Shown: one piece after another, positions 1 through 64,000 of the stretch
Layout: every line of letters begins with the position of its first letter
Position numbering within the stretch: the stretch's first letter is position 1
IMG/VR virus record: IMGVR_UViG_3300005340_000001
Location: 32,220 to 96,219 of that record
From: a virus
Length of the DNA: 64,000 nt
Strand: one strand, 5' to 3'
Position numbers and translations under genes: made by a program
The notes under the pieces: generated by a model
Told to the model about the DNA's origin: nothing
The model's database searches: none
The model's input: only the letters and a program-made list of their open reading frames with translations

Positions 1-278
1 CCGGAGCTCTCCAGCCGGACGCGCCGGCCGACAAGGTGCGGCTCCTGCGCGGGTCGAAGCTGTCGGGCGACTGGCGCGACGGTGAGCTCGTAGCGCTGCT
101 CGCGGTCAACGTGCCCGGCTTCCCGGTTCCGCGCCAGCAGGCGCTCGCTGCGTGCGGAGCGGACGGCGATCAGGTGCTCGCGCTCGTCGCCGCGGGGATC
201 CCGGTGTTCGAGGCGGAGCTCTCCGAGGACGAGCTCGAGCGGTTCTCCGAGCTCCGCGAGCTCGCGCAGGCGAGCTAG
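1..278 (+). CDS. Left-truncated protein of unknown function (C-terminal about 92 residues)
   Basis: The reading frame is open to the left edge, so the start lies outside the window; a GTG at 36 is an internal candidate but the frame continues upstream of it. The visible part is alpha-helical looking and ends in an acidic Glu/Leu-rich helix. It abuts the AAA+ ATPase, whose ATG follows the TAG directly, so the two are probably co-transcribed. I do not recognise the family. Its place upstream of the head genes leaves a packaging or portal-region role open, but nothing in the sequence shows that. Confidence 0.6.
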   Translation, partial: GALQPDAPADKVRLLRGSKLSGDWRDGELVALLAVNVPGFPVPRQQALAACGADGDQVLALVAAGIPVFEAELSEDELERFSELRELAQAS

Positions 279-1517
279 ATGAACCGGCCGGTCACGGTCC
301 GGCGCGCGCTGCCCTCGATCGCTGAGCGGCGCCGCCATCTGCGCGACACGCTCACGGCATCCGGCGTCGCCCCGGTCGGCACGTTGCCGGTGCTCGACAT
401 GGCGCGCCTGTCGCCGGCCGAGCGGTACTTCTACGCGGAGGCTCTCGGTGCCGGGGTCGCGAACTTCATGAGCGATCAGTGGCCGACCGAGGCTATGGCG
501 CTCGACGTCACGAACGCGATGTTCCGCGACGGCAGCGCCGCGGTCTTCCGGACCGAGGACGGATCGCTCGCGCTCGTCATGCTTCGCGGCGGCTGGGCCC
601 ACGTGCACATCGCGGCGCTCAACCACTCGGACATCGCGCCGACGCTCTCAGCGTTCCGCACGGCGCTACCGCCGTCGTTCATGACCGGCGAAGACAGCCG
701 CGTGCCGATCACGTTCTGGACGTGTGGCCAGTTCGGAGCGACCTCGAGGCTGCGCCGAATCGAAGCGGCCGGCTGGGAGGCCATCTCACGCAACTACCCG
801 GGCGACGTCCGCGCCGAGCTCGAGGCGCTCATGGCGTGGACGGAGCCCGGCCGCGACGGCCAGCTGCTTCTCTGGCAGGGGCCGCCCGGCTGCGGCAAGA
901 CGTGGGCGCTGCGTGCGCTCGCGTCCGAGTGGGCTTCGTGGGCGGAGTTCCACTACATCACCGACCCGGACGTGTTCTTCGTCGATCGCCCGTCGTACAT
1001 GATCGACGTGCTGCTCTCCGACAGCTACGACGTGATTCACGAGCCGTCCGGCGACGTCGTCGCGGAGGCCGGCGACAAGTGGCGCATCCTGATTCTCGAG
1101 GACACTGGCGAGCTGCTCGCCGCCAACGCGAAGGAGAAGTACGGGCAGGGACTCTCGCGGCTGCTCAACGTCGTCGACGGCATGATCGGTCAGGGACTTC
1201 GCGTGCTCGCGCTCATCACCACGAACGACGAGCTCGGCGATCTCGCGCCGGCGGCGATCCGCCCCGGCCGCTGCGTCTCGCGCGCCGCGGACGGCGCGAT
1301 CGGTCCCACCGTATTCGGGCCGATGAACGCTGCGGAGGCGTCCGAGTGGCTCGGCGAATCCACCGATGATGGCGGAACGCTCGCCGAGCTCTACGCGCGC
1401 TCGAGCGGCGCGGCAGCGGCTCTCTCGGACGACGACGACTCCGAGCCTGTCCGCGATCGCGAGGTCGCCGAACTGGTTGAGCTCGCATTGCAACCGCTGG
1501 AGATCGAACCGTCCTAG
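279..1517 (+). CDS. AAA+ family ATPase
   Basis: A 412-residue ATPase. The Walker A motif GPPGCGKT is at residues 201-208, Walker B ILILED at about 270-275, followed by a sensor-1-like TTND and an RPGR arginine-finger-like element. The first 190 residues form a separate domain with no motif I recognise. The architecture resembles actinobacterial AAA ATPases with an unknown N-terminal domain (DUF5925-type, from memory). ATP-driven remodelling is therefore the expected activity; the substrate is unknown. The ATG immediately follows the previous stop. The 3' end overlaps the next reading frame by 7 nt, with a GGAG at 1499-1502 that could serve that gene. Confidence 0.8.
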   Translation: MNRPVTVRRALPSIAERRRHLRDTLTASGVAPVGTLPVLDMARLSPAERYFYAEALGAGVANFMSDQWPTEAMALDVTNAMFRDGSAAVFRTEDGSLALVMLRGGWAHVHIAALNHSDIAPTLSAFRTALPPSFMTGEDSRVPITFWTCGQFGATSRLRRIEAAGWEAISRNYPGDVRAELEALMAWTEPGRDGQLLLWQGPPGCGKTWALRALASEWASWAEFHYITDPDVFFVDRPSYMIDVLLSDSYDVIHEPSGDVVAEAGDKWRILILEDTGELLAANAKEKYGQGLSRLLNVVDGMIGQGLRVLALITTNDELGDLAPAAIRPGRCVSRAADGAIGPTVFGPMNAAEASEWLGESTDDGGTLAELYARSSGAAAALSDDDDSEPVRDREVAELVELALQPLEIEPS

Positions 1518-2173
1518 ACGTCGTCATTCAGAGCCACCCTCGGCGGGCCCATCTCGCCGAGGATCTCGCGCTCAAGACGAACGGGCGCGTCTGCTTCGAC
1601 CCGGCGCCGGACGACCCTGTCAAGAGCCCGTGGCGCACCTATCGCGAGTGCATCCGGACCGCTCCGGCTGAGGCTTCGCACCTAATCGTCATCCAGGATG
1701 ACGCGACGCTCTGCGACGGCTTCGTCGCCGCAGCTCAAGCAGCGATCGACGCGCGCCCCGACCGCGTCATCGTGTTCTGCGTGACCGGCAACCCGCCGCG
1801 GCACCGTCTCGCCGTCCAGAAGGCGTGCGAGCGCGGCTCGTCGTGGGCCGAGCTCGAGTACGCGCACTGGCTGCCGGCAGTCGCGGTCGGATGGCCGGCG
1901 TGGATAGCTCGAGAGTTCGTTGCGTGGGTCGATGCGCAGAACTACCCGCCGCGGTTCGTCGCCGACGACGAGATCGCGGGACGCTTCCTCCGATCTCGCG
2001 GCATCGACCCGCTCGCGACCGTGCCTTCCCTCGTTGACCATGACGACGTCGTACCGTCGATCATGAGCCGCCGGCAGCGGCACGGCCAAGATCCCGGCCG
2101 GCGCGCGTTCGTCTACGTCGACCGCGACTGCGACTGCAACGCGAGTTCTATCGACTGGACGGGAGAGGCTTAG
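1511..2173 (+). CDS. Glycosyltransferase-like protein with no canonical start codon
   Basis: The frame translates cleanly from 1511, beginning VLDVVIQSHPRRAHL. It carries an acidic QDDA pair in the place of a GT-A DxD motif (about residue 62) and a later VDHDD element, a pattern I associate with phage GT-A-fold glycosyltransferases. Starting only at the first canonical codon (GTG 1772) would delete the first 87 residues including QDDA. A Shine-Dalgarno GGAG (1499-1502) lies 8 nt before GTC 1511, which supports that position. The codon is non-standard, so either GTC is used or a GTG was lost or mis-sequenced. A sugar-transfer role (capsid, DNA or host envelope) is inferred. Confidence 0.5.
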   Translation, partial: VLDVVIQSHPRRAHLAEDLALKTNGRVCFDPAPDDPVKSPWRTYRECIRTAPAEASHLIVIQDDATLCDGFVAAAQAAIDARPDRVIVFCVTGNPPRHRLAVQKACERGSSWAELEYAHWLPAVAVGWPAWIAREFVAWVDAQNYPPRFVADDEIAGRFLRSRGIDPLATVPSLVDHDDVVPSIMSRRQRHGQDPGRRAFVYVDRDCDCNASSIDWTGEA

Positions 2174-2732
2174 CGTTCACGCGCTCGTGGCGCTCGCGCC
2201 ACGCTCGAACCTCGCGGCGGAACTGCTGGCCGAGGATCCGGCGATCTTCGGGGTCGAGCAGCGTCGCCTTCGACGGGATCCGGCCGCTCGCGATGTGAAG
2301 CAGCGCCTTCGCCTCGGCGCCGGCGATCGCGTGCGCGCGCTTGTGGAGCGGGTCGCGCATGCCGCGCTCGACCATCGAGATCGACACGTGCAGACGGTCG
2401 AACTCGGCGCCGAGCTCGACCCAGAGATCCGCGTGCTTCCCGAGCATGGGCGAACGCTTCTGCCAGCGGTCGAGGACGGACAGAATCACGGTCGAATCGG
2501 TGTGCACGACGGCGCACCCGTCGCTCGGGACCGCGCGGAGACCTTCGATCACAGCGACGAGCTCCATGACGACGTTCGTCGTCTCGGCGACGTGGCCGCG
2601 CAACACAAACCCCTGCGATCCGTGCTCGACGATGGCGGCCCATCCGCCGAAGCCGACGCCGCCCTTCGGCGTCGTGCTCGGAGCTGCGGACGCGTTGACG
2701 CAGGACCCGTCCGTCCAGATGTGCCACGTCAT
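2148..2732 (-). CDS. rnhA: RNase HI-like ribonuclease
   Basis: 194 residues from ATG 2732. RNase H-fold catalytic acids are visible in order: Asp8 in WTDGSC, Glu57 in MELVA, Asp79 in HTDS and Asp127 in RDPLHK. RNase HI cleaves the RNA strand of RNA-DNA hybrids, so removal of primers or R-loops in phage replication is the likely job. The start is set by an ATGA overlap with the upstream leftward gene (stop at 2729), indicating translational coupling. An alternative longer start at 2777 would lie inside the upstream gene. The 3' end overlaps the rightward glycosyltransferase-like gene by 26 nt, so the two transcription units converge here. Confidence 0.8.
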   Translation of the reverse strand: MTWHIWTDGSCVNASAAPSTTPKGGVGFGGWAAIVEHGSQGFVLRGHVAETTNVVMELVAVIEGLRAVPSDGCAVVHTDSTVILSVLDRWQKRSPMLGKHADLWVELGAEFDRLHVSISMVERGMRDPLHKRAHAIAGAEAKALLHIASGRIPSKATLLDPEDRRILGQQFRREVRAWRERHERVNAKPLPSSR

Positions 2733-3013
2733 CCCATCACCTTCGCCCACGCCGAGTCGCCCATGACCTTCGCCCACGCTGCGGCCGAGATCCAGTAGAC
2801 GCGATCCGACGGCGCGTTCGCCGCGCGCACCAGCTTCTCGCGCTCTTCATCGAACGCTGGCGCCGCGAGCGCGGCGAGCAGCCGATCGCGTGGATCGGTC
2901 TCGTCGTCCGGCAGTTCGCGCACGCGCGCGTGCTTCGCCGCGCGGAGGCGAACGTCGAGAGGTACCTCTTCGAGACGGAACGGCCGGAGCCGCCCCGTTG
3001 GCGGCTTCTGCAT
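2729..3013 (-). CDS. Small hypothetical protein with a C-terminal 9-residue duplication
   Basis: 94 residues from ATG 3013, preceded by GGAGG 10 nt upstream. It is basic at the N-terminus (MQKPPTGRLRPFRL) and ends in two copies of AWAKVMG separated by DS; the matching DNA repeats with a 27-nt period. The stop overlaps the RNase H start by ATGA. No family recognised. Coupling to RNase H suggests an accessory role in the same early function, but this is only context. Confidence 0.55.
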   Translation of the reverse strand: MQKPPTGRLRPFRLEEVPLDVRLRAAKHARVRELPDDETDPRDRLLAALAAPAFDEEREKLVRAANAPSDRVYWISAAAWAKVMGDSAWAKVMG

Positions 3014-3044
3014 CAGGGTCGAACCTCCGGTGAAGAGAGAGCGG

Positions 3045-3215
3045 CTACAGGGCGTGCGAGAGTTGCCTGCCCCTGTACGCCCACCCAATGCAGGTATCCG
3101 CTGGTTCCATTGTCCCGACTCTCGGTCCGTTACTACCGAGGTCGGGCCGAGTCTCCGGCTTTGCGTCGGAGATCGAGAGCCACTGGAACAAACGGACGAG
3201 GATGGCGAGCAGCAT
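3045..3215 (-). CDS. Possible 56-residue leftward protein
   Basis: An ATG at 3215 opens 56 codons starting MLLAILVRLFQWLSI, hydrophobic at first and then polar, ending TAG at 3045. It fills the otherwise empty 236-bp gap between two leftward genes. There is no clear Shine-Dalgarno sequence. The stretch also contains inverted repeats (CTCGGT...ACCGAG near 3120-3140, and CGAGAGT...ACTCTCG about 60 nt apart), so it could be a structured spacer rather than a gene. Confidence 0.25.
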   Translation of the reverse strand: MLLAILVRLFQWLSISDAKPETRPDLGSNGPRVGTMEPADTCIGWAYRGRQLSHAL

Positions 3216-3249
3216 TGGCTGAGAGCGTAGCGTGGCGGCCGGCTGCGGT

Positions 3250-3579
3250 CTAGCTGACTTTGAGCGACCGCGGCTCGAGCGGATTCCCGTCCGGATCCGT
3301 CACGCCGAGACCGTGGCAGAGATCGCACGGCGTCAGCGCAATCGCTCCACCGCACGTCGGGCACTCCATGACACTGATGCTCGAGCTGACTCGAAGCAGA
3401 TCGAGCGGCGTGAACCATAATCCGCCGAATCGGAACTTCAGGCTCGTCACGGTCTTGCCGCGGGTAACGCGCTGCTCTTCGAGCGAGCACACGCAGATCG
3501 AGTGAACAAGTTTCCGGCCGTCAGGAAGGTCCTGGGTGCTGACCGGACGCAGCAGATGTTCGTGACCGCGCTCGATCAT
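3250..3579 (-). CDS. Small zinc-finger protein
   Basis: 109 residues from ATG 3579. A DnaJ-like zinc motif is visible near residues 73-90 (CPTCGG...CDLCHG), so one zinc ion is probably bound by four cysteines. The N-terminal 70 residues have no recognised domain. It is the first gene of the leftward group that includes RNase H. Its ATG lies 6 nt downstream of TATATT on the same strand, suggesting a leaderless or nearly leaderless transcript. Molecular role unknown. Confidence 0.6.
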   Translation of the reverse strand: MIERGHEHLLRPVSTQDLPDGRKLVHSICVCSLEEQRVTRGKTVTSLKFRFGGLWFTPLDLLRVSSSISVMECPTCGGAIALTPCDLCHGLGVTDPDGNPLEPRSLKVS

Positions 3580-3585
3580 CGTACG

Positions 3586-3591
3586 AATATA
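3586..3591 (-). promoter_or_regulatory. Leftward -10 box, leaderless type
   Basis: TATATT on the minus strand, 6 nt before the ATG of the zinc-finger gene, with CGTACG between. The same TANNNT/GTACG/ATG arrangement recurs at other gene starts in this genome. No convincing -35 box is visible. Confidence 0.5.
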
Positions 3592-3632
3592 TCGCTTTGG
3601 CCGGCGGCGGAGATCGCTCAGAGGCCCCGTCT

Positions 3633-3638
3633 TAGAAT
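3633..3638 (+). promoter_or_regulatory. Candidate -10 box for the capsid operon
   Basis: TAGAAT, identical to the -10 boxes at 12482 and 26282, lies 108 nt upstream of the capsid GTG in the 167-bp gap between the divergent leftward group and the capsid gene. A -35 box is not obvious. The gap holds nothing else recognisable except the capsid Shine-Dalgarno sequence. Confidence 0.35.
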
Positions 3639-3746
3639 CCCGTCCGAGCGAGAGATCCGCATAGCGGCCCTCACGCCAGCACGGCCGGCATAGCCGCCGA
3701 GCGCTGAATCCCCAATCCAGCGTTTTGCGAAGGAGGGCTACCAGCC

Positions 3747-5582
3747 GTGGACGAGAACGAGATTTTCGCAGAGGTGCCAGAGGACCTCGCGAGCATCGAC
3801 GACGAGGCGCTTGCCGGTCTCATCGCCGACTACACGGAGCAGACGGACGCCGTGCTCGCCGAGCCGGCAAGGTTCGTCGCCGAGTCCGGGATGTCCGCCG
3901 CCGAGCTGATCGAGGCGACGCGCGGCGCGCTCGAGACGCTCCGCGAGCTCAAGGCGTTGCAGGCGCAGCGCTTGCTCACGCCCGAGGACGAGGCCGCGTT
4001 CGCGGCGCTCGCCGACTTCGAGACCTCCGCGGATGCCGGTGACGGCGGCGGAGACGGCGCGGATGGCGGTGACGGCGGCGACGCCGACGCCGGCGATGGC
4101 GCCGAGGACGGAGCCGGTGATGGCGACGGAGATGGCGACGGCGACGGTGCCGACGACCAGCTGACGGCCGCGGGTGCGCCGGTCGGCGGTCGGCGGTCGC
4201 TTCCGCGCCCGTCGGCAGGCCATTCGCTCCTCGAGGCGGAGCTCCAGGCTCCGCGCGCGGTCGGCTTCGTGGCCGGCGGCGGCGCGACGAACGTCGCCCC
4301 CGGCGTCGAGTTCGGCAGCGAGCTCCAGCTCGCGCAGGCGCTCATTCGGCGCCACGAGACGCTCGTCTCGCTCGACCGCTCGGCGGCTCGGGGGACGCCG
4401 ACCGAGAAGTACATCGTCGCGGTCGCCGACTGGAACGACGAGTACCCGGCCGAGCGGCGTCTCGGGCAGGCCGACATCGAGGGCAACTGGTCACTGATCC
4501 GCGAAGTGGTCAAGCCGTCGGCGATCAAGCGCGCCATGCGCGACCGCATCGCGCAGCAGGACCGGAGCCTCGGCCTGACCGCGTCCGGCGAGGAGCTCAC
4601 GATGACCGCGTCCGGTGGTCTCTGTGCTCCGGTGACGCCGTACTACAACCTCGCGTACATCTCGGTCCCGGTGCGGCCCGTGATGGGATCGCTGCCGTCG
4701 TTCTCGGCGGATCGCGGCGGTCTCCGCTACGCGCGGCCGGCATCGCTCGGCGCCGTCACGGACGGCATCGGGCTCATCACCGAGGCCGAGGACGCCGCAG
4801 GCGGGACGTCCGCGGCGAAGTCGTGTCAGACGATCCCGTGCCCGCCGTTCGAGGAGACGGACGTCGACATCATCTACCACTGCCTCGAGTTCGGGAACCT
4901 CGGCGCTCGCGCCTTCCCGGAGCTCGTCGCGCAGTGGAACAACCTCGTGCTGGCCGCGCACGCGCGGCTTGCCGAGTCGAACCTGCTCACCCTGATCGAC
5001 GCCGCGTCGAGCCAGGTCACGGCGGGCTCGTTCGGCCTCGGGGCGTCGGCGACGCTCTTCTCGCAGATCCTCGCCGCGGCGAACGGTCTGCGGAACCGCA
5101 ACCGCATGGATCCGGAGGCCGTCCTGCGGCTGATGATCCCGTGGTGGGCGGTCGACCTCATCGTCTCGGACGTCATCCGCACGCAGTTCCAGCGGTTCGA
5201 CACCGATCAGGCGAAGGTCACGGCGCTCCTGCGCTCGTTCAACATCGAGCCGACCTTCTACATCGACGGCGCGAACGGCCGCAACCAGGTCTTCGGCACT
5301 CAGGGCGACGGCGATCTCCTGCCGTTCCCGGAGACGGTGACGTGGTACCTCTTCCCGGAGGGGTCTTTCCTCTACCTCGACGCGGGGATGCTCGAGCTCG
5401 GAATCGTCCGCGACTCCGTGCTCAACGCTCAGAACAACTTCCAGCTCTTCGGTGAGACGTTCGAGAGCGTCGCATTCGTCGGCGTCGAGTCGCTCGCCGT
5501 CGAGTCGTGGGTCTGCGACAGCGGCACGGTGTCGCTGCCGGCGGAGGTCACCTGCCCGATCAGCTACGCCGGAAGCGAATAG
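3747..5582 (+). CDS. Major capsid protein (HK97-fold) with acidic N-terminal domain
   Basis: 611 residues from GTG, preceded by GAAGGAGGG at 9 nt. Residues about 1-95 are helical. Residues about 96-136 are a low-complexity Asp-Gly-Ala tract. From about residue 160 the sequence has the character of actinophage HK97-type capsid subunits, including the C-terminal segment LNAQNNFQLFGETFESVAF typical of the P-domain/E-loop end. The N-terminal 150 residues probably act as an internal scaffold (delta domain) removed on maturation; no prohead protease was found in the window. It heads the rightward virion gene block. Confidence 0.82.
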   Translation: MDENEIFAEVPEDLASIDDEALAGLIADYTEQTDAVLAEPARFVAESGMSAAELIEATRGALETLRELKALQAQRLLTPEDEAAFAALADFETSADAGDGGGDGADGGDGGDADAGDGAEDGAGDGDGDGDGDGADDQLTAAGAPVGGRRSLPRPSAGHSLLEAELQAPRAVGFVAGGGATNVAPGVEFGSELQLAQALIRRHETLVSLDRSAARGTPTEKYIVAVADWNDEYPAERRLGQADIEGNWSLIREVVKPSAIKRAMRDRIAQQDRSLGLTASGEELTMTASGGLCAPVTPYYNLAYISVPVRPVMGSLPSFSADRGGLRYARPASLGAVTDGIGLITEAEDAAGGTSAAKSCQTIPCPPFEETDVDIIYHCLEFGNLGARAFPELVAQWNNLVLAAHARLAESNLLTLIDAASSQVTAGSFGLGASATLFSQILAAANGLRNRNRMDPEAVLRLMIPWWAVDLIVSDVIRTQFQRFDTDQAKVTALLRSFNIEPTFYIDGANGRNQVFGTQGDGDLLPFPETVTWYLFPEGSFLYLDAGMLELGIVRDSVLNAQNNFQLFGETFESVAFVGVESLAVESWVCDSGTVSLPAEVTCPISYAGSE

Positions 5583-5626
5583 GTCGCACGGAGACCGAAC
5601 CGCTGATGGATCGGAACGACAGCAAC

Positions 5627-5654
5627 GCGAGGAGCGGCTCCGGCCGCTCCTCGC
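5627..5654 (+). terminator. Strong hairpin after the capsid gene (UNCG tetraloop)
   Basis: A perfect 12-bp stem (GCGAGGAGCGGC pairing with GCCGCTCCTCGC) closes a TCCG loop, a member of the very stable UNCG tetraloops. There is no U-tract after it, so it is either a weak or partial terminator that sets capsid abundance, or an mRNA-stabilising hairpin. A 23-codon frame (5605-5676) overlaps it and is probably not a gene. Confidence 0.6.
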
Positions 5655-5677
5655 AGCGACTCGAGGGGAGGGGCTAG

Positions 5678-6739
5678 GTGGCGCTCACTTCGTTCCCGAC
5701 GTGGCCAGTAGACGGGCCGCTGCCGCTGCCGCCCGTCGTCGGGCTCTTGCCGGCGGCTAGCGCTCCAGCTGCGGGCGTCCGCTTCGTCGTCGACACGGAT
5801 ATCGGCCCGGCCGACGAGAACTCGATCGCGCCGAACGAGTCCGGGCTCGAGCTCGGCCTCTACCGGAAGGGCGATGGGTCGATCTGGATGCGGCAGGCCG
5901 GCACGGAGGACATGCAGGTGTTCGTCCCGGCGAACGCCGGCCGCGAGCGCTGGCTGAACTCCGTCGAGGTCTACCCGTACCCGGTCGACGTGCCAGAAGG
6001 CTGGGACGCCTGCGCGTCGGCGTCCACGCGAGGCGAGAAGAGCGACGGCACGGCGAAGGCGCCGCCGGAGTTCCGCGCATTGACCTTGTCCCTGCCGATC
6101 TCGTGCACGGCTCAGCAGGTGCCCGACGATGCGGCATTCCGCGCTCGAGCGGTCGCCGTGCTCGCGGCCACCGAGAGCTACGGCATTGCGCGCGCCCTGA
6201 TGAGCGGCGAGAACGTCGATGGCGGCCGCTACTTCGCCGACTCTGGCGCGACGTTCCCGAACGGCACCGCCGCGACACGGCCCAACCACGCGGTGCAGGT
6301 CCTCGAGGAGGCGATCGCCGAGACCGGCCGCCTCGGCGTGATCCACTGCTCGCCGATGCTGGCGACGGCGCTGCTCGGCCAGGGCTTCGCGATCAGCGAC
6401 AAGAGCGGCGTCATCCGGACGATCAACGGCAACGTCGTCATCCCGGACGCCGGCTACGTCGGCGCGTCAATGCCCGAGAGCGCGCCCGACCCTCTCTCGG
6501 CGACCGAAGAGTGGGCGTACGCGACGGGCCCGATCGACATTCGCCGCTCGGAGATTTTCACCACTCCGGACACGCGCGCCGAAGCGCTCGATCGTGGGCT
6601 CGGCGCCACGAACGACCGGCCGAACACTTTCACGTACCGGGCGGAGCGCTACTCGGTTGCCGTCTGGGACACCGCCCTGCAAGCAGCGGTCCTCGTTGAT
6701 CGCTGCGGCACCGAATGCGTCGTGGGGTCGTCGTCGTGA
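5678..6739 (+). CDS. Virion structural protein downstream of the capsid gene
   Basis: 353 residues from GTG 5678 with GAGGGGAGGGG just upstream. The body (residues about 150-300) has long helices and a motif-rich stretch around SPMLATALLGQGF and NGNVVIPDAGYVG, a style I associate with capsid-associated proteins of actinophages. No catalytic motif. Position directly after the major capsid gene and before the tail-tube candidate supports a head role: a second capsid-fold subunit, a head-closure protein or a penton/vertex protein. The exact assignment is inference. Confidence 0.55.
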   Translation: MALTSFPTWPVDGPLPLPPVVGLLPAASAPAAGVRFVVDTDIGPADENSIAPNESGLELGLYRKGDGSIWMRQAGTEDMQVFVPANAGRERWLNSVEVYPYPVDVPEGWDACASASTRGEKSDGTAKAPPEFRALTLSLPISCTAQQVPDDAAFRARAVAVLAATESYGIARALMSGENVDGGRYFADSGATFPNGTAATRPNHAVQVLEEAIAETGRLGVIHCSPMLATALLGQGFAISDKSGVIRTINGNVVIPDAGYVGASMPESAPDPLSATEEWAYATGPIDIRRSEIFTTPDTRAEALDRGLGATNDRPNTFTYRAERYSVAVWDTALQAAVLVDRCGTECVVGSSS

Positions 6740-6795
6740 CCGCCCCGAACCCGGATCGGCAGCGGTTCGTCTGCCGTAACGAAAGGAGCTAGGAC

Positions 6796-7443
6796 ATGAC
6801 CGCTGTCTGCGCGAGCGCAATCCATCTCTGCTTCATCCGCGCAACCCGACTCGACTCTCTCGGCAACCCCGTCGCGGGCCCGAACAACTACGTCTGCGAC
6901 GACACGCCGATGATGCTCACGATCACGCCGGACATTCTCGCCGGCGAGGTCAAGGACCTGAAGGGTGGCTGCGACCAGCTCGTCGCCACGTACCGCGGCC
7001 AGGACATCCTGAAGCGGTTCAACCTCGAGCTCGACATGGGCAAGACCCTGCCGGCGCTCGAGGAGCTCCTCACCGGCGGCTCCGCGATCGTCGACGACGA
7101 CGGCGAGCCGATCGGCGTGCAGTTCCAGGTGCCGTGCGGCTCGCAGCAGCCGTACGTCGCGTTCGAGGCATGGCAGGACCTCTGGGACTGCGACCACCAG
7201 CCGTCCGCGCCGTATCCGTACCGCCGCTGGGTGTTCCCGGCGTCGCGCTGGCAGCGCGGCCCGGAGACGCTCCAGAACGACTTCGACCAGCCGAAGTTCA
7301 CCGGCTTCTCGGTCGCGAACGACAACTGGGGCGAGGGCATCTACGACGACCTCACCGCCGCGGTCGGGAAGAACGGGCAGTGGTTCTTCGACACGGAGCT
7401 CCCGACGGCGCTCTGCGGCTGGGGCTCGCAGCCGATCACGTAA
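6796..7443 (+). CDS. Virion protein, candidate major tail tube protein
   Basis: 215 residues, ATG preceded by AAAGGAG. The N-terminal half contains a beta-rich segment ending in YRGQDILKRFNLELDMGKTL, and the rest is aromatic-rich with several cysteines. Size and composition fit a tail tube subunit, but the gene lies before the adaptor genes, which is unusual for a tube gene. It could instead be a head decoration or head-tail protein. Confidence 0.45.
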   Translation: MTAVCASAIHLCFIRATRLDSLGNPVAGPNNYVCDDTPMMLTITPDILAGEVKDLKGGCDQLVATYRGQDILKRFNLELDMGKTLPALEELLTGGSAIVDDDGEPIGVQFQVPCGSQQPYVAFEAWQDLWDCDHQPSAPYPYRRWVFPASRWQRGPETLQNDFDQPKFTGFSVANDNWGEGIYDDLTAAVGKNGQWFFDTELPTALCGWGSQPIT

Positions 7444-7463
7444 TCGAGGGGAGGGACCACCGC

Positions 7464-7985
7464 ATGGAGCCAGACGAGGGCACGGACGCTCCGCTCGAGG
7501 AAGAGCAGGGCGAGCAGCCTGAGCAGGCTGAGCAGGCTGAGCAGGCCGAGGAGACGTACCCGGAAGGCGCGCTCGTCTTCAAGACGCACTCCCATGCGGG
7601 GGCGTGGATGTTCGACGGCACCACGTACTCCGACCTCTGCGTCGTCGAGGACCCGTCGGAGGATCTGATCCGCGCGGCCGCGCACGCGCACGCGGCCGGC
7701 GTCATCGAGATCGTCCAGGGCGTCGACACCGACGCGCTCGAGGAGCACGGCGTCCAGTCGCAGGAGGACGGCGAAGCCGCGTACGCCGAGGCGCAAGGCG
7801 AGTGGATCGAGCCGGTCTACGAGGACGTCACGGACGACGACGGCGAGGTCATCGGGCAGCGCCTCGCCGAGCCGGGCCACTGGTCGGGCCCATGGCAGGA
7901 AGGCCACGAGATGCAGGCTGCGCTCGACCGGGAGGCGCGCGAGCGCGGCGAGCCGACCATCGTCATCGAGGAGGGAGAGGAGTAA
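7464..7985 (+). CDS. Acidic hypothetical protein with EQA repeat
   Basis: 173 residues, ATG 7464 behind GAGGGGAGGG. The N-terminus is very acidic and includes a short tandem repeat (EQPEQAEQAEQAE) encoded by near-identical 9-nt units at about 7508-7545. The rest is acidic with a VYEDVTDDDGEVIGQ stretch. The TAA overlaps the next ATG (TAATG). No family recognised; within the virion block, a head or scaffold accessory is possible. Confidence 0.6.
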   Translation: MEPDEGTDAPLEEEQGEQPEQAEQAEQAEETYPEGALVFKTHSHAGAWMFDGTTYSDLCVVEDPSEDLIRAAAHAHAAGVIEIVQGVDTDALEEHGVQSQEDGEAAYAEAQGEWIEPVYEDVTDDDGEVIGQRLAEPGHWSGPWQEGHEMQAALDREARERGEPTIVIEEGEE

Positions 7986-8851
7986 TGGAGCTCGACGGTC
8001 TGAGAATCCTTCCACCGCTCCGCTCGTTGTCGCGGATGGAGCTCCGCGCCGCCGTCAACCGCGGCGCTGTCCGGATCGAGGACGGCTACCTCATCCCGGT
8101 CATCAAGGGCGGTTCCATCGTCGCGTCGGACCTCGTGTTCTACAACTCGGCCGCCATGACGACCGACTCGACCACGACGACCGGCGGCGCGATCGACACG
8201 CTGCGGCGCCCCGACTTCACGCAGATGAGCGCGAACGACACCGTCCGCGTCGTCTCATCTGCCGCCGGCGACACGACGCAGACCCTCTCGATCACGGGCC
8301 GCAAGGCCGACGGTTCGCTCGCGTCCGAGACGCTCAACCTCAACGGCACGACGGTCGTCACGTCGTCGAACACGTACGAGCGTCTGCTCAAGGCCGAGCT
8401 CTCCGCGACGTGTGCCGGAACCGTCACGGTCGCGCGGACGACCGGGCCGACCACGATCCGGGTGATCCCGATCGGTGAGCGCGGCTTCCAGGCGATGTTC
8501 CAGCAGCTCGCGTCGGCGACCGGCTCGATCACGAACTGGTACGAGAAAATCTTCGTGAAGAACACGAACGGGTCGCTCGCGCTCACGTCGGCGACGGTCC
8601 TGATCAACTCGGATCCCCAGTCGGTGTTCACGTTCGGGCTTCCGTCGACGCTGGACGACACGGCGACAACGACGAACAGGACGACCGCGCCGGCCGGAAT
8701 CACGTTCAACACGTCGACGAAGAACGTCGCGAACTCGGGGTCGCTCTCGTCGGGCTCGGCGCAGGGGATCTGGATGGACCTCACCCTCGCCGCCGCGAAC
8801 GCCGCGCTCAAGAGCACCGTGACGCTCGAAGTGGATGGGAACACGACCTAG
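7985..8851 (+). CDS. Thr/Ser-rich virion protein, decoration-like
   Basis: 288 residues. After a short helical N-terminus (about 45 residues) the sequence is rich in Thr, Ser, Gly and beta-branched residues, with alternating patterns typical of beta-sandwich decoration or fibre proteins. The TAATG junction couples it to the previous gene. No enzyme motif. A surface-exposed decoration protein is the best guess from composition and place. Confidence 0.5.
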   Translation: MELDGLRILPPLRSLSRMELRAAVNRGAVRIEDGYLIPVIKGGSIVASDLVFYNSAAMTTDSTTTTGGAIDTLRRPDFTQMSANDTVRVVSSAAGDTTQTLSITGRKADGSLASETLNLNGTTVVTSSNTYERLLKAELSATCAGTVTVARTTGPTTIRVIPIGERGFQAMFQQLASATGSITNWYEKIFVKNTNGSLALTSATVLINSDPQSVFTFGLPSTLDDTATTTNRTTAPAGITFNTSTKNVANSGSLSSGSAQGIWMDLTLAAANAALKSTVTLEVDGNTT

Positions 8852-8880
8852 CGGCTAGATCGTCCGCTCCTGCGGCGAAA

Positions 8881-9651
8881 ATGTCGCTGATGAAAGGTGG
8901 AACGATCTACGCGCTCGCTGATCCGAAAACGGAGGAGATTCGCTACGTCGGGCAGACGACGCGATCTCCCCGTACTCGCTTGGGAGAGCATCTCGCCGTC
9001 GCACAGAAGCCTCTCCGTCGCGGTGCTGGTAGCCAGCGGAGGTTGCGAGCGTGGCTGCGATCTCTTCAGGAGAAGCCTCTCCTCATCGTCCTCGAAGAGA
9101 CGACTGATCTCGACGATGCTGAGCAGCGCTGGATCGCGCAGCTACGGGGCGATGGCGCTCGGCTCTGCAACATGACCGAGGGCGGAGACGGATTTCGTGG
9201 CCTTACCGATGAGGGTAGGCGGAAGCAAGAAGAGGGACGCAGGCGAGGGGTCGAAGCGGCGCGCGATCCAGAGGTCCGCGCACGCGCTGGTCGCGCTATC
9301 AGCGCAGCGCACATCGCTAGACGCGGTGAGCCGCGCTCAGAGGCTCAAGTCAGGGCGGCGCGGGAGCATTCGGAGCGGATGCGCGGCGAAGGGAACTCGT
9401 TCTACGGACGGTCGCACGGAGACGAAACAAAGGGCGTCCTTCGCGAGAAGCGCAAGACGTTCCGCCACACCCCGGAGTCGCGAGCGAAGATCAGCGAGTC
9501 GCTACGGATCGCAAACGCCGAGGGTCGCTGTCAGAAGAGCGCGGAAGGTCGCGCATCTATCGCTGAGACGAGACGCCGCGAGTGGGCCGACCCGGAGATT
9601 CGGGCGTTGCGTATCGCACAGATCCGTGCTGGTCAAGAACGTAGGCGCTAG
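8881..9651 (+). CDS. GIY-YIG homing endonuclease with NUMOD3 motifs
   Basis: 256 residues. The GIY-YIG core is at the N-terminus (GTIYALADP at residues about 7-15, then IRYVGQT at about 21-27), with a conserved Glu near 75-82. Downstream are NUMOD3-like DNA-binding repeats (GNSFYGRSHGDETK near residue 173, and a KISESLR segment). Such proteins are free-standing mobile endonucleases that cut an allele lacking the insertion and spread by repair. It sits between two virion genes with tight spacing. Its codon choice is less uniform than that of its neighbours, consistent with recent acquisition. No structural role is expected. Confidence 0.85.
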   Translation: MSLMKGGTIYALADPKTEEIRYVGQTTRSPRTRLGEHLAVAQKPLRRGAGSQRRLRAWLRSLQEKPLLIVLEETTDLDDAEQRWIAQLRGDGARLCNMTEGGDGFRGLTDEGRRKQEEGRRRGVEAARDPEVRARAGRAISAAHIARRGEPRSEAQVRAAREHSERMRGEGNSFYGRSHGDETKGVLREKRKTFRHTPESRAKISESLRIANAEGRCQKSAEGRASIAETRRREWADPEIRALRIAQIRAGQERRR

Positions 9652-9653
9652 CT

Positions 9654-11234
9654 GTGGCAATCACGCTAGTCGGATCGGAAGGTGCCGTCTCTCAAGGCAC
9701 AGCAGGAGCGAGCGTCACGCCCGCGTGGGGGACCGGCGAGTCCCGCACTGCGAACAACCTCCTGATCCTGAAGGTGGTTGGGACGCGCACTACGACGCTG
9801 CCCGACACGCCGTCCGGATGGAGCGTCGCCCGTCAGAGACAGAACGGCTCATGCTCGTCGACGCTCTTCTACAAGGTCGCCGCTGGCGCAGACGCGGCCC
9901 CGACCATTACCGCGAAGGCTGGCACCATCTTCACGGCGCAACTCTCGGAGTTCGCGGGTGCCGCCTACGTCTCCCCTCTGGATCAGGTCGGCGACGGCAT
10001 CGCAGACGACACGACCTCCGGCGGCTGCGTCGCAACCGCCGCCGCGGCCGACGCTGTAGCGGGTTCCCTCATCGTTACAGCGTGCGTCATCCAGTACCTC
10101 ACCGCTGCGAACACGACCGGGACGGACACGTACAACAACGGAGCGACCGCGAACGCCGTCAACAACAACGGAACCTCGACCCGCGACCACTATGCCTTCG
10201 CGTATGGCGTGACGACGGGCAACTCGGTGGCCGATTCCGACACGCGTACGTTCACGCATCGCGGCGATCCGAACAACACCCTCGTCGCACTAACCATCGC
10301 TTCGTTTCGACCACTCGTCGCGATCACCAACACCGCTGTTCTCCCGTACGAGAGCATGCAGGGGATCGCGAAGTCGCTCGGCGATCCGTACGAGACGCTC
10401 ACCGGGCTAGCGAAGTCCGGAGCTCTGCCGTACGAGGCGCTGCGAGCTCTCGCGGCGTCCGGCCAGTTGCCGTACGAGACACTCCGTGCGCTCGCCGCGA
10501 CCGCTCAGCTTCCGTACGAGACGATCGCTGGCATCGCGAAGTCGGGCGCGCTGCCGTACGAGGCGCTCGCCGCGCTCCGTTCGACGGCGCTCATTCCGTA
10601 CGAAACGCTCGTCGCTCTCGCATTGACGGGATCCCTCCCATTCGAGGCGCTCGTCGGAGTCGCGGCCACGGCCGGCGACCCGTACGAGACGCTCGCCGCC
10701 ATTGCGGAGGCTCGGCAGCTTCCATACTCCGCGTTGCGCGCGGTCGCAACCTCGAGCGCACTGCCGTACTCGACGCTCACCGGGATCTCAGCCGACGCCA
10801 CGCTCGACTACGAGACGCTCGCCGGCGTGGCCTTCACGAACCAGCTGCCATACGAGACGCTGGCGGAGCTCGTCAGCGCGCTCGAGGCCAATCCGTACGA
10901 GACGCTCGAGGGTCTCGCGGCCGCCGCCGGCATTCCGTACGAGACGCTCGCTTCGGCCGGGAACGTCTCGCAGACGGCCGTCATTCCGTTCGAGACGCTC
11001 GTCGGGCTCGCGCATGTCGCCGATCTCCCCTACGAAACGCTTGAGGGCACGGAGTTCATCTCGGCGTTCGTCGTGTTGCCGTTCGAGACGCTCGGACCCG
11101 CTGCGGTCATGATCGGCGTCACGGACGGGATGATCGTCGCGATCGTCGCTGCGGACGGGTCGATCGCTCCGACCGGAGTCTCGGATGGCGACGTCGTTGG
11201 CACGGCATCTACGGACGGGTCTATCCAGCCATGA
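9654..11234 (+). CDS. Virion protein with 14-residue PYETL repeats
   Basis: 526 residues from GTG 9654, two nt after the endonuclease stop. Residues 1 to about 220 are Thr/Ala-rich and look like a beta-sandwich (FYKVAAGADAAPTITAKAG). Residues about 230-480 hold about 18 copies of a motif LPYETLxxLAxxxx, mostly spaced 14 residues apart; variants include PFEAL, PYSAL and DYETL. A short beta-rich tail follows. I cannot name the fold; regular 14-residue spacing suggests a solenoid or an extended filamentous region. Likely a head or tail surface fibre or a length-determining spacer. Confidence 0.6.
   Translation: MAITLVGSEGAVSQGTAGASVTPAWGTGESRTANNLLILKVVGTRTTTLPDTPSGWSVARQRQNGSCSSTLFYKVAAGADAAPTITAKAGTIFTAQLSEFAGAAYVSPLDQVGDGIADDTTSGGCVATAAAADAVAGSLIVTACVIQYLTAANTTGTDTYNNGATANAVNNNGTSTRDHYAFAYGVTTGNSVADSDTRTFTHRGDPNNTLVALTIASFRPLVAITNTAVLPYESMQGIAKSLGDPYETLTGLAKSGALPYEALRALAASGQLPYETLRALAATAQLPYETIAGIAKSGALPYEALAALRSTALIPYETLVALALTGSLPFEALVGVAATAGDPYETLAAIAEARQLPYSALRAVATSSALPYSTLTGISADATLDYETLAGVAFTNQLPYETLAELVSALEANPYETLEGLAAAAGIPYETLASAGNVSQTAVIPFETLVGLAHVADLPYETLEGTEFISAFVVLPFETLGPAAVMIGVTDGMIVAIVAADGSIAPTGVSDGDVVGTASTDGSIQP
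10341..11093 (+). repeat. 42-nt coding tandem repeat (LPYETL units)
   Basis: Degenerate 42-nt units within the preceding gene, each with CCGTACGAGACGCTC or a close variant. Spacing slips to 16 residues or more only in the last third. The protein motif is kept while DNA diverges, so selection is on the protein. Confidence 0.85.
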
Positions 11235-11256
11235 CCGGACTAACCTAGGAGGTCAG

Positions 11257-12474
11257 ATGGCACGCCCATTCCTTCGCGGTAACGCCAACGCGATTCGCCA
11301 GTTCTTCCGGCGCGTCGACCCGCTCACGGATGAAGCGACGCTCTACGACCCGGGCTCGGTCGTCTTTACCATCGTCGCGCCGGACGACACCGAGACGACA
11401 TACACGTTCGGCACCGACAGCAACGTCACGAACCCCGACGTCGGCGTCTACCTCTGCGCGCTCGACCCGGAGCTCCCGGTCGGCTACTACCGCTGGGCGG
11501 CTGACGGCCTCGGCGGAGACGACCCGACCTACGCAGCGCACTTCGAGGACTTCTTCCCGGTCATCGAGTCGTCGATCGAGCCGGCCGACCCGCCGCCGGC
11601 GCCCGTCATGGGCCCGTGCTCGCAGTGGATCAGCGGACAGGACGTCGCGGCGTGCACGCGCATCGACTACGGCGACGACTCCGCCTACGTCTTCGACAAG
11701 GTCGCGTACACCGCGAGCCTCGCGCTCTACGAGATCAGCCAGCGCCAATTCCCCGGCCTGTGCGAACGGAAGGTCCGGCCGTGCCGAAGCGACTGCGGCT
11801 GCTGGACGAACGGGCCGATCAGCTTCGGCATGGGGCCGTGGTTCTGGACGACCGTCCCGTGGGGCTTCGGCGGCGCATGGGGTTGGTACAACGAGCGCGG
11901 CGACAAGTTCGGCTGCTCGCCCATGTCGCGCGTGCGGCTCGCCGGCTACCCGGTCAGCCAGATCCTCGAGGTCCTGATCGGCGGCGAAGAGCTCCCGGAG
12001 TTCGATCCCGAGACCGGAGCTCGCAACTGGCGGCTCGACAAGTGGCGCTACCTCATCCGAATGGACGCGCCGGGCGTCGACGGCGGAGCGGCCACGCCGC
12101 GGTTCTGGCCGTCGTGTCAGAACATGAGCCTCGACGACGACCAGCCGGGCACCTTCTCCGTCACGTACCGCTGGGGAACGGATGTCCCGCAGCTCGGCCG
12201 AGACGCGGCCGTCGAGCTCGCGAACCAGTTCTTCCTCGCCTGCGGCGGCCAGGAATGCGTGCTGCCGACCGGTGTCGTGCGCGCGGTTAGGCAGGGGATC
12301 GAGGTCGAGCGTGGTCTGCTCGCGAACTTCCTCGACCCGTCCAAGCCGACCGGTCTCGTCCAACTCGACACGTTCCTTGCCGCGTACTGCCGCGGCCAGC
12401 GCGGAGGCCGCAAGAGCGCTCTCTGGAGCCCGGACATGCAGCAGTTCGCGCGGCGAGTTGGCGTCAACGGGTAG
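11257..12474 (+). CDS. Head-to-tail adaptor-like protein
   Basis: 405 residues, ATG 11257 just after TAGGAGG. Residues about 1-110 look like an immunoglobulin-type module (DPGSVVFTIVAPDDTETTY...GVYLCALDP...GYYRWAADG). Residues about 125-405 resemble actinophage head-to-tail adaptors, with several Cys (CERKVRPCRSDCGCW) and a C-terminal GRKSALWSPD segment. Its expected place is the portal-tail interface. The order before the terminator and neck candidates fits. The fused Ig-like N-terminus is unusual for an adaptor. Confidence 0.55.
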   Translation: MARPFLRGNANAIRQFFRRVDPLTDEATLYDPGSVVFTIVAPDDTETTYTFGTDSNVTNPDVGVYLCALDPELPVGYYRWAADGLGGDDPTYAAHFEDFFPVIESSIEPADPPPAPVMGPCSQWISGQDVAACTRIDYGDDSAYVFDKVAYTASLALYEISQRQFPGLCERKVRPCRSDCGCWTNGPISFGMGPWFWTTVPWGFGGAWGWYNERGDKFGCSPMSRVRLAGYPVSQILEVLIGGEELPEFDPETGARNWRLDKWRYLIRMDAPGVDGGAATPRFWPSCQNMSLDDDQPGTFSVTYRWGTDVPQLGRDAAVELANQFFLACGGQECVLPTGVVRAVRQGIEVERGLLANFLDPSKPTGLVQLDTFLAAYCRGQRGGRKSALWSPDMQQFARRVGVNG

Positions 12475-12481
12475 TCCGGCC

Positions 12482-12487
12482 TAGAAT
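12482..12487 (+). promoter_or_regulatory. -10 box, leaderless promoter
   Basis: TAGAAT lies exactly 7 nt before GTG 12495. A TTGGCG 18 nt upstream may serve as -35. The same TAGAAT-N7-GTG arrangement is at 26282. Confidence 0.5.
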
Positions 12488-12494
12488 CTCGTGC

Positions 12495-12830
12495 GTGCTC
12501 GAAGGTGAAGCAGCCGCTGGCTACGTCGGAGCGCTCATGAGGTCGCCCGGACCGATCAACGCGGCCGCGCTCCGACGCGACGCGCTCCGCGCTCACCGCT
12601 GCCAGTCGGCGCTCAGCCGTCTTCGCCTCGCCTGCTCGAGCCTCCGCCGGCTGCCGCGAGCCGGGTGTATCGCGAGCTCGCGCGCGCCGCGCGCACGCCG
12701 TCATCGCGCGAAGGTAGCCACGGCGCGGCGTAGCGGCGTGAGAACGCCGGCGCGACCAGCGCGCGGTCGACCAGCCGCTCGAGCTCTCACCTACGGCAGA
12801 ACGGCGCACAGCGCGTCGGAGGGTTGCTAG
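12495..12830 (+). CDS. Arg/Ala-rich small protein, uncertain
   Basis: 111 codons from GTG 12495, ending TAG directly before the ATG of the next gene. The first 45 residues are plausible protein; the remainder is very rich in Arg, Ala and Ser, as out-of-frame GC-rich DNA often is, so coding is uncertain. A leaderless-type -10 box precedes the GTG. No other frame across this 350-bp stretch is better. Confidence 0.35.
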   Translation: MLEGEAAAGYVGALMRSPGPINAAALRRDALRAHRCQSALSRLRLACSSLRRLPRAGCIASSRAPRARRHRAKVATARRSGVRTPARPARGRPAARALTYGRTAHSASEGC

Positions 12831-13376
12831 ATGGCCGGCTCAGCTGGCGATCTCTACGCCGCAGCCGAAACGCTGCTCGCGGCCGCCGCGGCCGCGCTCG
12901 AGGACGCGCCGGCGGGGCCGATCGACCGGAAGTTGATCTCTCAGAGCGCGCCGGTGTTCGACTGCGCTCCGCAGCTCTCGGTGCACGCCGGCGGGCCGTC
13001 GGTAGCCGACACGTATCCGCTCCAGCCGCCGCTCCAGCCGATGCAGCGAATCGTCACGGCTGGGCAGGTCAATCTCGTGGTGATGACGATCACCGTGACC
13101 CGCTGCGTGCAGACGCTCGAGCAGGAAGGCCAGTCGGTCATCCTGCCGTCGCCGGAGTCGCTGAGCAATGACGCCGAGACCTGCTACGGCGACCTCTGGG
13201 CGATCTGGAACCATCTCGTCAAGGAGCACCGCGAGGGCAACCTCTTCCAGACGCCGTCCGGTCGGCGCGAGTTCGCGCTCGAGCCGGCGCAGCCGCTCAA
13301 CAACGGCGGCGGCGTCGGCGGATGGGAGATCCCCGTTCGCTTCCAGCTGCCCGGCTACGGCGGAGCGTCGGAATGA
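12831..13376 (+). CDS. Neck or tail-terminator candidate
   Basis: 181 residues, ATG with GGAGGG 7 nt upstream. The sequence starts with a helix, then a beta-rich core (APVFDCAPQLSVHAGG; VNLVVMTITVTRCVQTL) and ends GWEIPVRFQLPGYGG, the style of phage tail terminator or head-closure proteins. The neighbours (adaptor before, gp10-like protein after) fit. The start of the next gene overlaps by ATGA. Confidence 0.5.
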   Translation: MAGSAGDLYAAAETLLAAAAAALEDAPAGPIDRKLISQSAPVFDCAPQLSVHAGGPSVADTYPLQPPLQPMQRIVTAGQVNLVVMTITVTRCVQTLEQEGQSVILPSPESLSNDAETCYGDLWAIWNHLVKEHREGNLFQTPSGRREFALEPAQPLNNGGGVGGWEIPVRFQLPGYGGASE

Positions 13377-13795
13377 TCGCGACAGTCCGCGTAGACGCGC
13401 AGGTGCTCGCGAACCGGTTCCGCTTCGAGTCCAGGAACCTCGAGGCGCTCCTTCGCGGGCCGGTCATGAAGAACCTCACGCGGCGAGCTATCCGCGTGGA
13501 GGCCGCGGCGAAGCGGAACGCCACCGGACGCCCGGGCCCGAAGGTTCGGACCGGCCGGCTCCGCGCTTCGATCACATGGCGCCCGGGCGCCGACTCGAAG
13601 AGCCCTTACGTCGACATCGGCTCGAGCGTGCACTACGCGCCGTACGTCGAGATGGGCCACAACAACACCCCGCACGTATTTCCGATCCTCACGCCGGGAG
13701 GGAAGTTCACCGGCAACTTCGGATTCGTCTCGGCCAAGCCGACCCCGGCGTATCCGTTCCTGCGCCCCGCACTCTCCGCGGCGCGCAGCACCTAG
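13373..13795 (+). CDS. HK97 gp10-like neck/tail completion protein
   Basis: 140 residues from ATG 13373 (ATGA overlap). It has the gp10 family layout: basic N-terminal helices, TGRLRASITWRPG after a KVRTG turn, then YAPYVEMGHNNTPH and a C-terminal PAYPFLRPALSAA. HK97 gp10 relatives act at the head-tail junction or tail terminus. A longer start at 13322 would overlap the upstream gene and is less likely. Confidence 0.7.
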   Translation: MIATVRVDAQVLANRFRFESRNLEALLRGPVMKNLTRRAIRVEAAAKRNATGRPGPKVRTGRLRASITWRPGADSKSPYVDIGSSVHYAPYVEMGHNNTPHVFPILTPGGKFTGNFGFVSAKPTPAYPFLRPALSAARST

Positions 13796-13814
13796 CGAAA
13801 AGGAGCACACACGC

Positions 13815-14240
13815 ATGGCTAAGAACTTCGATCAAGAGTGGGAAGGCCGGAAGTCAGTTGAGGCCCGGACCTTCGTCATGGGCGGCGAGACCTTCGTGCT
13901 GAAGAAGGCCGTTCGCCCGGAGTTGTTCGACGAGATGGAGGACATCCCGGACGACGCCGACATCGCTGCGACGTACGCGGTCATCGACGGCCAGTTCTTG
14001 TCGATGATCGAGGACGGCGAAGAGGGCGAAGATGCCGAGAAGCGCTACCGCGCACTGCGCGCACAGGAGGAGGTCCTCGGCGTGCGCGACCTCCGCGAAG
14101 TTCTCGACTGGATGGTGGAAGAGCACACCGGCCGCCCTCCTACGTCGCAGAGCGACTCGCAGCGTTCGCGCGCGCGAACCGCGGGACGATCGACGGCAGG
14201 CTCCTCCTCGCGGGGCTTGCGGGAGGTTTCGACGGCCTAA
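13815..14240 (+). CDS. Tail assembly chaperone, short (unshifted) form
   Basis: 141 residues from ATG 13815, AAAAGGAGC upstream. It begins MAKNFDQEWEGRKSVEARTF and is acidic, like lambda gpG-type chaperones. The last 30 or so residues after about codon 108 (TSQSDSQRSRARTAG...) are low-complexity and arise from reading on in the zero frame past the shift site. Chaperones of this class bind the tape measure protein during tail assembly. Position two genes before the tape measure (apart from the antisense HNH) supports the call. Confidence 0.75.
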   Translation: MAKNFDQEWEGRKSVEARTFVMGGETFVLKKAVRPELFDEMEDIPDDADIAATYAVIDGQFLSMIEDGEEGEDAEKRYRALRAQEEVLGVRDLREVLDWMVEEHTGRPPTSQSDSQRSRARTAGRSTAGSSSRGLREVSTA

Positions 14241-14419
14241 CCCTCAAGCAATCGCTGAACGTGTCGTACGTGATCCAACTCGAAGGGAAGAGCGACGTGG
14301 ATGCACAGAAGTTCGAGCTCGAGCTCAACAAGCCGCCGGCAGGCTGGCTGCGCCGTGGCTCGAGACGGAGTCGCGTCGATCCAGGCCTGCTCGCGATGAT
14401 GGGCGGCGGGGAGGGCTAG
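13815..14419 (+). CDS. Tail assembly chaperone, long form by -1 frameshift
   Basis: The -1 frame relative to the short form is open from before 14135 to TAG 14417-14419. It encodes PSYVAERLAAFARAN, then GRLLLAGLAGGFDGLTLKQSLNVSYV and a GEG end, typical of the gpT-like extension. Fusion is expected near 14133-14141, giving about 201 residues. Siphophages almost always make the two chaperone forms by a programmed slip, so this is an inference from frame layout plus family knowledge. Confidence 0.75.
14133..14141 (+). other. Probable -1 ribosomal frameshift site
   Basis: Zero-frame codons are CGC CCT CCT; the -1 frame reads CCC TCC TAC. A proline tRNA on CCT can re-pair with CCC one base back. 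This is not a classic X XXY YYZ heptamer such as GGGAAAC, so efficiency is unknown. Confidence 0.5.
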
Positions 14420-14438
14420 CCCGATGTCGGGTCTGACA

Positions 14439-15110
14439 CTAGGCGGCTCTGACCTTCTCGATCGTCTCGATCGGGACGCTGTAGAGGTACGCGATCCGAG
14501 GCGTGGACAGCGGCGACGAGCGGATCAGGTCGACGTGCGTCTCGACCAGTTCGCCGGCGAGTTGCGCGATTCGGCCGCGGTGAAGGTTCTCGGCGTTCGT
14601 GACCGGCTCCAGGTGGGACGGGTTGATGCACGGAGGTTGGCGGCAGAGGTGGTCGAGGACGAGTCCCTCCGGGATCGGTCCGACCTCCTGCTCGTACATG
14701 ACTCGATGCGTCCCCTGGAGCCGGCCCCCGAACATCACCCGCGTGTATCCGGGAGCAGCGGATGGTGCGAGTCGGCAGATCCAGCAGGGCGTTTCGTAGC
14801 CGCAATCGCGCTCTTCCCACAGATCCTCCGTCAAGCGATCCCGGGTGAGCGTGCTACCGAAATGGCCGAGGATGTACCGCATCGGCTCACCAGCAACGTG
14901 GCCCGCTCGCTCGTTCGTCTGCTTCGCGATAGGTGTCGACTGGCCGCAGCCGCACTGACATATGCCAGATGGATTCGGTGGCCCGAGGGTCGTTCGCTGT
15001 CGTCGCGCCCAGTGTCCCCGGATCCATTCCCGCTCGTCGCCTTTCTTCTGGCTGCCGCGCGTTCTCGGGTAGGTACCGGCGTCTTGACCGCAGCCACATT
15101 TGCAGAGCAT
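14439..15110 (-). CDS. HNH homing endonuclease, antisense between chaperone and tape measure
   Basis: 223 residues on the minus strand from ATG 15110. Two N-terminal CxCGCGQ motifs (residues about 3-8 and 51-57) look like repeated zinc-binding modules. The HNH_3-type core reads LVLDHLCRQPPCINPSHLEPVTNAENL (residues about 149-176). The core is clearly related to the HNH protein at 30303. It splits two genes that are normally adjacent and is transcribed against them, as expected for a mobile endonuclease. The surrounding DNA is less GC-rich than the tail genes. Confidence 0.85.
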   Translation of the reverse strand: MLCKCGCGQDAGTYPRTRGSQKKGDEREWIRGHWARRQRTTLGPPNPSGICQCGCGQSTPIAKQTNERAGHVAGEPMRYILGHFGSTLTRDRLTEDLWEERDCGYETPCWICRLAPSAAPGYTRVMFGGRLQGTHRVMYEQEVGPIPEGLVLDHLCRQPPCINPSHLEPVTNAENLHRGRIAQLAGELVETHVDLIRSSPLSTPRIAYLYSVPIETIEKVRAA

Positions 15111-15148
15111 CCGGCGACCCTATCGCGGAGTGAGGTCTACGTCTAGAT

Positions 15149-18100
15149 ATGCCGGGGCTTATTGACGAAGTATTCGTAAGAATCCGCCCGGAGATCGCCG
15201 GCTTCGCGGCCGAGACGACCGCGGGGATTCGCGGAGCTCTGACCGAGGTCAATGCGCAGGTGGCGGCGGGGGCGAAGGCGAACGTCGCCGCCGCCGCCAC
15301 AGAGATCGACGCGAATCGGGCCGTGGCCGGCTCGTATCTCGGCATCGCCGAGGCAGCGCAGGCGCCGATCCGGTCGATGGCGGAGATCCAGGCGGCGGCC
15401 GTGAAGGAGCAGGCCACCGTCGCTTCCGTCGCGAAGGCGAACGTCGCGCAACTCATGGTCGAGCGAGACGCGAACCTTCAACTCGCGGCGTCGTACGAGA
15501 CGATCGCGAAGGCGGCGATCCACGGCTCGGAGCAGCAGATCGCTGCGACGAAGCTGGCGGCGGAGGCGGCCGTGAGAGCCGGCGTCGAAGTACGCGGTGC
15601 CGCTGCCGCGGAGTCCGCCGCGATCGGCGGCGTAAAGAAGCACCTGCTTAGCCTTGGGAACATTCTCGGCGTCAGCTTCGGAGCCGCGATCGGCATCCAC
15701 TTCGTCAAGCAGATCGTCGGCGGAGCCGCCGAATCGCAGAGGGCGGTGGAGGCGATCCGGTCACGCTTCGGCGCTGCCAGCGAAACCGTTGTGCAGTTCG
15801 GCGATAAAGCGGCGCGCTCGCTCGGCATTAGCTCCACGCTCGCCGACGACACGTCGGCACGGTTCGGAGCCCTCTTCCGCAACCTCGGCTTCGGCGCGAA
15901 GGCGTCGGCGCAGATGGCGCTCGGCTTCGAGAAACTCGCCGGAGCTCAAGCGGCAATCAGAGGAAGTGACCCGACCGACGCAATGAATGCAGTCCTCAAT
16001 GCCGCGAGGGGAAGCACGAGGGCGCTCAAGCAACTCGACATCGTCATCGACTCGGCGAGCATGAAGCAGGCGATCTTCGGGAAGAACGCCTCGCTCATCA
16101 CGCGCCCACTTACGGCTGCGGAGAAGACACTCGCGATCTACCGGATCGCGACCCGGCAGCTCGGAGTCGATATGGCGCGGGTGAGCGCGAACTCCGGCGA
16201 CCTCTCCTTCAAGCAGCGCCAACTGGCAGCCGAGTTCGCGAACGCGAAGGGTGCGCTCGGCGAAGCGCTGATCCCAGCGTTCTCGAAGTACACCGGCGAG
16301 CTCGTCCACTGGCTCGGTCGGATGCAGAAGTCAGGGAAACTCCAGCACGACTTCAACAGCATCGCGCGCACGGCCAAGGGCATCATCGACGGCGTCGTCG
16401 GCGCGATCAAGATCGGCGTCGGTGTCTGGAACACGTTCTCGGACGCGGTCGGCGGAGCAAAGACCGCCATCACGATTCTGCTCGGCGCGATGGCCGTCTC
16501 CAAGTTCGCGTCGGTCGTCAGCTCGATCAAGATGACCGGCAGCACCATCCTCGGCCTCGGCAAGACGGCGCTCATGGCCAGCGCGAGAGTCGGCGTGGCG
16601 CTCGGCATCATCGACGCCGCGTCGATCGCGACCGGGCTCACCATCAAGGCGGCCATCGTCTCGACCGGCATCGGAGCGATCATCGTCGGGATCGGGATCG
16701 CGACCGCCTACATCATCACCCACTGGGATCAGGTCAAGCGGTGGACGATGGCGCTCGGCGCGGTCATGGCCCAAATCTGGAAGGGGATCAAGGAGATCAT
16801 CATCGGCGCAGCCGAGGCGATCGGCGGCGGCATCGTCGCGTTCATGATCTTCCCGATGAAGGAGTTCATCGACATCGCCGCGAGCGCCGTCGGATGGATT
16901 CCTTGGGTCGGCGACGGCGTCAGCGCTGTCCGGGACAAGGTCGACGGGCTCTACGACTCGATGAAGAACCTCGCGAGCCACGGCAAGGATCAGATCGTCC
17001 AGGGCGCGCGCGACATCGGCAAGGTCGGGCAGGCGTGGTCGGACTCGATGGCGGCGTCTGCGAGCTCGCCGTCGGCGAAGGACAAGATGAAGAAGGCCGG
17101 CGGAGAGCTCGGGCAGGCGCTCGGCGACGGCGTCGCCGGCGCGGCGACAAACCTGGAGAAGCCGCTCAAGCCGGTCCTGACGGCACTGCACAACGCGATC
17201 CAGTCCGCAAAGACGAAGATCCATCAGACCGTCAGCGACGCGAAGGACAACCTCGTCAAGATCGGCGACGACCTCGCCAAGACGATCGCGAGGATTCAGG
17301 AGAAGATCGGCGGAGCCGCCGGCGCGATCGCCGGGTCGCCGCAGGGTCAGGCGTTCGCGAAGCTGAAGCATCTGATCGAGTCCGGAGCTCCGAGTTTCCA
17401 GATCGCTCGAGCTCGAGCGGAGCTCGCCTCTCAACTCCAGAACGTCGGCAAGACGACGCAGCCGCAGATCAAGACCGACCTCGACAACCTCACCTCCGCG
17501 TTCAACCGGGGGAAGATCACCTACGCGCAGTTCCAGGATCGGCTTCACAAGATCCTCCGCGAGGACGGCGTCACGATGGCGCAGGCTCTCAAGATCGGCG
17601 GTGCCGCGTTCGCTCAGACGATGAAGGCGCAGATCGCCGCGCTCGGCGAGCAGGCGAAGGCGATCGCGGCGGTCCCGGCGAAGTACCGCGGGATCGGCGG
17701 CGCCGGCGGCGACGCGAACATCAGGATCATTCGGCCGCTCCAGGTCATCCAGCAGGAGCAGGCGAAGATCGGCGCTGCCGCCGAGCGGCAGCGGCATCAA
17801 CTCATCCGGTACGCGCACCAGATGGCGAAGTACCAGGCGAACCTGCTCGAGCAGCAGAAGGAAGAGCACCGAGCTCGAGTCCAGGCTCAGCGCGAGAAGG
17901 AGGCGCACGCGCACGCTCGGAAGGCCGCGCGCGAAGCGGCGCATCGTGCCGCCGTCAAGCGGCAGCACGACGCAAGCGGACCAGCGGGCCCGGTCGGGCC
18001 GATGATGGGTAACACCGGCTCGACGGGCGCAGGTGCGCCACCGACCACAGAGCGGCTCGGCCCCGGCGGTCCTCGAGGGCCGATGGGTCCGTCTACGCAT

Positions 18101-18454
18101 CTCGAGCGGATCCGCGCCGGCATCGTGCACCAGACCGCAACGGACTCCGTCCAGCGGAAGCAACAGCTGATCGCCGTGCAGCACGTCTCGGCTGAGATCG
18201 GCCGGCTCGGTGGGGAGTTCGCCAGGTCCGAGGAGGCGCACGTCGCTCGGCCGCTGGCCATTCTGCACCGCGACAACAATCGCATTGCTGCGAAGGCCGA
18301 GCATCAGCGGGCAGCGCTCCTCAGGGCAGCGCAGCGGACGAACACCGAGCTCCGCGGTCTGCGGAGAGGACGAACTCCCGGCTTCGGCAACATTCCGCCC
18401 GGTAAGGGCGGCGAGGACGCGCGTATCGGCGCGAAGGTGGGTAACCGCGCATGA
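15149..18454 (+). CDS. Tail tape measure protein
   Basis: 1101 residues, the second-longest gene in the window. Long Ala/Lys-rich coiled-coil stretches (about 20-180 and 680-960), a hydrophobic central region (about 460-560, with several Gly/Ile/Val-rich segments) and many KIG/AQ repeats fit a tape measure. It sets tail length; by the usual rule of about 0.15 nm per residue the tail would be near 165 nm. There is no peptidase or transglycosylase motif that I can see. It overlaps the distal tail gene by ATGA. Confidence 0.88.
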   Translation: MPGLIDEVFVRIRPEIAGFAAETTAGIRGALTEVNAQVAAGAKANVAAAATEIDANRAVAGSYLGIAEAAQAPIRSMAEIQAAAVKEQATVASVAKANVAQLMVERDANLQLAASYETIAKAAIHGSEQQIAATKLAAEAAVRAGVEVRGAAAAESAAIGGVKKHLLSLGNILGVSFGAAIGIHFVKQIVGGAAESQRAVEAIRSRFGAASETVVQFGDKAARSLGISSTLADDTSARFGALFRNLGFGAKASAQMALGFEKLAGAQAAIRGSDPTDAMNAVLNAARGSTRALKQLDIVIDSASMKQAIFGKNASLITRPLTAAEKTLAIYRIATRQLGVDMARVSANSGDLSFKQRQLAAEFANAKGALGEALIPAFSKYTGELVHWLGRMQKSGKLQHDFNSIARTAKGIIDGVVGAIKIGVGVWNTFSDAVGGAKTAITILLGAMAVSKFASVVSSIKMTGSTILGLGKTALMASARVGVALGIIDAASIATGLTIKAAIVSTGIGAIIVGIGIATAYIITHWDQVKRWTMALGAVMAQIWKGIKEIIIGAAEAIGGGIVAFMIFPMKEFIDIAASAVGWIPWVGDGVSAVRDKVDGLYDSMKNLASHGKDQIVQGARDIGKVGQAWSDSMAASASSPSAKDKMKKAGGELGQALGDGVAGAATNLEKPLKPVLTALHNAIQSAKTKIHQTVSDAKDNLVKIGDDLAKTIARIQEKIGGAAGAIAGSPQGQAFAKLKHLIESGAPSFQIARARAELASQLQNVGKTTQPQIKTDLDNLTSAFNRGKITYAQFQDRLHKILREDGVTMAQALKIGGAAFAQTMKAQIAALGEQAKAIAAVPAKYRGIGGAGGDANIRIIRPLQVIQQEQAKIGAAAERQRHQLIRYAHQMAKYQANLLEQQKEEHRARVQAQREKEAHAHARKAAREAAHRAAVKRQHDASGPAGPVGPMMGNTGSTGAGAPPTTERLGPGGPRGPMGPSTHLERIRAGIVHQTATDSVQRKQQLIAVQHVSAEIGRLGGEFARSEEAHVARPLAILHRDNNRIAAKAEHQRAALLRAAQRTNTELRGLRRGRTPGFGNIPPGKGGEDARIGAKVGNRA

Positions 18455-19491
18455 TCAACGAATGGGACAACGAGTGGCAACTGATCCCGTCGGTCAACTT
18501 CGCCGACACGGTGCCGGGTCTCGGGCCGCTGATGTTCAACGAGCTCATCTCCGCCGGCACGACGCCGCTCGGAATCATGCTGCTCGACTCGGCGAAGTGC
18601 GTGGGCGGGTCGGCACGCCGTCTCACTCGCCGCAACCTTGCGCAGGCTGACGGCGAGCTCACGTATCGGAAGTTCAAGACCGGCTTCGTGATCGAGTTGA
18701 CCGCGCAACTTTGGGAGACGGTCGAGCGCCCCGCGTGCGACGGCGTCCTCCGCGAGCTCTCCGACCTCCTTGCCGGCTATCTCGAGGCGTGCGCCAACAA
18801 CGACGCGCAACTCGTATGGCAGCCGTCGGCGTGGCCGGTCGATGGGCCGGAGCCGAATCCGCGGCTCCTCGATCAGGCGCGGTCGATGGGGCCATCCGGC
18901 AACGACGCTTCGGGCTCGGGCTTCGTCTCCGTCACAACGCAGAGAGACGAAGGATCGCCTCTCACCGAAGTCACGTTCGCGTTCCTATCGCCGTTCCCGT
19001 ACGTCACCGACTACATGAACTGGCCGGCATCGCCGGACGAGATCGTCTCGTTCGCCACGGAGCCGTCGCCCGGTCTCCACATGCAGGCGCCAGACGCGCA
19101 CGTCACGATCCCCAATCTCGGCACCGCCGAGTACTACCCCGTTCTCCGCATCCACGGCCCGACGACCTATTGCGCGATCGTCAACGAGTCCGTGGTGGAC
19201 GAGATCGGGAACCCGCTCCAGATCGTCTACGACGGAAGTCAGCGCGGCGCATTCGACATCCCGGCTCACTCGTATGTCGAGATCGACTGTTTCCGCAGCA
19301 CCGCTCGTCTCATCTATGGGTCGGGACTCGGGACGGCCAACGCGAAAGCTGGGATCGACGTCCTTCACACTGACTTCTTCGGTCTCGCCCCGGGCGACAA
19401 CGATCTGTTCGTCAACAAGGCGCTTGATCTGAGCAATCCGTTCTATGCCGGCAACGGCGTCGACGTCATCTACCGCAACGCATGGGCCTAG
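18451..19491 (+). CDS. Distal tail protein (Dit-like)
   Basis: 346 residues, ATGA-coupled to the tape measure gene. The N-terminal half has the Dit pattern of a beta-sandwich ring domain (LTRRNLAQADGELTYRKFK) and the C-terminal half includes GNPLQIVYDGS and PAHSYVEIDC, typical of the galectin-like second domain of siphophage Dit proteins. It should form the hexameric ring joining tail tube to tail tip. Gene order (tape measure, Dit, tip proteins) supports it. Confidence 0.75.
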   Translation: MINEWDNEWQLIPSVNFADTVPGLGPLMFNELISAGTTPLGIMLLDSAKCVGGSARRLTRRNLAQADGELTYRKFKTGFVIELTAQLWETVERPACDGVLRELSDLLAGYLEACANNDAQLVWQPSAWPVDGPEPNPRLLDQARSMGPSGNDASGSGFVSVTTQRDEGSPLTEVTFAFLSPFPYVTDYMNWPASPDEIVSFATEPSPGLHMQAPDAHVTIPNLGTAEYYPVLRIHGPTTYCAIVNESVVDEIGNPLQIVYDGSQRGAFDIPAHSYVEIDCFRSTARLIYGSGLGTANAKAGIDVLHTDFFGLAPGDNDLFVNKALDLSNPFYAGNGVDVIYRNAWA

Positions 19492-19495
19492 CCGG

Positions 19496-21517
19496 ATGGC
19501 GCCCTGGGCACCTGCCACAACGCCATATGACGACGACGGAGGCGCCGCGAAGGGCGGGTGCTGGGCGGACGACCTCGAGGAGTTCCTCGGCGGCGGCAGC
19601 GACGGCATCGCGGCGGCTCTGCGGTCCGCTGACGGGATCACATGGGATGCGGCCGGAGCGACGCCGTGGGACGCTGGCTCCTACGGCCTGCTCGCGGCCG
19701 TCCGCGCGGCCGCGCTCGGCCTGTACGTCGGCGTCGGCGGCACCGGGACGCCCGGCGACCCCGTCATCGCTACGGCGCCCGACGGGACGACCGCATGGTC
19801 GGGGATCCCCAACACGTTCGTCGGCGGCGGGTTCGCGGCTGCCGTAACCACGCGCGCATCGGACGGCGCGATCCTTGCCGCCGGCCAGGATGGAGGCCAC
19901 GCGCACACGTTCGCCATCTCCGACGACGACACCGCAACGTGGGTTCTCTCGAACCCGCTCGGGCTTTACGCCGACCTCGGCCAAGTCGCCGTCCGGCTCT
20001 CGGACGAACTGATCCTCGTCGTCGGCTGCGGCGGACTCGCTCCGAAGGCCGCCACCTCGGCCGACGGTGGCACGACGTGGGTTCCCACCGCCGACCCCGG
20101 CGGCCTCTGCGGAATCGGCTGCGCCGCACGCGCTTCGGATGACGCCCTGGTCGTCTGTGGCGTCGACAGCGACGGCTCGCACCAGTTCGGCTTCCTAAGC
20201 CTTTCCACCGACTCGGGCGCGTCGTGGACGTACCACAACCCGATCACCACGGCCGCCGACGAAACCTCTGCCGTCGACTACGTCGCCGTCCGGCCATCAG
20301 ACGGCGCTCTCGTGATCCTCGGTTTCAAGTTCCTCAATTCCGACTTCGTCGGCACCTTCGACCTCCTGGTCGGGATCTCCGACGACGACGGAGCCACGTG
20401 GACTTTCAGCGAGCCGTTCGGCGCCGGGCTCTCGACCGGGTTCGACCTCACCGTGCGCGCGTCTGACGACGCGCTCATCGTCGCCGGTGCCGGAACAGAC
20501 GACAACCCTCACCTCTCCATCTCGACGGACGGCGGGACGAGCTGGACGCTCATCGACACACCGTTCATGCCCCGTTCCGTTGTCGTGCGTGACTCCGACG
20601 ACCTCATCCTCATCGGCGGCGGCGACGGTGAAGGTCAGGTCGCCGTCTCCGCCGATGGCGGAACGACCTGGACCGACGTAACCTCGATCTTCACCGGGGC
20701 GTACGCGCAGGTGCTCGCCGTCGCTGTCCGGCCCGCGGACGACCTCCTCATCGCCGTCGGCTACGACGGAGTCGGCGTAAAGCAGGTTGCCGTCTCATCC
20801 GACTCGGGCTCCTCGTGGTCGGCTATCGACGCTGGCCCGTTCTCCACGAGTCCCAGCGGCACCGGATTCTGCGTCGCCTGCAAGCAGTCGACGGGGGCGC
20901 TCGTCGTCGGGTTGGGCCAGTCCATCAACGTGATCGGGACGTCGCCGGACGGCGTCACGTTCACACCCCGTAGCTCGCCATTCGACGGCGGCCAGGTCAC
21001 CGGGATCGACTACTCGCCGAGCGAGGACCGGTGGGTCGCCGCCGGGGTCGACTACACGTTCGCCCCGATCGTCGCGTACTCCGACGACGACGGCGCGACG
21101 TGGACGGCGGTCGCCAACCCGGTCGACGCGTCATACCTCCTCTGGACGGCGCCGTCATGGCCGCGCGTCTACCGCGACGAGGACACGAACACGTGGTGGC
21201 TCCTCGGCCAGACGACCGGCGGAATGTCGCTCGCGCGCTCCGACGACAACGGCGCGACGTGGACGGAGGTCTCGTCGCCACTCGATCCCGTCGACGGGGT
21301 CGGCGCTGCGTGGGGGATGGTTCGGGCCGGCACCGTGCTCGGGCTTTGCGGCATCGACAACACCCTCGAGAAGCAGATGTGCATCTCGACCGATGACGGA
21401 GCGACATGGGAGTTCGACGCCAACCCGTCGCCGTTCGATCCGAGCACAGCTGCCTATGGCTTCGCGTACTCGCCTTCGATCCCTCTCGCCGTCGTCTTCG
21501 GAAACAACTCGGCATGA
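19496..21517 (+). CDS. BNR/Asp-box beta-propeller tail protein
   Basis: 673 residues from ATG 19496. At least nine Asp-boxes of the form SxDxGxTW are spread through the protein (SADGGTTW, STDSGASW, SDDDGATW, STDGGTSW and others), each preceded by a VAVRPSDDALIVAG-type strand. This is the sialidase/BNR propeller repeat. No sialidase catalytic Arg triad or acid/base site is evident, so carbohydrate binding rather than cleavage is the safer call. It sits between Dit and the tail hub, so it is probably a tail-tip adhesin or host-surface recognition protein. Confidence 0.72.
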   Translation: MAPWAPATTPYDDDGGAAKGGCWADDLEEFLGGGSDGIAAALRSADGITWDAAGATPWDAGSYGLLAAVRAAALGLYVGVGGTGTPGDPVIATAPDGTTAWSGIPNTFVGGGFAAAVTTRASDGAILAAGQDGGHAHTFAISDDDTATWVLSNPLGLYADLGQVAVRLSDELILVVGCGGLAPKAATSADGGTTWVPTADPGGLCGIGCAARASDDALVVCGVDSDGSHQFGFLSLSTDSGASWTYHNPITTAADETSAVDYVAVRPSDGALVILGFKFLNSDFVGTFDLLVGISDDDGATWTFSEPFGAGLSTGFDLTVRASDDALIVAGAGTDDNPHLSISTDGGTSWTLIDTPFMPRSVVVRDSDDLILIGGGDGEGQVAVSADGGTTWTDVTSIFTGAYAQVLAVAVRPADDLLIAVGYDGVGVKQVAVSSDSGSSWSAIDAGPFSTSPSGTGFCVACKQSTGALVVGLGQSINVIGTSPDGVTFTPRSSPFDGGQVTGIDYSPSEDRWVAAGVDYTFAPIVAYSDDDGATWTAVANPVDASYLLWTAPSWPRVYRDEDTNTWWLLGQTTGGMSLARSDDNGATWTEVSSPLDPVDGVGAAWGMVRAGTVLGLCGIDNTLEKQMCISTDDGATWEFDANPSPFDPSTAAYGFAYSPSIPLAVVFGNNSA

Positions 21518-24500
21518 CGACCGTCATCGCGTATGGGCTTCCGACGTCGCCTGTGCCGCCGCCGCCGATCGGGGCGTACCTCCTCGCCACCGCCGACGGC
21601 TCTGCCGACAACGCGTCGATCTTCAGCGTCGCCACCGACGCGAGCGTCTCGCTCCTCGCGGACGTCGGCGTCGGGACGTTCCCCGACGGGATCGCGGCAT
21701 CACCTGACGGGCTCTTCCTCGCGGTCGCCAACTCGAGCGACAACACCGTCTCGATCATCCGGGCATCGGACTACGTCGTCCTCGCGGCCATCGCCGTTGG
21801 CGCGAACCCGATCACTCCGGCGTTCTCGCCGGACGGCGAGCTCGTGGCGGTCACGAACTACAACGACAACACCGTTTCAATCATCGAGCTCTCGACGCTC
21901 ACCGTCATCGAGACGGTCGCCGTCGGCAACGGCCCGCTCGGCATCTGCTTCGCACTCGACGGCTCATACTTCGCCGTCTCGGAGCAGGGCGACAGCACCA
22001 TCTCGACGGTTGAGACGGCCGGCTGGACGATCACGAACACCGGTGCTGTTGGGACGGGTCCGGCAGGGTTGGACATCGCCGTCGACGGCTCCTACATTGC
22101 CGTCGCCGACTCCGCCGACAACAACGTCTACATCGTCGACCCTGCCGCGCTAACGGTCAGCCAGACGATCCCGGTCGGCAGCGGCCCCGTTATGGCCGCC
22201 ATCGACCCGGGGCTCGCGTTCGTCGTCTGCTCCAACAACGGCGATGGCACCGTCTCCGTCATCGAGACGGCCGGTTGGACGGTCACGAACACGATCACGG
22301 TCGGAGCCAACCCGTACGTCCTCGACGTCGCGCCGGATTCGTCGTTCGTGGCTGTTCCGAACTCCGGAGACGACACCCTCTCGATCATCCGGACGGTCGA
22401 CTGGGCCGTCGGTTCGACAACGGCTGTCACGAATCCGCAGGCGCTCGTCATCTTCCTTCCGCAGCCGGCGCCGCCAGAGGTCGGCGAGTTCAAGGTCGCC
22501 ACCGCTAACACCGCCGACAACATGGGAACAATCCTCGAGGTCGACTCCGCCGGCGTCGCGGCCGTTGACGACACCGTCGCCGGCTCGGCCGGCGCAGACG
22601 TCGCCGTCTCTCCTGACGGGGCGCTCCTCGCCGTGACGAACCCCGGCGACAACACCGTCACTCTGCTCGAGACGACGCTCAACTCCCCGGTCGCCATCAT
22701 TGACGTCGGCAACACGCCATCCGGCGTCGCGTTCTCGAAGAGCGGCGACATCCTCGTGGTCGCCAACAAGGACGACAACACCTTCTCGGTCATCGACGTC
22801 GTCACACGCGCAGTCACGGACACTGTTGGCACGAACGTCGAACCGTTCGGTGTCTGCTTCGCTCCGGACGACTCCTATCTCGTCGTCTCGCACGCGGACG
22901 GCGTCTTCGGGAAGGTCCTCAAGTACGACACGTCCGACTGGTCGCTCCTCCTCGGTGTGGACACCTTCGCGTCGCTGCGCGGCATCGACGTCGCATCTGA
23001 CGGCTCGTTCATCGCCGTCGCCGGCGAATCGACCAATGACGTGTTCATCCTCGACCCGGTCACGCTCGACGTCACTCAGACCATCGTGGTCGGCACCAGC
23101 CCTGTCGGAGTGCGCATCGACCCCGATCTCGCCTTCGTCGTTGTCTCCAACTCCGGCGACAACGACATCTTCGTCATCGACCCGTCCGACTGGTCGATCC
23201 CCTCGGCGGCCGCTGTAGGCCCATCGCCGGGGCTTCTCGACATCGCGCCCGACTCCAGCTTCGTCGCCGTTCCCAATTCAGGCGACGACACGATCACGAT
23301 CGTCCGCACGTCGGATTGGGCGGTCGCGTCGACCACGAGTGGAGTGGCAACGAATCCCGCCGCGGCTGTCGTCTACACGCCGGCGGCCACACCCGACGAG
23401 CCGATCCCGAAGGCTCTGAAGAACACATGGCGCTGGGTCGTGCAGGGACTCGACGGCGTCACGAAGTCGTTCCTCGACAAACTCGCCACGAACGTCCAGG
23501 TCGGCTTTGTCCTCGATGACGGCCAAGTCATGACGTGCGATCTTCCATCCGATCACTTCGAGGTCTACCAGCACGCCAACGACGGCAACCCTCGAGTGGA
23601 CTACGGCATCAGGGTCATCTACGGCCTCCGCCGCGAGACCCGCCCCGGGAAGCCGCCGTGGAAGTGTCGGTTCGCCGGGCTCATCTCGATCATGCAAGAC
23701 CAGGCGACACAGGACGAGCCCGTCTCCCATCTGACCGCGTACGACCCGTGGATGTGGGCGAAGACGCTCCCGGTACTCAACCCGGACGGCAGTCTGCTCG
23801 GCTCGGACGGTCTCACCTACGAAGGCAAGACCGCCGACTACATCGCGCGCGATCTCATCGCGAACGCGTACGCGTGGATCGTCGCGACGTTCCCGAATCC
23901 GATGCCGTGGTCCGAGCAAGGCGACATCGTCCATCTCCCCAACGACGGCGAGCACAACTTCATCGACATCACGACCGGCCGCTTCCAGCGCGCCGATGTC
24001 ATCCCGACGATCAACTTCTCGCAGGGCACTTCCGTCGGCGAGGCGTGGACGCAGCTCTGTCAGACCGGCACGATCGACATCGTTCTGACGCCGGTGTACG
24101 GCCGGCCGGGGATCCTCTGCGTGATGAACGTCTACAAGACGGCCGGAAAGAAGCGGCCGAACGCCGTGTTCGGTTGGGACATGTTCCCGCGCAACCTCGT
24201 CGGCGTCGACAACCTCCTCGACGGCACGCTGATCGAGAACTACGCGCAGTACTGGGCCGGCAACAAGCCTGTCCCTGCTCAGCAGTCGACGTCGTCGATC
24301 AACAAGTACGGCCCGTACTACGTGCAGAGAAGCTACCCGGCGCCGTCGGCTGTGTCGGCTGTCGAGCTCCTCGCGCTCGCCGAGGTCGCGCTCCGCAAGC
24401 AGGGCAAGAAGACGCTCGTCATCGAGCCGTCGCCGGGACTCGCGCCTGACCCGTTCACACAGTGGTTCCTCGGCGACCAAGTGCCCGTCTGGGCCGGCCG

Positions 24501-24681
24501 CCCGATGCCGCCGCCGCCGCCGCTCACGGGGAACTCCGTCGGCAACGCGCTCCGGTCGGCGATCCGCTCGCGCACGCTCGGCGCCAACCGCGTCTACGGC
24601 TTCGTGCTCGATCTCTCCGACGACCTCCAGGAGACAGTGACCGGGCTTCTCCTGACCGATCCGAACGAGTCGATCACCTAG
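21514..24681 (+). CDS. Tail hub protein fused to two YVTN-type beta-propellers
   Basis: 1055 residues, ATGA-coupled to the BNR gene. Residues about 20-320 and 324-625 are two similar propeller domains built from units such as AFSPDGELVAVTNYNDNTVSII, each starting with an ATA...ADN strand. Residues about 630-1055 match the actinophage tail-hub style (ReqiPepy6 Gp37-like): NTWRWVVQGLDG, CRFAGLISIMQDQ, HLTAYDPWMWA, then a late AEVALRKQGKKTL segment. The hub part should form the trimeric tip below Dit. The propellers placed before it are unusual and probably face the host. Confidence 0.7.
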   Translation: MTTVIAYGLPTSPVPPPPIGAYLLATADGSADNASIFSVATDASVSLLADVGVGTFPDGIAASPDGLFLAVANSSDNTVSIIRASDYVVLAAIAVGANPITPAFSPDGELVAVTNYNDNTVSIIELSTLTVIETVAVGNGPLGICFALDGSYFAVSEQGDSTISTVETAGWTITNTGAVGTGPAGLDIAVDGSYIAVADSADNNVYIVDPAALTVSQTIPVGSGPVMAAIDPGLAFVVCSNNGDGTVSVIETAGWTVTNTITVGANPYVLDVAPDSSFVAVPNSGDDTLSIIRTVDWAVGSTTAVTNPQALVIFLPQPAPPEVGEFKVATANTADNMGTILEVDSAGVAAVDDTVAGSAGADVAVSPDGALLAVTNPGDNTVTLLETTLNSPVAIIDVGNTPSGVAFSKSGDILVVANKDDNTFSVIDVVTRAVTDTVGTNVEPFGVCFAPDDSYLVVSHADGVFGKVLKYDTSDWSLLLGVDTFASLRGIDVASDGSFIAVAGESTNDVFILDPVTLDVTQTIVVGTSPVGVRIDPDLAFVVVSNSGDNDIFVIDPSDWSIPSAAAVGPSPGLLDIAPDSSFVAVPNSGDDTITIVRTSDWAVASTTSGVATNPAAAVVYTPAATPDEPIPKALKNTWRWVVQGLDGVTKSFLDKLATNVQVGFVLDDGQVMTCDLPSDHFEVYQHANDGNPRVDYGIRVIYGLRRETRPGKPPWKCRFAGLISIMQDQATQDEPVSHLTAYDPWMWAKTLPVLNPDGSLLGSDGLTYEGKTADYIARDLIANAYAWIVATFPNPMPWSEQGDIVHLPNDGEHNFIDITTGRFQRADVIPTINFSQGTSVGEAWTQLCQTGTIDIVLTPVYGRPGILCVMNVYKTAGKKRPNAVFGWDMFPRNLVGVDNLLDGTLIENYAQYWAGNKPVPAQQSTSSINKYGPYYVQRSYPAPSAVSAVELLALAEVALRKQGKKTLVIEPSPGLAPDPFTQWFLGDQVPVWAGRPMPPPPPLTGNSVGNALRSAIRSRTLGANRVYGFVLDLSDDLQETVTGLLLTDPNESIT

Positions 24682-24687
24682 GCGCCC

Positions 24688-25305
24688 GTGGACGTTCGTC
24701 GCTCAAGTCCGATCGAGGTCATGAAGGACCACGAGGCCCGGATTGCCCGGCTCGAGCGTGCGCCCGGCGGCGGTTCGATCTTCGTCGACAGCCGCGTCCT
24801 CGAAGCGGCCGCCGACCACGTCCTCTTCGACGCCATCCCGTCCGGCCGCACGATCCTGGAGCTCGCGTGGTTCGCGCTTCTCGACGACGCCTCGGTCGGC
24901 GACCCGTGCTACTCAGGCCTGTTTCTCAACGGCGACGCGATCGCTAACGAATGGACTGACGAGTCCGAGTACCGCTGGAACATCGGCATCCCGAACCCCA
25001 TCGGCCCCGACTTCGTCTCGGTCCACTCCAACGAGGAGTTCGCTGCCGTCGGCTGGATCAACCTGGGCATGGCCTCCTTCGGGCGCATCCAGTTCCCCGC
25101 TTACAACATCGCCGGTGGTGAGTGGCACGGCGATAGCTCCATAAACAACGGCAACGACACGATCCCCGGCGTCTGCTCCGGCGCCCGGGACGACTCCGGT
25201 ACCGGCTTTGTCCTCTCCGCGCTCTCGATGATCGCTCTGGCCGAGTCCGACTTCGCCCGGCAGCAGTTCGCGGTCGGCTCGTGGTTCGCGCTCACTGCGT
25301 ACTAA
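24688..25305 (+). CDS. Tail tip or receptor-binding protein
   Basis: 205 residues from GTG 24688. An N-terminal helix (VMKDHEARIARLER) is followed by a beta-sandwich with HVLFDAIPSGRTILEL, FLNGDAIANEW and a C-terminal GSWFALTAY. This pattern (a strand ending in a short IP motif, then an NGD, ending in a GS turn) recurs at the ends of many actinophage tail proteins. Host attachment is the likely role. It ends the tail gene block. Confidence 0.6.
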   Translation: MDVRRSSPIEVMKDHEARIARLERAPGGGSIFVDSRVLEAAADHVLFDAIPSGRTILELAWFALLDDASVGDPCYSGLFLNGDAIANEWTDESEYRWNIGIPNPIGPDFVSVHSNEEFAAVGWINLGMASFGRIQFPAYNIAGGEWHGDSSINNGNDTIPGVCSGARDDSGTGFVLSALSMIALAESDFARQQFAVGSWFALTAY

Positions 25306-25325
25306 TCCGCAGCCGAGTCCCGTTG

Positions 25326-25331
25326 TAGCCT
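25326..25331 (+). promoter_or_regulatory. -10 box, leaderless promoter
   Basis: TAGCCT lies 7 nt before ATG 25339, the same spacing as at 12482, 26282, 36727 and 57703. It would start the lysis region transcript. Confidence 0.4.
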
Positions 25332-25338
25332 TCGGCCT

Positions 25339-25448
25339 ATGACCGCCGATGCGCTCGAGCCGTGCGTCGTCATCGCCGACGATCTTGCATCCGGACCGCC
25401 GGCGAGATAGATGTGGTGCTCGTTGACGCCGACGGATACATCGCGTGA
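25339..25448 (+). pseudogene. Small gene broken by one frame
   Basis: From ATG 25339 the frame reads MTADALEPCVVIADDLASGP and stops at 25410. The -1 frame across the same point continues GEIDVVLVDADGYIA and stops at 25446-25448, overlapping the GTG of the next gene as GTGA. Adding one G near 25404 would join them into one 36-residue protein. Either a base was lost, the assembly is wrong by one base, or a slip makes the joined product. Function unknown. Confidence 0.35.
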
Positions 25449-25678
25449 AAAGCGACACACTTACGCCGCGCGATCGTCTCGTCTTTCCGCTCGCCGCGAT
25501 CATCGGTCTCGGCTGGCTCTCGTCTCTCGTCGTCGCGCTGACATCGCAGCAGTACGTGGCGCTGAAGTGGACGACTCCCGCGCTGCTGCTGCTCTGCGGG
25601 TACGTCTTCGGGGTTCAGATCATCACGCCGCTCGTCCGTACGATTCGAGCGAACGGAGGCGATGATGAACGTCCGTAA
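25445..25678 (+). CDS. Small two-helix membrane protein (holin-type candidate)
   Basis: 77 residues from GTG 25445. Two predicted membrane segments (about 13-33 and 41-64, rich in Leu/Val/Ala) flank a short polar turn, with charged ends (RTIRANGGDDERP). Size and topology suit a class II holin or antiholin. It is the first of three small membrane proteins ahead of the endolysin. Confidence 0.6.
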   Translation: MKSDTLTPRDRLVFPLAAIIGLGWLSSLVVALTSQQYVALKWTTPALLLLCGYVFGVQIITPLVRTIRANGGDDERP

Positions 25679-25943
25679 CCCGCTCACATGGATCGTTCTG
25701 GCGACGGCCTGCGTCGTTATCTCGGCGGCCGCGTTCGGCATCGAGACGGTCGTTGCCGCGGCTAACGACGCGCACCGCGCGGTCTGCGCGATCAAGGCCA
25801 GCGACCAGCGTCAGTACAACTACGTGAACGAGAACATCGACTTCATCGTCAAGAGATTCAGGATCTCGCGGGCCGAGGTCCTCGACGGCCAGAGGCAGCT
25901 CCAAACGGAGCTCGCAGCGCTGAAGGACGTGACCTGCTCATGA
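25662..25943 (+). CDS. Membrane-anchored small protein of the lysis region
   Basis: 93 residues from ATG 25662, with GGAGG about 5 nt upstream and a 17-nt overlap with the previous gene. One membrane helix (about residues 9-32) is followed by a soluble segment with a coiled-coil look (FIVKRFRISRAEVLDGQRQLQTELAALK). A spanin-like or holin-regulating role is conceivable by place only. Confidence 0.6.
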   Translation: MMNVRNPLTWIVLATACVVISAAAFGIETVVAAANDAHRAVCAIKASDQRQYNYVNENIDFIVKRFRISRAEVLDGQRQLQTELAALKDVTCS

Positions 25944-26284
25944 TCGCGTTTCTGCACGTCGTCATCGCCGGACTCGCCGTATTCCTCGTCGGCGCAAACA
26001 TTGCGTTCCTCGCCCACCTCGGCCGCCGCTTCGTGCCGTGGTTCACGGTGAAGATCGTCGCCGCCACGCTCCTGCTCGTCTACGTTGCAACCTCTGTCAT
26101 CTGGGGCACTCCGGACTGGTGGCGCCTCCCGATCGGTCTCGTCGCTGTCGTAGTCGACATCTACGCGGTCTACCGAATGTGGGTCAGCATCGCCGACGCC
26201 GCCGACGCCGGCACGGTCGGCCTCGTCCCCCTCTTCCGCGACCACGTCGACCATGACGACACAGGAACCGACGCGCCAGCGTAG
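25940..26284 (+). CDS. Three-helix membrane protein, holin candidate
   Basis: 114 residues, ATGA-coupled to the previous gene. Hydrophobic segments at about 2-25, 35-55 and 63-85, then an acidic tail (FRDHVDHDDTGTD). The topology fits a class I holin. It is the best holin candidate of the three because of helix number and place, but holins share no sequence motif, so this is inference. Confidence 0.55.
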   Translation: MIAFLHVVIAGLAVFLVGANIAFLAHLGRRFVPWFTVKIVAATLLLVYVATSVIWGTPDWWRLPIGLVAVVVDIYAVYRMWVSIADAADAGTVGLVPLFRDHVDHDDTGTDAPA

Positions 26285-26287
26285 AAT
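26282..26287 (+). promoter_or_regulatory. -10 box, leaderless promoter
   Basis: TAGAAT, overlapping the previous stop, is 7 nt before GTG 26295. Confidence 0.5.
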
Positions 26288-26294
26288 CCTCGGC

Positions 26295-26591
26295 GTGCCA
26301 CTCGTTCCATGTCGCGCAGCGATCAACCTCGTCGGAGCTCGGGCCGGCGAGCGCGTCCTCGTTGACCCGGACGATCCCCGGACGGCTCTTCACATCGAGA
26401 AGGGCTATCTAGTCATCGACGGCGACCCCATCACCGCCGACGAGATCGTCGCCGAGAGCGGAGACGGGGCAGGTGGCGAGGGAGACGCCGACGAGGGGCT
26501 CGGTGCGGGTGCCGCGGTAGGGGACGACGCCGGCGCGGAGATCGAGACGGTCGGCGACGGCGTCGCAGAGAGCTCGCTTCCCTCGGCATAA
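26295..26591 (+). CDS. Small acidic hypothetical protein
   Basis: 98 residues if it starts at GTG 26295 behind the leaderless-type -10 box; an ATG at 26253 would add 14 residues but overlap the holin gene and lacks a ribosome site. The first half (VPLVPCRAAINLVGARAGERVLVDPDDP) is well formed; the second half is a Gly/Asp/Ala-rich acidic tail. Family not recognised. The antisense strand here also has an open frame, discussed under rejected items. Confidence 0.5.
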   Translation: MPLVPCRAAINLVGARAGERVLVDPDDPRTALHIEKGYLVIDGDPITADEIVAESGDGAGGEGDADEGLGAGAAVGDDAGAEIETVGDGVAESSLPSA

Positions 26592-26700
26592 CTCGACGGT
26601 CTCGGTCGGGCCCGACTGGAACTCGAACATCGCTACGCACACCCAGTCCGCCACGCTGTAAGCGTAACGTCCGACGGTTCTGACTACGATTACGGCCGAC

Positions 26701-27111
26701 TTGGACCGCGAGCCCGATCCGTGCCTCGTTGTGGTAGAGCCGCTGGCGGAAGCGATTGGCTCGTTCCTGGACGACTGGAACCTCAACCATCCGCAGATCG
26801 CCGGCCAGTGGGGCCTCGATCCGGACGCGCCGATTCCGTTGCGCGGCACCGAGTGGCTCGCCGAGAACGCCGACGTTGACGAGGAGCTCGTCCGCGCGAT
26901 CCGGCGGCGCTCCGTGCGCATGGTCGAGCTCTGCGTGTTCGACCGTCTGTGCGCCGCGATGGATTGTCCGCAGCTGTTCCACGACCCGCGCGTGACGATC
27001 ACCGATCGGAGCGCTGTCCTCGAGGACGCGGAGCGGCGCCGAACGGCCGGCAAGCAGTCACTCGTTGCCGCTCTTCGAGTACGCCACGCCGGCGTCCAGG
27101 TGGCCGCATGA
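26701..27111 (+). CDS. Small DNA-binding regulator candidate
   Basis: 136 residues from TTG 26701. Residues about 50-95 (EWLAENADVDEELVRAI, then VELCVFDRLCAAMD) resemble the helix-turn-helix found in small actinophage regulators, where a helix pair precedes a 'V...DRLL.A' segment. It is ATGA-coupled to the endolysin. The 109 nt before it (26592-26700) hold no clear gene; TACGAT at about 26683 could be a -10. Confidence 0.45.
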   Translation: MDREPDPCLVVVEPLAEAIGSFLDDWNLNHPQIAGQWGLDPDAPIPLRGTEWLAENADVDEELVRAIRRRSVRMVELCVFDRLCAAMDCPQLFHDPRVTITDRSAVLEDAERRRTAGKQSLVAALRVRHAGVQVAA

Positions 27112-27893
27112 CCGTCGTGCCGTTCAAGAGGGTGCTCCACCAGGGGATGCGCGGCAGAGACGTGAAGGCCGTCAAGATCGGCCTTCGCCGAATCGGGTAC
27201 GGAGGCGGACTCACGCAGAGCCGCGTGTTCGGTCCGCGCATGGGCGTGCAGCTGAAGGCGTTCCAGCAGCACATGGGCCTGCACCCCGACGGCATCTACG
27301 GCCCCGCCACGCACGCGAAGCTGGCGCCGCACTTCTCGGCGTGGGCTCGGCAGCTCTACTCGAGCCAGCACGTCCCGCCGGCTCCGCCGACGTCGGCCAC
27401 GGCTGCCGCGAAGCGGCTGCTCGTCCTCGCCGACGAGGGCAAGTTCCGCGATGACCGCGGATCGGTGCTTCCGCAGATCCAGGCGACCGCGAAGGGCCAG
27501 ACGGTCACGAACATCATCGGCGAGCAGATCCACATCGACCCGAAGGTCCTCGAGTGCCTCGTCTGGCTGATCGACGAGAAGGGCTTCACGCTCGGCTGCT
27601 ACGCGCTCTGCTCCGACCACGGCAACGATGGCGAGCGCGGACATATGGGCGGCCACGCGGTCGACATCTCTTCGATCAACGGCGTCACCGTGAACAACGC
27701 CGGCGTCTACACGTCGCTGCTCAAGCTGCTCCGCGTGCTCCAGTCGGGCGAGCACAAGCCGTGGCAGCTGATCTCGGGCGGGTACGCGTACCACGAGGAC
27801 AAGACGTGCCAGAGCCTGTGCATCCCGTACGCGGCCTACTACGGCGAGCCGACGCTCTCCGAGCACTGCAACCACGTGCACGTCGGCTACTGA
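27108..27893 (+). CDS. Endolysin: peptidoglycan-binding plus M15-like peptidase
   Basis: 261 residues from ATG 27108. Residues about 8-75 are a PG_binding_1 domain (GMRGRDVKAVKIGLRR...LKAFQQHMGLHPDGIYGPAT). Residues about 140-261 carry zinc-peptidase signatures: GGHAVDIS with His183 and Asp186, and HCNHVHVGY with His256/His258, as in M15 D-Ala-D-Ala or L-Ala-D-Glu peptidases. It should cleave host peptide cross-links. There is no signal peptide, so release depends on the holin. ATGA coupling to the upstream gene argues against the longer start at 26949. Confidence 0.82.
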   Translation: MTVVPFKRVLHQGMRGRDVKAVKIGLRRIGYGGGLTQSRVFGPRMGVQLKAFQQHMGLHPDGIYGPATHAKLAPHFSAWARQLYSSQHVPPAPPTSATAAAKRLLVLADEGKFRDDRGSVLPQIQATAKGQTVTNIIGEQIHIDPKVLECLVWLIDEKGFTLGCYALCSDHGNDGERGHMGGHAVDISSINGVTVNNAGVYTSLLKLLRVLQSGEHKPWQLISGGYAYHEDKTCQSLCIPYAAYYGEPTLSEHCNHVHVGY

Positions 27894-27916
27894 GCCGGCG
27901 ACCTCGAGAGCGAAGA

Positions 27917-27945
27917 TCGGAGGGCGCCCGAAGGCGCCCGTCCGA
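27917..27945. terminator. Bidirectional hairpin terminator
   Basis: Between convergent genes, TCGGA GGGCGCC - CGAA - GGCGCCC G TCCGA forms a 12-bp stem with a single bulged G and a four-base loop. It is symmetric, so it can end both the endolysin transcript and the leftward transglycosylase transcript. It lacks a clear U-tract. Confidence 0.65.
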
Positions 27946-27948
27946 GAG

Positions 27949-28719
27949 TCAGGCGCAGGCCGGGTCGATCCCCGGATCCCACGCGCTGGTCGCGTGGTGG
28001 AACCGAGCCCAGCCGGCCGCGAAAGCCTGCGCGAGAGGGCTCAGCCACGCTCGCACGATGGCCGGGGTACCGGGCGGAACGTACGGCAAGTCCTTCAAGA
28101 TCGGAAGATGCCAGTGGCGCTGCCGGGCTTCGCTGACGGCTGCGGCGTACTTCCCTGTGAACGTGTCGCGCATGAACTGCATCCATCCGCCGGCGCCGGA
28201 CGAGCCCGACGGCGGCGTGAGAGTGCCGGCGTACGGAATGCCGTGGACGGGCCCGTTCCAGACCCACTCGCCGTGTCCTCCTTCGCCGCTCGAGCACGAG
28301 AGCAACCAACTCGAGGTGCCGGGCCAGACGCGCTGCACGATCCGGACGGCGGTCTGCCAGTCGTTCGTTAGCGGCAGACGGTGCGCGGCGAGGAAGTGCT
28401 TCGCCTTGTGCCAGCGGACGTTCCATCGGTGCTTGAGCCAGTGCAGAGCCGCCGGCGATCGCCAGCGTCTCTCGGCGTGGTTCGTCGGCGTCGGAGGGAC
28501 CGGGATGCGATGCTGGACGCGCCACGTCTTGTGCATGAAGTAGACGACGGCGCCGCGCGCGTCACGCAACTCCTCGGCCGTCATACGCGCACCGTGGTCC
28601 TGATGCTGCGGCGCTGGTGCCTCCGCCGCCGGTACTGCTGCTCCGATCACCGGAGTCGATGCTGTCGCCAAAGTCGCGGCCGCGGCGACGGCGGCCGTTA
28701 GAAGAACGAGAAGTTTCAC
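27949..28719 (-). CDS. Secreted lytic transglycosylase-like protein
   Basis: 256 residues from GTG 28719 with GGAGG 4 nt upstream. A signal peptide is clear (MKLLVLLTAAVAAAATLATA). The C-terminal half has the transglycosylase signature: SSGEGGHGEW with the likely catalytic Glu, then SSGAGGWMQFMRDTF, matching GGxMQFMxxTF of SLT-type enzymes. It should cut the glycan chain outside the membrane. It is convergent with the endolysin and is one of few leftward genes. It could aid entry or lysis, or modify the host wall earlier in infection. Confidence 0.72.
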   Translation of the reverse strand: MKLLVLLTAAVAAAATLATASTPVIGAAVPAAEAPAPQHQDHGARMTAEELRDARGAVVYFMHKTWRVQHRIPVPPTPTNHAERRWRSPAALHWLKHRWNVRWHKAKHFLAAHRLPLTNDWQTAVRIVQRVWPGTSSWLLSCSSGEGGHGEWVWNGPVHGIPYAGTLTPPSGSSGAGGWMQFMRDTFTGKYAAAVSEARQRHWHLPILKDLPYVPPGTPAIVRAWLSPLAQAFAAGWARFHHATSAWDPGIDPACA

Positions 28720-28931
28720 GTCACCTCCAGGTCGTAGGACGCGAGGAGTTCGGTCACGCTCGTTGGCGAGCGGCTCGCGCGATACAGCTCACTGGGTCCG
28801 TCTGGATGCTCTCCTCTCTCGAGTGATTCGGCCTTCCCACCGTCCGGCTAAAGTGCTATAGCTATATCAAGCACGGTGGAGCCGTGAAGTCGTCGAGAGA
28901 CTAGCGTGGCGCGGCGATTGGCGCCTCGCGA
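28720..28931 (+). promoter_or_regulatory. Divergent intergenic region with TATAGCTATA palindrome
   Basis: 212 bp without a convincing gene, between the leftward transglycosylase and the rightward early genes. It includes the transglycosylase ribosome site (28728-28732 region) and TATAGCTATA at 28857-28866, within a wider GTGCT...AGCAC inverted repeat. TATAGC or TATATC may be a -10 box. The rest shows nothing I recognise. Confidence 0.4.
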
Positions 28932-29093
28932 ATGGGGAGGGAGACCCAGATTGGCAGCTACATGGACATGATCGGCGGCTATCCGAACGGTGAACCGACC
29001 TGGGTCGCGTGGGCCGGCGGCATCGTCATCCTCGTCGCTGTGATCGTTCTCGCGATCGCCGCGTTCCTCTACATGTTCGGGAGCAAGCGTTGA
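28932..29093 (+). CDS. Small single-pass membrane protein
   Basis: 53 residues from ATG 28932 or 43 from ATG 28962. A membrane helix spans WVAWAGGIVILVAVIVLAIA and ends in a short basic GSKR. GGAGGGAG lies between the two ATGs but too far (17 nt) from the second. Function unknown; a membrane anchor or superinfection-type protein is possible. Confidence 0.5.
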   Translation: MGRETQIGSYMDMIGGYPNGEPTWVAWAGGIVILVAVIVLAIAAFLYMFGSKR

Positions 29094-29212
29094 ACATCTC
29101 GTTCGTCGTGCTCGGCGTCTCCGTCTCAATCCCTCTTCTCCCAGCTCTACCCGGAGGGTCTCCCGAGGCGGGGGCGTCGAGCAGGACGAATGGGAGGTCA
29201 AGACGATGGTGA
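29090..29212 (+). CDS. Possible 40-residue protein with hydrophobic start
   Basis: TTG 29090 overlaps the previous stop (TTGA). The product begins LNISFVVLGVSVSIPLLPALP and then turns Gly/Ser/Arg-rich. It overlaps the next gene by 7 nt. The overlap style is like that of neighbouring genes, but there is no ribosome site. Confidence 0.35.
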   Translation: MNISFVVLGVSVSIPLLPALPGGSPEAGASSRTNGRSRRW

Positions 29213-29586
29213 CGAGCGAGGATCTCGAGCTCCTACTCGCCGGCCTCGAGGTCGAGAGTCTGAGCGAGCTCAAGCGGCTGGTCGACGTCGGACGCGCCGA
29301 GTTCCGCCGGTGCAGCCGACGCGCCGAGCTCGCGGCGACCGTGGGCTCGCTTCCGGATCCGCGCGCGCGGCTGCTCGCGGCGATGGACGTCTGCGTCGCC
29401 GAAGGCCGCATCGAGAACGGCCTCTTCGTCTACGTGACGTTCGCGGACGGCGGCGACGCGATCAACGCATCCGGCGTCTGGACGAGCGAGGCGGATGCGT
29501 TCCTCGCCGGCGAAGCCGATGCAGAGGAGAACGTCAGTCGGGTCGTGTTGCCGCTCTTCATGGACAACGTCCCGGAGCGCACGTGA
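29206..29586 (+). CDS. Hypothetical protein
   Basis: 126 residues, ATG 29206 with GGGAGG 9 nt upstream. A helical N-terminus (EDLELLLAGLEVESLSELKRLVDVG) precedes a mixed domain with NGLFVYVTFADGGD. Family not recognised. It overlaps the methyltransferase start by GTGA, so the two are probably made together. Confidence 0.6.
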   Translation: MVTSEDLELLLAGLEVESLSELKRLVDVGRAEFRRCSRRAELAATVGSLPDPRARLLAAMDVCVAEGRIENGLFVYVTFADGGDAINASGVWTSEADAFLAGEADAEENVSRVVLPLFMDNVPERT

Positions 29587-30306
29587 TCGAACCTGTCTAC
29601 CGGGGGGGGGCGTGGCACGATCTTCCAAGCCGACGCTCGCGACGTGCTCGCTGAGATGGAAACGGAGTCGGTCGATCTCGTCATCGTGGATCCGCCCTAC
29701 GGCGTCGAATGGCGCTCGAACCAGCGAGCCGCACGTTTCGAGATGCTGGTCGGCGACGGCCACGCTGATCGCGAGGGCATCCGTGAGATCCTCCGCGACT
29801 GCGTGCGCGTCGTCGGCCAGAACCGCCACCTGTACGTGTTCGGCCCGACCGACGTAGTCGAAGGACTGAAAACGACAGCGCCCGTCGCGCTCGTCTGGGA
29901 CAAGCTGATGATGAGCGGCGGCGACCTCTCCGCGCCATTCGGCCCCGCGCACGAGTCGATCTCGTTCCTCGTCTCCAAGCACCGACACGGCGGTCAAGCC
30001 GGCAGCGACGCCATTCCCGCCCGCATCCGCAAGGGCACCGTCCTTCGCGCGAACCGACCCACTGGTCGCAAGGTTCGCCACCCATCCGAGAAGCCGCTCG
30101 CGCTGCTCTCTGAGCTCATCGAGTCATCGAGTCGCATCGGCGATGTCGTACTTGATCCATGCGCCGGGATTGGCTCGACCGGGGTAGCAGCGATCATGCG
30201 CGGTCGACGCGCGGTGCTAATCGAGTGCGACGAGCAGTGGATAGATGAAGCAATCAGGCGTGTGCGTGAAGCTGAGGCGCTCGCTGATCGGATGGATGCA
30301 GCGTGA
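29583..30306 (+). CDS. DNA methyltransferase (DPPY type) with frame break at a 9-G tract
   Basis: The catalytic motif DPPYG and the AdoMet motif DPCAGIGSTGVAA are present, so an N6-adenine or N4-cytosine methyltransferase. From GTG 29583 the frame is MIEPVYRGG; one base later, the frame that continues as RGTIFQADARDVL and the whole enzyme is used. Removing one G from the run at 29602-29610 joins them. As written, only the shorter product from GTG 29644 is made, lacking the first part of the fold. It overlaps the HNH gene by GTGA. No restriction partner is present. Confidence 0.75.
29602..29610 (+). repeat. Homopolymer G(9) at a methyltransferase 5' end
   Basis: Nine G residues. Eight would restore one reading frame from GTG 29583. 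Either a slipped-strand switch or a consensus error. Confidence 0.75.
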
Positions 30307-30758
30307 GCGCGGTCCCGCTGATCGACGCGCAAGGTTTGCGTCGCTTCATGGCGCGAATCGAAGTCCAGGAGGACGGTTGCTGGTTCTGGACGGGTGGTCG
30401 GAGCAGCAACGGATACGGCTCATTCAGTGTCGGCCGGCGCAACTACGGAGCGCATCGCATCTCCTATCGGTATTTCATCGGCCCGATCCCGAGCGGACTT
30501 GAGCCCGACCATCTCTGCCGGGTCAGGCATTGCGTAAATCCCGAGCATCTCGAAGCCGTCACCCGTGCCGAGAATCTACGGCGCGGAGCCGGGCCCGCTC
30601 TCAATAAGGCGCGGGGAGAAGCGCAGACGCATTGCAGGCGTGGGCACGAGTTCACGCCGAAGAACACGTACCGGCGGCCGACTGGCGGTCGCGCGTGCCG
30701 CAAGTGCCGCACGGCCGCTCAGCGCCGCTACTTGGACAGGAAGGCGGCGGCGAGTTGA
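30303..30758 (+). CDS. HNH endonuclease (HNH_3 type)
   Basis: 151 residues from GTG 30303. A beta-hairpin (CWFWTGGRSSNGYGSF) is followed by the HNH core LEPDHLCRVRHCVNPEHLEAVTRAENL, then two Cys pairs (THCRRGHE; CRKCRT) that would hold a second zinc. The core matches the antisense HNH at 14439. Free-standing genes of this type are usually homing endonucleases. It is placed between a methyltransferase and a SWIM protein with GTGA and TTGA overlaps. Confidence 0.82.
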   Translation: MSAVPLIDAQGLRRFMARIEVQEDGCWFWTGGRSSNGYGSFSVGRRNYGAHRISYRYFIGPIPSGLEPDHLCRVRHCVNPEHLEAVTRAENLRRGAGPALNKARGEAQTHCRRGHEFTPKNTYRRPTGGRACRKCRTAAQRRYLDRKAAAS

Positions 30759-31159
30759 TTCCCAAGAAGTTTGCGCGCCGGCTGCTCGACGAGTACCTCG
30801 AGCGGCTCCGGCGAGGCGAGGAAGAGCACGACACGTTCTTCGAGCAGGAAGAGCTCGAGCAGTTGCGCGACAAGGTGCTGGACGAGTCGCCGCTCGTGAT
30901 CCGCGGGACAGAGAACGTCGAGCAGAAGGGGAAGCGCTACGTCATCGAGGGCCGGCTCCGCATCGAGCGCATGGAGCCGACCGGCCTGATCGTCGCGTCA
31001 TGCCGCGGCACGGGCGCGACGTACTCGCTCGGCTACGACCCCGTCAGGCGCCAGTGGCGGTGCACATGCTCGCTCGAGCGCGGCGGGAAGAGGACGCGCC
31101 GCTGCTCGCATCTCGCGGCGCTGCAACTCGTCGTCGACGAGCCGAAGGTCGCCGCGTGA
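30755..31159 (+). CDS. SWIM zinc-finger protein
   Basis: 134 residues from TTG 30755 (TTGA overlap). A helical, acidic N-terminus is followed by a beta-rich region and the SWIM motif near the C-terminus: WRCTCSLERGG...RRCSHLAAL (CxC...CxH). SWIM domains bind DNA or protein partners. Function in the phage is unknown. The GTG of the next gene overlaps the stop. Confidence 0.65.
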   Translation: MIPKKFARRLLDEYLERLRRGEEEHDTFFEQEELEQLRDKVLDESPLVIRGTENVEQKGKRYVIEGRLRIERMEPTGLIVASCRGTGATYSLGYDPVRRQWRCTCSLERGGKRTRRCSHLAALQLVVDEPKVAA

Positions 31160-31542
31160 ACGCGTACTGGTGCAAACTCGAGGGCCGCATCGTCGGGCGA
31201 AGCTATGAGCCGCCCGATCCCGGCGAGTACACCGTGCCGTGCGGTATCTACCTCGCCGAGACGCGCGGCCGCGCGAAGCTGATGCTGATCGCCGATCACG
31301 GCCGCGATGTCCACGCGGAAGAGTTCGTCGACGTGCGCACGCGGATCCTCGCTCGAGAGATCGACGCGCCATCGGGCCCGCTCGCCGAGCCGAAGCCCGG
31401 AGATCCCGTCTACGAAGCGATGGCTGATGGCGGCGATCCGCCGGCGGAAAGCCTCTACGCGCGGCTCTGGCTCCGCGTGCACGAGATCGAAGATCACGCC
31501 GGCGCCACGTGCGATTGCCCGAGGGAAGCAGCAGCGGCATGA
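31156..31542 (+). CDS. Hypothetical protein
   Basis: 128 residues from GTG 31156 (GTGA overlap). Acidic, with a beta-rich N-terminus (YTVPCGIYLAETRGRAKLML) and a C-terminal HAGATCDCPRE. No family recognised. The overlaps on both sides show it belongs to the same translational chain as the SWIM protein. Confidence 0.6.
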   Translation: MNAYWCKLEGRIVGRSYEPPDPGEYTVPCGIYLAETRGRAKLMLIADHGRDVHAEEFVDVRTRILAREIDAPSGPLAEPKPGDPVYEAMADGGDPPAESLYARLWLRVHEIEDHAGATCDCPREAAAA

Positions 31543-31904
31543 GCAGGATGACCCTCGGCGACGGCGCCGGCGCGATGTTTGTCGAAGAGGAGCCACGCCA
31601 ACGCGAGTGTCCGCGCGCGACCGACGACGAGCGCGCGCTCGCGCATCGGCTGCCGTCCGTCAGCTTCGACGCTGACGAGTCGTACTCCGAGCGGCTCGAG
31701 GACTACACGCGCCACCTGATCCGCGTCGCGTGCCCGAACTGCGGCCGCGAGTGCCGGCCGTTCATCCGGCGCGACCTTCCGAAGATCGTCGTCTCGGAAT
31801 GGGAGTGGGTCGGGATCTCATACAAGCAGCCATTCACCGACTACCTCTGCGCGTGCCTCGGCTGCGGCGAGCCGTTTCGTCTACACATCTACACGCCGCA
31901 ATGA
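31539..31904 (+). CDS. Zinc-ribbon protein
   Basis: 121 residues from ATG 31539 (ATGA overlap). Two Cys pairs, CPNCGREC and CACLGCGE (about residues 67-72 and 105-110), indicate a zinc ribbon. The N-terminal 60 residues are acidic and likely flexible. Role unknown. Confidence 0.6.
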   Translation: MSRMTLGDGAGAMFVEEEPRQRECPRATDDERALAHRLPSVSFDADESYSERLEDYTRHLIRVACPNCGRECRPFIRRDLPKIVVSEWEWVGISYKQPFTDYLCACLGCGEPFRLHIYTPQ

Positions 31905-32278
31905 CGCCGGGCGCACCTGTGAGATCGAAGACGTCTCCGCTGACCGCAACGGTCTGGAACCTGATCCGTGCCCGGATGGAGAAGCGGTCGATGACGCGCT
32001 ACGAGTACGCCGCGCTCGCGCGCTACTGGCGCGTCCGCCGGCGCGCGATGCGGTACGGCGCTCACCACGAGCGGCAGCTGCGCCGTGCCGAAGAGGATCT
32101 CGCGCGCGTGGTCACGCTCGCGTTCATCGCCGAGAAGTGGGCGCCGACGATCAAGTGGCTCAACACGATAAGTATCTCGTTCATCGAGGCAGCGACGAGC
32201 GCGTTCCGCAGTCTCGCGCCGATCACCCGGCAACTTGCTAAAGCACACGCGCAGGCGAAGGAGGCAGCAGAGGAATGA
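31901..32278 (+). CDS. Helical basic hypothetical protein
   Basis: 125 residues from ATG 31901 (ATGA overlap). Almost wholly helical: MTRYEYAALARYWRVRRRAM, then a long amphipathic helix and an Ala/Lys/Glu end. It is positively charged overall. It leads directly (ATGA) into the recombinase-like gene. No family recognised. Confidence 0.55.
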   Translation: MTPGAPVRSKTSPLTATVWNLIRARMEKRSMTRYEYAALARYWRVRRRAMRYGAHHERQLRRAEEDLARVVTLAFIAEKWAPTIKWLNTISISFIEAATSAFRSLAPITRQLAKAHAQAKEAAEE

Positions 32279-33765
32279 GCACGATCGAACAGAAGCCGCT
32301 CGAGGAGATGACCGTCGCGGAGCTCCGTGCCGAGCTCAGTAAGGCCGGGATCGACGCTCCGACTGGAACGAAGAAGGAGCTGCTCGTCAGGCTCGTCGAA
32401 TCCGCTCGAGCGAAAGAAGGTGCGCCGGCCGCGGCGTCGGAGCCACAGCCGGAAGAGCAGCCGGCCGCGCCGGCGGCAGAGGCCGCGGAAGAGAGCGGCT
32501 CCGGCGATGCTGCGGCCACGCCGGCCGAGCCCGAGCCCGAGCCGGAGCAAGAGCCGGAGCCGACAGCCGAGGACATCGCTGCCGCCGAGAGTCGGGCGCT
32601 CGCGCTCCGCGAAGAGGCCGTTGTGCAGGCTCCGGCACTGCTTCCGACCACGGCCGAGTTCGTCGCGATGCGCGAGATGGCCGGCGCGATCGCGTCGACG
32701 CAGATGGTCCCGATGGCGTACCGCAACAAGCCGGATGACGTGCTCGCGGCGATCTTGACCGGCCGCGAGATGGGGCTCGGCCCGATGCAGTCGCTCCGCG
32801 ACATCTACGTCGTCGACGGCAAGCCGTCACTGTCGGCGAACCTTCTCCTCGCGCGGATGCGCGAGGGCGGCATCATCATCCTCGAGTCCGACTCGACGCG
32901 CGATCGCGCGTGGATCAAGGCGCAGCGCCGCGACACGAAGGAGATCGCCGAGGTCGAGTGGACGTACGAAGAGGCCGAGCAGATCGTCACGAAGGGCAAG
33001 CGGCTCGTCGAGAAGGACAACTGGAAGAACTACCGAGCAGACATGCTCTGGGCACGGTGCGTCGGCCGGCTCGCTCGGCGCTTAGGTCCGGACCTCATCG
33101 GCGCCGCGATGCCGTACACGTCGGAGGAGGTCCAGGACTGGGACGACTTCGACGCAACCGATCAGCGCAAGATGTACGGCTCCGATCGGCAGACGGGGAA
33201 GTGGCAGCCGCCGGCCAGCTGGAAGGAGTTCGGCGCTCGGTTTGCGGAGACGGTTGGAGCTCCAGCTGCAAGCGAATGGCTGGGAGAGCTCGCGGTGAAG
33301 GGTTACGCGCTCGAGACGATCGGCGCGGTCGTCTCCGATCCGGAGATCACGGACGAACGGAAGGCCGATCTCTGGCAGCGTCTCCTGCGCGTGCTCAATG
33401 CGCTCGAGGGCGAAGGCGAGTGCCAGCTGCGGCCGGACGCGCGCGAGGTCGTCCAGAAGGCCTTCGCGGCCGCGTTCGACGGTCTCGCAATCGACGGGCC
33501 CGACTGGGCGCTTACCAGTGCCGAAGCCGAAGCCGGTCGGCCGCCGCTCGACTCGAGCTCGACCGTCGAGAGCGCCGGCGACGCTGAGCAGCCTTCTGCT
33601 GTGGAAGAACCGCCGGCTGAGTCGGAGGCAGCACCGGACGCTTCCGACGCGGAGGACGCCGAATGGACGCCTGTGGAGGGCGAATACACGGATGAGCCCG
33701 CCGCTGCTCCACCCGCTGCTCCACCTGCCGCCCCGCCATCCGAGCTCGACGACATCCCGTTCTGA
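32275..33765 (+). CDS. RecT-like single-strand annealing protein with SAP domain and SSB-like tail
   Basis: 496 residues. Residues about 10-45 are a SAP-type DNA-binding motif (MTVAELRAELSKAGIDAPTGTKKELL). A Glu/Pro/Ala linker follows to about 110. Residues about 125-290 resemble phage RecT-type annealers (RNKPDDVLAAILTGREMGLGPMQSL, IYVVDGKPSLSANLLLARM, CVGRLARRLGPDL). The C-terminus is a long acidic Pro/Ala/Glu linker ending DDIPF, the signature by which SSB proteins recruit partners. It should bind and anneal ssDNA in replication and recombination. Confidence 0.72.
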   Translation: MSTIEQKPLEEMTVAELRAELSKAGIDAPTGTKKELLVRLVESARAKEGAPAAASEPQPEEQPAAPAAEAAEESGSGDAAATPAEPEPEPEQEPEPTAEDIAAAESRALALREEAVVQAPALLPTTAEFVAMREMAGAIASTQMVPMAYRNKPDDVLAAILTGREMGLGPMQSLRDIYVVDGKPSLSANLLLARMREGGIIILESDSTRDRAWIKAQRRDTKEIAEVEWTYEEAEQIVTKGKRLVEKDNWKNYRADMLWARCVGRLARRLGPDLIGAAMPYTSEEVQDWDDFDATDQRKMYGSDRQTGKWQPPASWKEFGARFAETVGAPAASEWLGELAVKGYALETIGAVVSDPEITDERKADLWQRLLRVLNALEGEGECQLRPDAREVVQKAFAAAFDGLAIDGPDWALTSAEAEAGRPPLDSSSTVESAGDAEQPSAVEEPPAESEAAPDASDAEDAEWTPVEGEYTDEPAAAPPAAPPAAPPSELDDIPF

Positions 33766-34106
33766 TGGCCGATCGCGTCGTACTCCTCGGACCACAGGTC
33801 GGAGCCGGCAAACCGGACTCGCACTGCCCGGCGCTCGAGCTCGACGCTCTCAACGCGTCCGCGCTTCTCGCTGGCGGAACCGTCAAGGTGTGCGTGACGC
33901 AGTACTCCGGGCCGCTCGCGAACGCTACCGTGCTCGAGCTCTCAGACCAGTACGTCGGCGTCGGCATGGGCGTGACGAGCGCAGTTCGCTACCGGCACGA
34001 GACGAAGGCGTGGGAGAAGATCACCGCGTTTCTCGCGCACCAGCACGGCGTCACGCCGATCGAGGTGAAGACGCCGATCCCGCTCTGGGACGGCGGCCGG
34101 CTGTGA
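33765..34106 (+). CDS. Hypothetical protein
   Basis: 113 residues, ATG 33765 overlapping the previous stop (TGATG). Begins MADRVVLLGPQVGAGKPDSH, Gly-rich but without a Walker motif, then beta-rich segments and a C-terminal VKTPIPLWDGGRL. Its coupling to the annealing protein and the next gene places it in the replication group. Family not recognised. Confidence 0.6.
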   Translation: MADRVVLLGPQVGAGKPDSHCPALELDALNASALLAGGTVKVCVTQYSGPLANATVLELSDQYVGVGMGVTSAVRYRHETKAWEKITAFLAHQHGVTPIEVKTPIPLWDGGRL

Positions 34107-34384
34107 CGAAGATCGCGCTCCAGGAGAAGTGGCAGGACGGTCCTGCGTCGATCGACGTCGTCACCGACCTCGTCACGCTCGACGGCGGACAGATCGGCCC
34201 GGCCGTCCTGATCGAGATCGAGACGTCGCTTCTGCTCGAGGACGCTGCGCTCGAGCTCGGCGTGCTCCGCTGCGAGATCCCCGCGACGAAGGCCGAAGCG
34301 CGGCTCATGCTCGCAGCGTCTTACGAGCAGGCGAGGCAACTCCGCGACGCGCTGACCGAGATCATCGACGCGGCGATTTTGTGA
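34103..34384 (+). CDS. Hypothetical protein
   Basis: 93 residues from GTG 34103 (GTGA overlap). The second half has long helices (AEARLMLAASYEQARQLRDAL). No family recognised. The sequence following its stop contains the promoter and hairpin leader of the replication initiator. Confidence 0.55.
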   Translation: MTKIALQEKWQDGPASIDVVTDLVTLDGGQIGPAVLIEIETSLLLEDAALELGVLRCEIPATKAEARLMLAASYEQARQLRDALTEIIDAAIL

Positions 34385-34406
34385 TCCGGCCGGACCGTAG
34401 TAGAGT
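34379..34406 (+). promoter_or_regulatory. Sigma70-type promoter before the replication initiator
   Basis: TTGTGA (34379-34384), 16-bp spacer, TAGAGT (34401-34406). Transcription would start near 34413, giving an 80-nt leader. Confidence 0.5.
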
Positions 34407-34431
34407 CGGCGTCCCGCGCAACACAAAGAAC

Positions 34432-34472
34432 GACGCCGGCCCCGCGTCCTCGACTTCGCGGTGACCGGCGTC
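34432..34472 (+). promoter_or_regulatory. Structured 5' leader hairpin
   Basis: GACGCCGG (34432-34439) pairs with CCGGCGTC (34465-34472); inside, CCGCG (34442-34446) pairs with CGCGG (34457-34461) around a 10-nt loop. The ribosome site TAGGAG (34481-34486) follows 8 nt later. It could control initiator synthesis. Confidence 0.5.
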
Positions 34473-34492
34473 TCAAGCCGTAGGAGCGGCCT

Positions 34493-35344
34493 GTGGAAAA
34501 GCGTATAGAAGCCGGCGGACGTGGACCCGCAGTCGTCCACTCGAACCCGATCTCGCAAGCCGGATTCACGATGATTCCGAACGCCGTCGTGCTCGACGAG
34601 CGGATCTCGCTCGGCGCGAAGATGACGTACGGCTACCTCAAGCATCTCGCGTGGAGCACGAAGAGCGATGCTGTCGAGTCGGCACTGACGACGCTTTGTC
34701 GCGACCTCGCGATCTCCGAGAACACCGCGCGCGGCTACGTCCGCGAGCTCTCGACTATCGGCCTTGTGGAGACGCGCCGGCGCGGACTCGGCAAGCCGAA
34801 CATCTACGTCGTCCACGAGCCCGGGGTCGAGATCGAACCGCCGCAAGACTTGCGGGATGGAAACGCAGATATTGCGGATCAGGAAACTCGGAATCAGCGG
34901 ATCCCTCCTCCTACTGATCAAGAGGTAAGCCCTAATACGAATGCTCGAGCGCAGAATGTGCAGTTGGTCACGGCGAAGTGGTCGGAGCACGCGCCGCCTC
35001 TCATCGAACATCGCGAGTCGTATCTCGCCGATGCGAAAACGCGCGCGGCCGTCGAGCGAGCACTGCGCGTCTACCCGGTTGAGGCGGTGGTCGCGGCCGT
35101 CGAGAATTACGCGACCGTGCTCGCTGGCGACGAGTACCGCTGGGACTACCGCTGGACGATCGTGGACTTCCTCAAGCGCGGCCTCGATCGGTTCGTGTCG
35201 GAGGCGCAGCCGCTCCGCAACTTCAGGGTTCGCGGCGAGAAGTTCGGCCGGCGTGACGTGAGCTCGCGCGAGTTCAGCGACGTCGCGGACAGGCTCAAAG
35301 CCGAACGAGAAGCGAGCGAAAGGAGAGAACTTGCACCTGGATGA
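34493..35344 (+). CDS. Replication initiator / replisome organizer-like protein
   Basis: 283 residues from GTG 34493, ribosome site TAGGAG. Residues about 25-105 form a winged helix (FTMIPNAVVLDE, ISLGAKMTYGYLKHL, LAISENTARGYVREL, GKPNIYVV), the N-terminal layout of phage replisome organizers. A polar linker (about 110-160) leads to a helical domain with YRWDYRWTIVDFLKRG. Such proteins bind the origin and recruit the helicase loader. The next gene, a loader-like protein, overlaps by 14 nt. The linker DNA is less GC-rich and may hold the origin. Confidence 0.7.
   Translation: MEKRIEAGGRGPAVVHSNPISQAGFTMIPNAVVLDERISLGAKMTYGYLKHLAWSTKSDAVESALTTLCRDLAISENTARGYVRELSTIGLVETRRRGLGKPNIYVVHEPGVEIEPPQDLRDGNADIADQETRNQRIPPPTDQEVSPNTNARAQNVQLVTAKWSEHAPPLIEHRESYLADAKTRAAVERALRVYPVEAVVAAVENYATVLAGDEYRWDYRWTIVDFLKRGLDRFVSEAQPLRNFRVRGEKFGRRDVSSREFSDVADRLKAEREASERRELAPG
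34850..34970 (+). other. Candidate replication origin inside the initiator gene
   Basis: This linker segment is visibly less GC-rich than its surroundings and contains two GCGGATC copies 23 bp apart (34874 and 34897). Lambda-like phages keep the origin inside the initiator gene linker. This is inference; no melting region or full iteron set is proven. Confidence 0.3.
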
Positions 35345-35903
35345 CGCAGCCAGAATCCTCGGCCGGTTGAAGTCGGCGTTCCCGGCGATGACGCTGGACG
35401 AGGATCAAGCCGAGACTCTGCTCAAGGAGATCGCGCTGCTCTACGACCCCGCGGTCCTCGACGAGGCCGTCGGCCATCTGATCCAGCGCGAAGAGCGCTT
35501 CCCGCCGATCGCGCGCATCCGGCTCGCGTACCGGTCGGTCAACGACGCGCACATCGCGCAGCGGCAGGCGCTCGAGCGTGACGTCGCTCCGCCACCTGAC
35601 GAGCGCGGCATCCCGGAGTGGGTGCACGTCTGGCGGTGGCGCAGCGACACGACGATGGCAGCTCGTCAGGCGGCGAACACGAAGGCGCTCGGTCCTGTCG
35701 AGACGCGGCCGCCGGTGAAGATGCGTGACTTCCCGCAGTACGAGAACCCGGGCCCGGACGCGTACACGATGGAGGAGTACGAGCGGATTCGTCAGGCATG
35801 GATCAAGGCCGGATCGCCGCGCTCAGAGTCGCCGGCAGAGGTTCTCGATGGCGCGGTCACGACAACCGTCCCGGACGCGGTCAAGGCAACCGTCCCGGCA
35901 TAA
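35331..35903 (+). CDS. Helicase-loader-like replication protein
   Basis: 190 residues from TTG 35331 with AAAGGAGAG upstream. The N-terminal 70 residues (ILGRLKSAFPAMTLDEDQA...LLYDPAVLDEAVGHLI) resemble small phage helicase loader/replisome proteins. The C-terminus contains PPHEG-type polar segments and ends in a disordered VTTTVPDAVKATVPA. No Walker motif is present. Its coupling to the initiator and the absence of a phage helicase suggest it loads the host helicase. Confidence 0.55.
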   Translation: MHLDDAARILGRLKSAFPAMTLDEDQAETLLKEIALLYDPAVLDEAVGHLIQREERFPPIARIRLAYRSVNDAHIAQRQALERDVAPPPDERGIPEWVHVWRWRSDTTMAARQAANTKALGPVETRPPVKMRDFPQYENPGPDAYTMEEYERIRQAWIKAGSPRSESPAEVLDGAVTTTVPDAVKATVPA

Positions 35904-35912
35904 GGTGACCGT

Positions 35913-36710
35913 GTGATCCGAGCGTTCTCCTACGGCGGCGGCGTCCAGTCGACCGCCGCCCTCGTCCTTGCTGCTCGCGGCGAGATTGACTTCCCGCTCT
36001 TCCTCTTCGCGAACGTCGGCGAGGACAGCGAGCACCCTGACACACTCCGCTACGTCGAACAGGTCGCGGTGCCGTACGCACGCGAGAAGGGCATCGAGCT
36101 CCTCGAGCTGCGCAAGCGGCTGCGCGACGGGTCGACGCAGACGCTCATGGAGCGCATCGAGAAGTCCGAGACGAGCATCCCGATCCCCGTCCGGATGGGC
36201 GAGAACGGGGCGCCCGGGAATCGCACCTGCACGGCCGAGTTCAAGATCCGCGTCGTCCAGAAGGAGGTGCGCCGGCGTGGAGCAACGAAGGAGAGACGCG
36301 CGATCATTGGCCTCGGGATCAGCACGGACGAGTGGCAGAGAGCTAAGACCGCCGACGATCCGCGATCGCCGTACCAGCTGCGCGAGTACCCGCTGCTCGA
36401 CCTCAACCTCGACCGGCAGGACTGCTTGAACGTCATCGCCGACGAAGGGTTGCCGCAGCCGGGCCGGTCGTCATGCTTCTACTGCCCATTCCACTCGCTC
36501 GAGGAGTGGCGGAAACTCGCGCGCACGCGACCTGATCTATTCGCGAAGGCGTGCGCGCTCGAGGAGAAGCTGCACGAGCGCGGCCAGCGTCTCGGCCGCG
36601 GCGAGTTCTTCATGACGCGGTTCGGGATGAAGCTGCCGTTGATCGTGGACACCGAGCAGCAGGTGCTCTTCGAGGACGACGGCTGCGAATCTGGCTACTG
36701 CATGACCTAG
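35913..36710 (+). CDS. PAPS reductase-like / PP-loop ATP pyrophosphatase
   Basis: 265 residues. The PP-loop YGGGVQST is at residues 7-14, followed by FANVGEDSEHPDT. Two Cys motifs, NRTCTAEFKIR and CFYCPF, could hold a metal or act in thiol transfer. Proteins of this class (CysH/DndC/ThiI-like) activate with ATP and move sulfur or adenylyl groups. In phages the substrate is unknown; nucleic-acid modification is one possibility. It starts at GTG 35913, 9 nt after the loader gene. Confidence 0.7.
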   Translation: MIRAFSYGGGVQSTAALVLAARGEIDFPLFLFANVGEDSEHPDTLRYVEQVAVPYAREKGIELLELRKRLRDGSTQTLMERIEKSETSIPIPVRMGENGAPGNRTCTAEFKIRVVQKEVRRRGATKERRAIIGLGISTDEWQRAKTADDPRSPYQLREYPLLDLNLDRQDCLNVIADEGLPQPGRSSCFYCPFHSLEEWRKLARTRPDLFAKACALEEKLHERGQRLGRGEFFMTRFGMKLPLIVDTEQQVLFEDDGCESGYCMT

Positions 36711-36726
36711 TCCGCCGAAGCTGCGG

Positions 36727-36732
36727 TATAGT
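36727..36732 (+). promoter_or_regulatory. -10 box, leaderless promoter
   Basis: TATAGT, 7 nt before ATG 36740. Confidence 0.5.
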
Positions 36733-36739
36733 TATGGCA

Positions 36740-37078
36740 ATGGCAGCAGTCGCCGACGAATGCGTCCTCCCCGTCGTCCTCGCCGATGACGTCAAGCAGG
36801 CGGCCATTCGAGTCGCTGCCGAGCGAGAGATGTCGATCAACGACGTCATCGTGGGAGAGCTCGCCGCGGAGTGGGACATTCCATACGAGCCCACCGGCCG
36901 CGTCGGCAGCGAGCCGCGCACCAGCAAGGGTGGCGTCACGCAGCTCCGCCGGATCCCGCTCGAGCTCCGCGACAAGATCGAGAGCGAGAAGCGGCGGCTG
37001 CCGGCCGGTACGAAAGAAGAGCCGCGCTCCGCTCGAGCGGTCATCGACCGCGTTCTTCGGCGCCGGCTCGGTTTATAG
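36740..37078 (+). CDS. Small DNA-binding or antitoxin-like hypothetical protein
   Basis: 112 residues if read from ATG 36740, which is 7 nt after TATAGT; ATG 36734 in the same frame is too close to the box for a leaderless start. Residues about 8-35 (VVLADDVKQAAIRVAAEREMSINDVIV) look like a ribbon-helix-helix type helix pair. The C-terminus is basic (RAVIDRVLRRRLGL). A transcriptional regulator is plausible but not shown. Confidence 0.5.
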   Translation: MAAVADECVLPVVLADDVKQAAIRVAAEREMSINDVIVGELAAEWDIPYEPTGRVGSEPRTSKGGVTQLRRIPLELRDKIESEKRRLPAGTKEEPRSARAVIDRVLRRRLGL

Positions 37079-37095
37079 CGCCCGACCGGTCGCTG

Positions 37096-37101
37096 TAGTA
37101 T
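37096..37101 (+). promoter_or_regulatory. Candidate -10 box
   Basis: TAGTAT, 11 nt before GTG 37113, with CGTCGTACCTA between. It resembles the TAGTATTATCGTACGA element before the gene at 57716. Confidence 0.4.
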
Positions 37102-37112
37102 CGTCGTACCTA

Positions 37113-37391
37113 GTGGGCGTTCACGCAGACGATGTCGTACGCACGGTTCGCGACGCGCTCAAGGTGACGGACATGTGTCCGACTCAGAGCGAAGTCCGGA
37201 TCCACCCGCGTCCGCTCGCCGAGGGTGAGACGCCGACGAACACGTGGCAGAACCGCGACGGCCGGCTGGAGTTCGACTGCATCGGTCGCGACTGGTTCCG
37301 TGCATTCCGTGTCACCGTCGAGGCGCTGCCCGTCGACGACTTCCAGGGCGAACACGGCTCGGACGAGTGGACCGTGGTCGAGTCGGCGTAG
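37113..37391 (+). CDS. Hypothetical protein
   Basis: 92 residues from GTG 37113. Acidic, with QNRDGRLEFDCIGRDWFRAFRV in the middle, beta-rich. The TAG overlaps the GTG of the HerA-like gene (TAGTG). No family recognised. Confidence 0.55.
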   Translation: MGVHADDVVRTVRDALKVTDMCPTQSEVRIHPRPLAEGETPTNTWQNRDGRLEFDCIGRDWFRAFRVTVEALPVDDFQGEHGSDEWTVVESA

Positions 37392-39241
37392 TGGCTGCTG
37401 CTGGCCTGAAGATCGCGCGCGGGTTCACGCTCCCGCTCGAGCTTGTCACCGAGGCGACAGCGATCGTCGCGACGCGCGGCGCCGGCAAGTCATCCGGCTC
37501 CGCCGTGATCGTCGAGGAAGCGTTCGCGCTCGGCGTCCAATCGGTGATCTTCGACCGGACCGGCGTCTATCACGGCCTCCGCTCCAACGCGGCCGGCAAC
37601 GGGCCCGGGCTGCCGATCTACGTCCTCGGCGGTCCGCACGGAGACGTGCCGCTTGAGCCGCAAGCCGGCGCGCTGATCGCCGACCTTGTCGTCGACTCCG
37701 GCCACTCGTTCGTGCTCGACCTGAGCGACTTCTCGAAGTCCGCTGCGATTCGGTTCTCCGCTGACTTCCTCGAGCGGCTCTACGACCGCAAGGCGCGCTC
37801 GCGCACGACGCTGCTGCTCGTCATGGACGAGGCGCACTTCTACGCGCCGCAGACGCCGCGCGGCGGATTCAAGGGCGACTCGGCACGGCTGATGGGCGCT
37901 ATGGAGGACGTCGTAGGCCTCGGCCGTTCTCGTGGTCTCGGCGTCGTTCTCACGACGCAGCGGACGCAGGCGCTCAACAAGGCGATCCTGGACCTCATCG
38001 AGACGCTGCTCGTGATGCGGATGCTGTCACCGCGCGCGCGCGACGCCGTGAAGGACTGGATCCGCGAGAAGCAGGAGGACGACCGCGTCGGCGTGATCTC
38101 CACGCTCGACTCGCTGCCGACTGGCACGGCGTGGATTTGGTCGCCGCTGCGCGGGATACTCGAGAAGGTCGCGCTGCGTCGGATCAAGACGTTCGACTCG
38201 TACAAGACGCCGACGCCGGGCGAGACACGCGTCGAGCCCACCGTGCGCAAGGAGCTCGACCTCGACGCGCTCGGCGAGCAGATGAAGGCGACGGTCGAGC
38301 GCGCGAAGGAGAACGATCCGAAGGAGCTGCGCAAGCGGATCGCCACGCTCGAGCGAGAGCTCGCCGAGAAGCCGGCCGCCGATGGCGACTCGACTCTCGT
38401 CGCCGAGCTCCAGTCGCGGATCGCGGAGCTCGAGGCGCGCGAGCCCGAGATCGTGCAGGTGTTCCCCGACGCGTTGAAAGCCGCCATCCGCGGCGACTAC
38501 GAGAGCGTTGCATCGCATCTCGAGAGCGTGCAGGAGACGCTCTCACGCGCTCGAGAGCGCATCGACAGCGAGCTCGAGTCCCTTCCGGCGCCGCCAGCGC
38601 ATGCGACCGACGCCGCCGGCGACACATGGAAGGGGAACGGCGCGGCCGCCGAGGCACCGCCGGCGCTAGCTGCTGTGGGGCGAGAGACGTTCACGTTCGA
38701 TGGCGCTCGCGACTCGCGGCGCGCGGAGCGCGTTGACGCGACGAACGGCGACGTCAAGTTCGGCAAAGGCGAGCGCACGATCCTCGGCATCCTCGCCGGC
38801 TACCCCAACGGTCGCACCAGCAACGAGCTCGCGTTCCTCGCCGGCTACTCCGCGAAGGCGTCGACCGTCGCCGTCATCCTCTCGAACCTCCGCAAGAGCG
38901 GCTACGTCCATCCCGGCAACCAGCCTGTCCGCATCACGCAGGAGGGACTCGACCTCATCGGCGGCCCGATCGAACGGCCAACGGGTCGCGCGCTGCTCGA
39001 GCAATGGCTGCAACACCCGCGCGTCGGCAAGGGCGAGCGCGAAGTGATCCTCACCCTTCTCGATCTCTACCCGGAAGAGCCGACGCAGGATCGGCTCTGC
39101 GAGATCACTGGCTACTCGCCGACAGCTTCCACGATGGCCGTCATCCTCTCGAGCCTGCGCAAACTCGGCCTTGTCGAGAAGGGCCGCCGGCAGCTGACTC
39201 CCGAGTTCGTCGACGCGGTCCGTGAAGGCGCCGTCGCATAG
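37391..39241 (+). CDS. HerA/VirB4-like ATPase with two winged-helix repeats
   Basis: 616 residues from GTG 37391. Walker A TRGAGKSSG is at about residues 28-36 (Lys33), Walker B LLLVMDEAHF at about 141-150 (Asp146, Glu147), then LTTQR. This is the HerA/DUF87 translocase type. A coiled coil follows (about 300-400). The C-terminus has two similar winged-helix units, each with GYSxxASTxAVILSxLRKxG (about residues 490-520 and 575-605). HerA relatives are hexameric DNA translocases working with nucleases or in packaging. No NurA-like nuclease is adjacent. Confidence 0.75.
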   Translation: MAAAGLKIARGFTLPLELVTEATAIVATRGAGKSSGSAVIVEEAFALGVQSVIFDRTGVYHGLRSNAAGNGPGLPIYVLGGPHGDVPLEPQAGALIADLVVDSGHSFVLDLSDFSKSAAIRFSADFLERLYDRKARSRTTLLLVMDEAHFYAPQTPRGGFKGDSARLMGAMEDVVGLGRSRGLGVVLTTQRTQALNKAILDLIETLLVMRMLSPRARDAVKDWIREKQEDDRVGVISTLDSLPTGTAWIWSPLRGILEKVALRRIKTFDSYKTPTPGETRVEPTVRKELDLDALGEQMKATVERAKENDPKELRKRIATLERELAEKPAADGDSTLVAELQSRIAELEAREPEIVQVFPDALKAAIRGDYESVASHLESVQETLSRARERIDSELESLPAPPAHATDAAGDTWKGNGAAAEAPPALAAVGRETFTFDGARDSRRAERVDATNGDVKFGKGERTILGILAGYPNGRTSNELAFLAGYSAKASTVAVILSNLRKSGYVHPGNQPVRITQEGLDLIGGPIERPTGRALLEQWLQHPRVGKGEREVILTLLDLYPEEPTQDRLCEITGYSPTASTMAVILSSLRKLGLVEKGRRQLTPEFVDAVREGAVA

Positions 39242-40266
39242 TGGCTGAGCAGAGCAAGATCGAGTGGACCGATTCCACGTGGAATCCCGTGACCGGGTGC
39301 ACGCGCGTCTCGCCCGGCTGTGCGCACTGCTACATCGAGCGCACGCCGCCGTTCCGCATGAACGGCCGCACCTTCGCCCGGGTTGGGAACGAGGAGACCA
39401 CCGGCGTCATGCTGCACCACGACCGACTCGAGCAGCCGCTCCACTGGACGAAGCCGCGACGCGTGTTCGTCTGCTCGCTCGCCGACCTCTTCCACGATGA
39501 CGTCCCCGTGGCATACATCGCCGAGGTCTTCGGCCGCATGGCGCTCGCGCACAGGCACGTTTTCCAAGTGCTGACGAAGCGCCCCGAGGGGATGCGCGAA
39601 GTGCTCACGAATCCGTTCTTCTGGGCGAAGGTCGAAGGCGTCGCGCAGCGCGTGACCTTCGAGACGACCGGCGAGGACACGAGCGAGACGCTCGCCGTCC
39701 ACGGGCCGCTGCCGAACGTCTGGCTTGGCGTCTCGATCGAGAACGCTCGCTACACATGGCGCGCGGACGTGCTCCGCGAGATCCCCGCGGCACTGCGCTT
39801 CATCAGCGCCGAACCGCTGCTCGAGTCGCTCTATCCGACAGGCGCGTTCCTCGAGCCGGCAGCGACGGTGAAGATCGAAGGCGTCGGCGCATGGAACGCG
39901 CTCGTCAAGTCCAAGCGGCCGCTCGACCTGACCGGCATCGACTGGATCATCGTCGGCGGCGAGTCCGGGCCCGGAGCTCGACCGATGCGGATCGAGTGGG
40001 CACGTGAGATCATCCGCCGCTGCGACCCGTACGAGCCGGTCTGCTGCGGCAACCGCGACGGCGAATGCTGCAACGAGCCCGTGCCGCGCGGACAGATAGA
40101 GCCCGTCACGGCCGTGTTCGTCAAGCAGCTCGGCTCGCGTCCGACTAGCGATCACGAACTCGGGCCATTCCCGCTCTCGCTGCGCGACTCGAAGGGCGGC
40201 GACTGGGACGAATGGCCACCCGACCTCCGCGTCCGCGACTTCCCGGCAAGCATGGTCGCGGCGTGA
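39241..40266 (+). CDS. Phage Gp37/Gp68-family protein (DUF5131)
   Basis: 341 residues from GTG 39241, overlapping the previous TAG by one base. The family signature is at the start: IEWTDSTWNPVTGCTRVSPGCAHCYIER, followed by VFVCSLADLFHDDVP, FQVLTKRPE, VWLGVSIENARY and IIVGGESGPGARPM. The two-Cys CxxxxxGCxxC start is conserved in this widespread phage family, whose biochemical role I do not know; a metal site is likely. Confidence 0.82.
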   Translation: MAEQSKIEWTDSTWNPVTGCTRVSPGCAHCYIERTPPFRMNGRTFARVGNEETTGVMLHHDRLEQPLHWTKPRRVFVCSLADLFHDDVPVAYIAEVFGRMALAHRHVFQVLTKRPEGMREVLTNPFFWAKVEGVAQRVTFETTGEDTSETLAVHGPLPNVWLGVSIENARYTWRADVLREIPAALRFISAEPLLESLYPTGAFLEPAATVKIEGVGAWNALVKSKRPLDLTGIDWIIVGGESGPGARPMRIEWAREIIRRCDPYEPVCCGNRDGECCNEPVPRGQIEPVTAVFVKQLGSRPTSDHELGPFPLSLRDSKGGDWDEWPPDLRVRDFPASMVAA

Positions 40267-40308
40267 GCACGACGATCCGGCAACTTCATCCCGAGGAGGA
40301 ACACCCGA

Positions 40309-41142
40309 ATGACTGAGACCGAGACCGAATCTAACGCCGCGGCGTTAGATTTGCTGCCGTGGCGCGCGCCTGACGGAATCGCTCTGACGCCAAACAGTCT
40401 GAGCGTGACCGACCCGGAGATGACAGTCGAACGCGTTGCCGAGGTTCTCGATCGGATCCGCGGGATGCGCGACGCCGGCAGCTGGTGGACGGGCGACTTG
40501 ATCCGCTTCTCGGAGGCGCGGCACGGCGAGAAGTACGCGCAGGCCGTCGATGCGACGGGTCTCTCGATCGGCCGGCTGATGATCATCGTCTCGGTCTGCG
40601 AGCGCGTCGCTCCGGAGCGCCGACGCGCCGAGCTCTCGTTCTCGCATCACGAGACGGTCGCGGCGCTCGAGCCTGCCGCTCAGAGCGAGTGGCTCGAGGT
40701 CGCGGTCCGCTCCGGCTGGTCGAAGGAGCAGCTGCGCGAGGCGCTGCGCGAGGCGGAGCAGCTGGCGGCGCGGCCGCCGCGACAGCCGAGCTCGAGCAGC
40801 GCCGGCGCGGCCGGCGGCGGCGAGCTCGGGCCCGGTGAGACGATCGACGCGGCGCGGAACCTCTCGGTCGTCCGCGAGACGCTCGACCTCGTCAGCGCGG
40901 CCCTGGACGCTGGCGAGGGCGACGCCGGCGAGATCGTGGAGCAACTCGCGGCGAGGCTGCCCGAGGCGCTACGCGCGCTCGAGGACGCGTCAGAGCCGGT
41001 CAGGAAGGCCTCCGGCGAGAAGAAAGTGATCGAGTCGGCACGGACGGTCGTGAAGGACGCAACGCTGTCCGACGGCTTCTACATGGTCACAGCCGGCGTG
41101 TTCGAGCAGTTCAAGATGGCCGTCGAGAGCCAGACGGCGTAA
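40309..41142 (+). CDS. ParB/DUF3102-like DNA-binding protein
   Basis: 277 residues, ATG 40309 behind GAGGAGG. The core (about 55-160) reads WWTGDLIRFSEARHGEKYAQ, SFSHHETVAALEP, EWLEVAVRSGWSKEQLREALR, a helix-turn-helix style shared with phage and plasmid ParB-like proteins. The C-terminus is helical. A 17-codon frame (GTG 40263) overlaps its start and may couple translation. Codons 7-14 coincide with a perfect 24-bp palindrome, which could be its own binding site. Confidence 0.6.
   Translation: MTETETESNAAALDLLPWRAPDGIALTPNSLSVTDPEMTVERVAEVLDRIRGMRDAGSWWTGDLIRFSEARHGEKYAQAVDATGLSIGRLMIIVSVCERVAPERRRAELSFSHHETVAALEPAAQSEWLEVAVRSGWSKEQLREALREAEQLAARPPRQPSSSSAGAAGGGELGPGETIDAARNLSVVRETLDLVSAALDAGEGDAGEIVEQLAARLPEALRALEDASEPVRKASGEKKVIESARTVVKDATLSDGFYMVTAGVFEQFKMAVESQTA
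40328..40351. promoter_or_regulatory. Perfect 24-bp palindrome in a coding region
   Basis: AATCTAACGCCG is followed immediately by its reverse complement CGGCGTTAGATT. It uses TTA and other codons rare in this genome, suggesting the DNA itself is constrained. Candidate operator or partition-like site. Confidence 0.6.
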
Positions 41143-41159
41143 CCGAGAGGAGCAGAGCA

Positions 41160-41459
41160 ATGCCATTGGCAGCGGTGCCTCAGTTGGCGACCGACGAGCG
41201 GATACTCGAGTCCGACGCGCTCGAGGACGCGCTCGAGACCCGCGAGAAGCGGAAGAACTCGATGCGCGAGCTCCGCCGGCAGTTCAAGGAAGCCGACGAA
41301 CGCGCGAAGGCGCTGATCGGCGAGTTCGACCTCCAGGAGGGCGAGGTCGGCCGCATCGGGAAGTTCCGCATCTCCAAGACGGTGACTCCCAGCCGCAGCG
41401 TCTCGTTCGAGACCGACCCGAAGGCGCGGATCACGATCAAGGCGGACAAGGAGGCATGA
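41160..41459 (+). CDS. Small coiled-coil protein
   Basis: 99 residues, ATG 41160 behind GAGAGGAGC. Helical charged centre (DALETREKRKNSMRELRRQFKEADERAKAL) then a beta-rich C-terminus (GRIGKFRISKTV). Family not recognised. ATGA overlap with the next gene. Confidence 0.6.
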   Translation: MPLAAVPQLATDERILESDALEDALETREKRKNSMRELRRQFKEADERAKALIGEFDLQEGEVGRIGKFRISKTVTPSRSVSFETDPKARITIKADKEA

Positions 41460-41935
41460 GCGACTACGACTCTCGGCCGGAGACGCTCGAGCACATCGAA
41501 CGCGTGCGGTTCTTCATGCGCGCGGCGATCGCGAATCTCGAGGAACGCGCGAGCGTGCACGACGCGAGCAAACTCGTCTCGCCCGAGGTCGAGGCATTCG
41601 ACATCGCCACGCCGAAACTCGCCGAGCTCGTCTACGGAAGTCCGGAGTACAAGGCAGCGACAGACGAGCTCGGCGCCGCGCTCGATCACCACTTCGCGGA
41701 GAACGACCACCACGCTCAGCACTTCCCGAACGGCGTCAACGGCATGAGCCTCATGGCCGTCATGGAGATGCTCTGCGACTGGCGCGCAGCGAGCGAGCGC
41801 GGCAAGCAACGCACCGACGACCCCGAGAAGGTCGCGACGTTCGAGTCCGGACTCGAGTTCAACTTCGAGCGATTCGGGATCGGCGAGCAACTCGCCGAGA
41901 TCCTCCGCAACACCGTCGCGGAGTTGGGGCTATGA
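41456..41935 (+). CDS. DUF5662-like protein
   Basis: 159 residues. ERASVHDASKLVSPE near residue 32, followed by EYKAATDELGAALDHHFAENDHHAQH, is the pattern of phage DUF5662 proteins, which have a conserved HDxSK and clustered His and may bind metal. Activity unknown. ATGA overlaps on both sides. Confidence 0.65.
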   Translation: MSDYDSRPETLEHIERVRFFMRAAIANLEERASVHDASKLVSPEVEAFDIATPKLAELVYGSPEYKAATDELGAALDHHFAENDHHAQHFPNGVNGMSLMAVMEMLCDWRAASERGKQRTDDPEKVATFESGLEFNFERFGIGEQLAEILRNTVAELGL

Positions 41936-42414
41936 CGGACGGCACCGTCTCCACAGAGGTCGCCATCCCGGAAGTGCTGCTCGACGTCATGACCGGCGAG
42001 GTCCTGCCAGCGACGCCCGACAACGCGCATCAGGTCCTCGAGGCCATCCGCGAGCGCGAGCAGCAACTCCGCGAGGTCAAGGCGGCGGTCACCGCGTTCA
42101 TGCTCGAGCAGTCGCGCGTGCAGGGCACGAAGACGTTCCACGCGTCTGCCGGCGACGTCGTGCTCTCCGGCGGCCCGACGATCGAGTACGACCCGCACGA
42201 TCTCGCCGAGGCTCTGCGCGAGGCCGGCTGCCCGGAGGATCGGATCTACGACAACCCCGAGGCAGAGACGCGCGGCGTCATCCAGATCGAGCAGACGTTC
42301 AAGGTGAACCGCAGCGTGCTCCGCCAGCTGGCCGGCGCGAACGAGGACTACAAGGCCGCCGCGGAGCTCGCCGAGCGCACGGTCGAAAAGCCGTGGAGAG
42401 CCTCGGCGAAGTGA
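41932..42414 (+). CDS. Hypothetical protein of the recombination group
   Basis: 160 residues. A helical segment (HQVLEAIREREQQLREVKAAVTAFML) leads to a beta-rich GTKTFHASAGDVVLSGGP and a C-terminal helix. The layout (coiled coil then a small DNA-interaction-like fold) recalls phage proteins near recombinases, without a name I can support. Overlaps the next ATG by TGATG. Confidence 0.55.
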   Translation: MTDGTVSTEVAIPEVLLDVMTGEVLPATPDNAHQVLEAIREREQQLREVKAAVTAFMLEQSRVQGTKTFHASAGDVVLSGGPTIEYDPHDLAEALREAGCPEDRIYDNPEAETRGVIQIEQTFKVNRSVLRQLAGANEDYKAAAELAERTVEKPWRASAK

Positions 42415-42770
42415 TGGAACCGACGATCTCGTTTCTCACCCCCGAAGGCGAGATCGTCGCGTTCCGTGCCGATGAGCAAACACGCGAGATCAGCTCCGTC
42501 TGGCAGAGCCGAGCTCGAGAGTTCCATCTCGTCAATCCGCACGTCTACGAGGCGCTCGTCCGCTACGCGCGGCAGGCGCGCGCGGCCGGCGTCGACCGGA
42601 TCGGTATCGAGCTGCTCTGGAACCGCATGCGGTGGGACTGGATGCTCCAGACCGACCACGACCACGACTACAAGCTGAATCAGAACTACAAGGCGTGGTA
42701 CGCGCGACGGATCATGGAGCTCGAGCCCGACCTTGCCGGCATCTTCGAGACGCGGCGCCGCGCGGCGTGA
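42414..42770 (+). CDS. Conserved phage protein of unknown function
   Basis: 118 residues from ATG 42414. The stretch HLVNPHVYEALVRYARQAR, followed by ELLWNRMRWD and NYKAWYARRIME, is a pattern widespread in phage and mobile-element proteins whose function is not known to me. It precedes a RuvC-like resolvase with GTGA coupling, so a DNA-recombination accessory is possible. Confidence 0.65.
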   Translation: MEPTISFLTPEGEIVAFRADEQTREISSVWQSRAREFHLVNPHVYEALVRYARQARAAGVDRIGIELLWNRMRWDWMLQTDHDHDYKLNQNYKAWYARRIMELEPDLAGIFETRRRAA

Positions 42771-43378
42771 TCCTCGGCGTCGACGTCGACTCGTTCAAGG
42801 CGACGATCTGCGCGGTCCCGTTCGACGGCGGAACGCCGATCCTCGTGCAGGCACGCTTTCGGCCGGACAGCAAGACTGGCGACTCGCTCATGTACCTCGT
42901 GAAGGTCCCGGCGGCGATCCGCTCTGCCCGAGCATTGCTCGCCGAGGCTAGCCCTCATCGCTTCGCCGCGGAGCCGAACGTGTGGTTCGTCGAGCGCGGC
43001 TTTGGCGCATCGCGTCACAGCGACTTCATCGTGGGCGCGTTCACCGGCGCGATCATGGCCGCGCTCGCCGGCCAGTCGGACGATGACATCGTGAACCTCA
43101 TGCTCGCCGGCGAGTGGAAGCGCGACGTGACCTTCATGTCGGGAATCGGCAGGACCGCGAAGGGTGCCGGCAACGGCAATGCGAAGAAGGACGTCGCGAA
43201 CGCCGCATGCCGCGAGCTCCTGGAGACGCTGCTCGAGGTCGACTCGACCGACTGGACCCCCGACCAGCTCGACGCGTTCGGCATCGCGTTCTGCGGCCGC
43301 AGGCTCAACGCTCGCGCGGCGGCGACTTCTGGTTCTTCGACCTCGTCCGAGGTGGAAAAACCGGAAGCGGCAAACTGA
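42767..43378 (+). CDS. RuvC-like Holliday junction resolvase
   Basis: 203 residues from GTG 42767. RNase H-fold acids are in place: Asp6 in MILGVDVDS, Glu76 in WFVERGFG, and the C-terminal Asp166/Asp169 in PDQLDAFGIA. This order and spacing match RuvC-type resolvases, which cut four-way junctions before packaging. It is coupled to the upstream gene by GTGA and lies near the annealing protein and HNH genes. Confidence 0.72.
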   Translation: MILGVDVDSFKATICAVPFDGGTPILVQARFRPDSKTGDSLMYLVKVPAAIRSARALLAEASPHRFAAEPNVWFVERGFGASRHSDFIVGAFTGAIMAALAGQSDDDIVNLMLAGEWKRDVTFMSGIGRTAKGAGNGNAKKDVANAACRELLETLLEVDSTDWTPDQLDAFGIAFCGRRLNARAAATSGSSTSSEVEKPEAAN

Positions 43379-43382
43379 CTCG

Positions 43383-43742
43383 GTGGCAGGAGCTCCGGAT
43401 CCGCGCCCGAGCCGGGCCAGCGATGACGCATCGAGCGCCGAGCGGCTCGACTTCAAGGTCGCTGTGCTCGCGCTCGACGGTCGCTGCCTCGTGCACGCCG
43501 ATCAAGCGGACTGCGCGGGCCCGCTGCAAGCGCACCATGTGCTCACGCAGCAGCAGCTCCGGAAACGTGGCCACGCCGGGCGGCTCTGGGATCCCGCGAA
43601 CGGCATGACCATCTGCAAGCACGCGCACGACCGACACACGCTGGCCGCCGAGCGGATCGCGCTCGATGTCGTGCCGGAGCGGTGCAAGCGCTTCGCACGA
43701 GAGCTCGATCTTGAGTATCTGCTCGAGCGGTTCTACCCTTGA
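43383..43742 (+). CDS. HNH endonuclease
   Basis: 119 residues from GTG 43383. HNH core: CAGPLQAHHVLTQQQLRKRG, then LWDPANGMTICKHAHDRHT, with the His pair, Asn and second His of the fold. It lacks the HNH_3 C-terminal modules of the two homing-type proteins, so a recombination or repair nuclease is as likely as a mobile one. It follows the resolvase by 4 nt. Confidence 0.72.
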   Translation: MAGAPDPRPSRASDDASSAERLDFKVAVLALDGRCLVHADQADCAGPLQAHHVLTQQQLRKRGHAGRLWDPANGMTICKHAHDRHTLAAERIALDVVPERCKRFARELDLEYLLERFYP

Positions 43743-43766
43743 CCTCCCCGGCTCTACTGATATATT
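43739..43766 (+). promoter_or_regulatory. Sigma70 promoter
   Basis: TTGACC (43739-43744), 16-bp spacer, TATATT (43761-43766). It is the best-matched promoter in the window and would drive the following series of small genes. ATG 43776 is 9 nt after the -10. Confidence 0.65.
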
Positions 43767-43814
43767 TATACCGTAATGGGAGAAGAGAGATCGGACCTGA
43801 AGGGAGATCAGGAG

Positions 43815-44093
43815 ATGGCAGGAACGGAAACGCTCGTCGAAGTTGGACGCTTCACCTTCGACACCACGACGGAGGTCCTGACCGGGCCCCGCGAGCACTT
43901 CGAGGCGCGCGGCGGCGTCGGTAACGCCGTCCAGGGCGCTCTCGCCAGCACGGTTTTCAAGTTCGGCCTGACTGAGTCGCCGTCGCCGCAGGTGGCGTTC
44001 CTCGTCGCGCTCCAGACCGACTACGCCGCGTTCGCCGGTGAGAAGTCCATGCGCACGGTCGTCGCGCTGGACGACTTCGGGGTGACCGCCTGA
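43815..44093 (+). CDS. Hypothetical protein
   Basis: 92 residues from ATG 43815 with AGGGAG 8 nt upstream; ATG 43776 in the same frame would give 105 residues as a leaderless start. Reads VEVGRFTFDTTTEVLTGPRE then helical SPSPQVAFLVALQTDYAAF. No family recognised. First gene after a strong promoter. Confidence 0.6.
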   Translation: MAGTETLVEVGRFTFDTTTEVLTGPREHFEARGGVGNAVQGALASTVFKFGLTESPSPQVAFLVALQTDYAAFAGEKSMRTVVALDDFGVTA

Positions 44094-44404
44094 TGATCTT
44101 CGAGATCAGCGACTTCACCGATGTCCTCGCGCGCGTCGACGCGCCAGACGGATTCGAGGCGCTCAACGCCTACGCGACGGGCGAAGGATTCGCACGGTAC
44201 GAGCGCGAGTCGGCCGACGCCGAGCCGGACGCGATCACGGCAAGCCAGCTCGAGTACATCTCGCCGGCGGTCGACCGCTACGGCGAGCAGCTGGTCGGTC
44301 TCTGGACGGCTCCGTTCACGAACTACGAGATCGTCGCGATCCCGGTCGATGACGGATGGATCGACGAGGTCTACGCAGGCATGCCGAAGGCGAGCCACTC
44401 ATGA
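44093..44404 (+). CDS. Hypothetical protein
   Basis: 103 residues, TGATG junction. Acidic; mixed alpha/beta (MIFEISDFTDVLARVDAPDG; GLWTAPFTNYEIVAIPVDDG). No family recognised. Confidence 0.55.
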   Translation: MIFEISDFTDVLARVDAPDGFEALNAYATGEGFARYERESADAEPDAITASQLEYISPAVDRYGEQLVGLWTAPFTNYEIVAIPVDDGWIDEVYAGMPKASHS

Positions 44405-44757
44405 GCTCGCTTGACGGAACGGTCTGCGACGAGTGCGGCGAGCCGATGACCGCGACGCTCGATAAGCCGGAGCTCGGCGACGCGTCCGCGATGGAACTGC
44501 ACTGCCCGAACGGGCACGAGGTCTATGTGCCGGCGGAGGCGGAGGGCCGCACGAGGATCGCGAAGGTCCTCGAGATCGGCCGCTCTGGGATGGCCGCAAC
44601 GATCGACGGCTACCTCGTCGACACCACCACGGCGGCGCTGCTCGTCAAGGTCTACAACGCTCTGAGTCGGAAGAACAAGGCGAAGTTCGAGCGGCTGCCG
44701 CTCGACAGGCTCGTCGATTTTGCATGGTCAGTCACGGCGAAGGGAGACGTCGCATGA
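44401..44757 (+). CDS. Zinc-ribbon hypothetical protein
   Basis: 118 residues, ATGA overlap. CDECGEP near residue 9 and HCPNGHEV near residue 36 form a zinc ribbon. A longer helical part follows. Role unknown. Confidence 0.58.
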   Translation: MSSLDGTVCDECGEPMTATLDKPELGDASAMELHCPNGHEVYVPAEAEGRTRIAKVLEIGRSGMAATIDGYLVDTTTAALLVKVYNALSRKNKAKFERLPLDRLVDFAWSVTAKGDVA

Positions 44758-45257
44758 GCACGAACACGGACGGAGCGGAGCCGCTCGTCGTAGCGGACTT
44801 GGAAACGGCGCTCAAGCGCGAGGATCACGCTGGCTTCGGCTACGCCGAGCGGCGCTATCTCGATGGGACGCGGCAGCGGGAGATCGACGCGGCAGTGATC
44901 GAGGTCGCGAACGAGCTCCTGATGACCGCCGACGATCTCTTCACGTGGGCCGACAGCAAGTACGGGCGCTGGCTCATCGACGGCGTCTATGGGAGAAACG
45001 AGCCCGCGACGGTCGAGACGGTGCGCGGCTCCCTCAACAATGTCGTGCTCAGTGAGCTGGGAATCGAAGTGCGGCAGATCGCGGAGCCGCCGGATCTCCC
45101 GCTCGGGATCGTGCTCTCTTCGCGCGACGCCGGCGCGATCGCCGACGCGCTCGAGACGCTGGCCGGCCTCGACGAGGGCGAGCACACCGACTACGAGGAC
45201 CTCTTGCGGCTCGCGCGGCTCGTGCGCGAGCAGGTCCCGTCGGAGGTCAGCTCGTGA
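44754..45257 (+). CDS. Hypothetical acidic protein
   Basis: 167 residues, ATGA overlap. Helical, acidic, with DLFTWADSKYGRWLIDGVYG in the middle. No family recognised. The stop overlaps the next GTG. Confidence 0.55.
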   Translation: MSTNTDGAEPLVVADLETALKREDHAGFGYAERRYLDGTRQREIDAAVIEVANELLMTADDLFTWADSKYGRWLIDGVYGRNEPATVETVRGSLNNVVLSELGIEVRQIAEPPDLPLGIVLSSRDAGAIADALETLAGLDEGEHTDYEDLLRLARLVREQVPSEVSS

Positions 45258-45475
45258 GGGTCGCGACCGAGCAACTGCCCGGCTTCATCTTCTACCTCGG
45301 CGCCGGCTCCATGGTGCTCGCGGTCATCGCGATCATCGAGACGATCGGCGAGCGCGTCGAGAAGAGGCAGCAGCAGAAGGAGCAGGATGCCGAGCTCCGC
45401 CGCGCGCGGCGCGAGCAGGCATGGTTCGAGGTCAGCCAGATCCGCAGCGTCTACGACCACGGCGGGCAAGTCTGA
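45254..45475 (+). CDS. Small membrane protein with coiled-coil tail
   Basis: 73 residues from GTG 45254. One membrane helix (GFIFYLGAGSMVLAVIAII) then a charged helix (EKRQQQKEQDAELRRARREQ). Function unknown. Confidence 0.55.
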   Translation: MRVATEQLPGFIFYLGAGSMVLAVIAIIETIGERVEKRQQQKEQDAELRRARREQAWFEVSQIRSVYDHGGQV

Positions 45476-45675
45476 TGGGCAACTGGGAGGACGAGTTCCG
45501 GATGGTCGCCGCTCAGCGCGGATACGGCCTGCGGCAGTGTCACTTCGACATACTGTCAAGCAAGTGGGAAGTGCTGCTCGACGACGGATCAGAGCGCGGA
45601 CTGGAGATCATCCGCGGAACGACGGTCGCGATCAAGGTCGCGATTCGCTCCCTGCCTGAGCGGAGCGTCGCATGA
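45475..45675 (+). CDS. Small hypothetical protein
   Basis: 66 residues, TGATG start. Contains a central ILSSKWEVLLDDGSERG and looks beta-rich. No family recognised; included because it fills the coupled gene chain without gap. Confidence 0.5.
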   Translation: MGNWEDEFRMVAAQRGYGLRQCHFDILSSKWEVLLDDGSERGLEIIRGTTVAIKVAIRSLPERSVA

Positions 45676-45938
45676 GCGCGGCGGCCTACGTGATCGACAG
45701 CGACGAGCTCTACCCGCGGACAGCCGAAGAGCGCTACCGGCTCTACGGCCGCCGCGGCGGATCGCTCGACGTGCTCGCGACGTGCGCGGACTTCGAGGCG
45801 GTCGGTGTCGCCATCGGCCAGCTGCACGCCGACGCGAAGGAGATCGGCGGCGAGCTCGGCGACTCCGGCGCGTTCGGTCTGCTCGACGCGGTCGTCGGCG
45901 AGTGGGTCGTCAATCCGTTCTGGAGAGAGACGCCATGA
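45672..45938 (+). CDS. Small hypothetical protein
   Basis: 88 residues, ATGA overlap on both ends. Acidic with LYGRRGGSLDVLATCADFEA. No family recognised. It directly precedes the C5 methyltransferase. Confidence 0.52.
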   Translation: MSAAAYVIDSDELYPRTAEERYRLYGRRGGSLDVLATCADFEAVGVAIGQLHADAKEIGGELGDSGAFGLLDAVVGEWVVNPFWRETP

Positions 45939-47749
45939 GCGCCGCAATGTGCCCTACGTGCACTGGATGGGGCGAGCTCGAGGCGACCGACATGTTCGCC
46001 GGCGCCGGCGGCTCGTCGCTTGGCCTCGAGAGCGTCGCGTGCTCAGCATGCGGCCGGCCGCTGATCCGCGTGACGCAGGCGCTCAACCACTGGGACCTCG
46101 CGGTCGAAGCGCACAACGCGAACTTCCCGGACGCCGACCATGACGTCCACGACGTCGAGCTCATCCCGGCCGCGCGGTTCCGGCGGACGCCGCTGCTCTG
46201 GGCGTCGCCCGAGTGCACGCACCACGCGTACTGCCGCGGGCCGCGCGACTACGACCCCGACGCGCAGCGCTCGCGCGCGACGTTCGGCGACATCGTCCGC
46301 TTCACGGAGCACCACCGGTACGACGCGATCATCGTCGAGAACGTCGTCGAGGCGCGGCTGTGGTGCGAAGCCGAAGAGCACGGACACGGCCGCTACTACG
46401 ACCGCAAGGCGCGGCAGTGGAAGTTCCGCTGCTCGTGCGGGATCGACTTCGACCAGTGGTACCGGGCGATCATCGAGCTCGGCTACCAGGGCCGCGTCCT
46501 CTACTTCAACTCGCAGTTCGCGCTGCCGACGCCGCAGTCCCGCGACCGGATGTACGTCGTGTTCTGGCGTGACGGACTCGCCGAGCCGAACCTCGACTTC
46601 TGCCCGATGTCATGGTGCTCGAGCTGCGAGATCGTCGTGCGCGGCGTGCAGACGTGGAAGAAGGCGTCGAAGGGCAGCATCCGCGACCGGCCCGGCCTGT
46701 TCGAGTGGGGCCGGTACGGGCAGCAGTACGTCTACACGTGCCCGACGTGCACGCATCCCGTCGCGCCGGCGGTCACGGGCTCCCGGACGATCATCGACTG
46801 GGCGCTTCCAGCGGCGTCGATCGGCGGCCGTAAGAAGCCGCTCGCGAAGAACACGATCGAGCGGATCCGTGCCGGGCTCGAGCGTCTCCGTACGACGGAG
46901 CCGATCACCGTGCAGGTGGGCGGCAACCTCTTCGAGCGTCGTCCCGGCGTCCGCGTGTGGAGCGTCGACGATCCCCTCCGCACCGTCGTGTGCACGTCGC
47001 AGATGGCCGTCGTCATGCGCTACGGCGGGCAAGGCGCGTCGCCGCGCGTCGCGCAGGAGCCAATGCAGACGATCACCGCGCACGATCGCGAGATCGGTCT
47101 CCTGATCCCGAACCGCGAGCATGCCGTCGGCGGTGGCCTCGATGAGCCGGCGAGCACCGTGACGACGGCGCCGGCGCAGCACATGCTGGTGCAGGTCAAC
47201 CGCGGCAAGCCGGGCGATCGCCTCCCGTCGCATCTCGACGAGCCGACACGCACGATCGCCGGGCACGGCGAGCTCGCGCTCGTCACGCTGCGAAACCACG
47301 GGGGCGTTGACAGCGCCGACGAGCCGGCCGCGACGGTGACCGGCGGCGGCTACCACCACGGCCTGCTCGTCTACAACGGCAACCCCGGGCACGTCCGCGA
47401 GCTCGACGAGCCAGCAGGCGTCGTCAAGGGCCGCGATTCGCAGTCGCTCATGGTCACGCCCCGGACCGTGACCACGACGAGCCGCGAAGCGCTCATCGTC
47501 TCCGACGACGAGATCGACGCATGCCTGTTCCGAATGCTTCAGTGGCCGGAGCTCCTTCGTGCGCAGCAGATGCACGAGCACGCGGACGGGCGGCCGTACC
47601 GTCTCGACGCGAAGACGCGCAACCATCGCGGCCAGATGCGCGAAATCTCGAACGAGAACCGGGTCAAGATGATCGGCAACGCTGTCAGCTCGCCCGTCGC
47701 GGCGATGCTGGGTGCCGCGCTCATCCCGACTCTGGCGGTCGCGCCATGA
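45935..47749 (+). CDS. DNA (cytosine-5) methyltransferase with tandem motif-IX-like repeats
   Basis: 604 residues from ATG 45935. Motif I is DMFAGAGGSSLG (about residues 19-30). The catalytic Cys is probably Cys94 in WASPECTHH, where most C5 enzymes have PPC. Motif VI is ENVVEA (Glu135). Cys pairs at the start and in the middle (CPTC, CSAC, CSSC, CPTC) suggest zinc modules. Residues about 345-510 hold six units of DEPAxTVT...LV. The C-terminus carries NRVKMIGNAVSSPVA, the motif X region. It should methylate cytosine at C5; no restriction enzyme is present. Confidence 0.75.
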   Translation: MSAAMCPTCTGWGELEATDMFAGAGGSSLGLESVACSACGRPLIRVTQALNHWDLAVEAHNANFPDADHDVHDVELIPAARFRRTPLLWASPECTHHAYCRGPRDYDPDAQRSRATFGDIVRFTEHHRYDAIIVENVVEARLWCEAEEHGHGRYYDRKARQWKFRCSCGIDFDQWYRAIIELGYQGRVLYFNSQFALPTPQSRDRMYVVFWRDGLAEPNLDFCPMSWCSSCEIVVRGVQTWKKASKGSIRDRPGLFEWGRYGQQYVYTCPTCTHPVAPAVTGSRTIIDWALPAASIGGRKKPLAKNTIERIRAGLERLRTTEPITVQVGGNLFERRPGVRVWSVDDPLRTVVCTSQMAVVMRYGGQGASPRVAQEPMQTITAHDREIGLLIPNREHAVGGGLDEPASTVTTAPAQHMLVQVNRGKPGDRLPSHLDEPTRTIAGHGELALVTLRNHGGVDSADEPAATVTGGGYHHGLLVYNGNPGHVRELDEPAGVVKGRDSQSLMVTPRTVTTTSREALIVSDDEIDACLFRMLQWPELLRAQQMHEHADGRPYRLDAKTRNHRGQMREISNENRVKMIGNAVSSPVAAMLGAALIPTLAVAP

Positions 47750-48117
47750 CGTCGTTGTTCCATGTCGACTCGGACGAAGGCCGGCACGTCGTTCTGGACT
47801 TTGTGCCGGCGCTGCTCGAGGCTGAGAACCCGTTCGAGTTGCTCGAGCTCGGCGAGCTCCCGAAGCTGCGGCTGCGCATGACGAACGCCGAAGCCGCCGA
47901 CCTTCTCGGCCTGCTCGAAACGCAGATTGGCGAGTGGGCGCGCGAACGCGCGGCCGCGCTGCGCGAGTACGAGGCCGGCCCGGGACGCGCCGACTTCGAC
48001 TGCTTGCCCGGCGAGGCCGAACTGCTCGACCCATTCGATCCGAAGTCGCCGCTCTACGCGGAGCATCTCCGCGACCTCGGCGACGCGCGCCGCGATCGAG
48101 AGAGCGAGTCACGCTGA
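47746..48117 (+). CDS. Hypothetical protein
   Basis: 123 residues, ATGA overlap. Acidic, helical: LLEAENPFELLELGELPKLRL and LLETQIGEWARERAAALREY. No family recognised. Confidence 0.52.
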   Translation: MTSLFHVDSDEGRHVVLDFVPALLEAENPFELLELGELPKLRLRMTNAEAADLLGLLETQIGEWARERAAALREYEAGPGRADFDCLPGEAELLDPFDPKSPLYAEHLRDLGDARRDRESESR

Positions 48118-48257
48118 TGGATCAAGTTAGGTTGCGCGTCGAAGAGATCCTCGGCGACGCGTTCGCGGAGGCGTACGGACTCCAAGAGCCGGACTACGAC
48201 GCGATGACGCCGGAGCCAGAGCCGGAGGACGAGCTCGATGAGCTCGATGAGGACTGA
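48117..48257 (+). CDS. Very small acidic protein
   Basis: 46 residues from ATG 48117 (TGATG). A helical start (VRLRVEEILGDAFAEAYG) then a run of Glu, Pro and Asp (TPEPEPEDELDELDED). Short acidic peptides of this type may be DNA mimics, but that is speculation. Confidence 0.45.
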   Translation: MDQVRLRVEEILGDAFAEAYGLQEPDYDAMTPEPEPEDELDELDED

Positions 48258-48258
48258 G

Positions 48259-48630
48259 ATGGCCGACGCCGCCGTCAGGATCATCCCCGTGGTGTTCCTC
48301 ATGGCGTTGCTGGTCGCGCTGCTCGTCCATGAAGCCGGCCACGCCGGCGCAGCGCTGGCGCTCCATCTCCCGGTGCGCCCGACGCTCACGCGCCACGGGC
48401 CGGCGATGATCATCGGCTCCGAAGCGATCCGGCTCACGCGGCTCCAGATCGCGATCACCGCAGCAGCGGGTCCGGCCGCGAACTTCGTGTTCGCCGCGAT
48501 CGCGTACGCGGCCGGCCGCGGCGTCTTCTGCGCCGTCAGCATCGAGATCGGCGGATTCAACCTGATCCCGATCGCCAACTCGGACGGCCACCGGATCATC
48601 CACGGTTACGGCAAAGGAGCGACGCCATGA
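48259..48630 (+). CDS. M50-type (site-2 protease-like) intramembrane metalloprotease
   Basis: 123 residues from ATG 48259 with GAGGA 5 nt upstream; longer starts at 48238 and 48247 are in frame. HEAGH at residues 24-28 is inside a hydrophobic helix (VVFLMALLVALLVHEAGHAG). A GPAANFVFA segment (71-79) and NLIPIANSDG (101-110) give the third ligand and the NPxxDG-type signature of site-2 proteases. Zinc would be bound by His24, His28 and Asp109. It would cut substrates within the membrane. Confidence 0.65.
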   Translation: MADAAVRIIPVVFLMALLVALLVHEAGHAGAALALHLPVRPTLTRHGPAMIIGSEAIRLTRLQIAITAAAGPAANFVFAAIAYAAGRGVFCAVSIEIGGFNLIPIANSDGHRIIHGYGKGATP

Positions 48631-49097
48631 GGGAGGACTTCCGCAGCACCGACCACTTCTACGCTGCGAATCCGGAGCGCAACCGCTCGCGCGAGGTCGA
48701 CTACGGCGTGATGTGGACGGACGGCGGTCTCAACTTCCCGCACTACCGCGTCTCATGGGTCGAGTCGACCGGCGAGTTCTACGCCGTCCGGCTCGGGCCC
48801 GGCAAAGGCGGCCCGGTCGAGCTGCTCGGCTACGCCGAGGACGACCAAGCTGCCGAGGCGTCGATGAGCGGGTGGGCGGAGCTCGACGCGATGCGGCTCT
48901 CATGGGTCCGCTCGAGGCTGCCGCGCATGACGCCGGGACGCGACTTCCAGAGCTCTCTCGAGGGGTTCCGGTCGATGTCGGACGCCGAGTGGAACGGTCT
49001 CCTGATGAGCATGCTGCGCGCCGGCGTGCTCGAGCCCGAAGAGGACCGCGCATTCCGGATCGTGCTCAAGGAACGGTCGAAGAAAAAGGAGGACTAG
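48627..49097 (+). CDS. Hypothetical protein
   Basis: 156 residues, ATGA overlap with the protease gene. Starts MREDFRSTDHFYAANPERN, then a beta-rich region (VMWTDGGLNFPHYRVSWVES) and helical C-terminus ending SKKKED. It could be a partner of the protease by coupling, but no motif shows that. Confidence 0.52.
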   Translation: MREDFRSTDHFYAANPERNRSREVDYGVMWTDGGLNFPHYRVSWVESTGEFYAVRLGPGKGGPVELLGYAEDDQAAEASMSGWAELDAMRLSWVRSRLPRMTPGRDFQSSLEGFRSMSDAEWNGLLMSMLRAGVLEPEEDRAFRIVLKERSKKKED

Positions 49098-49250
49098 ATG
49101 GACGTAGTAGCTCTGGTAGTGCCGGACTTCTGGGCGGGAGTGATCGCGACGGTTCTCGCGCTGCTTGTGATCGCGATCATCGTCGTGATCATCGCCGTGA
49201 TCTCGTCGGAACGCGACAAGAGCTCGAGCAAGCAGTCAGCCGATGGCTAG
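49098..49250 (+). CDS. Small single-pass membrane protein
   Basis: 50 residues from ATG 49098 with AAGGAGG about 5 nt upstream. Helix VIATVLALLVIAIIVVIIAV, then polar SSERDKSSSK. A possible substrate for the nearby M50-type protease, by adjacency only. Confidence 0.6.
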   Translation: MDVVALVVPDFWAGVIATVLALLVIAIIVVIIAVISSERDKSSSKQSADG

Positions 49251-49878
49251 CGCGTTCACGGGTCCCGTCCAGGAAGGGGTGATCACGGAGTTCCCCGACT
49301 TTGCGCTGAAATGCGCACGCGCGATCGGCCCATTCGTGCTGATGCGCGACGACTCGGATACCTCGCCGGAGGCTACTCGCCGCGCCATCGTCACAGGCCG
49401 CTACCTCGAGGACGACAGCTATGGAGCGAAGCACTTGACGGACATCGAGGCCGAGCTCGCCCGTGTGCGAGACATGTACGACGGAGCTGTGCTCGCCGCT
49501 GCGCAGGCACAGCACGACGACGCCGTTCGCTTGAACGAGGAGTCCGTAGCCGAGCGCGAACGCACGCGTACTCGGTACGAGGCGATGATCGAGAAGGTCG
49601 AGGCCTGGGATCCGCCGACGTCGGATCATGCGGGCTTGAAGGAGTTCATGCTCTCGCAACTCCATGAGTCGCTCGAGCACGACTGCCACGACTTCACGTT
49701 CGAGGTTCCGGAGGTCAGCCTGTCCTGGCGAGAGCAGACGATCGAGCGGCTCGAGAAGCAAGCCGAAGATCAGCGCACGCGTAACGCGGAAGCGGCGGAG
49801 CGCAACGAGTGGCGACGCGCATGGGTGGCCGCTCTCGTCGAGAGTCTCGGCTTGGAATTGGAGCCGACCGCGACATGA
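49243..49878 (+). CDS. Coiled-coil hypothetical protein
   Basis: 211 residues, ATG 49243 overlapping the previous gene by 8 nt. Long coiled coil from about 60 to 110 and again near 160-205. No family recognised. ATGA with the next gene. Confidence 0.55.
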   Translation: MASAFTGPVQEGVITEFPDFALKCARAIGPFVLMRDDSDTSPEATRRAIVTGRYLEDDSYGAKHLTDIEAELARVRDMYDGAVLAAAQAQHDDAVRLNEESVAERERTRTRYEAMIEKVEAWDPPTSDHAGLKEFMLSQLHESLEHDCHDFTFEVPEVSLSWREQTIERLEKQAEDQRTRNAEAAERNEWRRAWVAALVESLGLELEPTAT

Positions 49879-50297
49879 GCGTCAACCGCAAACGTCGCCG
49901 TGCCGATGGGAAGGTGCGGCCGAGCATTCGCCGCTATCGGCTGCGGAAGCGCTCCGATGGCCAGCCGTTCATCGACCCGGCCGACGGCGACAAGTTCCAC
50001 TCGCTCGCGCTCCACGGCACTCACGTCTGGGCCGGCACTGACTTGCAGCAAGCGACGGACCTCGACCCGGTCACGCTCGGGCGGATTCTCGAGCAAGCAG
50101 CGGAACCCGCGCGTTGGCTAAAGCTGCGTGACACTGCCGGCGTCGTGCGCGCGATCGCGATGCCGCGTAACCATCCGGATCGCAACGCGGCGCCTCGGCA
50201 TGAGCATCGCCGCGAGATGCTCGATCACGTCTCTCGACTCGCACACCACTCCGCTATAGTTGTACCGAATGGAGAAGTCAGTGACCGCAGCGGTTGA
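49875..50297 (+). CDS. Basic hypothetical protein
   Basis: 140 residues, ATGA overlap. Very basic N-terminus (MSVNRKRRRADGKVRPSIRRYRL). Likely nucleic-acid contacting. The 3' end carries the promoter of the next gene in its coding sequence. Confidence 0.5.
   Translation: MSVNRKRRRADGKVRPSIRRYRLRKRSDGQPFIDPADGDKFHSLALHGTHVWAGTDLQQATDLDPVTLGRILEQAAEPARWLKLRDTAGVVRAIAMPRNHPDRNAAPRHEHRREMLDHVSRLAHHSAIVVPNGEVSDRSG
50255..50260 (+). promoter_or_regulatory. -10 box inside an upstream gene
   Basis: TATAGT, 8 nt before ATG 50269, with CTCGAC 16 nt upstream as a possible -35. Confidence 0.45.
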
Positions 50298-50625
50298 ACA
50301 CTGCCGGCGAGTCGCGAGCGGATTCGAGCCCGGTTCGGTTGAGGCGATGGTTGCTCTCTTCCACGACCACATCGAGGACGGAACCGATGGAGTGCCGGCC
50401 GAGATCCGCTCTCACGTCGAGGTGCTGACGCGGCAACCCGGCGAGGTCTACTCCGACTACATCGCGCGCGTCAAGGCGAGCGGCGATCCGGTCGCGATCG
50501 CGGTCAAGATCGCCGATCTTCGCGACAACCTCGCGCGTTGCCGCGGCGAGCATGGCGGCCACATCAAGCCGCACCACGCGCACCGGTACGAGCGAGCTCT
50601 GCTCGAGCTGGGCGCCAGCGCGTGA
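50269..50625 (+). CDS. SpoT/MESH1-type HD hydrolase
   Basis: 118 residues from ATG 50269. The HD box FHDHIEDG gives His32, Asp33, Glu36 and Asp37. A second motif VKIADLRDN gives Lys80, Asp83 and Asn87, the order and spacing of the (p)ppGpp hydrolase domain of SpoT and of small alarmone hydrolases. There is no synthetase domain. If active it would remove host alarmones. The start is set by the -10 box 8 nt upstream; it overlaps the previous gene by 29 nt. Confidence 0.65.
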   Translation: MEKSVTAAVEHCRRVASGFEPGSVEAMVALFHDHIEDGTDGVPAEIRSHVEVLTRQPGEVYSDYIARVKASGDPVAIAVKIADLRDNLARCRGEHGGHIKPHHAHRYERALLELGASA

Positions 50626-52457
50626 GCGAGCCCTTCCTCGCCGATCTCGACCTCACGCTCTACGTCGGAGACGCGCTCGAGCAACTGCGCGAGATCGCCG
50701 ACGCGAGCGTGCACTGTTGCGTCACGTCTCCGCCGTACTGGGGCCTGCGCGACTACGGGACAGGCACATGGGAAGGCGGCGATCCCGACTGTCAGCATCC
50801 GCATCCCAAGGCTGGCGACATCGACCGAAACATCGCGACATCCGGTTTGGAAGGAGCGAAGCAAAGCCATCAACACAACGGCGCGCGCGCGATTTGCGGA
50901 CTCTGCGGCGCCACGCGGATCGACCAGCAGCTCGGGCTCGAACAGTCGCCGGACGAGTACGTCGAGAAGGTGGTGGAGATTTTCCGCGAGGTGCGGCGTG
51001 TCCTGCGCGCGGACGGCACATGCTGGCTCAACATCGGGGATAGCTACGCGCAATACGACGGTGGCAGCTACGCGGCCGACACGCGCGCGCCCGGGCAGCA
51101 CGGCTCGTTCCATCTCTCGCGTCGCGGCAGGGAGATCGCGGAGTCGAAGGAGCCCCGGTCGCTGCCGGCAGGGTTCAAGAGGAAGGACCTGATCGGGATC
51201 CCGTGGCGGCTCGCATTCGCGCTCCAGGATGACGGCTGGTACCTGCGCAGCGACGTCATCGAAGAGGTCGAGCTCTACTGTCCCTGCGGCTGCGGCCACG
51301 TCCTCGAGGAACGCGTCTGGCGCTATAGCCAAGATCGCGACCTGATCTGGCGGAAGTCGAATCCAATGCCGGAGTCCGTGACCGACCGGCCGACGAAGTC
51401 GCACGAGTACGTGTTCCTGCTGACGAAGAGCCAGCGCTACTTCTACGACGCCGCGGCGATCGCGGAGCCGGCGACGTGGTGGGGTCCGAACGGGAATCCG
51501 AAGAACGGGCCGCACGCGCAGCAGATGCAGGGTCGCGCGGCGGCGAAGCATCCGCAGCAGCGACGCGCGGCCGAGCTCGATGAGCAGCACGGTCTGACGG
51601 ATGACATCGAAGCGACGAACGGGGCGAGTCTGTCGCCGCTGACCCGCAACGCGCGTTCTGTCTGGACGGTTGCGACGCAGCAGTTCGCCGACGCCCACTT
51701 TGCGACCTTCCCGGAGGAGTTGCCGCGCCGCTGCATCGCCGCCGGCACATCCGAGTACGGCTGCTGTCCGCAGTGCGGAGCTCCGTGGCAGCGCATCATC
51801 GAGACGAACAATCCGTCGAAGTATGCGGCGGATGACGACACGCGCGGCTGGGCGAACACGCACAGCCAGACGAGCAACGCGCAGTCGTCGAAGTCGCTCC
51901 ACCGCAACGAGGGCGGCGTCTACTCGACGGCTGTGTTCAAGGGATGGCGGCCGTCGTGCGCGTGCGCCGGCGTCGACCTGACGCCGATCATGACCCCGCT
52001 CGGCGAGAGCGATGGCGCCGATCCCACGATGGAGACCGGCCGGAAGGGCCTCGGTCGGCCGCGCGGCGACGGCGAGGGCACGCGGCCGATCACGCGGTAC
52101 GAGCAGGCGGAGTACGCGCGCCAGCTGCGCCAGTCGGCGTTCGCGGAAGAGATGCGCGACGAGGCTGGCGCTGAGGCGTTCGCGCACTACGTCCGCACGG
52201 ACGCGTCGGGTGCGCGACCGATCCCGCCGGAGCTGCTCGAGCGGTGGATCGAGAACGAATGGCTCGAGCGCGTCGAGATCCCGGAGACGGCTCCGCTGAC
52301 ACCGGTGCCGTGCACGGTTCTCGACCCGTTCATGGGCTCCGGCACGACCGCGCTCGTCGCGCGGAAGATGGGCCGGCGCTGCGTCGGCATCGAGCTCAAC
52401 CAGGAGTACGCCGAGCTCGTCGCGCAGCGCACGCAGCAGTTGTCGATCTTCGCGTAA
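50622..52457 (+). CDS. DNA methyltransferase, N4/N6 type, with long insertion
   Basis: 611 residues from GTG 50622 (GTGA overlap). Motif IV is TSPPYWGLRDYG (about residue 34) and motif I DPFMGSGTTALVA is near the C-terminus, a circularly permuted (beta-class) order. A central 300-residue insertion holds Cys-rich pieces (CGLCGATR, CPCGCGHV, CCPQCGAPW), likely zinc modules for target recognition. This architecture is common in actinophages. No partner nuclease is present. Confidence 0.78.
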   Translation: MSEPFLADLDLTLYVGDALEQLREIADASVHCCVTSPPYWGLRDYGTGTWEGGDPDCQHPHPKAGDIDRNIATSGLEGAKQSHQHNGARAICGLCGATRIDQQLGLEQSPDEYVEKVVEIFREVRRVLRADGTCWLNIGDSYAQYDGGSYAADTRAPGQHGSFHLSRRGREIAESKEPRSLPAGFKRKDLIGIPWRLAFALQDDGWYLRSDVIEEVELYCPCGCGHVLEERVWRYSQDRDLIWRKSNPMPESVTDRPTKSHEYVFLLTKSQRYFYDAAAIAEPATWWGPNGNPKNGPHAQQMQGRAAAKHPQQRRAAELDEQHGLTDDIEATNGASLSPLTRNARSVWTVATQQFADAHFATFPEELPRRCIAAGTSEYGCCPQCGAPWQRIIETNNPSKYAADDDTRGWANTHSQTSNAQSSKSLHRNEGGVYSTAVFKGWRPSCACAGVDLTPIMTPLGESDGADPTMETGRKGLGRPRGDGEGTRPITRYEQAEYARQLRQSAFAEEMRDEAGAEAFAHYVRTDASGARPIPPELLERWIENEWLERVEIPETAPLTPVPCTVLDPFMGSGTTALVARKMGRRCVGIELNQEYAELVAQRTQQLSIFA

Positions 52458-52473
52458 CGATCACGACAGTTTG

Positions 52474-52494
52474 CGTAGCGTCGCGCACGCTACG
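52474..52494 (+). terminator. Hairpin after the methyltransferase gene
   Basis: CGTAGCG pairs with CGCTACG around a 7-nt loop, 17 nt after the stop. No U-tract. Confidence 0.4.
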
Positions 52495-52544
52495 GGTGGT
52501 TTGCTGTCCGATGGCGTGGGCATCGTTTCTATCGGTGATCCGCC

Positions 52545-52916
52545 GTGACAGATCCGTTCTACAACTCCGCAGCTTGGCTCGAGCTCGCCGAACGCGTCCG
52601 CGTTCGTGACGGCCACCGGTGCACGGTGGCTCGGCTCCTCGGCGGCCGCTGCTCGGACATCCTCCACGTCCACCACGTCATTCCGCGCTCCGAGCGGCCG
52701 GACCTCGAGCTCGACGAGGAGAACTGCATCACGGCGTGCGCGTCGCACCATCCGACGCTCGAGGCCGTCCGCCGGCTGATCGTCTCGATCCTCGATGAGG
52801 CGCCGACGCGCTGCCCTCACCGCCATCCGTACGAGTCCGGCCGGCGCGCGTGCGAAGAGCGCCGGCGCCGCGACGCGCTCGAGCGGCGCGCGCGATCGCT
52901 CTCTCGAGCCGCCTAG
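52545..52916 (+). CDS. HNH endonuclease upstream of the terminase genes
   Basis: 123 residues from GTG 52545. FYNSAAWLELAERVRVRDGHRC starts the fold; the core is ILHVHHVIPRSERPDLELDEENCITACASHH. A C-terminal Cys pair follows (RCPHRH, ACEER). HNH proteins of this form usually lie beside terminase in cos-type phages and assist end formation, here three kb upstream. So cohesive ends are possible. Confidence 0.75.
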   Translation: MTDPFYNSAAWLELAERVRVRDGHRCTVARLLGGRCSDILHVHHVIPRSERPDLELDEENCITACASHHPTLEAVRRLIVSILDEAPTRCPHRHPYESGRRACEERRRRDALERRARSLSRAA

Positions 52917-52929
52917 CCGACCGCCGCAA

Positions 52930-52935
52930 TAGGGT
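52930..52935 (+). promoter_or_regulatory. Candidate -10 box, leaderless type
   Basis: TAGGGT, 9 nt before ATG 52945. Confidence 0.35.
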
Positions 52936-52944
52936 CGGCGGCTA

Positions 52945-53196
52945 ATGGGCCACCAGCCGATTCCGCCCATGCCGAGGTCCGCAGCGCAGTTCCTCGCGTT
53001 CCACGAGCCACGGCTCCGACGCGAGCTCCGCGGCCGCGAGTCGATCTGGCCGTGGCGCCGGCGACGCGCCTACGAGGCCTGCCGGACACTCATTCGCGCG
53101 CTCGAGGCGACGTGCGAGCTCGGGCCCGATCCGTGGGAGATCAAGCGACCGCCGCCGCCGCCTCGCCCAATCGACCCGACGTACGCCGTGAGATGA
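52945..53196 (+). CDS. Small basic hypothetical protein
   Basis: 83 residues. A basic helical middle (AQFLAFHEPRLRRELRGRE) and a proline-rich end (KRPPPPPRPIDP). No family recognised. ATGA overlap with the next gene. Confidence 0.5.
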   Translation: MGHQPIPPMPRSAAQFLAFHEPRLRRELRGRESIWPWRRRRAYEACRTLIRALEATCELGPDPWEIKRPPPPPRPIDPTYAVR

Positions 53197-53540
53197 GACG
53201 CCCGGGCCACCATCGGCCGCTCGGCACGACCACGACGATGCGGTTCCCGGACTGGCCGCGCGATAACGCTCCGCCGGAGCTCGGCGACATAGCCGCGCAG
53301 ACGGTCTCGAGCGGCTCCGACCCGTACGAGCTGCTGCGCGCGTACGAGATCGTCGGGATCGTCGAGACACGCACCGGCTACCGGCTCGTCATGGAACGCG
53401 TCGAGTTCACGCGGTACACCAACCGAGAGGCCGACATCGCGCTCGGCAACCCGATCCCGCAGCCGCCGCACCTTCTCCGCGACCGCATCCATGAGGAATG
53501 GACGGGGCTCTGGACCTTCTACAACCTCCCGCGCCGATGA
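53193..53540 (+). CDS. Hypothetical protein
   Basis: 115 residues, ATGA overlap. PYELLRAYEIVGIVETRTGYRL and RYTNREADIALG lie in a mixed fold. No family recognised. Confidence 0.52.
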   Translation: MRRPGHHRPLGTTTTMRFPDWPRDNAPPELGDIAAQTVSSGSDPYELLRAYEIVGIVETRTGYRLVMERVEFTRYTNREADIALGNPIPQPPHLLRDRIHEEWTGLWTFYNLPRR

Positions 53541-53842
53541 TCCCGCTCCGCATCGTTCCGACCCCGGAAGGCGGCTACCGCGGCTACGCAGCGCTCCACG
53601 GCGACTGCTTCCGCGCGCCCGAGTTCGACGGCGACGGCCGCGAAGCGTGGTGCGTCGTCCTCCCGAACGGCGCCGGTCTGTGGGCGACAACGACTCGCTC
53701 AACGGATCCGCCGCACGATCTCTGGGATGCCTCCGGCGAGCCGCCGAATCTGACCGTCCACCCGTCGATCAACGCCGGCGACGACTCCGGCACGTACGGC
53801 AACTGGCACGGCTGGATCACGAACGGCGAGATGACACCGTAG
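53537..53842 (+). CDS. DUF6527-like hypothetical protein
   Basis: 101 residues, ATGA overlap. The end LTVHPSIN...NWHGWITNGEM resembles the PSI/WHGflt-G ending I associate with DUF6527. The family is known from phage and mobile elements with unknown function. This is a weak, memory-based match. Confidence 0.45.
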   Translation: MIPLRIVPTPEGGYRGYAALHGDCFRAPEFDGDGREAWCVVLPNGAGLWATTTRSTDPPHDLWDASGEPPNLTVHPSINAGDDSGTYGNWHGWITNGEMTP

Positions 53843-53846
53843 ACCG

Positions 53847-53863
53847 ACCTATGACCCATAGGT
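53847..53863. promoter_or_regulatory. Operator-like palindrome 1
   Basis: ACCTATG-ACC-CATAGGT, perfect 7-bp inverted repeat with a 3-bp spacer. Confidence 0.6.
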
Positions 53864-53910
53864 GCGGAGCGGCTCAAGCCAGTGTGGGCCGGCCTAGCGA
53901 ACCGCTCCGC
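53864..53910. promoter_or_regulatory. Nine-bp inverted repeat between operator copies
   Basis: GCGGAGCGG (53864-53872) and CCGCTCCGC (53902-53910) enclose 29 bp containing GGCCGGCC. It could form a terminator-like stem for the upstream transcript or bring two bound operators together. Confidence 0.5.
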
Positions 53911-53922
53911 AGCCGAGAAGCT

Positions 53923-53939
53923 ACCTATGGCCCATACGA
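53923..53939. promoter_or_regulatory. Operator-like palindrome 2
   Basis: ACCTATG-GCC-CATACGA, matching copy 1 at 13 of 17 positions, 76 bp downstream and 4 bp before the -10 box. Confidence 0.55.
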
Positions 53940-53943
53940 GGGA

Positions 53944-53949
53944 TAGGAT
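53944..53949 (+). promoter_or_regulatory. -10 box overlapped by operator region
   Basis: TAGGAT, just after operator copy 2; a bound protein there would cover the -35 position and block it. Confidence 0.45.
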
Positions 53950-53988
53950 CGCCGCGAATCCGCACCACGACCCCGGGAGGACCGACCG

Positions 53989-54165
53989 ATGGATCCCAAG
54001 ACGCTCCAGGAGCTCCACGACGACATCGAAGCCGCGCTCTTCGCAGTCAACGATCTCAGCGACGAGCAGTTCGACGGCGACCTCCGCATGAAGGCGCTCA
54101 TCGCAACGAACCTCGAGCAGTCGCTTCTCTGGACGAAGCGCGCGATGGAGAAGGCCGCCGGCTAG
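53989..54165 (+). CDS. Small helical protein
   Basis: 58 residues from ATG 53989 with GGGAGG 8 nt upstream. MDPKTLQELHDDIEAALFAVN then helical LIATNLEQSLLWTKRAMEKA. Expressed from the operator-controlled promoter. Small size and helicity fit a regulator or antitoxin-like partner, but this is inference. Confidence 0.55.
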   Translation: MDPKTLQELHDDIEAALFAVNDLSDEQFDGDLRMKALIATNLEQSLLWTKRAMEKAAG

Positions 54166-54193
54166 CTACTACGGTCATACCGAAACGCGGCGG

Positions 54194-54199
54194 TAGACT
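54194..54199 (+). promoter_or_regulatory. Candidate -10 box
   Basis: TAGACT, 9 nt before GTG 54209, a start whose frame ends after 8 codons; see the ParB-methyltransferase entry. Confidence 0.35.
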
Positions 54200-54231
54200 C
54201 TTCGGGCCGTGGGACACACGAGGACACAGCC

Positions 54232-55542
54232 ATAAAAGAAGCCGTCATCGTCTGGAACGGCCTGACCGCGTTCCGCGGCAGTCTCGTCCCGATCGACAGC
54301 CTGGACCCGTTCCCCGGCAATCCGCGCCAGGGCGACGTCGGAGCGATCAGCGAGTCGCTCAAGCGGTTCGGCCAGCTGAAGCAGGTCGTCACGTCCGGCT
54401 CGCTCATCACGGCCGGCCACCACATCGTTCTCGCCGCTCGAGGGCTCGGCTGGACGCATGTCGCGGTCGCCGACGCTGCGGAGGTGCTGGACGACGAGGA
54501 GAAGGCGCGCGCGTTCCTCATCGCCGACAACCGCACGGCCGAGCTCGGCTATACGGACGATTCGCTGCTGCTGGCTCAACTCGAGGCGCTCGATGATCGC
54601 GTCGGCACCGGCTACGACGACGACGACCTTGATGAGCTGCGTGCGACGGTGGCGGCGCTGCACCATCTCGACAATCCGCGCGACCCGGACGCGGTACCGG
54701 TCGCGCCGGCGGAGCCGGTCTCGAAGCGCGGAGAGGTGTACGAGCTCGGCGAGCATCGGCTGATGTGCGGCGACTCGACGCTCGCGAAGGACGTCGACGT
54801 GCTGATGGACGGCGAGAGCGCGGCGTTGCTGTTCACGTCACCGCCGTATCTCGATCTGCGCGACTACAACGGCGAGGGCGATCTCGACCCGGGCCGGCTG
54901 GCGGAGTTCTTCGCCGTCTGGCCATGCGATCTGGCGGCGGTGAACCTCGGTCTCATCTTCCGCGACTCGGAGATCGTGGAGCACTGGCAGACGTTCATCG
55001 CGGCTGCGCGCGCCGCCGGCTTGAAGCTGCTCGCGTGGAACGTCTGGAACCGCGAGGACGCAACGAGCATGGCGGGGCAGCGGATGATGTTCCCGCCGTG
55101 GCACGAGTGGGTGTTCGTGTTCGGCGAGAAGCCGCGCGAGTCGAACCGGGTGCTGCCGACGAAGAACGCCGGCAAGACGACGACGCGTGCGCAGCGGTTG
55201 CCGAGCGGGGAGTTCACGCCGCCGCGCACGTATCCGGTTGCCGATCTCAAGCGTCTTGGGTCTGTGCTGACGCTTCCGAGCCATAAGGGTCCGTCGCAGG
55301 GCGATCACCCGGCGGTGTTCCCGGTGGGGCTGCCGTCGGCGTACATCGAAGCGGTTACGCACCCGGGCGAGCTGATCGTGGATCCGTTCGCCGGCAGCGG
55401 CACGACGCTGATCGCCGCGGAGACCGACGGCCGGCGGTGCTTCTCGATGGAGATCGACCCGCGCTACTGCGACGTCATCCGGCAGCGTTACGCGGACTAC
55501 GTCGACCGGCCCGACCTCGCGCCGGCGGGAGTGCTCTCGTGA
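54232..55542 (+). CDS. ParB-domain DNA methyltransferase with ATA start or frame break
   Basis: 436 residues if read from ATA 54232. The N-terminus is ParB/sulfiredoxin-like: VPIDSLDPFPGNPRQGD, ESLKRFGQLKQVVT, and EKARAFLIADNRTAELG. The methyltransferase follows: TSPPYLDLRDY and DPFAGSGTTLIAAE. No ATG, GTG, CTG or TTG exists before GTG 54484 that would keep the ParB part. GAGGA (54220-54224) is 7 nt before ATA. Alternatively GTG 54209 plus a single missing base would join the frames. The pair is a common phage anti-restriction type fusion. Confidence 0.72.
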   Translation: MKEAVIVWNGLTAFRGSLVPIDSLDPFPGNPRQGDVGAISESLKRFGQLKQVVTSGSLITAGHHIVLAARGLGWTHVAVADAAEVLDDEEKARAFLIADNRTAELGYTDDSLLLAQLEALDDRVGTGYDDDDLDELRATVAALHHLDNPRDPDAVPVAPAEPVSKRGEVYELGEHRLMCGDSTLAKDVDVLMDGESAALLFTSPPYLDLRDYNGEGDLDPGRLAEFFAVWPCDLAAVNLGLIFRDSEIVEHWQTFIAAARAAGLKLLAWNVWNREDATSMAGQRMMFPPWHEWVFVFGEKPRESNRVLPTKNAGKTTTRAQRLPSGEFTPPRTYPVADLKRLGSVLTLPSHKGPSQGDHPAVFPVGLPSAYIEAVTHPGELIVDPFAGSGTTLIAAETDGRRCFSMEIDPRYCDVIRQRYADYVDRPDLAPAGVLS

Positions 55543-56165
55543 ACACGCATCCGCTCATGCAGCAGTTCCCCATCGTCGAGCAGCCGGAGCCGTCGATCGC
55601 GGACATGCTCGAGGGCGAGGAGGCTCTACCGGCGCCGGCCGATCGCGGCTGGGAACGTCCGTGGCAGCGCACGTTCCTTGCTTCGCTGAGCTCGCTGCCG
55701 GACGTGAGCGCGGCATGCCGGATCGCCGGCATCGGCCGCAAGCAGGTGTACCGCGTCCGCGACGCCGACCCGGACTTCGATCGCGCGTGGAATGACGCGC
55801 TCGACCTCGCTCGTGACGCCGTTGAGCGGCGCGCGTACCAGTGGATCATGACCGGCGTCCCGGTGAAGAAGACCGTGACGAAAAAGAAGATGAAGGGCGG
55901 CGTCGTGGTGGAGGAAGAGACGACCACCACGGAGTCAGCGGAGACGAACGCGACGCTGATGATCTTCTGGCTCAAGGCGCACTTCCCCGATCGCTATCGC
56001 TGGTCGGAGCGTGCCGAGCTGACGGGCGCCGAGGGCGGACCGATCCGTGTCGAGGGGCTCGACTCGATCGACCGCCAGATCGCCGAGCTCTCCGCCGAGC
56101 TCGAGCAGCGCGCGCGGCAGACAGTCGCAGTAGCGGCCAGCGATGACGACGGCCCCGACGACTGA
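55539..56165 (+). CDS. terS: Terminase small subunit
   Basis: 208 residues from GTG 55539 (GTGA overlap). After a variable first 45 residues comes a helix-turn-helix region (FLASLSSLPDVSAACRIAGIGRKQVYRVR) and a helical part (DLARDAVERRAYQWIMTGVP), typical of TerS. A Lys then Glu/Thr-rich loop (VTKKKMKGG...EEETTTTES) precedes the C-terminal oligomerisation-type helices (SIDRQIAELSAELEQR). It should bind the packaging site. It overlaps the large subunit by 23 nt. Confidence 0.75.
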   Translation: MNTHPLMQQFPIVEQPEPSIADMLEGEEALPAPADRGWERPWQRTFLASLSSLPDVSAACRIAGIGRKQVYRVRDADPDFDRAWNDALDLARDAVERRAYQWIMTGVPVKKTVTKKKMKGGVVVEEETTTTESAETNATLMIFWLKAHFPDRYRWSERAELTGAEGGPIRVEGLDSIDRQIAELSAELEQRARQTVAVAASDDDGPDD

Positions 56166-57525
56166 CGCCGAGCTCGCGCTCAAGATCGAGCGGCTCGAGC
56201 AACTCCGGGCGCTCGAGGTCGCGCGCGCAACGGGCAAGCCGCCATGGCGGCCGCTTCCGCACCAGATCCCGCCCGAGGGCGACTGGTACCTCTGGCTGAC
56301 GCTCGCCGGCCGCGGCGCCGGCAAGACCGACTCGTGCGCGAGCTACCTCGATCGGTTCATGCGCCGCAACCCGGGCGCGCGCGGCGGCATCATCGCGCCG
56401 ACGCTCGGCGACGCGGCCGAGGCGTGCGTCTACGGCGCGTCGGGCCTGATGGCGCACAACCCGCTCCTGAAGCTGCGGTCGCGCGCCGGCGGCACGCACG
56501 TCGTCTGGCCGAACGGCTCCGAGGCGAAGCTGTTCGGCGCGTACACGAAGGAGGACGTCGAGCGGCTCCGCGCCGGCGGCAACCGGCACATCTACTGGTG
56601 CGAAGAGCTCGCGGCGTGGCGCAATCTCAAGGAGGCGTGGGAGAACATGGAGCTCGGCCTCCGCATGGGCACGCACCCGCACATCGTCGCGTCGACGACG
56701 CCGAAGACGCGACCGTTCCTCAAGCAGCTGATGACCGCGTCGGACACGGCGCTGACGCGCGCGTCGATCCACGACAACCCGTACCTGCCGGCGCGGCAGC
56801 GCGAGCGTCTGCTTGCGCGGTACAAGGGCACGCGGCTCGAGCGGCAGGAGCTCCTCGGCGAGTACATCGAGGACGTCGAGGGCGCGCTGTGGACGTTCGA
56901 GACGATCCAGAACTGCCGCATCTCCGTGGCGAGCGCGCCCGACTTCGTGCGCGTGATCGAAGGCGTCGACCCGTCAGGCGGCGACGAGGACGGCAACGAC
57001 GAGCAGGGCATCGTCATCGTCGGCAAGGGCGTTGACGGCGACTACTACGTGATCGCCGATCGGTCGTGCAAGCTGTCGCCGGACGGCTGGGGCAAGCGCG
57101 CTGTGAACGCCGCGATCGAGTTCGGCGCCGACAAGATCGTCGGCGAGACGAACTTCGGCGGCGATCTCGTCGTCTCGAACATCAAGGTCGCCGCGGCCGC
57201 GCTCGAGGTCTCCGACCGGATCACGGTCAAGAAGATGACGGCGTCGCGTGGGAAGGCTGCCCGGGCGGAGCCGATCGCGGCACTCTACGAGCAGGGGCGG
57301 TTCCACCATGTGATCCCGGAGGGCGGCGACGAGAACGAGTACGAGCTGCTCGAGTCGCAGCAGCGCAACTGGACGCCCGACTCGGGATGGTCGCCGGATC
57401 GGATGGACGCGATGGTGTGGGCCGCGACCGAGCTCGTCGAGGGGCACACGCCGAAGCCGATGCGCGTCGTCTCGGCGAAGGGCCGAATCAAGACGCAGCA
57501 CGACCGCTTCGCGTCCGGCTTCTGA
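56143..57525 (+). CDS. terL: Terminase large subunit
   Basis: 460 residues from ATG 56143. Walker A LAGRGAGKT is at residues 54-62 (Lys61), Walker B IYWCEE at 150-155 (Glu154/155), then the STTPK coupling motif. The C-terminal nuclease has Asp276 in EGVDPSGG, VGETNFGGD and a final DRMDAMVWA Asp. It cuts concatemers and powers DNA into the prohead. The gene lies 6 kb from the right edge; portal is not seen. Confidence 0.9.
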   Translation: MTTAPTTDAELALKIERLEQLRALEVARATGKPPWRPLPHQIPPEGDWYLWLTLAGRGAGKTDSCASYLDRFMRRNPGARGGIIAPTLGDAAEACVYGASGLMAHNPLLKLRSRAGGTHVVWPNGSEAKLFGAYTKEDVERLRAGGNRHIYWCEELAAWRNLKEAWENMELGLRMGTHPHIVASTTPKTRPFLKQLMTASDTALTRASIHDNPYLPARQRERLLARYKGTRLERQELLGEYIEDVEGALWTFETIQNCRISVASAPDFVRVIEGVDPSGGDEDGNDEQGIVIVGKGVDGDYYVIADRSCKLSPDGWGKRAVNAAIEFGADKIVGETNFGGDLVVSNIKVAAAALEVSDRITVKKMTASRGKAARAEPIAALYEQGRFHHVIPEGGDENEYELLESQQRNWTPDSGWSPDRMDAMVWAATELVEGHTPKPMRVVSAKGRIKTQHDRFASGF

Positions 57526-57715
57526 GCGGCTGGCTATCATCGCGTCCGACCGGAGTTCGACTTGAGCCGTAAAACCGGACCTGCTCGAGCCGAGATCGGG
57601 GCGCATGGGTGAGAGCGTGTCCCGTGCCGGCGTGCTCTGAGGGCGCGAGCATCTCACCCGCCCGTTGCCTGAGCCGCTCCGGTCTACAACCGCTCGGTCT
57701 AGTATTATCGTACGA
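57526..57715 (+). other. Intergenic region with structured RNA candidate
   Basis: 190 bp without a gene, after terL. GGGTGAGA (57607-57614) and TCTCACCC (57652-57659) form an 8-bp stem closing a 37-nt loop that has its own GCTC/GAGC pairing. It may terminate the terminase transcript or be a small RNA. The right end carries the promoter at 57703. Confidence 0.4.
57703..57708 (+). promoter_or_regulatory. -10 box, leaderless promoter
   Basis: TATTAT, 7 nt before ATG 57716 with CGTACGA between. Confidence 0.5.
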
Positions 57716-57943
57716 ATGGCTCTTGGAGATCCCGACCGGAACCTCGTCGCCTGCGTCTACACGATCCCGGCCGAGCTCGCGACGGATTGCGAGAAGGAGG
57801 GGTGCGACGAGATCGGCTGGGTGCAGATCGCGGTCAAGACCGACCAGGGCGAGCGCCGGCTCTCGACGTGCAAGGACCACGCCGGCGACTTCCTGATCTA
57901 CGCGCTGCCGCTGTTCGGCCATCCGGAGATGCGTCATGGCTAG
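57716..57943 (+). CDS. Small Cys/His protein
   Basis: 75 residues from ATG 57716 behind the leaderless-type box. TDCEKEGCDEIGW and STCKDH suggest one zinc site. Short overlap with the next gene. Role unknown. Confidence 0.58.
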   Translation: MALGDPDRNLVACVYTIPAELATDCEKEGCDEIGWVQIAVKTDQGERRLSTCKDHAGDFLIYALPLFGHPEMRHG

Positions 57944-58175
57944 CGACCTGATGGCGCCGGAAGATCGCGTCCGTCTCGCCGCGGCTCACTTCATGAGCGG
58001 CGACCGGCGCGTCTACTGCCTCGGCTGCGGCAATCTGCGCGAGCCCGAAGAGCCGCCGTGCACGTGCCGGGCCCACTGCCGCGTCTGCGGCGAGGACTCG
58101 ACGGTCGGTGATCACCCCGAGTGCGTCGATGCGCTGGTCGATCAGCAGAAGAGGGAAGACATTGGCCGCGAATGA
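57936..58175 (+). CDS. Cys-rich zinc-binding protein
   Basis: 79 residues. Cys motifs YCLGCGN, CTCRAHCRVCGE and HPEC suggest one or two zinc sites. It is the middle of three consecutive small zinc proteins. No family recognised. Confidence 0.6.
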   Translation: MASDLMAPEDRVRLAAAHFMSGDRRVYCLGCGNLREPEEPPCTCRAHCRVCGEDSTVGDHPECVDALVDQQKREDIGRE

Positions 58176-58401
58176 GACCCCGCGCTGCGACGTCTGTGGC
58201 GCAACGTACGAAGAGCGGCCGCTCACGCTCACGGTGAAGTTCCGCGAGACGACCTGCTACTGCTCGACCTGTGAGCGGCTCGTCGACGCCGGCATGCTCC
58301 GGCCCGAGATGGTCGACGGCGTGCTTCGGTTCCGGCAGTGGCACATCGGCGAGTGGACGCCCGGCGAGCTGCTTCCCACGTCGAAGGCGATGGCGGCGTG
58401 A
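58162..58401 (+). CDS. Zinc-ribbon protein
   Basis: 79 residues from TTG 58162 (GAGGGA upstream), overlapping the previous gene by 14 nt. RCDVCGATYEER and CYCSTCERL form the ribbon. The C-terminal half is WHIGEWTPGELLPTS. Function unknown. Confidence 0.55.
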   Translation: MAANETPRCDVCGATYEERPLTLTVKFRETTCYCSTCERLVDAGMLRPEMVDGVLRFRQWHIGEWTPGELLPTSKAMAA

Positions 58402-58526
58402 ACCTCCGGCAGCGGGTGAGGAGAGCTCGCTTCCTTCGCGCGTCTAAGGCTGCTGGTACGCCGTTGCCGATCGCTGAGCGCGTCTGGTTCCTGCGTGAAC
58501 TTGAGAGGCGGAGGCGGCGGACGTGA
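58398..58526 (+). CDS. Very small basic protein
   Basis: 42 residues from GTG 58398 (GTGA overlap). Highly basic (MNLRQRVRRARFLRASK...LRELERRRRRT), so nucleic-acid binding is possible. Both ends overlap neighbours. Confidence 0.42.
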   Translation: MNLRQRVRRARFLRASKAAGTPLPIAERVWFLRELERRRRRT

Positions 58527-58999
58527 TTCGCGAGCTCCAAGTCGACATCGACGCCGACGCGCTGACGGTCGGCGGTGTGCCGTGCCTCACGCAGGCGAGC
58601 GTCGTCAGCGCCATTCGCAGCGTCGCCGACAAACTCGAAGCGGCCGACGCGAGAGCGTTGAGCGTCACGCAGTTCCGGATGCTGGCGCAGGGATTCGAGG
58701 AGCTCGAGTCCGGGCCGCCGGCGGTGCCCGGCCGGCGGCGTGGAATCTTCGGTTGGCGCCGACGGCGCGACGTGAGCACCACCGTCTACGTGCTCGAAGT
58801 CGGCTGCTACGAGCAGCGATACATCGCCGGCGTCTACGCGAATCCCGAGGCCGCGACATCCGCGCACGCCCCCGAACGTCCCGCTTACCGAATCCGCGAC
58901 ACTTACGAGTGGAGCGGCCCGGACGATGACGGCATGTACCACTTCGACGCCGACTGGGACGATGCCGCGAGCGTCATCCCTTACGAGGTGCACGAATGA
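58523..58999 (+). CDS. Hypothetical protein
   Basis: 158 residues from GTG 58523 (GTGA overlap). Helical first half, then RRRGIFGWRRRRD linker and a beta-rich second half (VYVLEVGCYEQRYIAGVY). No family recognised. Confidence 0.55.
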   Translation: MIRELQVDIDADALTVGGVPCLTQASVVSAIRSVADKLEAADARALSVTQFRMLAQGFEELESGPPAVPGRRRGIFGWRRRRDVSTTVYVLEVGCYEQRYIAGVYANPEAATSAHAPERPAYRIRDTYEWSGPDDDGMYHFDADWDDAASVIPYEVHE

Positions 59000-59859
59000 G
59001 CGACCGCGACAGCGCGCGGCGGAGGATCCTCGAGGCGTTCGGCGTCACCGAGGAAGACCTCGCGGCCGTCGAAGCGGCTAGCGGATGGGACGCTGCTCGA
59101 GCGGCGGCAGAGCTCGAGAGCGCCGAGTTTGTCCGGCGGTTGCAGGCGCACGCGGCCGAGACGAGCGAACGGCTCGGCCGGCGGTTCGGCGGCGAAGTGC
59201 GGTTCGACCTCGATGATGTCGTCTGGGCGGTCCTCTACGAGGACGCTGACCGCCGGCCGCTGATCTTCGCCGGCGAGGGAGCCGAGGAAGCGGCACGCCA
59301 TCAGAGCGCCGCATCTGCGATCGCGTGGAATCACACGCTCTTCGTGGAAGCGAAAGCGCTCGATGAAGCGCTCCGCGCGCGCGACCGCGCGCGTCATCTC
59401 GCCGCGCACCTGTTCGGGATGGTCGACCGGCAGACGTGGCGCGACTCCGGCGGCGACGACGGCCAGGGCCACTACGAAGGCGACTACTGGGCCGCGCAGC
59501 TCGCGGAAGAGATCCGGTCGTGGGGCGAGCCGACGGAGCGCTCCGAGACGGTCTCGGTCTGCGCGAAGTGCTACCGGCCGCTCGAGCGCGTCACGGATCC
59601 CGAGCACCCGAACCTCACGCGATTCGTCTGCGCCGAGCATGGCGAGACGGGGTTCTTCTACTCCGCCGGCTCGGCCTACCGCGTCGAGATCCTCCGCGAT
59701 GGCGAGTGGAAGGACGTGGCTGACAGCGAGCAGCTGCTCCTCACGCGAGAGAGCCAGTCCGAGCCGAAGCTGACCTTCCCCGACGGATCGGAGATGAAGC
59801 CGCCGTGGCGCGTGTGGTTCGGCAGCGAGCTCGTGGCGGCGAGACTCGGGGATGGCTGA
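58996..59859 (+). CDS. Hypothetical protein with a zinc-type pair
   Basis: 287 residues, ATGA overlap. Helical start (RILEAFGVTEEDLAAVEAASG), a centre with AWNHTLFVEAKALDE, then CAKCYRP and FVCAEHGE, likely a zinc ribbon, and a C-terminal beta part. No family recognised. Confidence 0.55.
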   Translation: MSDRDSARRRILEAFGVTEEDLAAVEAASGWDAARAAAELESAEFVRRLQAHAAETSERLGRRFGGEVRFDLDDVVWAVLYEDADRRPLIFAGEGAEEAARHQSAASAIAWNHTLFVEAKALDEALRARDRARHLAAHLFGMVDRQTWRDSGGDDGQGHYEGDYWAAQLAEEIRSWGEPTERSETVSVCAKCYRPLERVTDPEHPNLTRFVCAEHGETGFFYSAGSAYRVEILRDGEWKDVADSEQLLLTRESQSEPKLTFPDGSEMKPPWRVWFGSELVAARLGDG

Positions 59860-60646
59860 GAAGCACACCGAGGCGACGATGCTCGCTCGCCTCGAAGCGC
59901 GCTACCGGCAGTCGAGCGGCAACGGGCCCGTATGGGCGTTCATTCCGAAGGTCAGGAACGCGGCCGGCTTCTCGGCGACGCGCACGATCGACGCGATCGC
60001 GATGTCGCTCTGGCCGTCGCGAGGCCTGGAGCTCCACGGACACGAGATCAAGGTGTCGCGGTCGGACTGGCTGCGCGAGTTGAAGGACCCGCAGAAGGCC
60101 GAGGCGTTCACCGATCTTGTCGATCGCTGGTGGCTCGTCGTCTCCGACGCGAAGATCGTCTCGCCCGGCGAGCTGCCGCCGACGTGGGGGATGATGGTCG
60201 CGCACGGACGCGGTCTGCGTGTCGTGGTCGAGGCGCCGCCGCTACCGCCGACCGACTCCGAGTGGATGCCGAGGACGTTCCTCGCCGCACTGCTGCGGTC
60301 GGCTTGCAGGACGGTCGAGACGACGCCGGCGCAGATCGAGGCTGCGGTCGAAGCAGCTCGAGCGGAGTGGGAAGAGCGCCATGCCGCGCAGATCGAAGGT
60401 TGGCGCGAGAGCCGCGACGGGCTCCGCGGCCACTTGCGCGCGTTCGAGGAAGCGACCGGCATCTCGCTCGACAGCTGGGGCTATGACGGTCCGGCCGGCA
60501 TAGAGCGCGTCAAGCGTGTCGCCGCGGCCCTCCGGCTGGTACTCGACGGCGACGTGCAACTCGAGCGCTTCGAGCGGCGCTACCTCGTGCTCGCCGAGCA
60601 AGCCGAGCGCCTCGCCTCGGAGCTCCGCGCGGCGGTGAGCACGTGA
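59852..60646 (+). CDS. MmcB/PDDEXK-like nuclease-fold protein
   Basis: 264 residues. The first 120 residues read TIDAIAMSLWPSRGLELHGHEIKVSRSDWLRELKDP, then WWLVVSDAKIVSPGELPPTWGMMV, a conserved phage/bacterial MmcB-like domain with Asp in AIAMS region and Glu-x-Lys (EIKVSR) as in PDDEXK enzymes. A helical C-terminus (about 155-260) with coiled-coil follows. DNA repair or phage-specific cleavage is likely. Confidence 0.65.
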   Translation: MAEKHTEATMLARLEARYRQSSGNGPVWAFIPKVRNAAGFSATRTIDAIAMSLWPSRGLELHGHEIKVSRSDWLRELKDPQKAEAFTDLVDRWWLVVSDAKIVSPGELPPTWGMMVAHGRGLRVVVEAPPLPPTDSEWMPRTFLAALLRSACRTVETTPAQIEAAVEAARAEWEERHAAQIEGWRESRDGLRGHLRAFEEATGISLDSWGYDGPAGIERVKRVAAALRLVLDGDVQLERFERRYLVLAEQAERLASELRAAVST

Positions 60647-61062
60647 GCGCTGAGCCGCGCGAGTGCGGCCGCTGCCGGCGCCACTGGGGATCGAAGCTCG
60701 TGCAGCCGCCGCCGGGATGGTTCGACCTGCTCAACAAGCGCACGAACGTCATCCACGCGACCAGCAACACCGAGAAGGGCGCGCTGCTCAAGACAGCATG
60801 CGGACTGCCGGCGTACACGGACGACTGGCTCCGCCGGCCGTGCGACGTCGAGATCGTCCGCTACGTGAACACGCTCAAGATCCCGGCGTACGCGCACGGG
60901 AAGCGCACCGAGCTCATCGAGTTCGGCCGAGCGCAGGGGCTCGAGGCGCTCGAGCGGCAAGTCGAGCTCGGCAAGGCGACGCACCGCTGCTGCTGGGAAC
61001 CGAAGGACGGGCCGCACCATCCGGTCTGCGCGTCGAAGCGGAAGGCCCGCGCGGCCGCATGA
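60643..61062 (+). CDS. Zinc-motif hypothetical protein
   Basis: 139 residues from GTG 60643 (GTGA overlap). ECGRCRRHWG at the N-terminus and HRCCWEPKDGPHHPVC near the C-terminus could hold metal. No family recognised. Confidence 0.55.
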   Translation: MSAEPRECGRCRRHWGSKLVQPPPGWFDLLNKRTNVIHATSNTEKGALLKTACGLPAYTDDWLRRPCDVEIVRYVNTLKIPAYAHGKRTELIEFGRAQGLEALERQVELGKATHRCCWEPKDGPHHPVCASKRKARAAA

Positions 61063-61313
61063 TTCGCGTCGAGATCACGCTCGACAAGGCCGGCGCCGGC
61101 GCTCATCTCGAGCGGATCGGTTACATCGAGATCAGCAACGATCTGACCGGCACGGCCACCCGCGCGAACTACGTCGTCAAGGTGTTCGACCGGTCAGGCA
61201 AGCGGCTCGTCCGTCGCGCGTTCGTGAGACGCTGGCCGCGGCACCGGCGTACCGCGACGGCTCTCGTCGCCGAAGCGCTGAAGCAGGCGTATCCGGAGGA
61301 CGCCGAGAGATGA
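61059..61313 (+). CDS. Small basic hypothetical protein
   Basis: 84 residues, ATGA overlap. Beta-rich first half (MIRVEITLDKAGAG...IGYIEISNDLTGTA) and basic second half (RRAFVRRWPRHRRTAT). It resembles small phage proteins with a modified ferredoxin-like fold, without a firm match. Confidence 0.52.
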   Translation: MIRVEITLDKAGAGAHLERIGYIEISNDLTGTATRANYVVKVFDRSGKRLVRRAFVRRWPRHRRTATALVAEALKQAYPEDAER

Positions 61314-61603
61314 AGCCGAAGACGCCGCGGCGGAGGTTCATCCGTCCGCGCTACATCGACGAGCGCAACATCTCGCGAGGCCGGCGCCCGTTCCGTCGTC
61401 GCGGATGGATCGTCGGCTGGCTCCGCTGGCAGGATCCCGAGCCGCCGTTCCACTACGAGCACCGATGGTTCACGATTCACGTCCTGACGTGGGAACCGGG
61501 ACCGGCTCGAAAGGTGCAGATCGAGATCAAGACGTACCGTACGAAGGGGATGCGGAGCGTCGACGGATCGAAGCGGTACGTCAGGTTCGGGATGTGCTTG
61601 TGA
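61310..61603 (+). CDS. Small basic hypothetical protein
   Basis: 97 residues, ATGA overlap. Basic start (MKPKTPRRRFIRPRY), aromatic centre (GWLRWQDPEPPFHYEHRWFTI). No family recognised. Confidence 0.5.
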   Translation: MKPKTPRRRFIRPRYIDERNISRGRRPFRRRGWIVGWLRWQDPEPPFHYEHRWFTIHVLTWEPGPARKVQIEIKTYRTKGMRSVDGSKRYVRFGMCL

Positions 61604-61860
61604 GCGGAGTGGCTGAGATACCTGGAGCGCCGCTGAGCCGTCACGACTTCGACGTGATCCACCGCGAGGTCACGGAGGCCAGAGTCGCCGGCTTCCGACC
61701 CGACGAGATCATCGTCTCGTCGCGCCGCGCGCGCGAGCCGTTCCGGGCGTTCGATCTGCCGGTCAGACCGAACGACGAGCTCGGCTTGAACGGCGGTCTC
61801 ATCGTGATCTCCGGTCGAGAGCCGATCGCGTTCGACTTCGAGGACGCCGCGTGGGAGTAG
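61600..61860 (+). CDS. Hypothetical protein
   Basis: 86 residues from GTG 61600 (GTGA overlap). LSRHDFDVIHREVTEARVAGFRPDEIIVS in the middle. No family recognised. Confidence 0.5.
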   Translation: MSGVAEIPGAPLSRHDFDVIHREVTEARVAGFRPDEIIVSSRRAREPFRAFDLPVRPNDELGLNGGLIVISGREPIAFDFEDAAWE

Positions 61861-61900
61861 GAACCTGAGTGCGCAACCCGCGCGCGTCCCGTTTAGCCTC

Positions 61901-63223
61901 GTGGGTCTCACCGGCGGCGACGTCGAGCGGTGGCAGCCGAACTTCATCGACTACCGGTCATCGGTCGCGAACGTCGATCGGCGTCGCGATCACGGCGAGA
62001 CGGTCGAGACGTGTTCTGGCTGCGGCTGCGAGGCTGATCTCGAGCCGGTACCGCACTATCCAGGCGGTCCAACGAGCCGTGCATGTCCGGCGCTGGCGGC
62101 AGGCGTGAGCGCCGGCGCTGTCGACGGGCGCGCGCTCCTGGATCGGATGGACGCCGGCGAGCCTCTCCGCGAGGTCGAGCCCGAGATCGACATCGAAGCG
62201 CTGCTCGACGTCGACGACGTGCTCGAGCAGGATGACGAGCTCGATGATCCGGAAGAGAGCGGCGAGCTCAGTTCTGGATCAGTTCCGGATCAGTCCTCGA
62301 GCGCGCCGGCCGAGCGCCGGCCGCACCGCGCGCGCGGCCAGCTGCTCAAGGAAGTCATGGCTGCGCTCGAGCTGGGCCCGCAACGGCTCGCGGATCTCGC
62401 GGCGCTAGTCGGCTACTCGAGCGAGAACATCGGCGGCTGGCTGCTGCCGCACGTCAAGTCGGGGAAGATCGTCCGAGTCGAGCGCGGCGTCTACGCGCTT
62501 CCCGGGCACGAATCGGGGCGGGAACCGATGGCGGATGCAGAAGGGCCGGGCGGGGTTGCCTCGGTTTCCGTCTCGGCTCCGCCGGCTTCAGAGGTCGGCG
62601 AGGAGCCGTCCCGCCCCGAGAACGAGCAAGCGCGCCGGCGCGCGTGGGAAAAGGCCGAGATCATCGACGCGATCCAGCGCTGGCGCCGCGAGTACGGCGA
62701 GCCGCCGACATCGACGGAGTGGGCTCGCCACATAGAGGGCTACCCGACGACGTCGACCGTGAAGGCGCGGTTCGGCTCGTGGGCGAACGCGATCGAGGCG
62801 GCCGGCTTCCCGCGGCCGACGCGCGGCGGCGTACCGCTCAAGCCAGCGGCCGCGCCGGCGAAGCGCGTACGCGTGCGCGGGACCGGTCTCACGTACGCCA
62901 CGCCGGAAGAGGCGTACATGGCCGCCGACGAGATCGAGAACGATGGCCAGAGGGTCGCGGAGCAGGCGCGCTTCGACGGCAACGAGCCGAAGGCGGAGCA
63001 GGCCATCGACCAGTCGCGCGCGCTCGCCGAGAAGATCCGCGACGCCGCGCACGCGTTCGAGGCGCGAGAGCGCGAAAACGGGGTGCGGAATATTCACGAA
63101 AATATTCACGAGACATCGCCCGAAAAGGGAGTTGAAGTATCTTTGCCGCATGCCTATGCGCGAGCGCTGATCGCGGGCATGCGCGCCGCAGCCGACGCGC
63201 TCGAGCATGAGCTCGACCGATGA
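61901..63223 (+). CDS. DNA-binding protein with homing-endonuclease-associated repeat
   Basis: 440 residues from GTG 61901. An N-terminal Cys cluster (CSGCGCEADL) is followed by an acidic linker. Residues about 145-205 look like a winged helix (LLKEVMAALELGPQRLADLAAL...GKIVRVERGVYALPG). Residues about 245-310 match the homing-endonuclease-associated repeat (KAEIIDAIQRWRREYGEPPT...FGSWANAIEAAGFPR). No nuclease motif is visible. The 3' end has unusual AT-rich codons (63088-63140). A sequence-specific regulator or a nuclease remnant are both possible. Confidence 0.62.
   Translation: MGLTGGDVERWQPNFIDYRSSVANVDRRRDHGETVETCSGCGCEADLEPVPHYPGGPTSRACPALAAGVSAGAVDGRALLDRMDAGEPLREVEPEIDIEALLDVDDVLEQDDELDDPEESGELSSGSVPDQSSSAPAERRPHRARGQLLKEVMAALELGPQRLADLAALVGYSSENIGGWLLPHVKSGKIVRVERGVYALPGHESGREPMADAEGPGGVASVSVSAPPASEVGEEPSRPENEQARRRAWEKAEIIDAIQRWRREYGEPPTSTEWARHIEGYPTTSTVKARFGSWANAIEAAGFPRPTRGGVPLKPAAAPAKRVRVRGTGLTYATPEEAYMAADEIENDGQRVAEQARFDGNEPKAEQAIDQSRALAEKIRDAAHAFEARERENGVRNIHENIHETSPEKGVEVSLPHAYARALIAGMRAAADALEHELDR
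63088..63110 (+). repeat. Two copies of AATATTCACG
   Basis: GAATATTCACGA and AAATATTCACG, 12 bp apart, in an AT-rich island; a third copy (TGAATATTCACA) is at 63423-63434 in another reading frame. Confidence 0.5.
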
Positions 63224-64000
63224 AGCGCGGACTCTCTACCGAACAGGGCATCCTGGCGATCGCGGTCGCGAAGAGCAACAACGCCAAGATCGGCGACTGC
63301 GCGACGACCTACGCGGCGCAGGCTTCATGCCCGAGCTCCTGCGTGTTTTTCAACGGCGGCGGCTGCTACGCCGAGAACGGGCGGCTCTACACCGGCGTGA
63401 CGAAGCCGCTGAATGAAGCTGCTGAATATTCACACGCCGATCCTCACACCGTTGCGCTCGAGGAAGCCGCGGCGATCGACGCGCTCTATGGTTCAACCAT
63501 AGAAGGCCGACCGATGCGGCTACACACGGTCGGCGACTGCCGCACCGACGAAGCCGCGCGGATCGTCGCCGCTGCCGCCGAGCGCTACATGGATCGCGGT
63601 GGCGGGACCGTCTGGACGTACACGCACGCGTGGCGGCTCGTCGACCGCGAATCGTGGGGTCGCGTCTCGGTGCTCGCTTCGTGCGAGACGGCCGAGCAAG
63701 TCGAGCTCGCCCGCGCGCGCGGCTACGCGACATCGCTCGTCGTCGACGGATTCCGCGACGCGTCGCGTTATTCCCACTCTGGCGCCGACATCGTGCCGTG
63801 CCCGGCGCAGACTCGCGACGACGTGACGTGCTCGAGCTGCCGGCTCTGCATGAACGACACAGGCCTGCGCGCGCGTGGCTACTCCATCGGCTTCGAGATC
63901 CACGGCACCGCGAGCACCGTCCACCAAGCGCGACGCGCGCTCGCGCGCCCATCGGATCCCAGCCGGCGCCTGACGTCGCGCGACATCGCGCTCGAGTACC
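63220..64000 (+). CDS. Right-truncated conserved phage protein
   Basis: At least 260 residues from ATG 63220 (ATGA overlap), open to the right edge. The start is characteristic: AIAVAKSNNAKIGDCATTYA, AQASCPSSCVFFNGGGCYAE, a Cys-rich signature of a widespread phage protein family of unknown function. Later YSHSGADIVPCPAQTRDDVT and CSSCRLCMNDTG contain more Cys, so metal binding is likely. It includes a 19-bp palindrome at 63485-63503. The end is missing. Confidence 0.65.
   Translation, partial: MKRGLSTEQGILAIAVAKSNNAKIGDCATTYAAQASCPSSCVFFNGGGCYAENGRLYTGVTKPLNEAAEYSHADPHTVALEEAAAIDALYGSTIEGRPMRLHTVGDCRTDEAARIVAAAAERYMDRGGGTVWTYTHAWRLVDRESWGRVSVLASCETAEQVELARARGYATSLVVDGFRDASRYSHSGADIVPCPAQTRDDVTCSSCRLCMNDTGLRARGYSIGFEIHGTASTVHQARRALARPSDPSRRLTSRDIALEY
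63485..63503. promoter_or_regulatory. 19-bp palindrome in coding sequence
   Basis: TCTATGGTT-c-AACCATAGA. It shares CTATG half-sites with the operator-like sites at 53847 and 53923 and uses codons rare in this genome (TAT, TCA, ATA). Confidence 0.5.

What the first reader, a model, noticed from the sequence alone, without database searches (positions are those of the whole stretch)
40328..40351. Perfect 24-bp palindrome inside the ParB-like gene
Two 12-bp arms with no spacer or mismatch in a high-GC genome, in codons 7-14, using rare codons including TTA. By chance this is very unlikely. It could be the protein's own operator, a partition-type site or a methylation/cleavage target.
Basis: seen in the sequence. 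Interest (0 to 1): 0.6.

Follow-up and report, generated by a model that had tools for sequence, protein, structure and literature searches.

The report
Phage regulator's operator inside its gene
A perfect 24-base palindrome in the first codons of a phage gene is most likely the DNA landing site of the very protein the gene encodes, and related regulator genes often hide such a site inside their own DNA-binding-domain codons, which appears not to have been described.

Summary
The palindrome AATCTAACGCCG|CGGCGTTAGATT is real (40328-40351, perfect) and unique in the 96-kb virus record. Alone it is only modestly improbable (about 0.016 expected per 64 kb). Context makes it significant. The "ParB-like" gene (40309-41142) is an LmbU-like regulator: a ParB-type HTH, but no ParB_N domain and no ParA in the record. 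LmbU binds a palindrome with core CGCCGGCG.

Across 100 LmbU-family genes from phages and actinobacteria, perfect palindromes recur at one exact spot: the C|G of a conserved Arg codon in the HTH coding sequence. Arms of 8 or more occur in 14 genes, against 0.27 expected with the same peptides and codon usage. The same palindrome, TGTCCCGNC|GNCGGGACA, also lies beside these genes. In 232 Solirubrobacterales genomes, fully symmetric matches occur only in genomes with an LmbU-family gene, each with a site on its contig.

The window palindrome fits: its outer TCTAAC matches the in-gene site of phage relative L009, its inner GCCGCGGC the site beside L119. The closest relative, L004, has a shorter palindrome of similar layout at the same place in its gene.

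Best explanation: an intragenic, probably autoregulatory operator of the phage's own LmbU-like protein. Binding is untested.

The parts
40328..40351 (.). Perfect 24-bp palindrome, proposed operator
40330..40349 (.). Operator core TCTAAC-GCCGCGGC-GTTAGA: half-sites 40330-40335 and 40344-40349 with 8 bases between
   Evidence: matches the family half-site TSTMMC/GKKASA; outer part as in L009, inner part as in L119
40309..41142 (+). Gene of the LmbU-like regulator (277 aa)
   Evidence: NF038070 E 6.9e-26; tblastn to Streptomyces LmbU-family genes; AlphaFold2 model with helical core pLDDT over 90
40417..40782 (+). Codons of the LmbU-like domain (residues 37-158) with the ParB-type HTH
40621..40623 (+). 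Arg-105 codon, whose C|G is the palindrome centre in 16 of 100 family genes; not palindromic in this gene (arm 1)
40293..40299 (+). Shine-Dalgarno-like GAGGAGG, supporting the ATG at 40309
   Evidence: seen in sequence

Best explanation
The palindrome is the operator of the LmbU-like protein encoded by the same gene. A homodimer binds the two TCTAAC half-sites through its ParB-type HTH, inside codons 7-14 of its own gene, and most likely represses or blocks transcription of that gene and of the unit downstream (negative autoregulation). Shown here by computation: the palindrome; the LmbU-like domain; a family-wide association between LmbU-family genes and palindromes of this layout; and DNA-level selection for symmetry inside such genes. 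Inferred: binding, dimerisation, repression and the roadblock step.
For: (1) The gene is LmbU-like. LmbU binds a palindrome with core CGCCGGCG through its HTH, forms homodimers in vitro and represses its own promoter (PMC6510168). (2) In 100 family genes, 16 of the 17 perfect palindromes with arm 7 or more within -145..+109 of the HH codons are centred at exactly -23. With the same peptides and each locus's codon usage the expectation at -23 is 0.97 for arm 7 or more (observed 16), 0.27 for 8 or more (observed 14) and 0.155 for 9 or more (observed 11); codon-shifted control centres give about none. The palindromes have about nine different sequences, some in rare codons (CTA CGT AGG). (3) The same palindrome recurs in intergenic DNA next to LmbU genes. 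In two 6.1-Mb genomes the only two exact matches to a family pattern are in the LmbU gene and on its contig. In 232 Solirubrobacterales genomes all 7 genomes with a fully symmetric match are among the 14 with an LmbU-family gene, each with a site on the same contig (about 5e-10 if genomes were independent). (4) The window site shares its outer TCTAAC with L009's in-gene site and its inner GCCGCGGC with L119's site. (5) L004 has TTCAC-GGCGCC-GTGA centred about 33 nt into its gene, against 31 in the window, in the register of L085 and L064 TGTCAC-TACGTA-GTGACA.
Against: No binding data. The protein scores below the LmbU curated cut-off. The window site has 8-bp inner spacing and the core CGCCGCGGCG, not CGCCGGCG. 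The half-site TSTMMC was formulated after seeing the data. No promoter-like sequence was found nearby, so how an operator there acts is unclear. Only one close relative exists, so conservation cannot be tested on a tree. Most family genes (84 of 100) have no long palindrome at the HTH site.
Confidence: 0.78

Rival explanations
1. Chance, or a perfect palindrome made neutrally by template-switch correction of an imperfect one during replication; no function.
For: Expectation is not negligible: 0.016 per 64 kb. Templated copying would also explain the unusual codons. L004 has a 32-bp perfect palindrome in an upstream gene that looks like a by-product of GC-rich codons.
Against: It lies in the one LmbU-like gene of the record (under 1% of the record), carries the family half-site at a family spacing (0.14% of random palindromes), and L004 has a comparable site at the same place. 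The family-wide position at -23 is not explained by chance.
Confidence: 0.13
2. An mRNA hairpin (12-bp stem including a G-U pair, CGCG loop) just after the start codon that tunes translation or mRNA stability.
For: The isolated hairpin is strong, -16.5 kcal/mol, and a G-U pair extends it.
Against: The 91-nt context folds no better than shuffles. Family palindromes are symmetric through the centre, which an RNA loop would not need, and also occur in intergenic DNA.
Confidence: 0.05
3. A recognition site of another DNA-acting enzyme or regulator: a methyltransferase (family fusions exist), a partition site, or an attC-like recombination site.
For: Several viral relatives are fused to DNA methyltransferases; the phage encodes methyltransferases; TCTAAC/GTTAGA resembles integron R boxes (from memory).
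Against: The window protein is not fused; one site only; no ParB_N and no ParA; the L boxes and spacer of attC are missing.
Confidence: 0.04

Closest known systems
LmbU of Streptomyces lincolnensis and its operators at lmbA and lmbW (PMC6510168, PMC10763038)
   Same: Related HTH domain; palindromic site with a CGCC/GGCG-type core; LmbU represses its own promoter
   Different: The known sites are in promoters, with core CGCCGGCG. Here the site lies in the gene's own codons, with core CGCCGCGGCG and AT-rich half-sites TCTAAC. The phage protein is below the family cut-off and has its own C-terminal region
ParB / Spo0J / Noc / KorB HTH proteins and their palindromic sites
   Same: HTH fold: HTH_ParB in 7 of 25 relatives; Spo0J, Noc and ParB among the leading, weak structural matches
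   Different: No ParB_N domain, no ParA, a single site, no parS or KorB-site sequence
Intragenic operators of E. coli such as purR O2, the purB roadblock operator and lacZ O2 (from general knowledge, not checked here)
   Same: A repressor site inside a coding region; purR O2 lies in the repressor's own gene
   Different: Different protein family. In the LmbU family the site sits again and again at one codon of the HTH and changes its sequence while keeping symmetry

Membership tests
LmbU family (NCBIfam NF038070) | Whole-protein score over the curated cut-off of 125 bits | tested here: not met
   91.2 bits, E 6.9e-26; so called LmbU-like, not filed as a member
LmbU family (NCBIfam NF038070) | Homologous HTH region | tested here: met
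   tblastn 34% over residues 23-139 to Streptomyces LmbU-family genes; conserved R105-R106 and H113-H114
LmbU family (NCBIfam NF038070) | Palindromic site with core CGCCGGCG | tested here: inconclusive
   The window site has CGCCGCGGCG; other family sites vary in centre and spacing
LmbU family (NCBIfam NF038070) | Homodimer that binds the palindrome | not testable with these tools
   needs purified protein
ParB partition proteins | ParB_N domain and ParA partner | tested here: not met
   no PF02195 and no PF13614 in the 96-kb record; the record may be incomplete
ParB partition proteins | ParB-type HTH | tested here: inconclusive
   HTH_ParB (PF17762) in 7 of 25 relatives but not in the window protein; Spo0J ranked first by Foldseek at E 0.38
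Integron attC site | R and L boxes with a central spacer, as generally described | tested here: not met
   only R-box-like ends, 24 bp in all

The most novel reading that the evidence does not exclude
LmbU-family regulators as a class tend to carry their own operator inside their gene, typically across a conserved Arg codon of the HTH. DNA symmetry is selected against codon usage, and the operator sequence co-evolves with the protein. In this phage lineage the site stands in the first codons instead.
Probability: 0.6. Interest if true: 0.75.

Novelty: new variant of a known kind. Interest (0 to 1): 0.62.

Why it matters
It gives the LmbU family, regulators of antibiotic clusters with many relatives in phages, a longer candidate operator (TGTCCCGNC|GNCGGGACA and variants) than the 8-bp core in use. 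That makes regulon prediction possible, offers a natural series of protein-operator pairs for studying how DNA specificity evolves, and warns that codon optimisation could erase the regulation.

Tried and rejected
A ParB partition system: no ParB_N, no ParA, one site. An attC-like site: only R-box-like ends. Direct conservation of the sequence: the only close relative (L004) lacks it; an exact search of the viral collection and mismatch searches of five relatives' records found nothing. Closer relatives through neighbouring genes: only L004 again. Phage records: no match. Palindromes around gene starts across the family: no general signal; the inverted repeat at the annotated start of L070 is probably chance, since the true start is likely further upstream. 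mRNA structure in context: no better than shuffles. The 8-bp core CGCCGGCG as a scan of the phage: 103 hits, uninformative at 68% GC. A PDB search with the whole-protein profile found essentially only methyltransferases, because of the fused relatives.

Full report
Observation. The window holds AATCTAACGCCG|CGGCGTTAGATT at 40328-40351, perfect over 24 bp. It is the longest perfect palindrome of the 96,219-base virus record of which the window is bases 32220-96219; the next longest have arms of 8. Composition alone predicts 0.016 such palindromes in 64 kb and 0.024 in the record; an order-5 simulation gives 0.025. It is therefore unusual, but not beyond chance in a large scan. It lies inside the ORF 40309-41142, behind a GAGGAGG Shine-Dalgarno-like sequence, in codons with TCT and TTA; TTA occurs 4 times in 19,587 codons counted. 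The residues it encodes (7-15) lie in a lower-confidence N-terminal stretch of the AlphaFold2 model (pLDDT about 55-71), so the DNA is probably free of strong structural constraint there.

The gene. Pfam and PHROGs do not name it. tblastn against plasmids finds LmbU-family regulators of Streptomyces and Pseudonocardia, and NCBIfam finds LmbU_fam_TF at E 7e-26, 91 bits against a cut-off of 125. HTH_ParB matches 7 of 25 relatives, and Spo0J, Noc and ParB are among the leading, though weak, structural matches. The record has no ParB_N and no ParA. LmbU binds a palindrome with core CGCCGGCG through its HTH, forms a homodimer in vitro, and represses its own promoter (PMC6510168).

One close relative. 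L004 (from a 12.3-kb IMG/VR contig) has a 65% identical protein. The window palindrome is absent there, but TCACGGC|GCCGTGA stands in its codons 9-14, centred about 33 nt from the ATG against 31 in the window. The genes at 41160 and 41932 are shared (86% and 83% identity). The gene upstream differs: the window has a DUF5131 gene there, and L004 does not. This suggests, without proving it, that the LmbU-like gene heads a conserved unit.

Family-wide signal. A census of palindromes in all fetched loci showed that 7 of the 11 with arm 9 or more lay inside LmbU-family genes. Aligned on the conserved L-S-[FW]-x-H-H codons, most share one centre, -23: the C|G of a conserved Arg codon (window R105). 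Examples are TCTCCCTACGTAGGGAGA (phage L007 and Solirubrobacteraceae L082), ATTTGTCACTACGTAGTGACAAAT (L085), TGTCACTACGTAGTGACA (phage L064), CGTGTCCCGTCGACGGGACACG (Streptomyces L076), TAACCGCCGGCGGTTA (phage L009) and GTGTACACGTGTACAC (phage L065). Of the 17 palindromes with arm 7 or more within -145..+109 of that motif in 100 distinct genes, 16 sit at -23. Resampling synonymous codons with each locus's own usage predicts 0.97, 0.27 and 0.155 genes with arms of at least 7, 8 and 9; 16, 14 and 11 are seen, and codon-shifted control centres show almost none. Related genes are not independent, but about nine different sequences occur. Symmetry is kept by changes on both sides, even with an amino-acid change (R against S between the L082 and L085 types).

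The same palindrome outside genes. TGTCCCG[CT]C|G[AG]CGGGACA and variants recur next to LmbU genes: just after the stop codon (L105, L119), in the DNA beside neighbouring genes (L077, L079, L083), or elsewhere in the locus. Counting TSTMMC-N6/N8-GKKASA with exactly complementary arms in the fetched DNA gives 23 sites against 2 for the reversed control; three of the 23 are known only from loci fetched by the pattern itself. In two 6.1-Mb genomes the only exact matches to TSTCCYGNCGNCRGGASA are one in the LmbU gene and one on its contig. In Solirubrobacterales, 14 of 232 genomes have an LmbU-family gene. All 7 genomes with a fully symmetric match to TSTCMCKNCGNMGKGASA are among those 14, each with a site on the LmbU contig; four asymmetric matches lie in genomes without the gene. 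The known LmbU core CGCCGGCG is the centre of TGTCCCGCCGGCGGGACA.

The window site as an instance. TCTAAC-GCCGCGGC-GTTAGA has the outer half-site of L009's in-gene palindrome (TCTAAC-CGCCGGCG-GTTAAA, in the same reading frame: E S N x x x L) and the inner eight bases of L119's site (TGTCCC-GCCGCGGC-GGGACA). Of random palindromes of this composition, 0.14% carry TSTMMC at one of the two family spacings. L004's site TTCAC-GGCGCC-GTGA has the register of L085 and L064. Phages L007 and L064, like the window, have a single copy in their records, inside the gene.

Mechanism. Best reading: the dimer binds the site in its own gene and lowers transcription of the gene and its downstream unit. The gene lies in a part of the phage genome with a RecT-like annealing protein, replication-initiation and methyltransferase genes. 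Binding, sign and mode are inferred. No sigma-70-like promoter was found nearby, and an actinobacterial-type host, suggested by the relatives, may use other promoters. An RNA hairpin is possible but does not explain symmetry through the centre or the intergenic copies.

Caveats. The half-site was described after seeing the data. Gene starts and some ORFs are mechanical. Only one close relative exists. 84 of 100 family genes lack a long palindrome at -23; some have a site elsewhere in the locus. The literature held here is open-access only, so novelty is relative to it.

Noticed in passing
L007:4131-4148, L082:3296-3313, L064:4281-4298, L085:723-746, L076:1656-1677, L009:3374-3389, L014:4116-4133, L065:4264-4279: Perfect palindromes of different sequence at one codon of the HTH in LmbU-family genes of phages and actinobacteria; this became the core of the explanation.
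   Followed up: yes
L007, L009, L014, L064, L065, L066, L089: Natural fusions of an LmbU-like HTH domain with a DNA methyltransferase-like domain (N6_N4_Mtase or MT-A70 in the viral ones), mostly in phage contigs and several with an in-gene palindrome; the methyltransferase might act on the gene's own operator.
   Followed up: partly
L004:1671-1702: 32-bp perfect palindrome CGCCGCCGAGCTGCTCGAGCAGCTCGGCGGCG in codons for AAELLEQLGG, about 95 nt upstream of the LmbU-like gene; probably a by-product of GC-rich codons.
   Followed up: no
virus record G000 bases 2565-2675 (outside the window), locus L165: Weak match (E 2.4e-4) to the C-terminal part (134-171) of the LmbU model in another gene of the same phage.
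   Followed up: no
window 39271-39286 and 41841-41856: 16-bp perfect palindromes GATTCCACGTGGAATC (in the DUF5131 gene) and TCGAGTCCGGACTCGA near the regulator gene; the number of 8-bp arms in the record is about as expected.
   Followed up: no
L126 centre 2260, L096 centre 2202, L157 centre 1580, L142 centre 764: Perfect palindromes with arms of 23, 17, 19 and 13 in other bacterial loci, not of the operator type; perhaps terminators.
   Followed up: no
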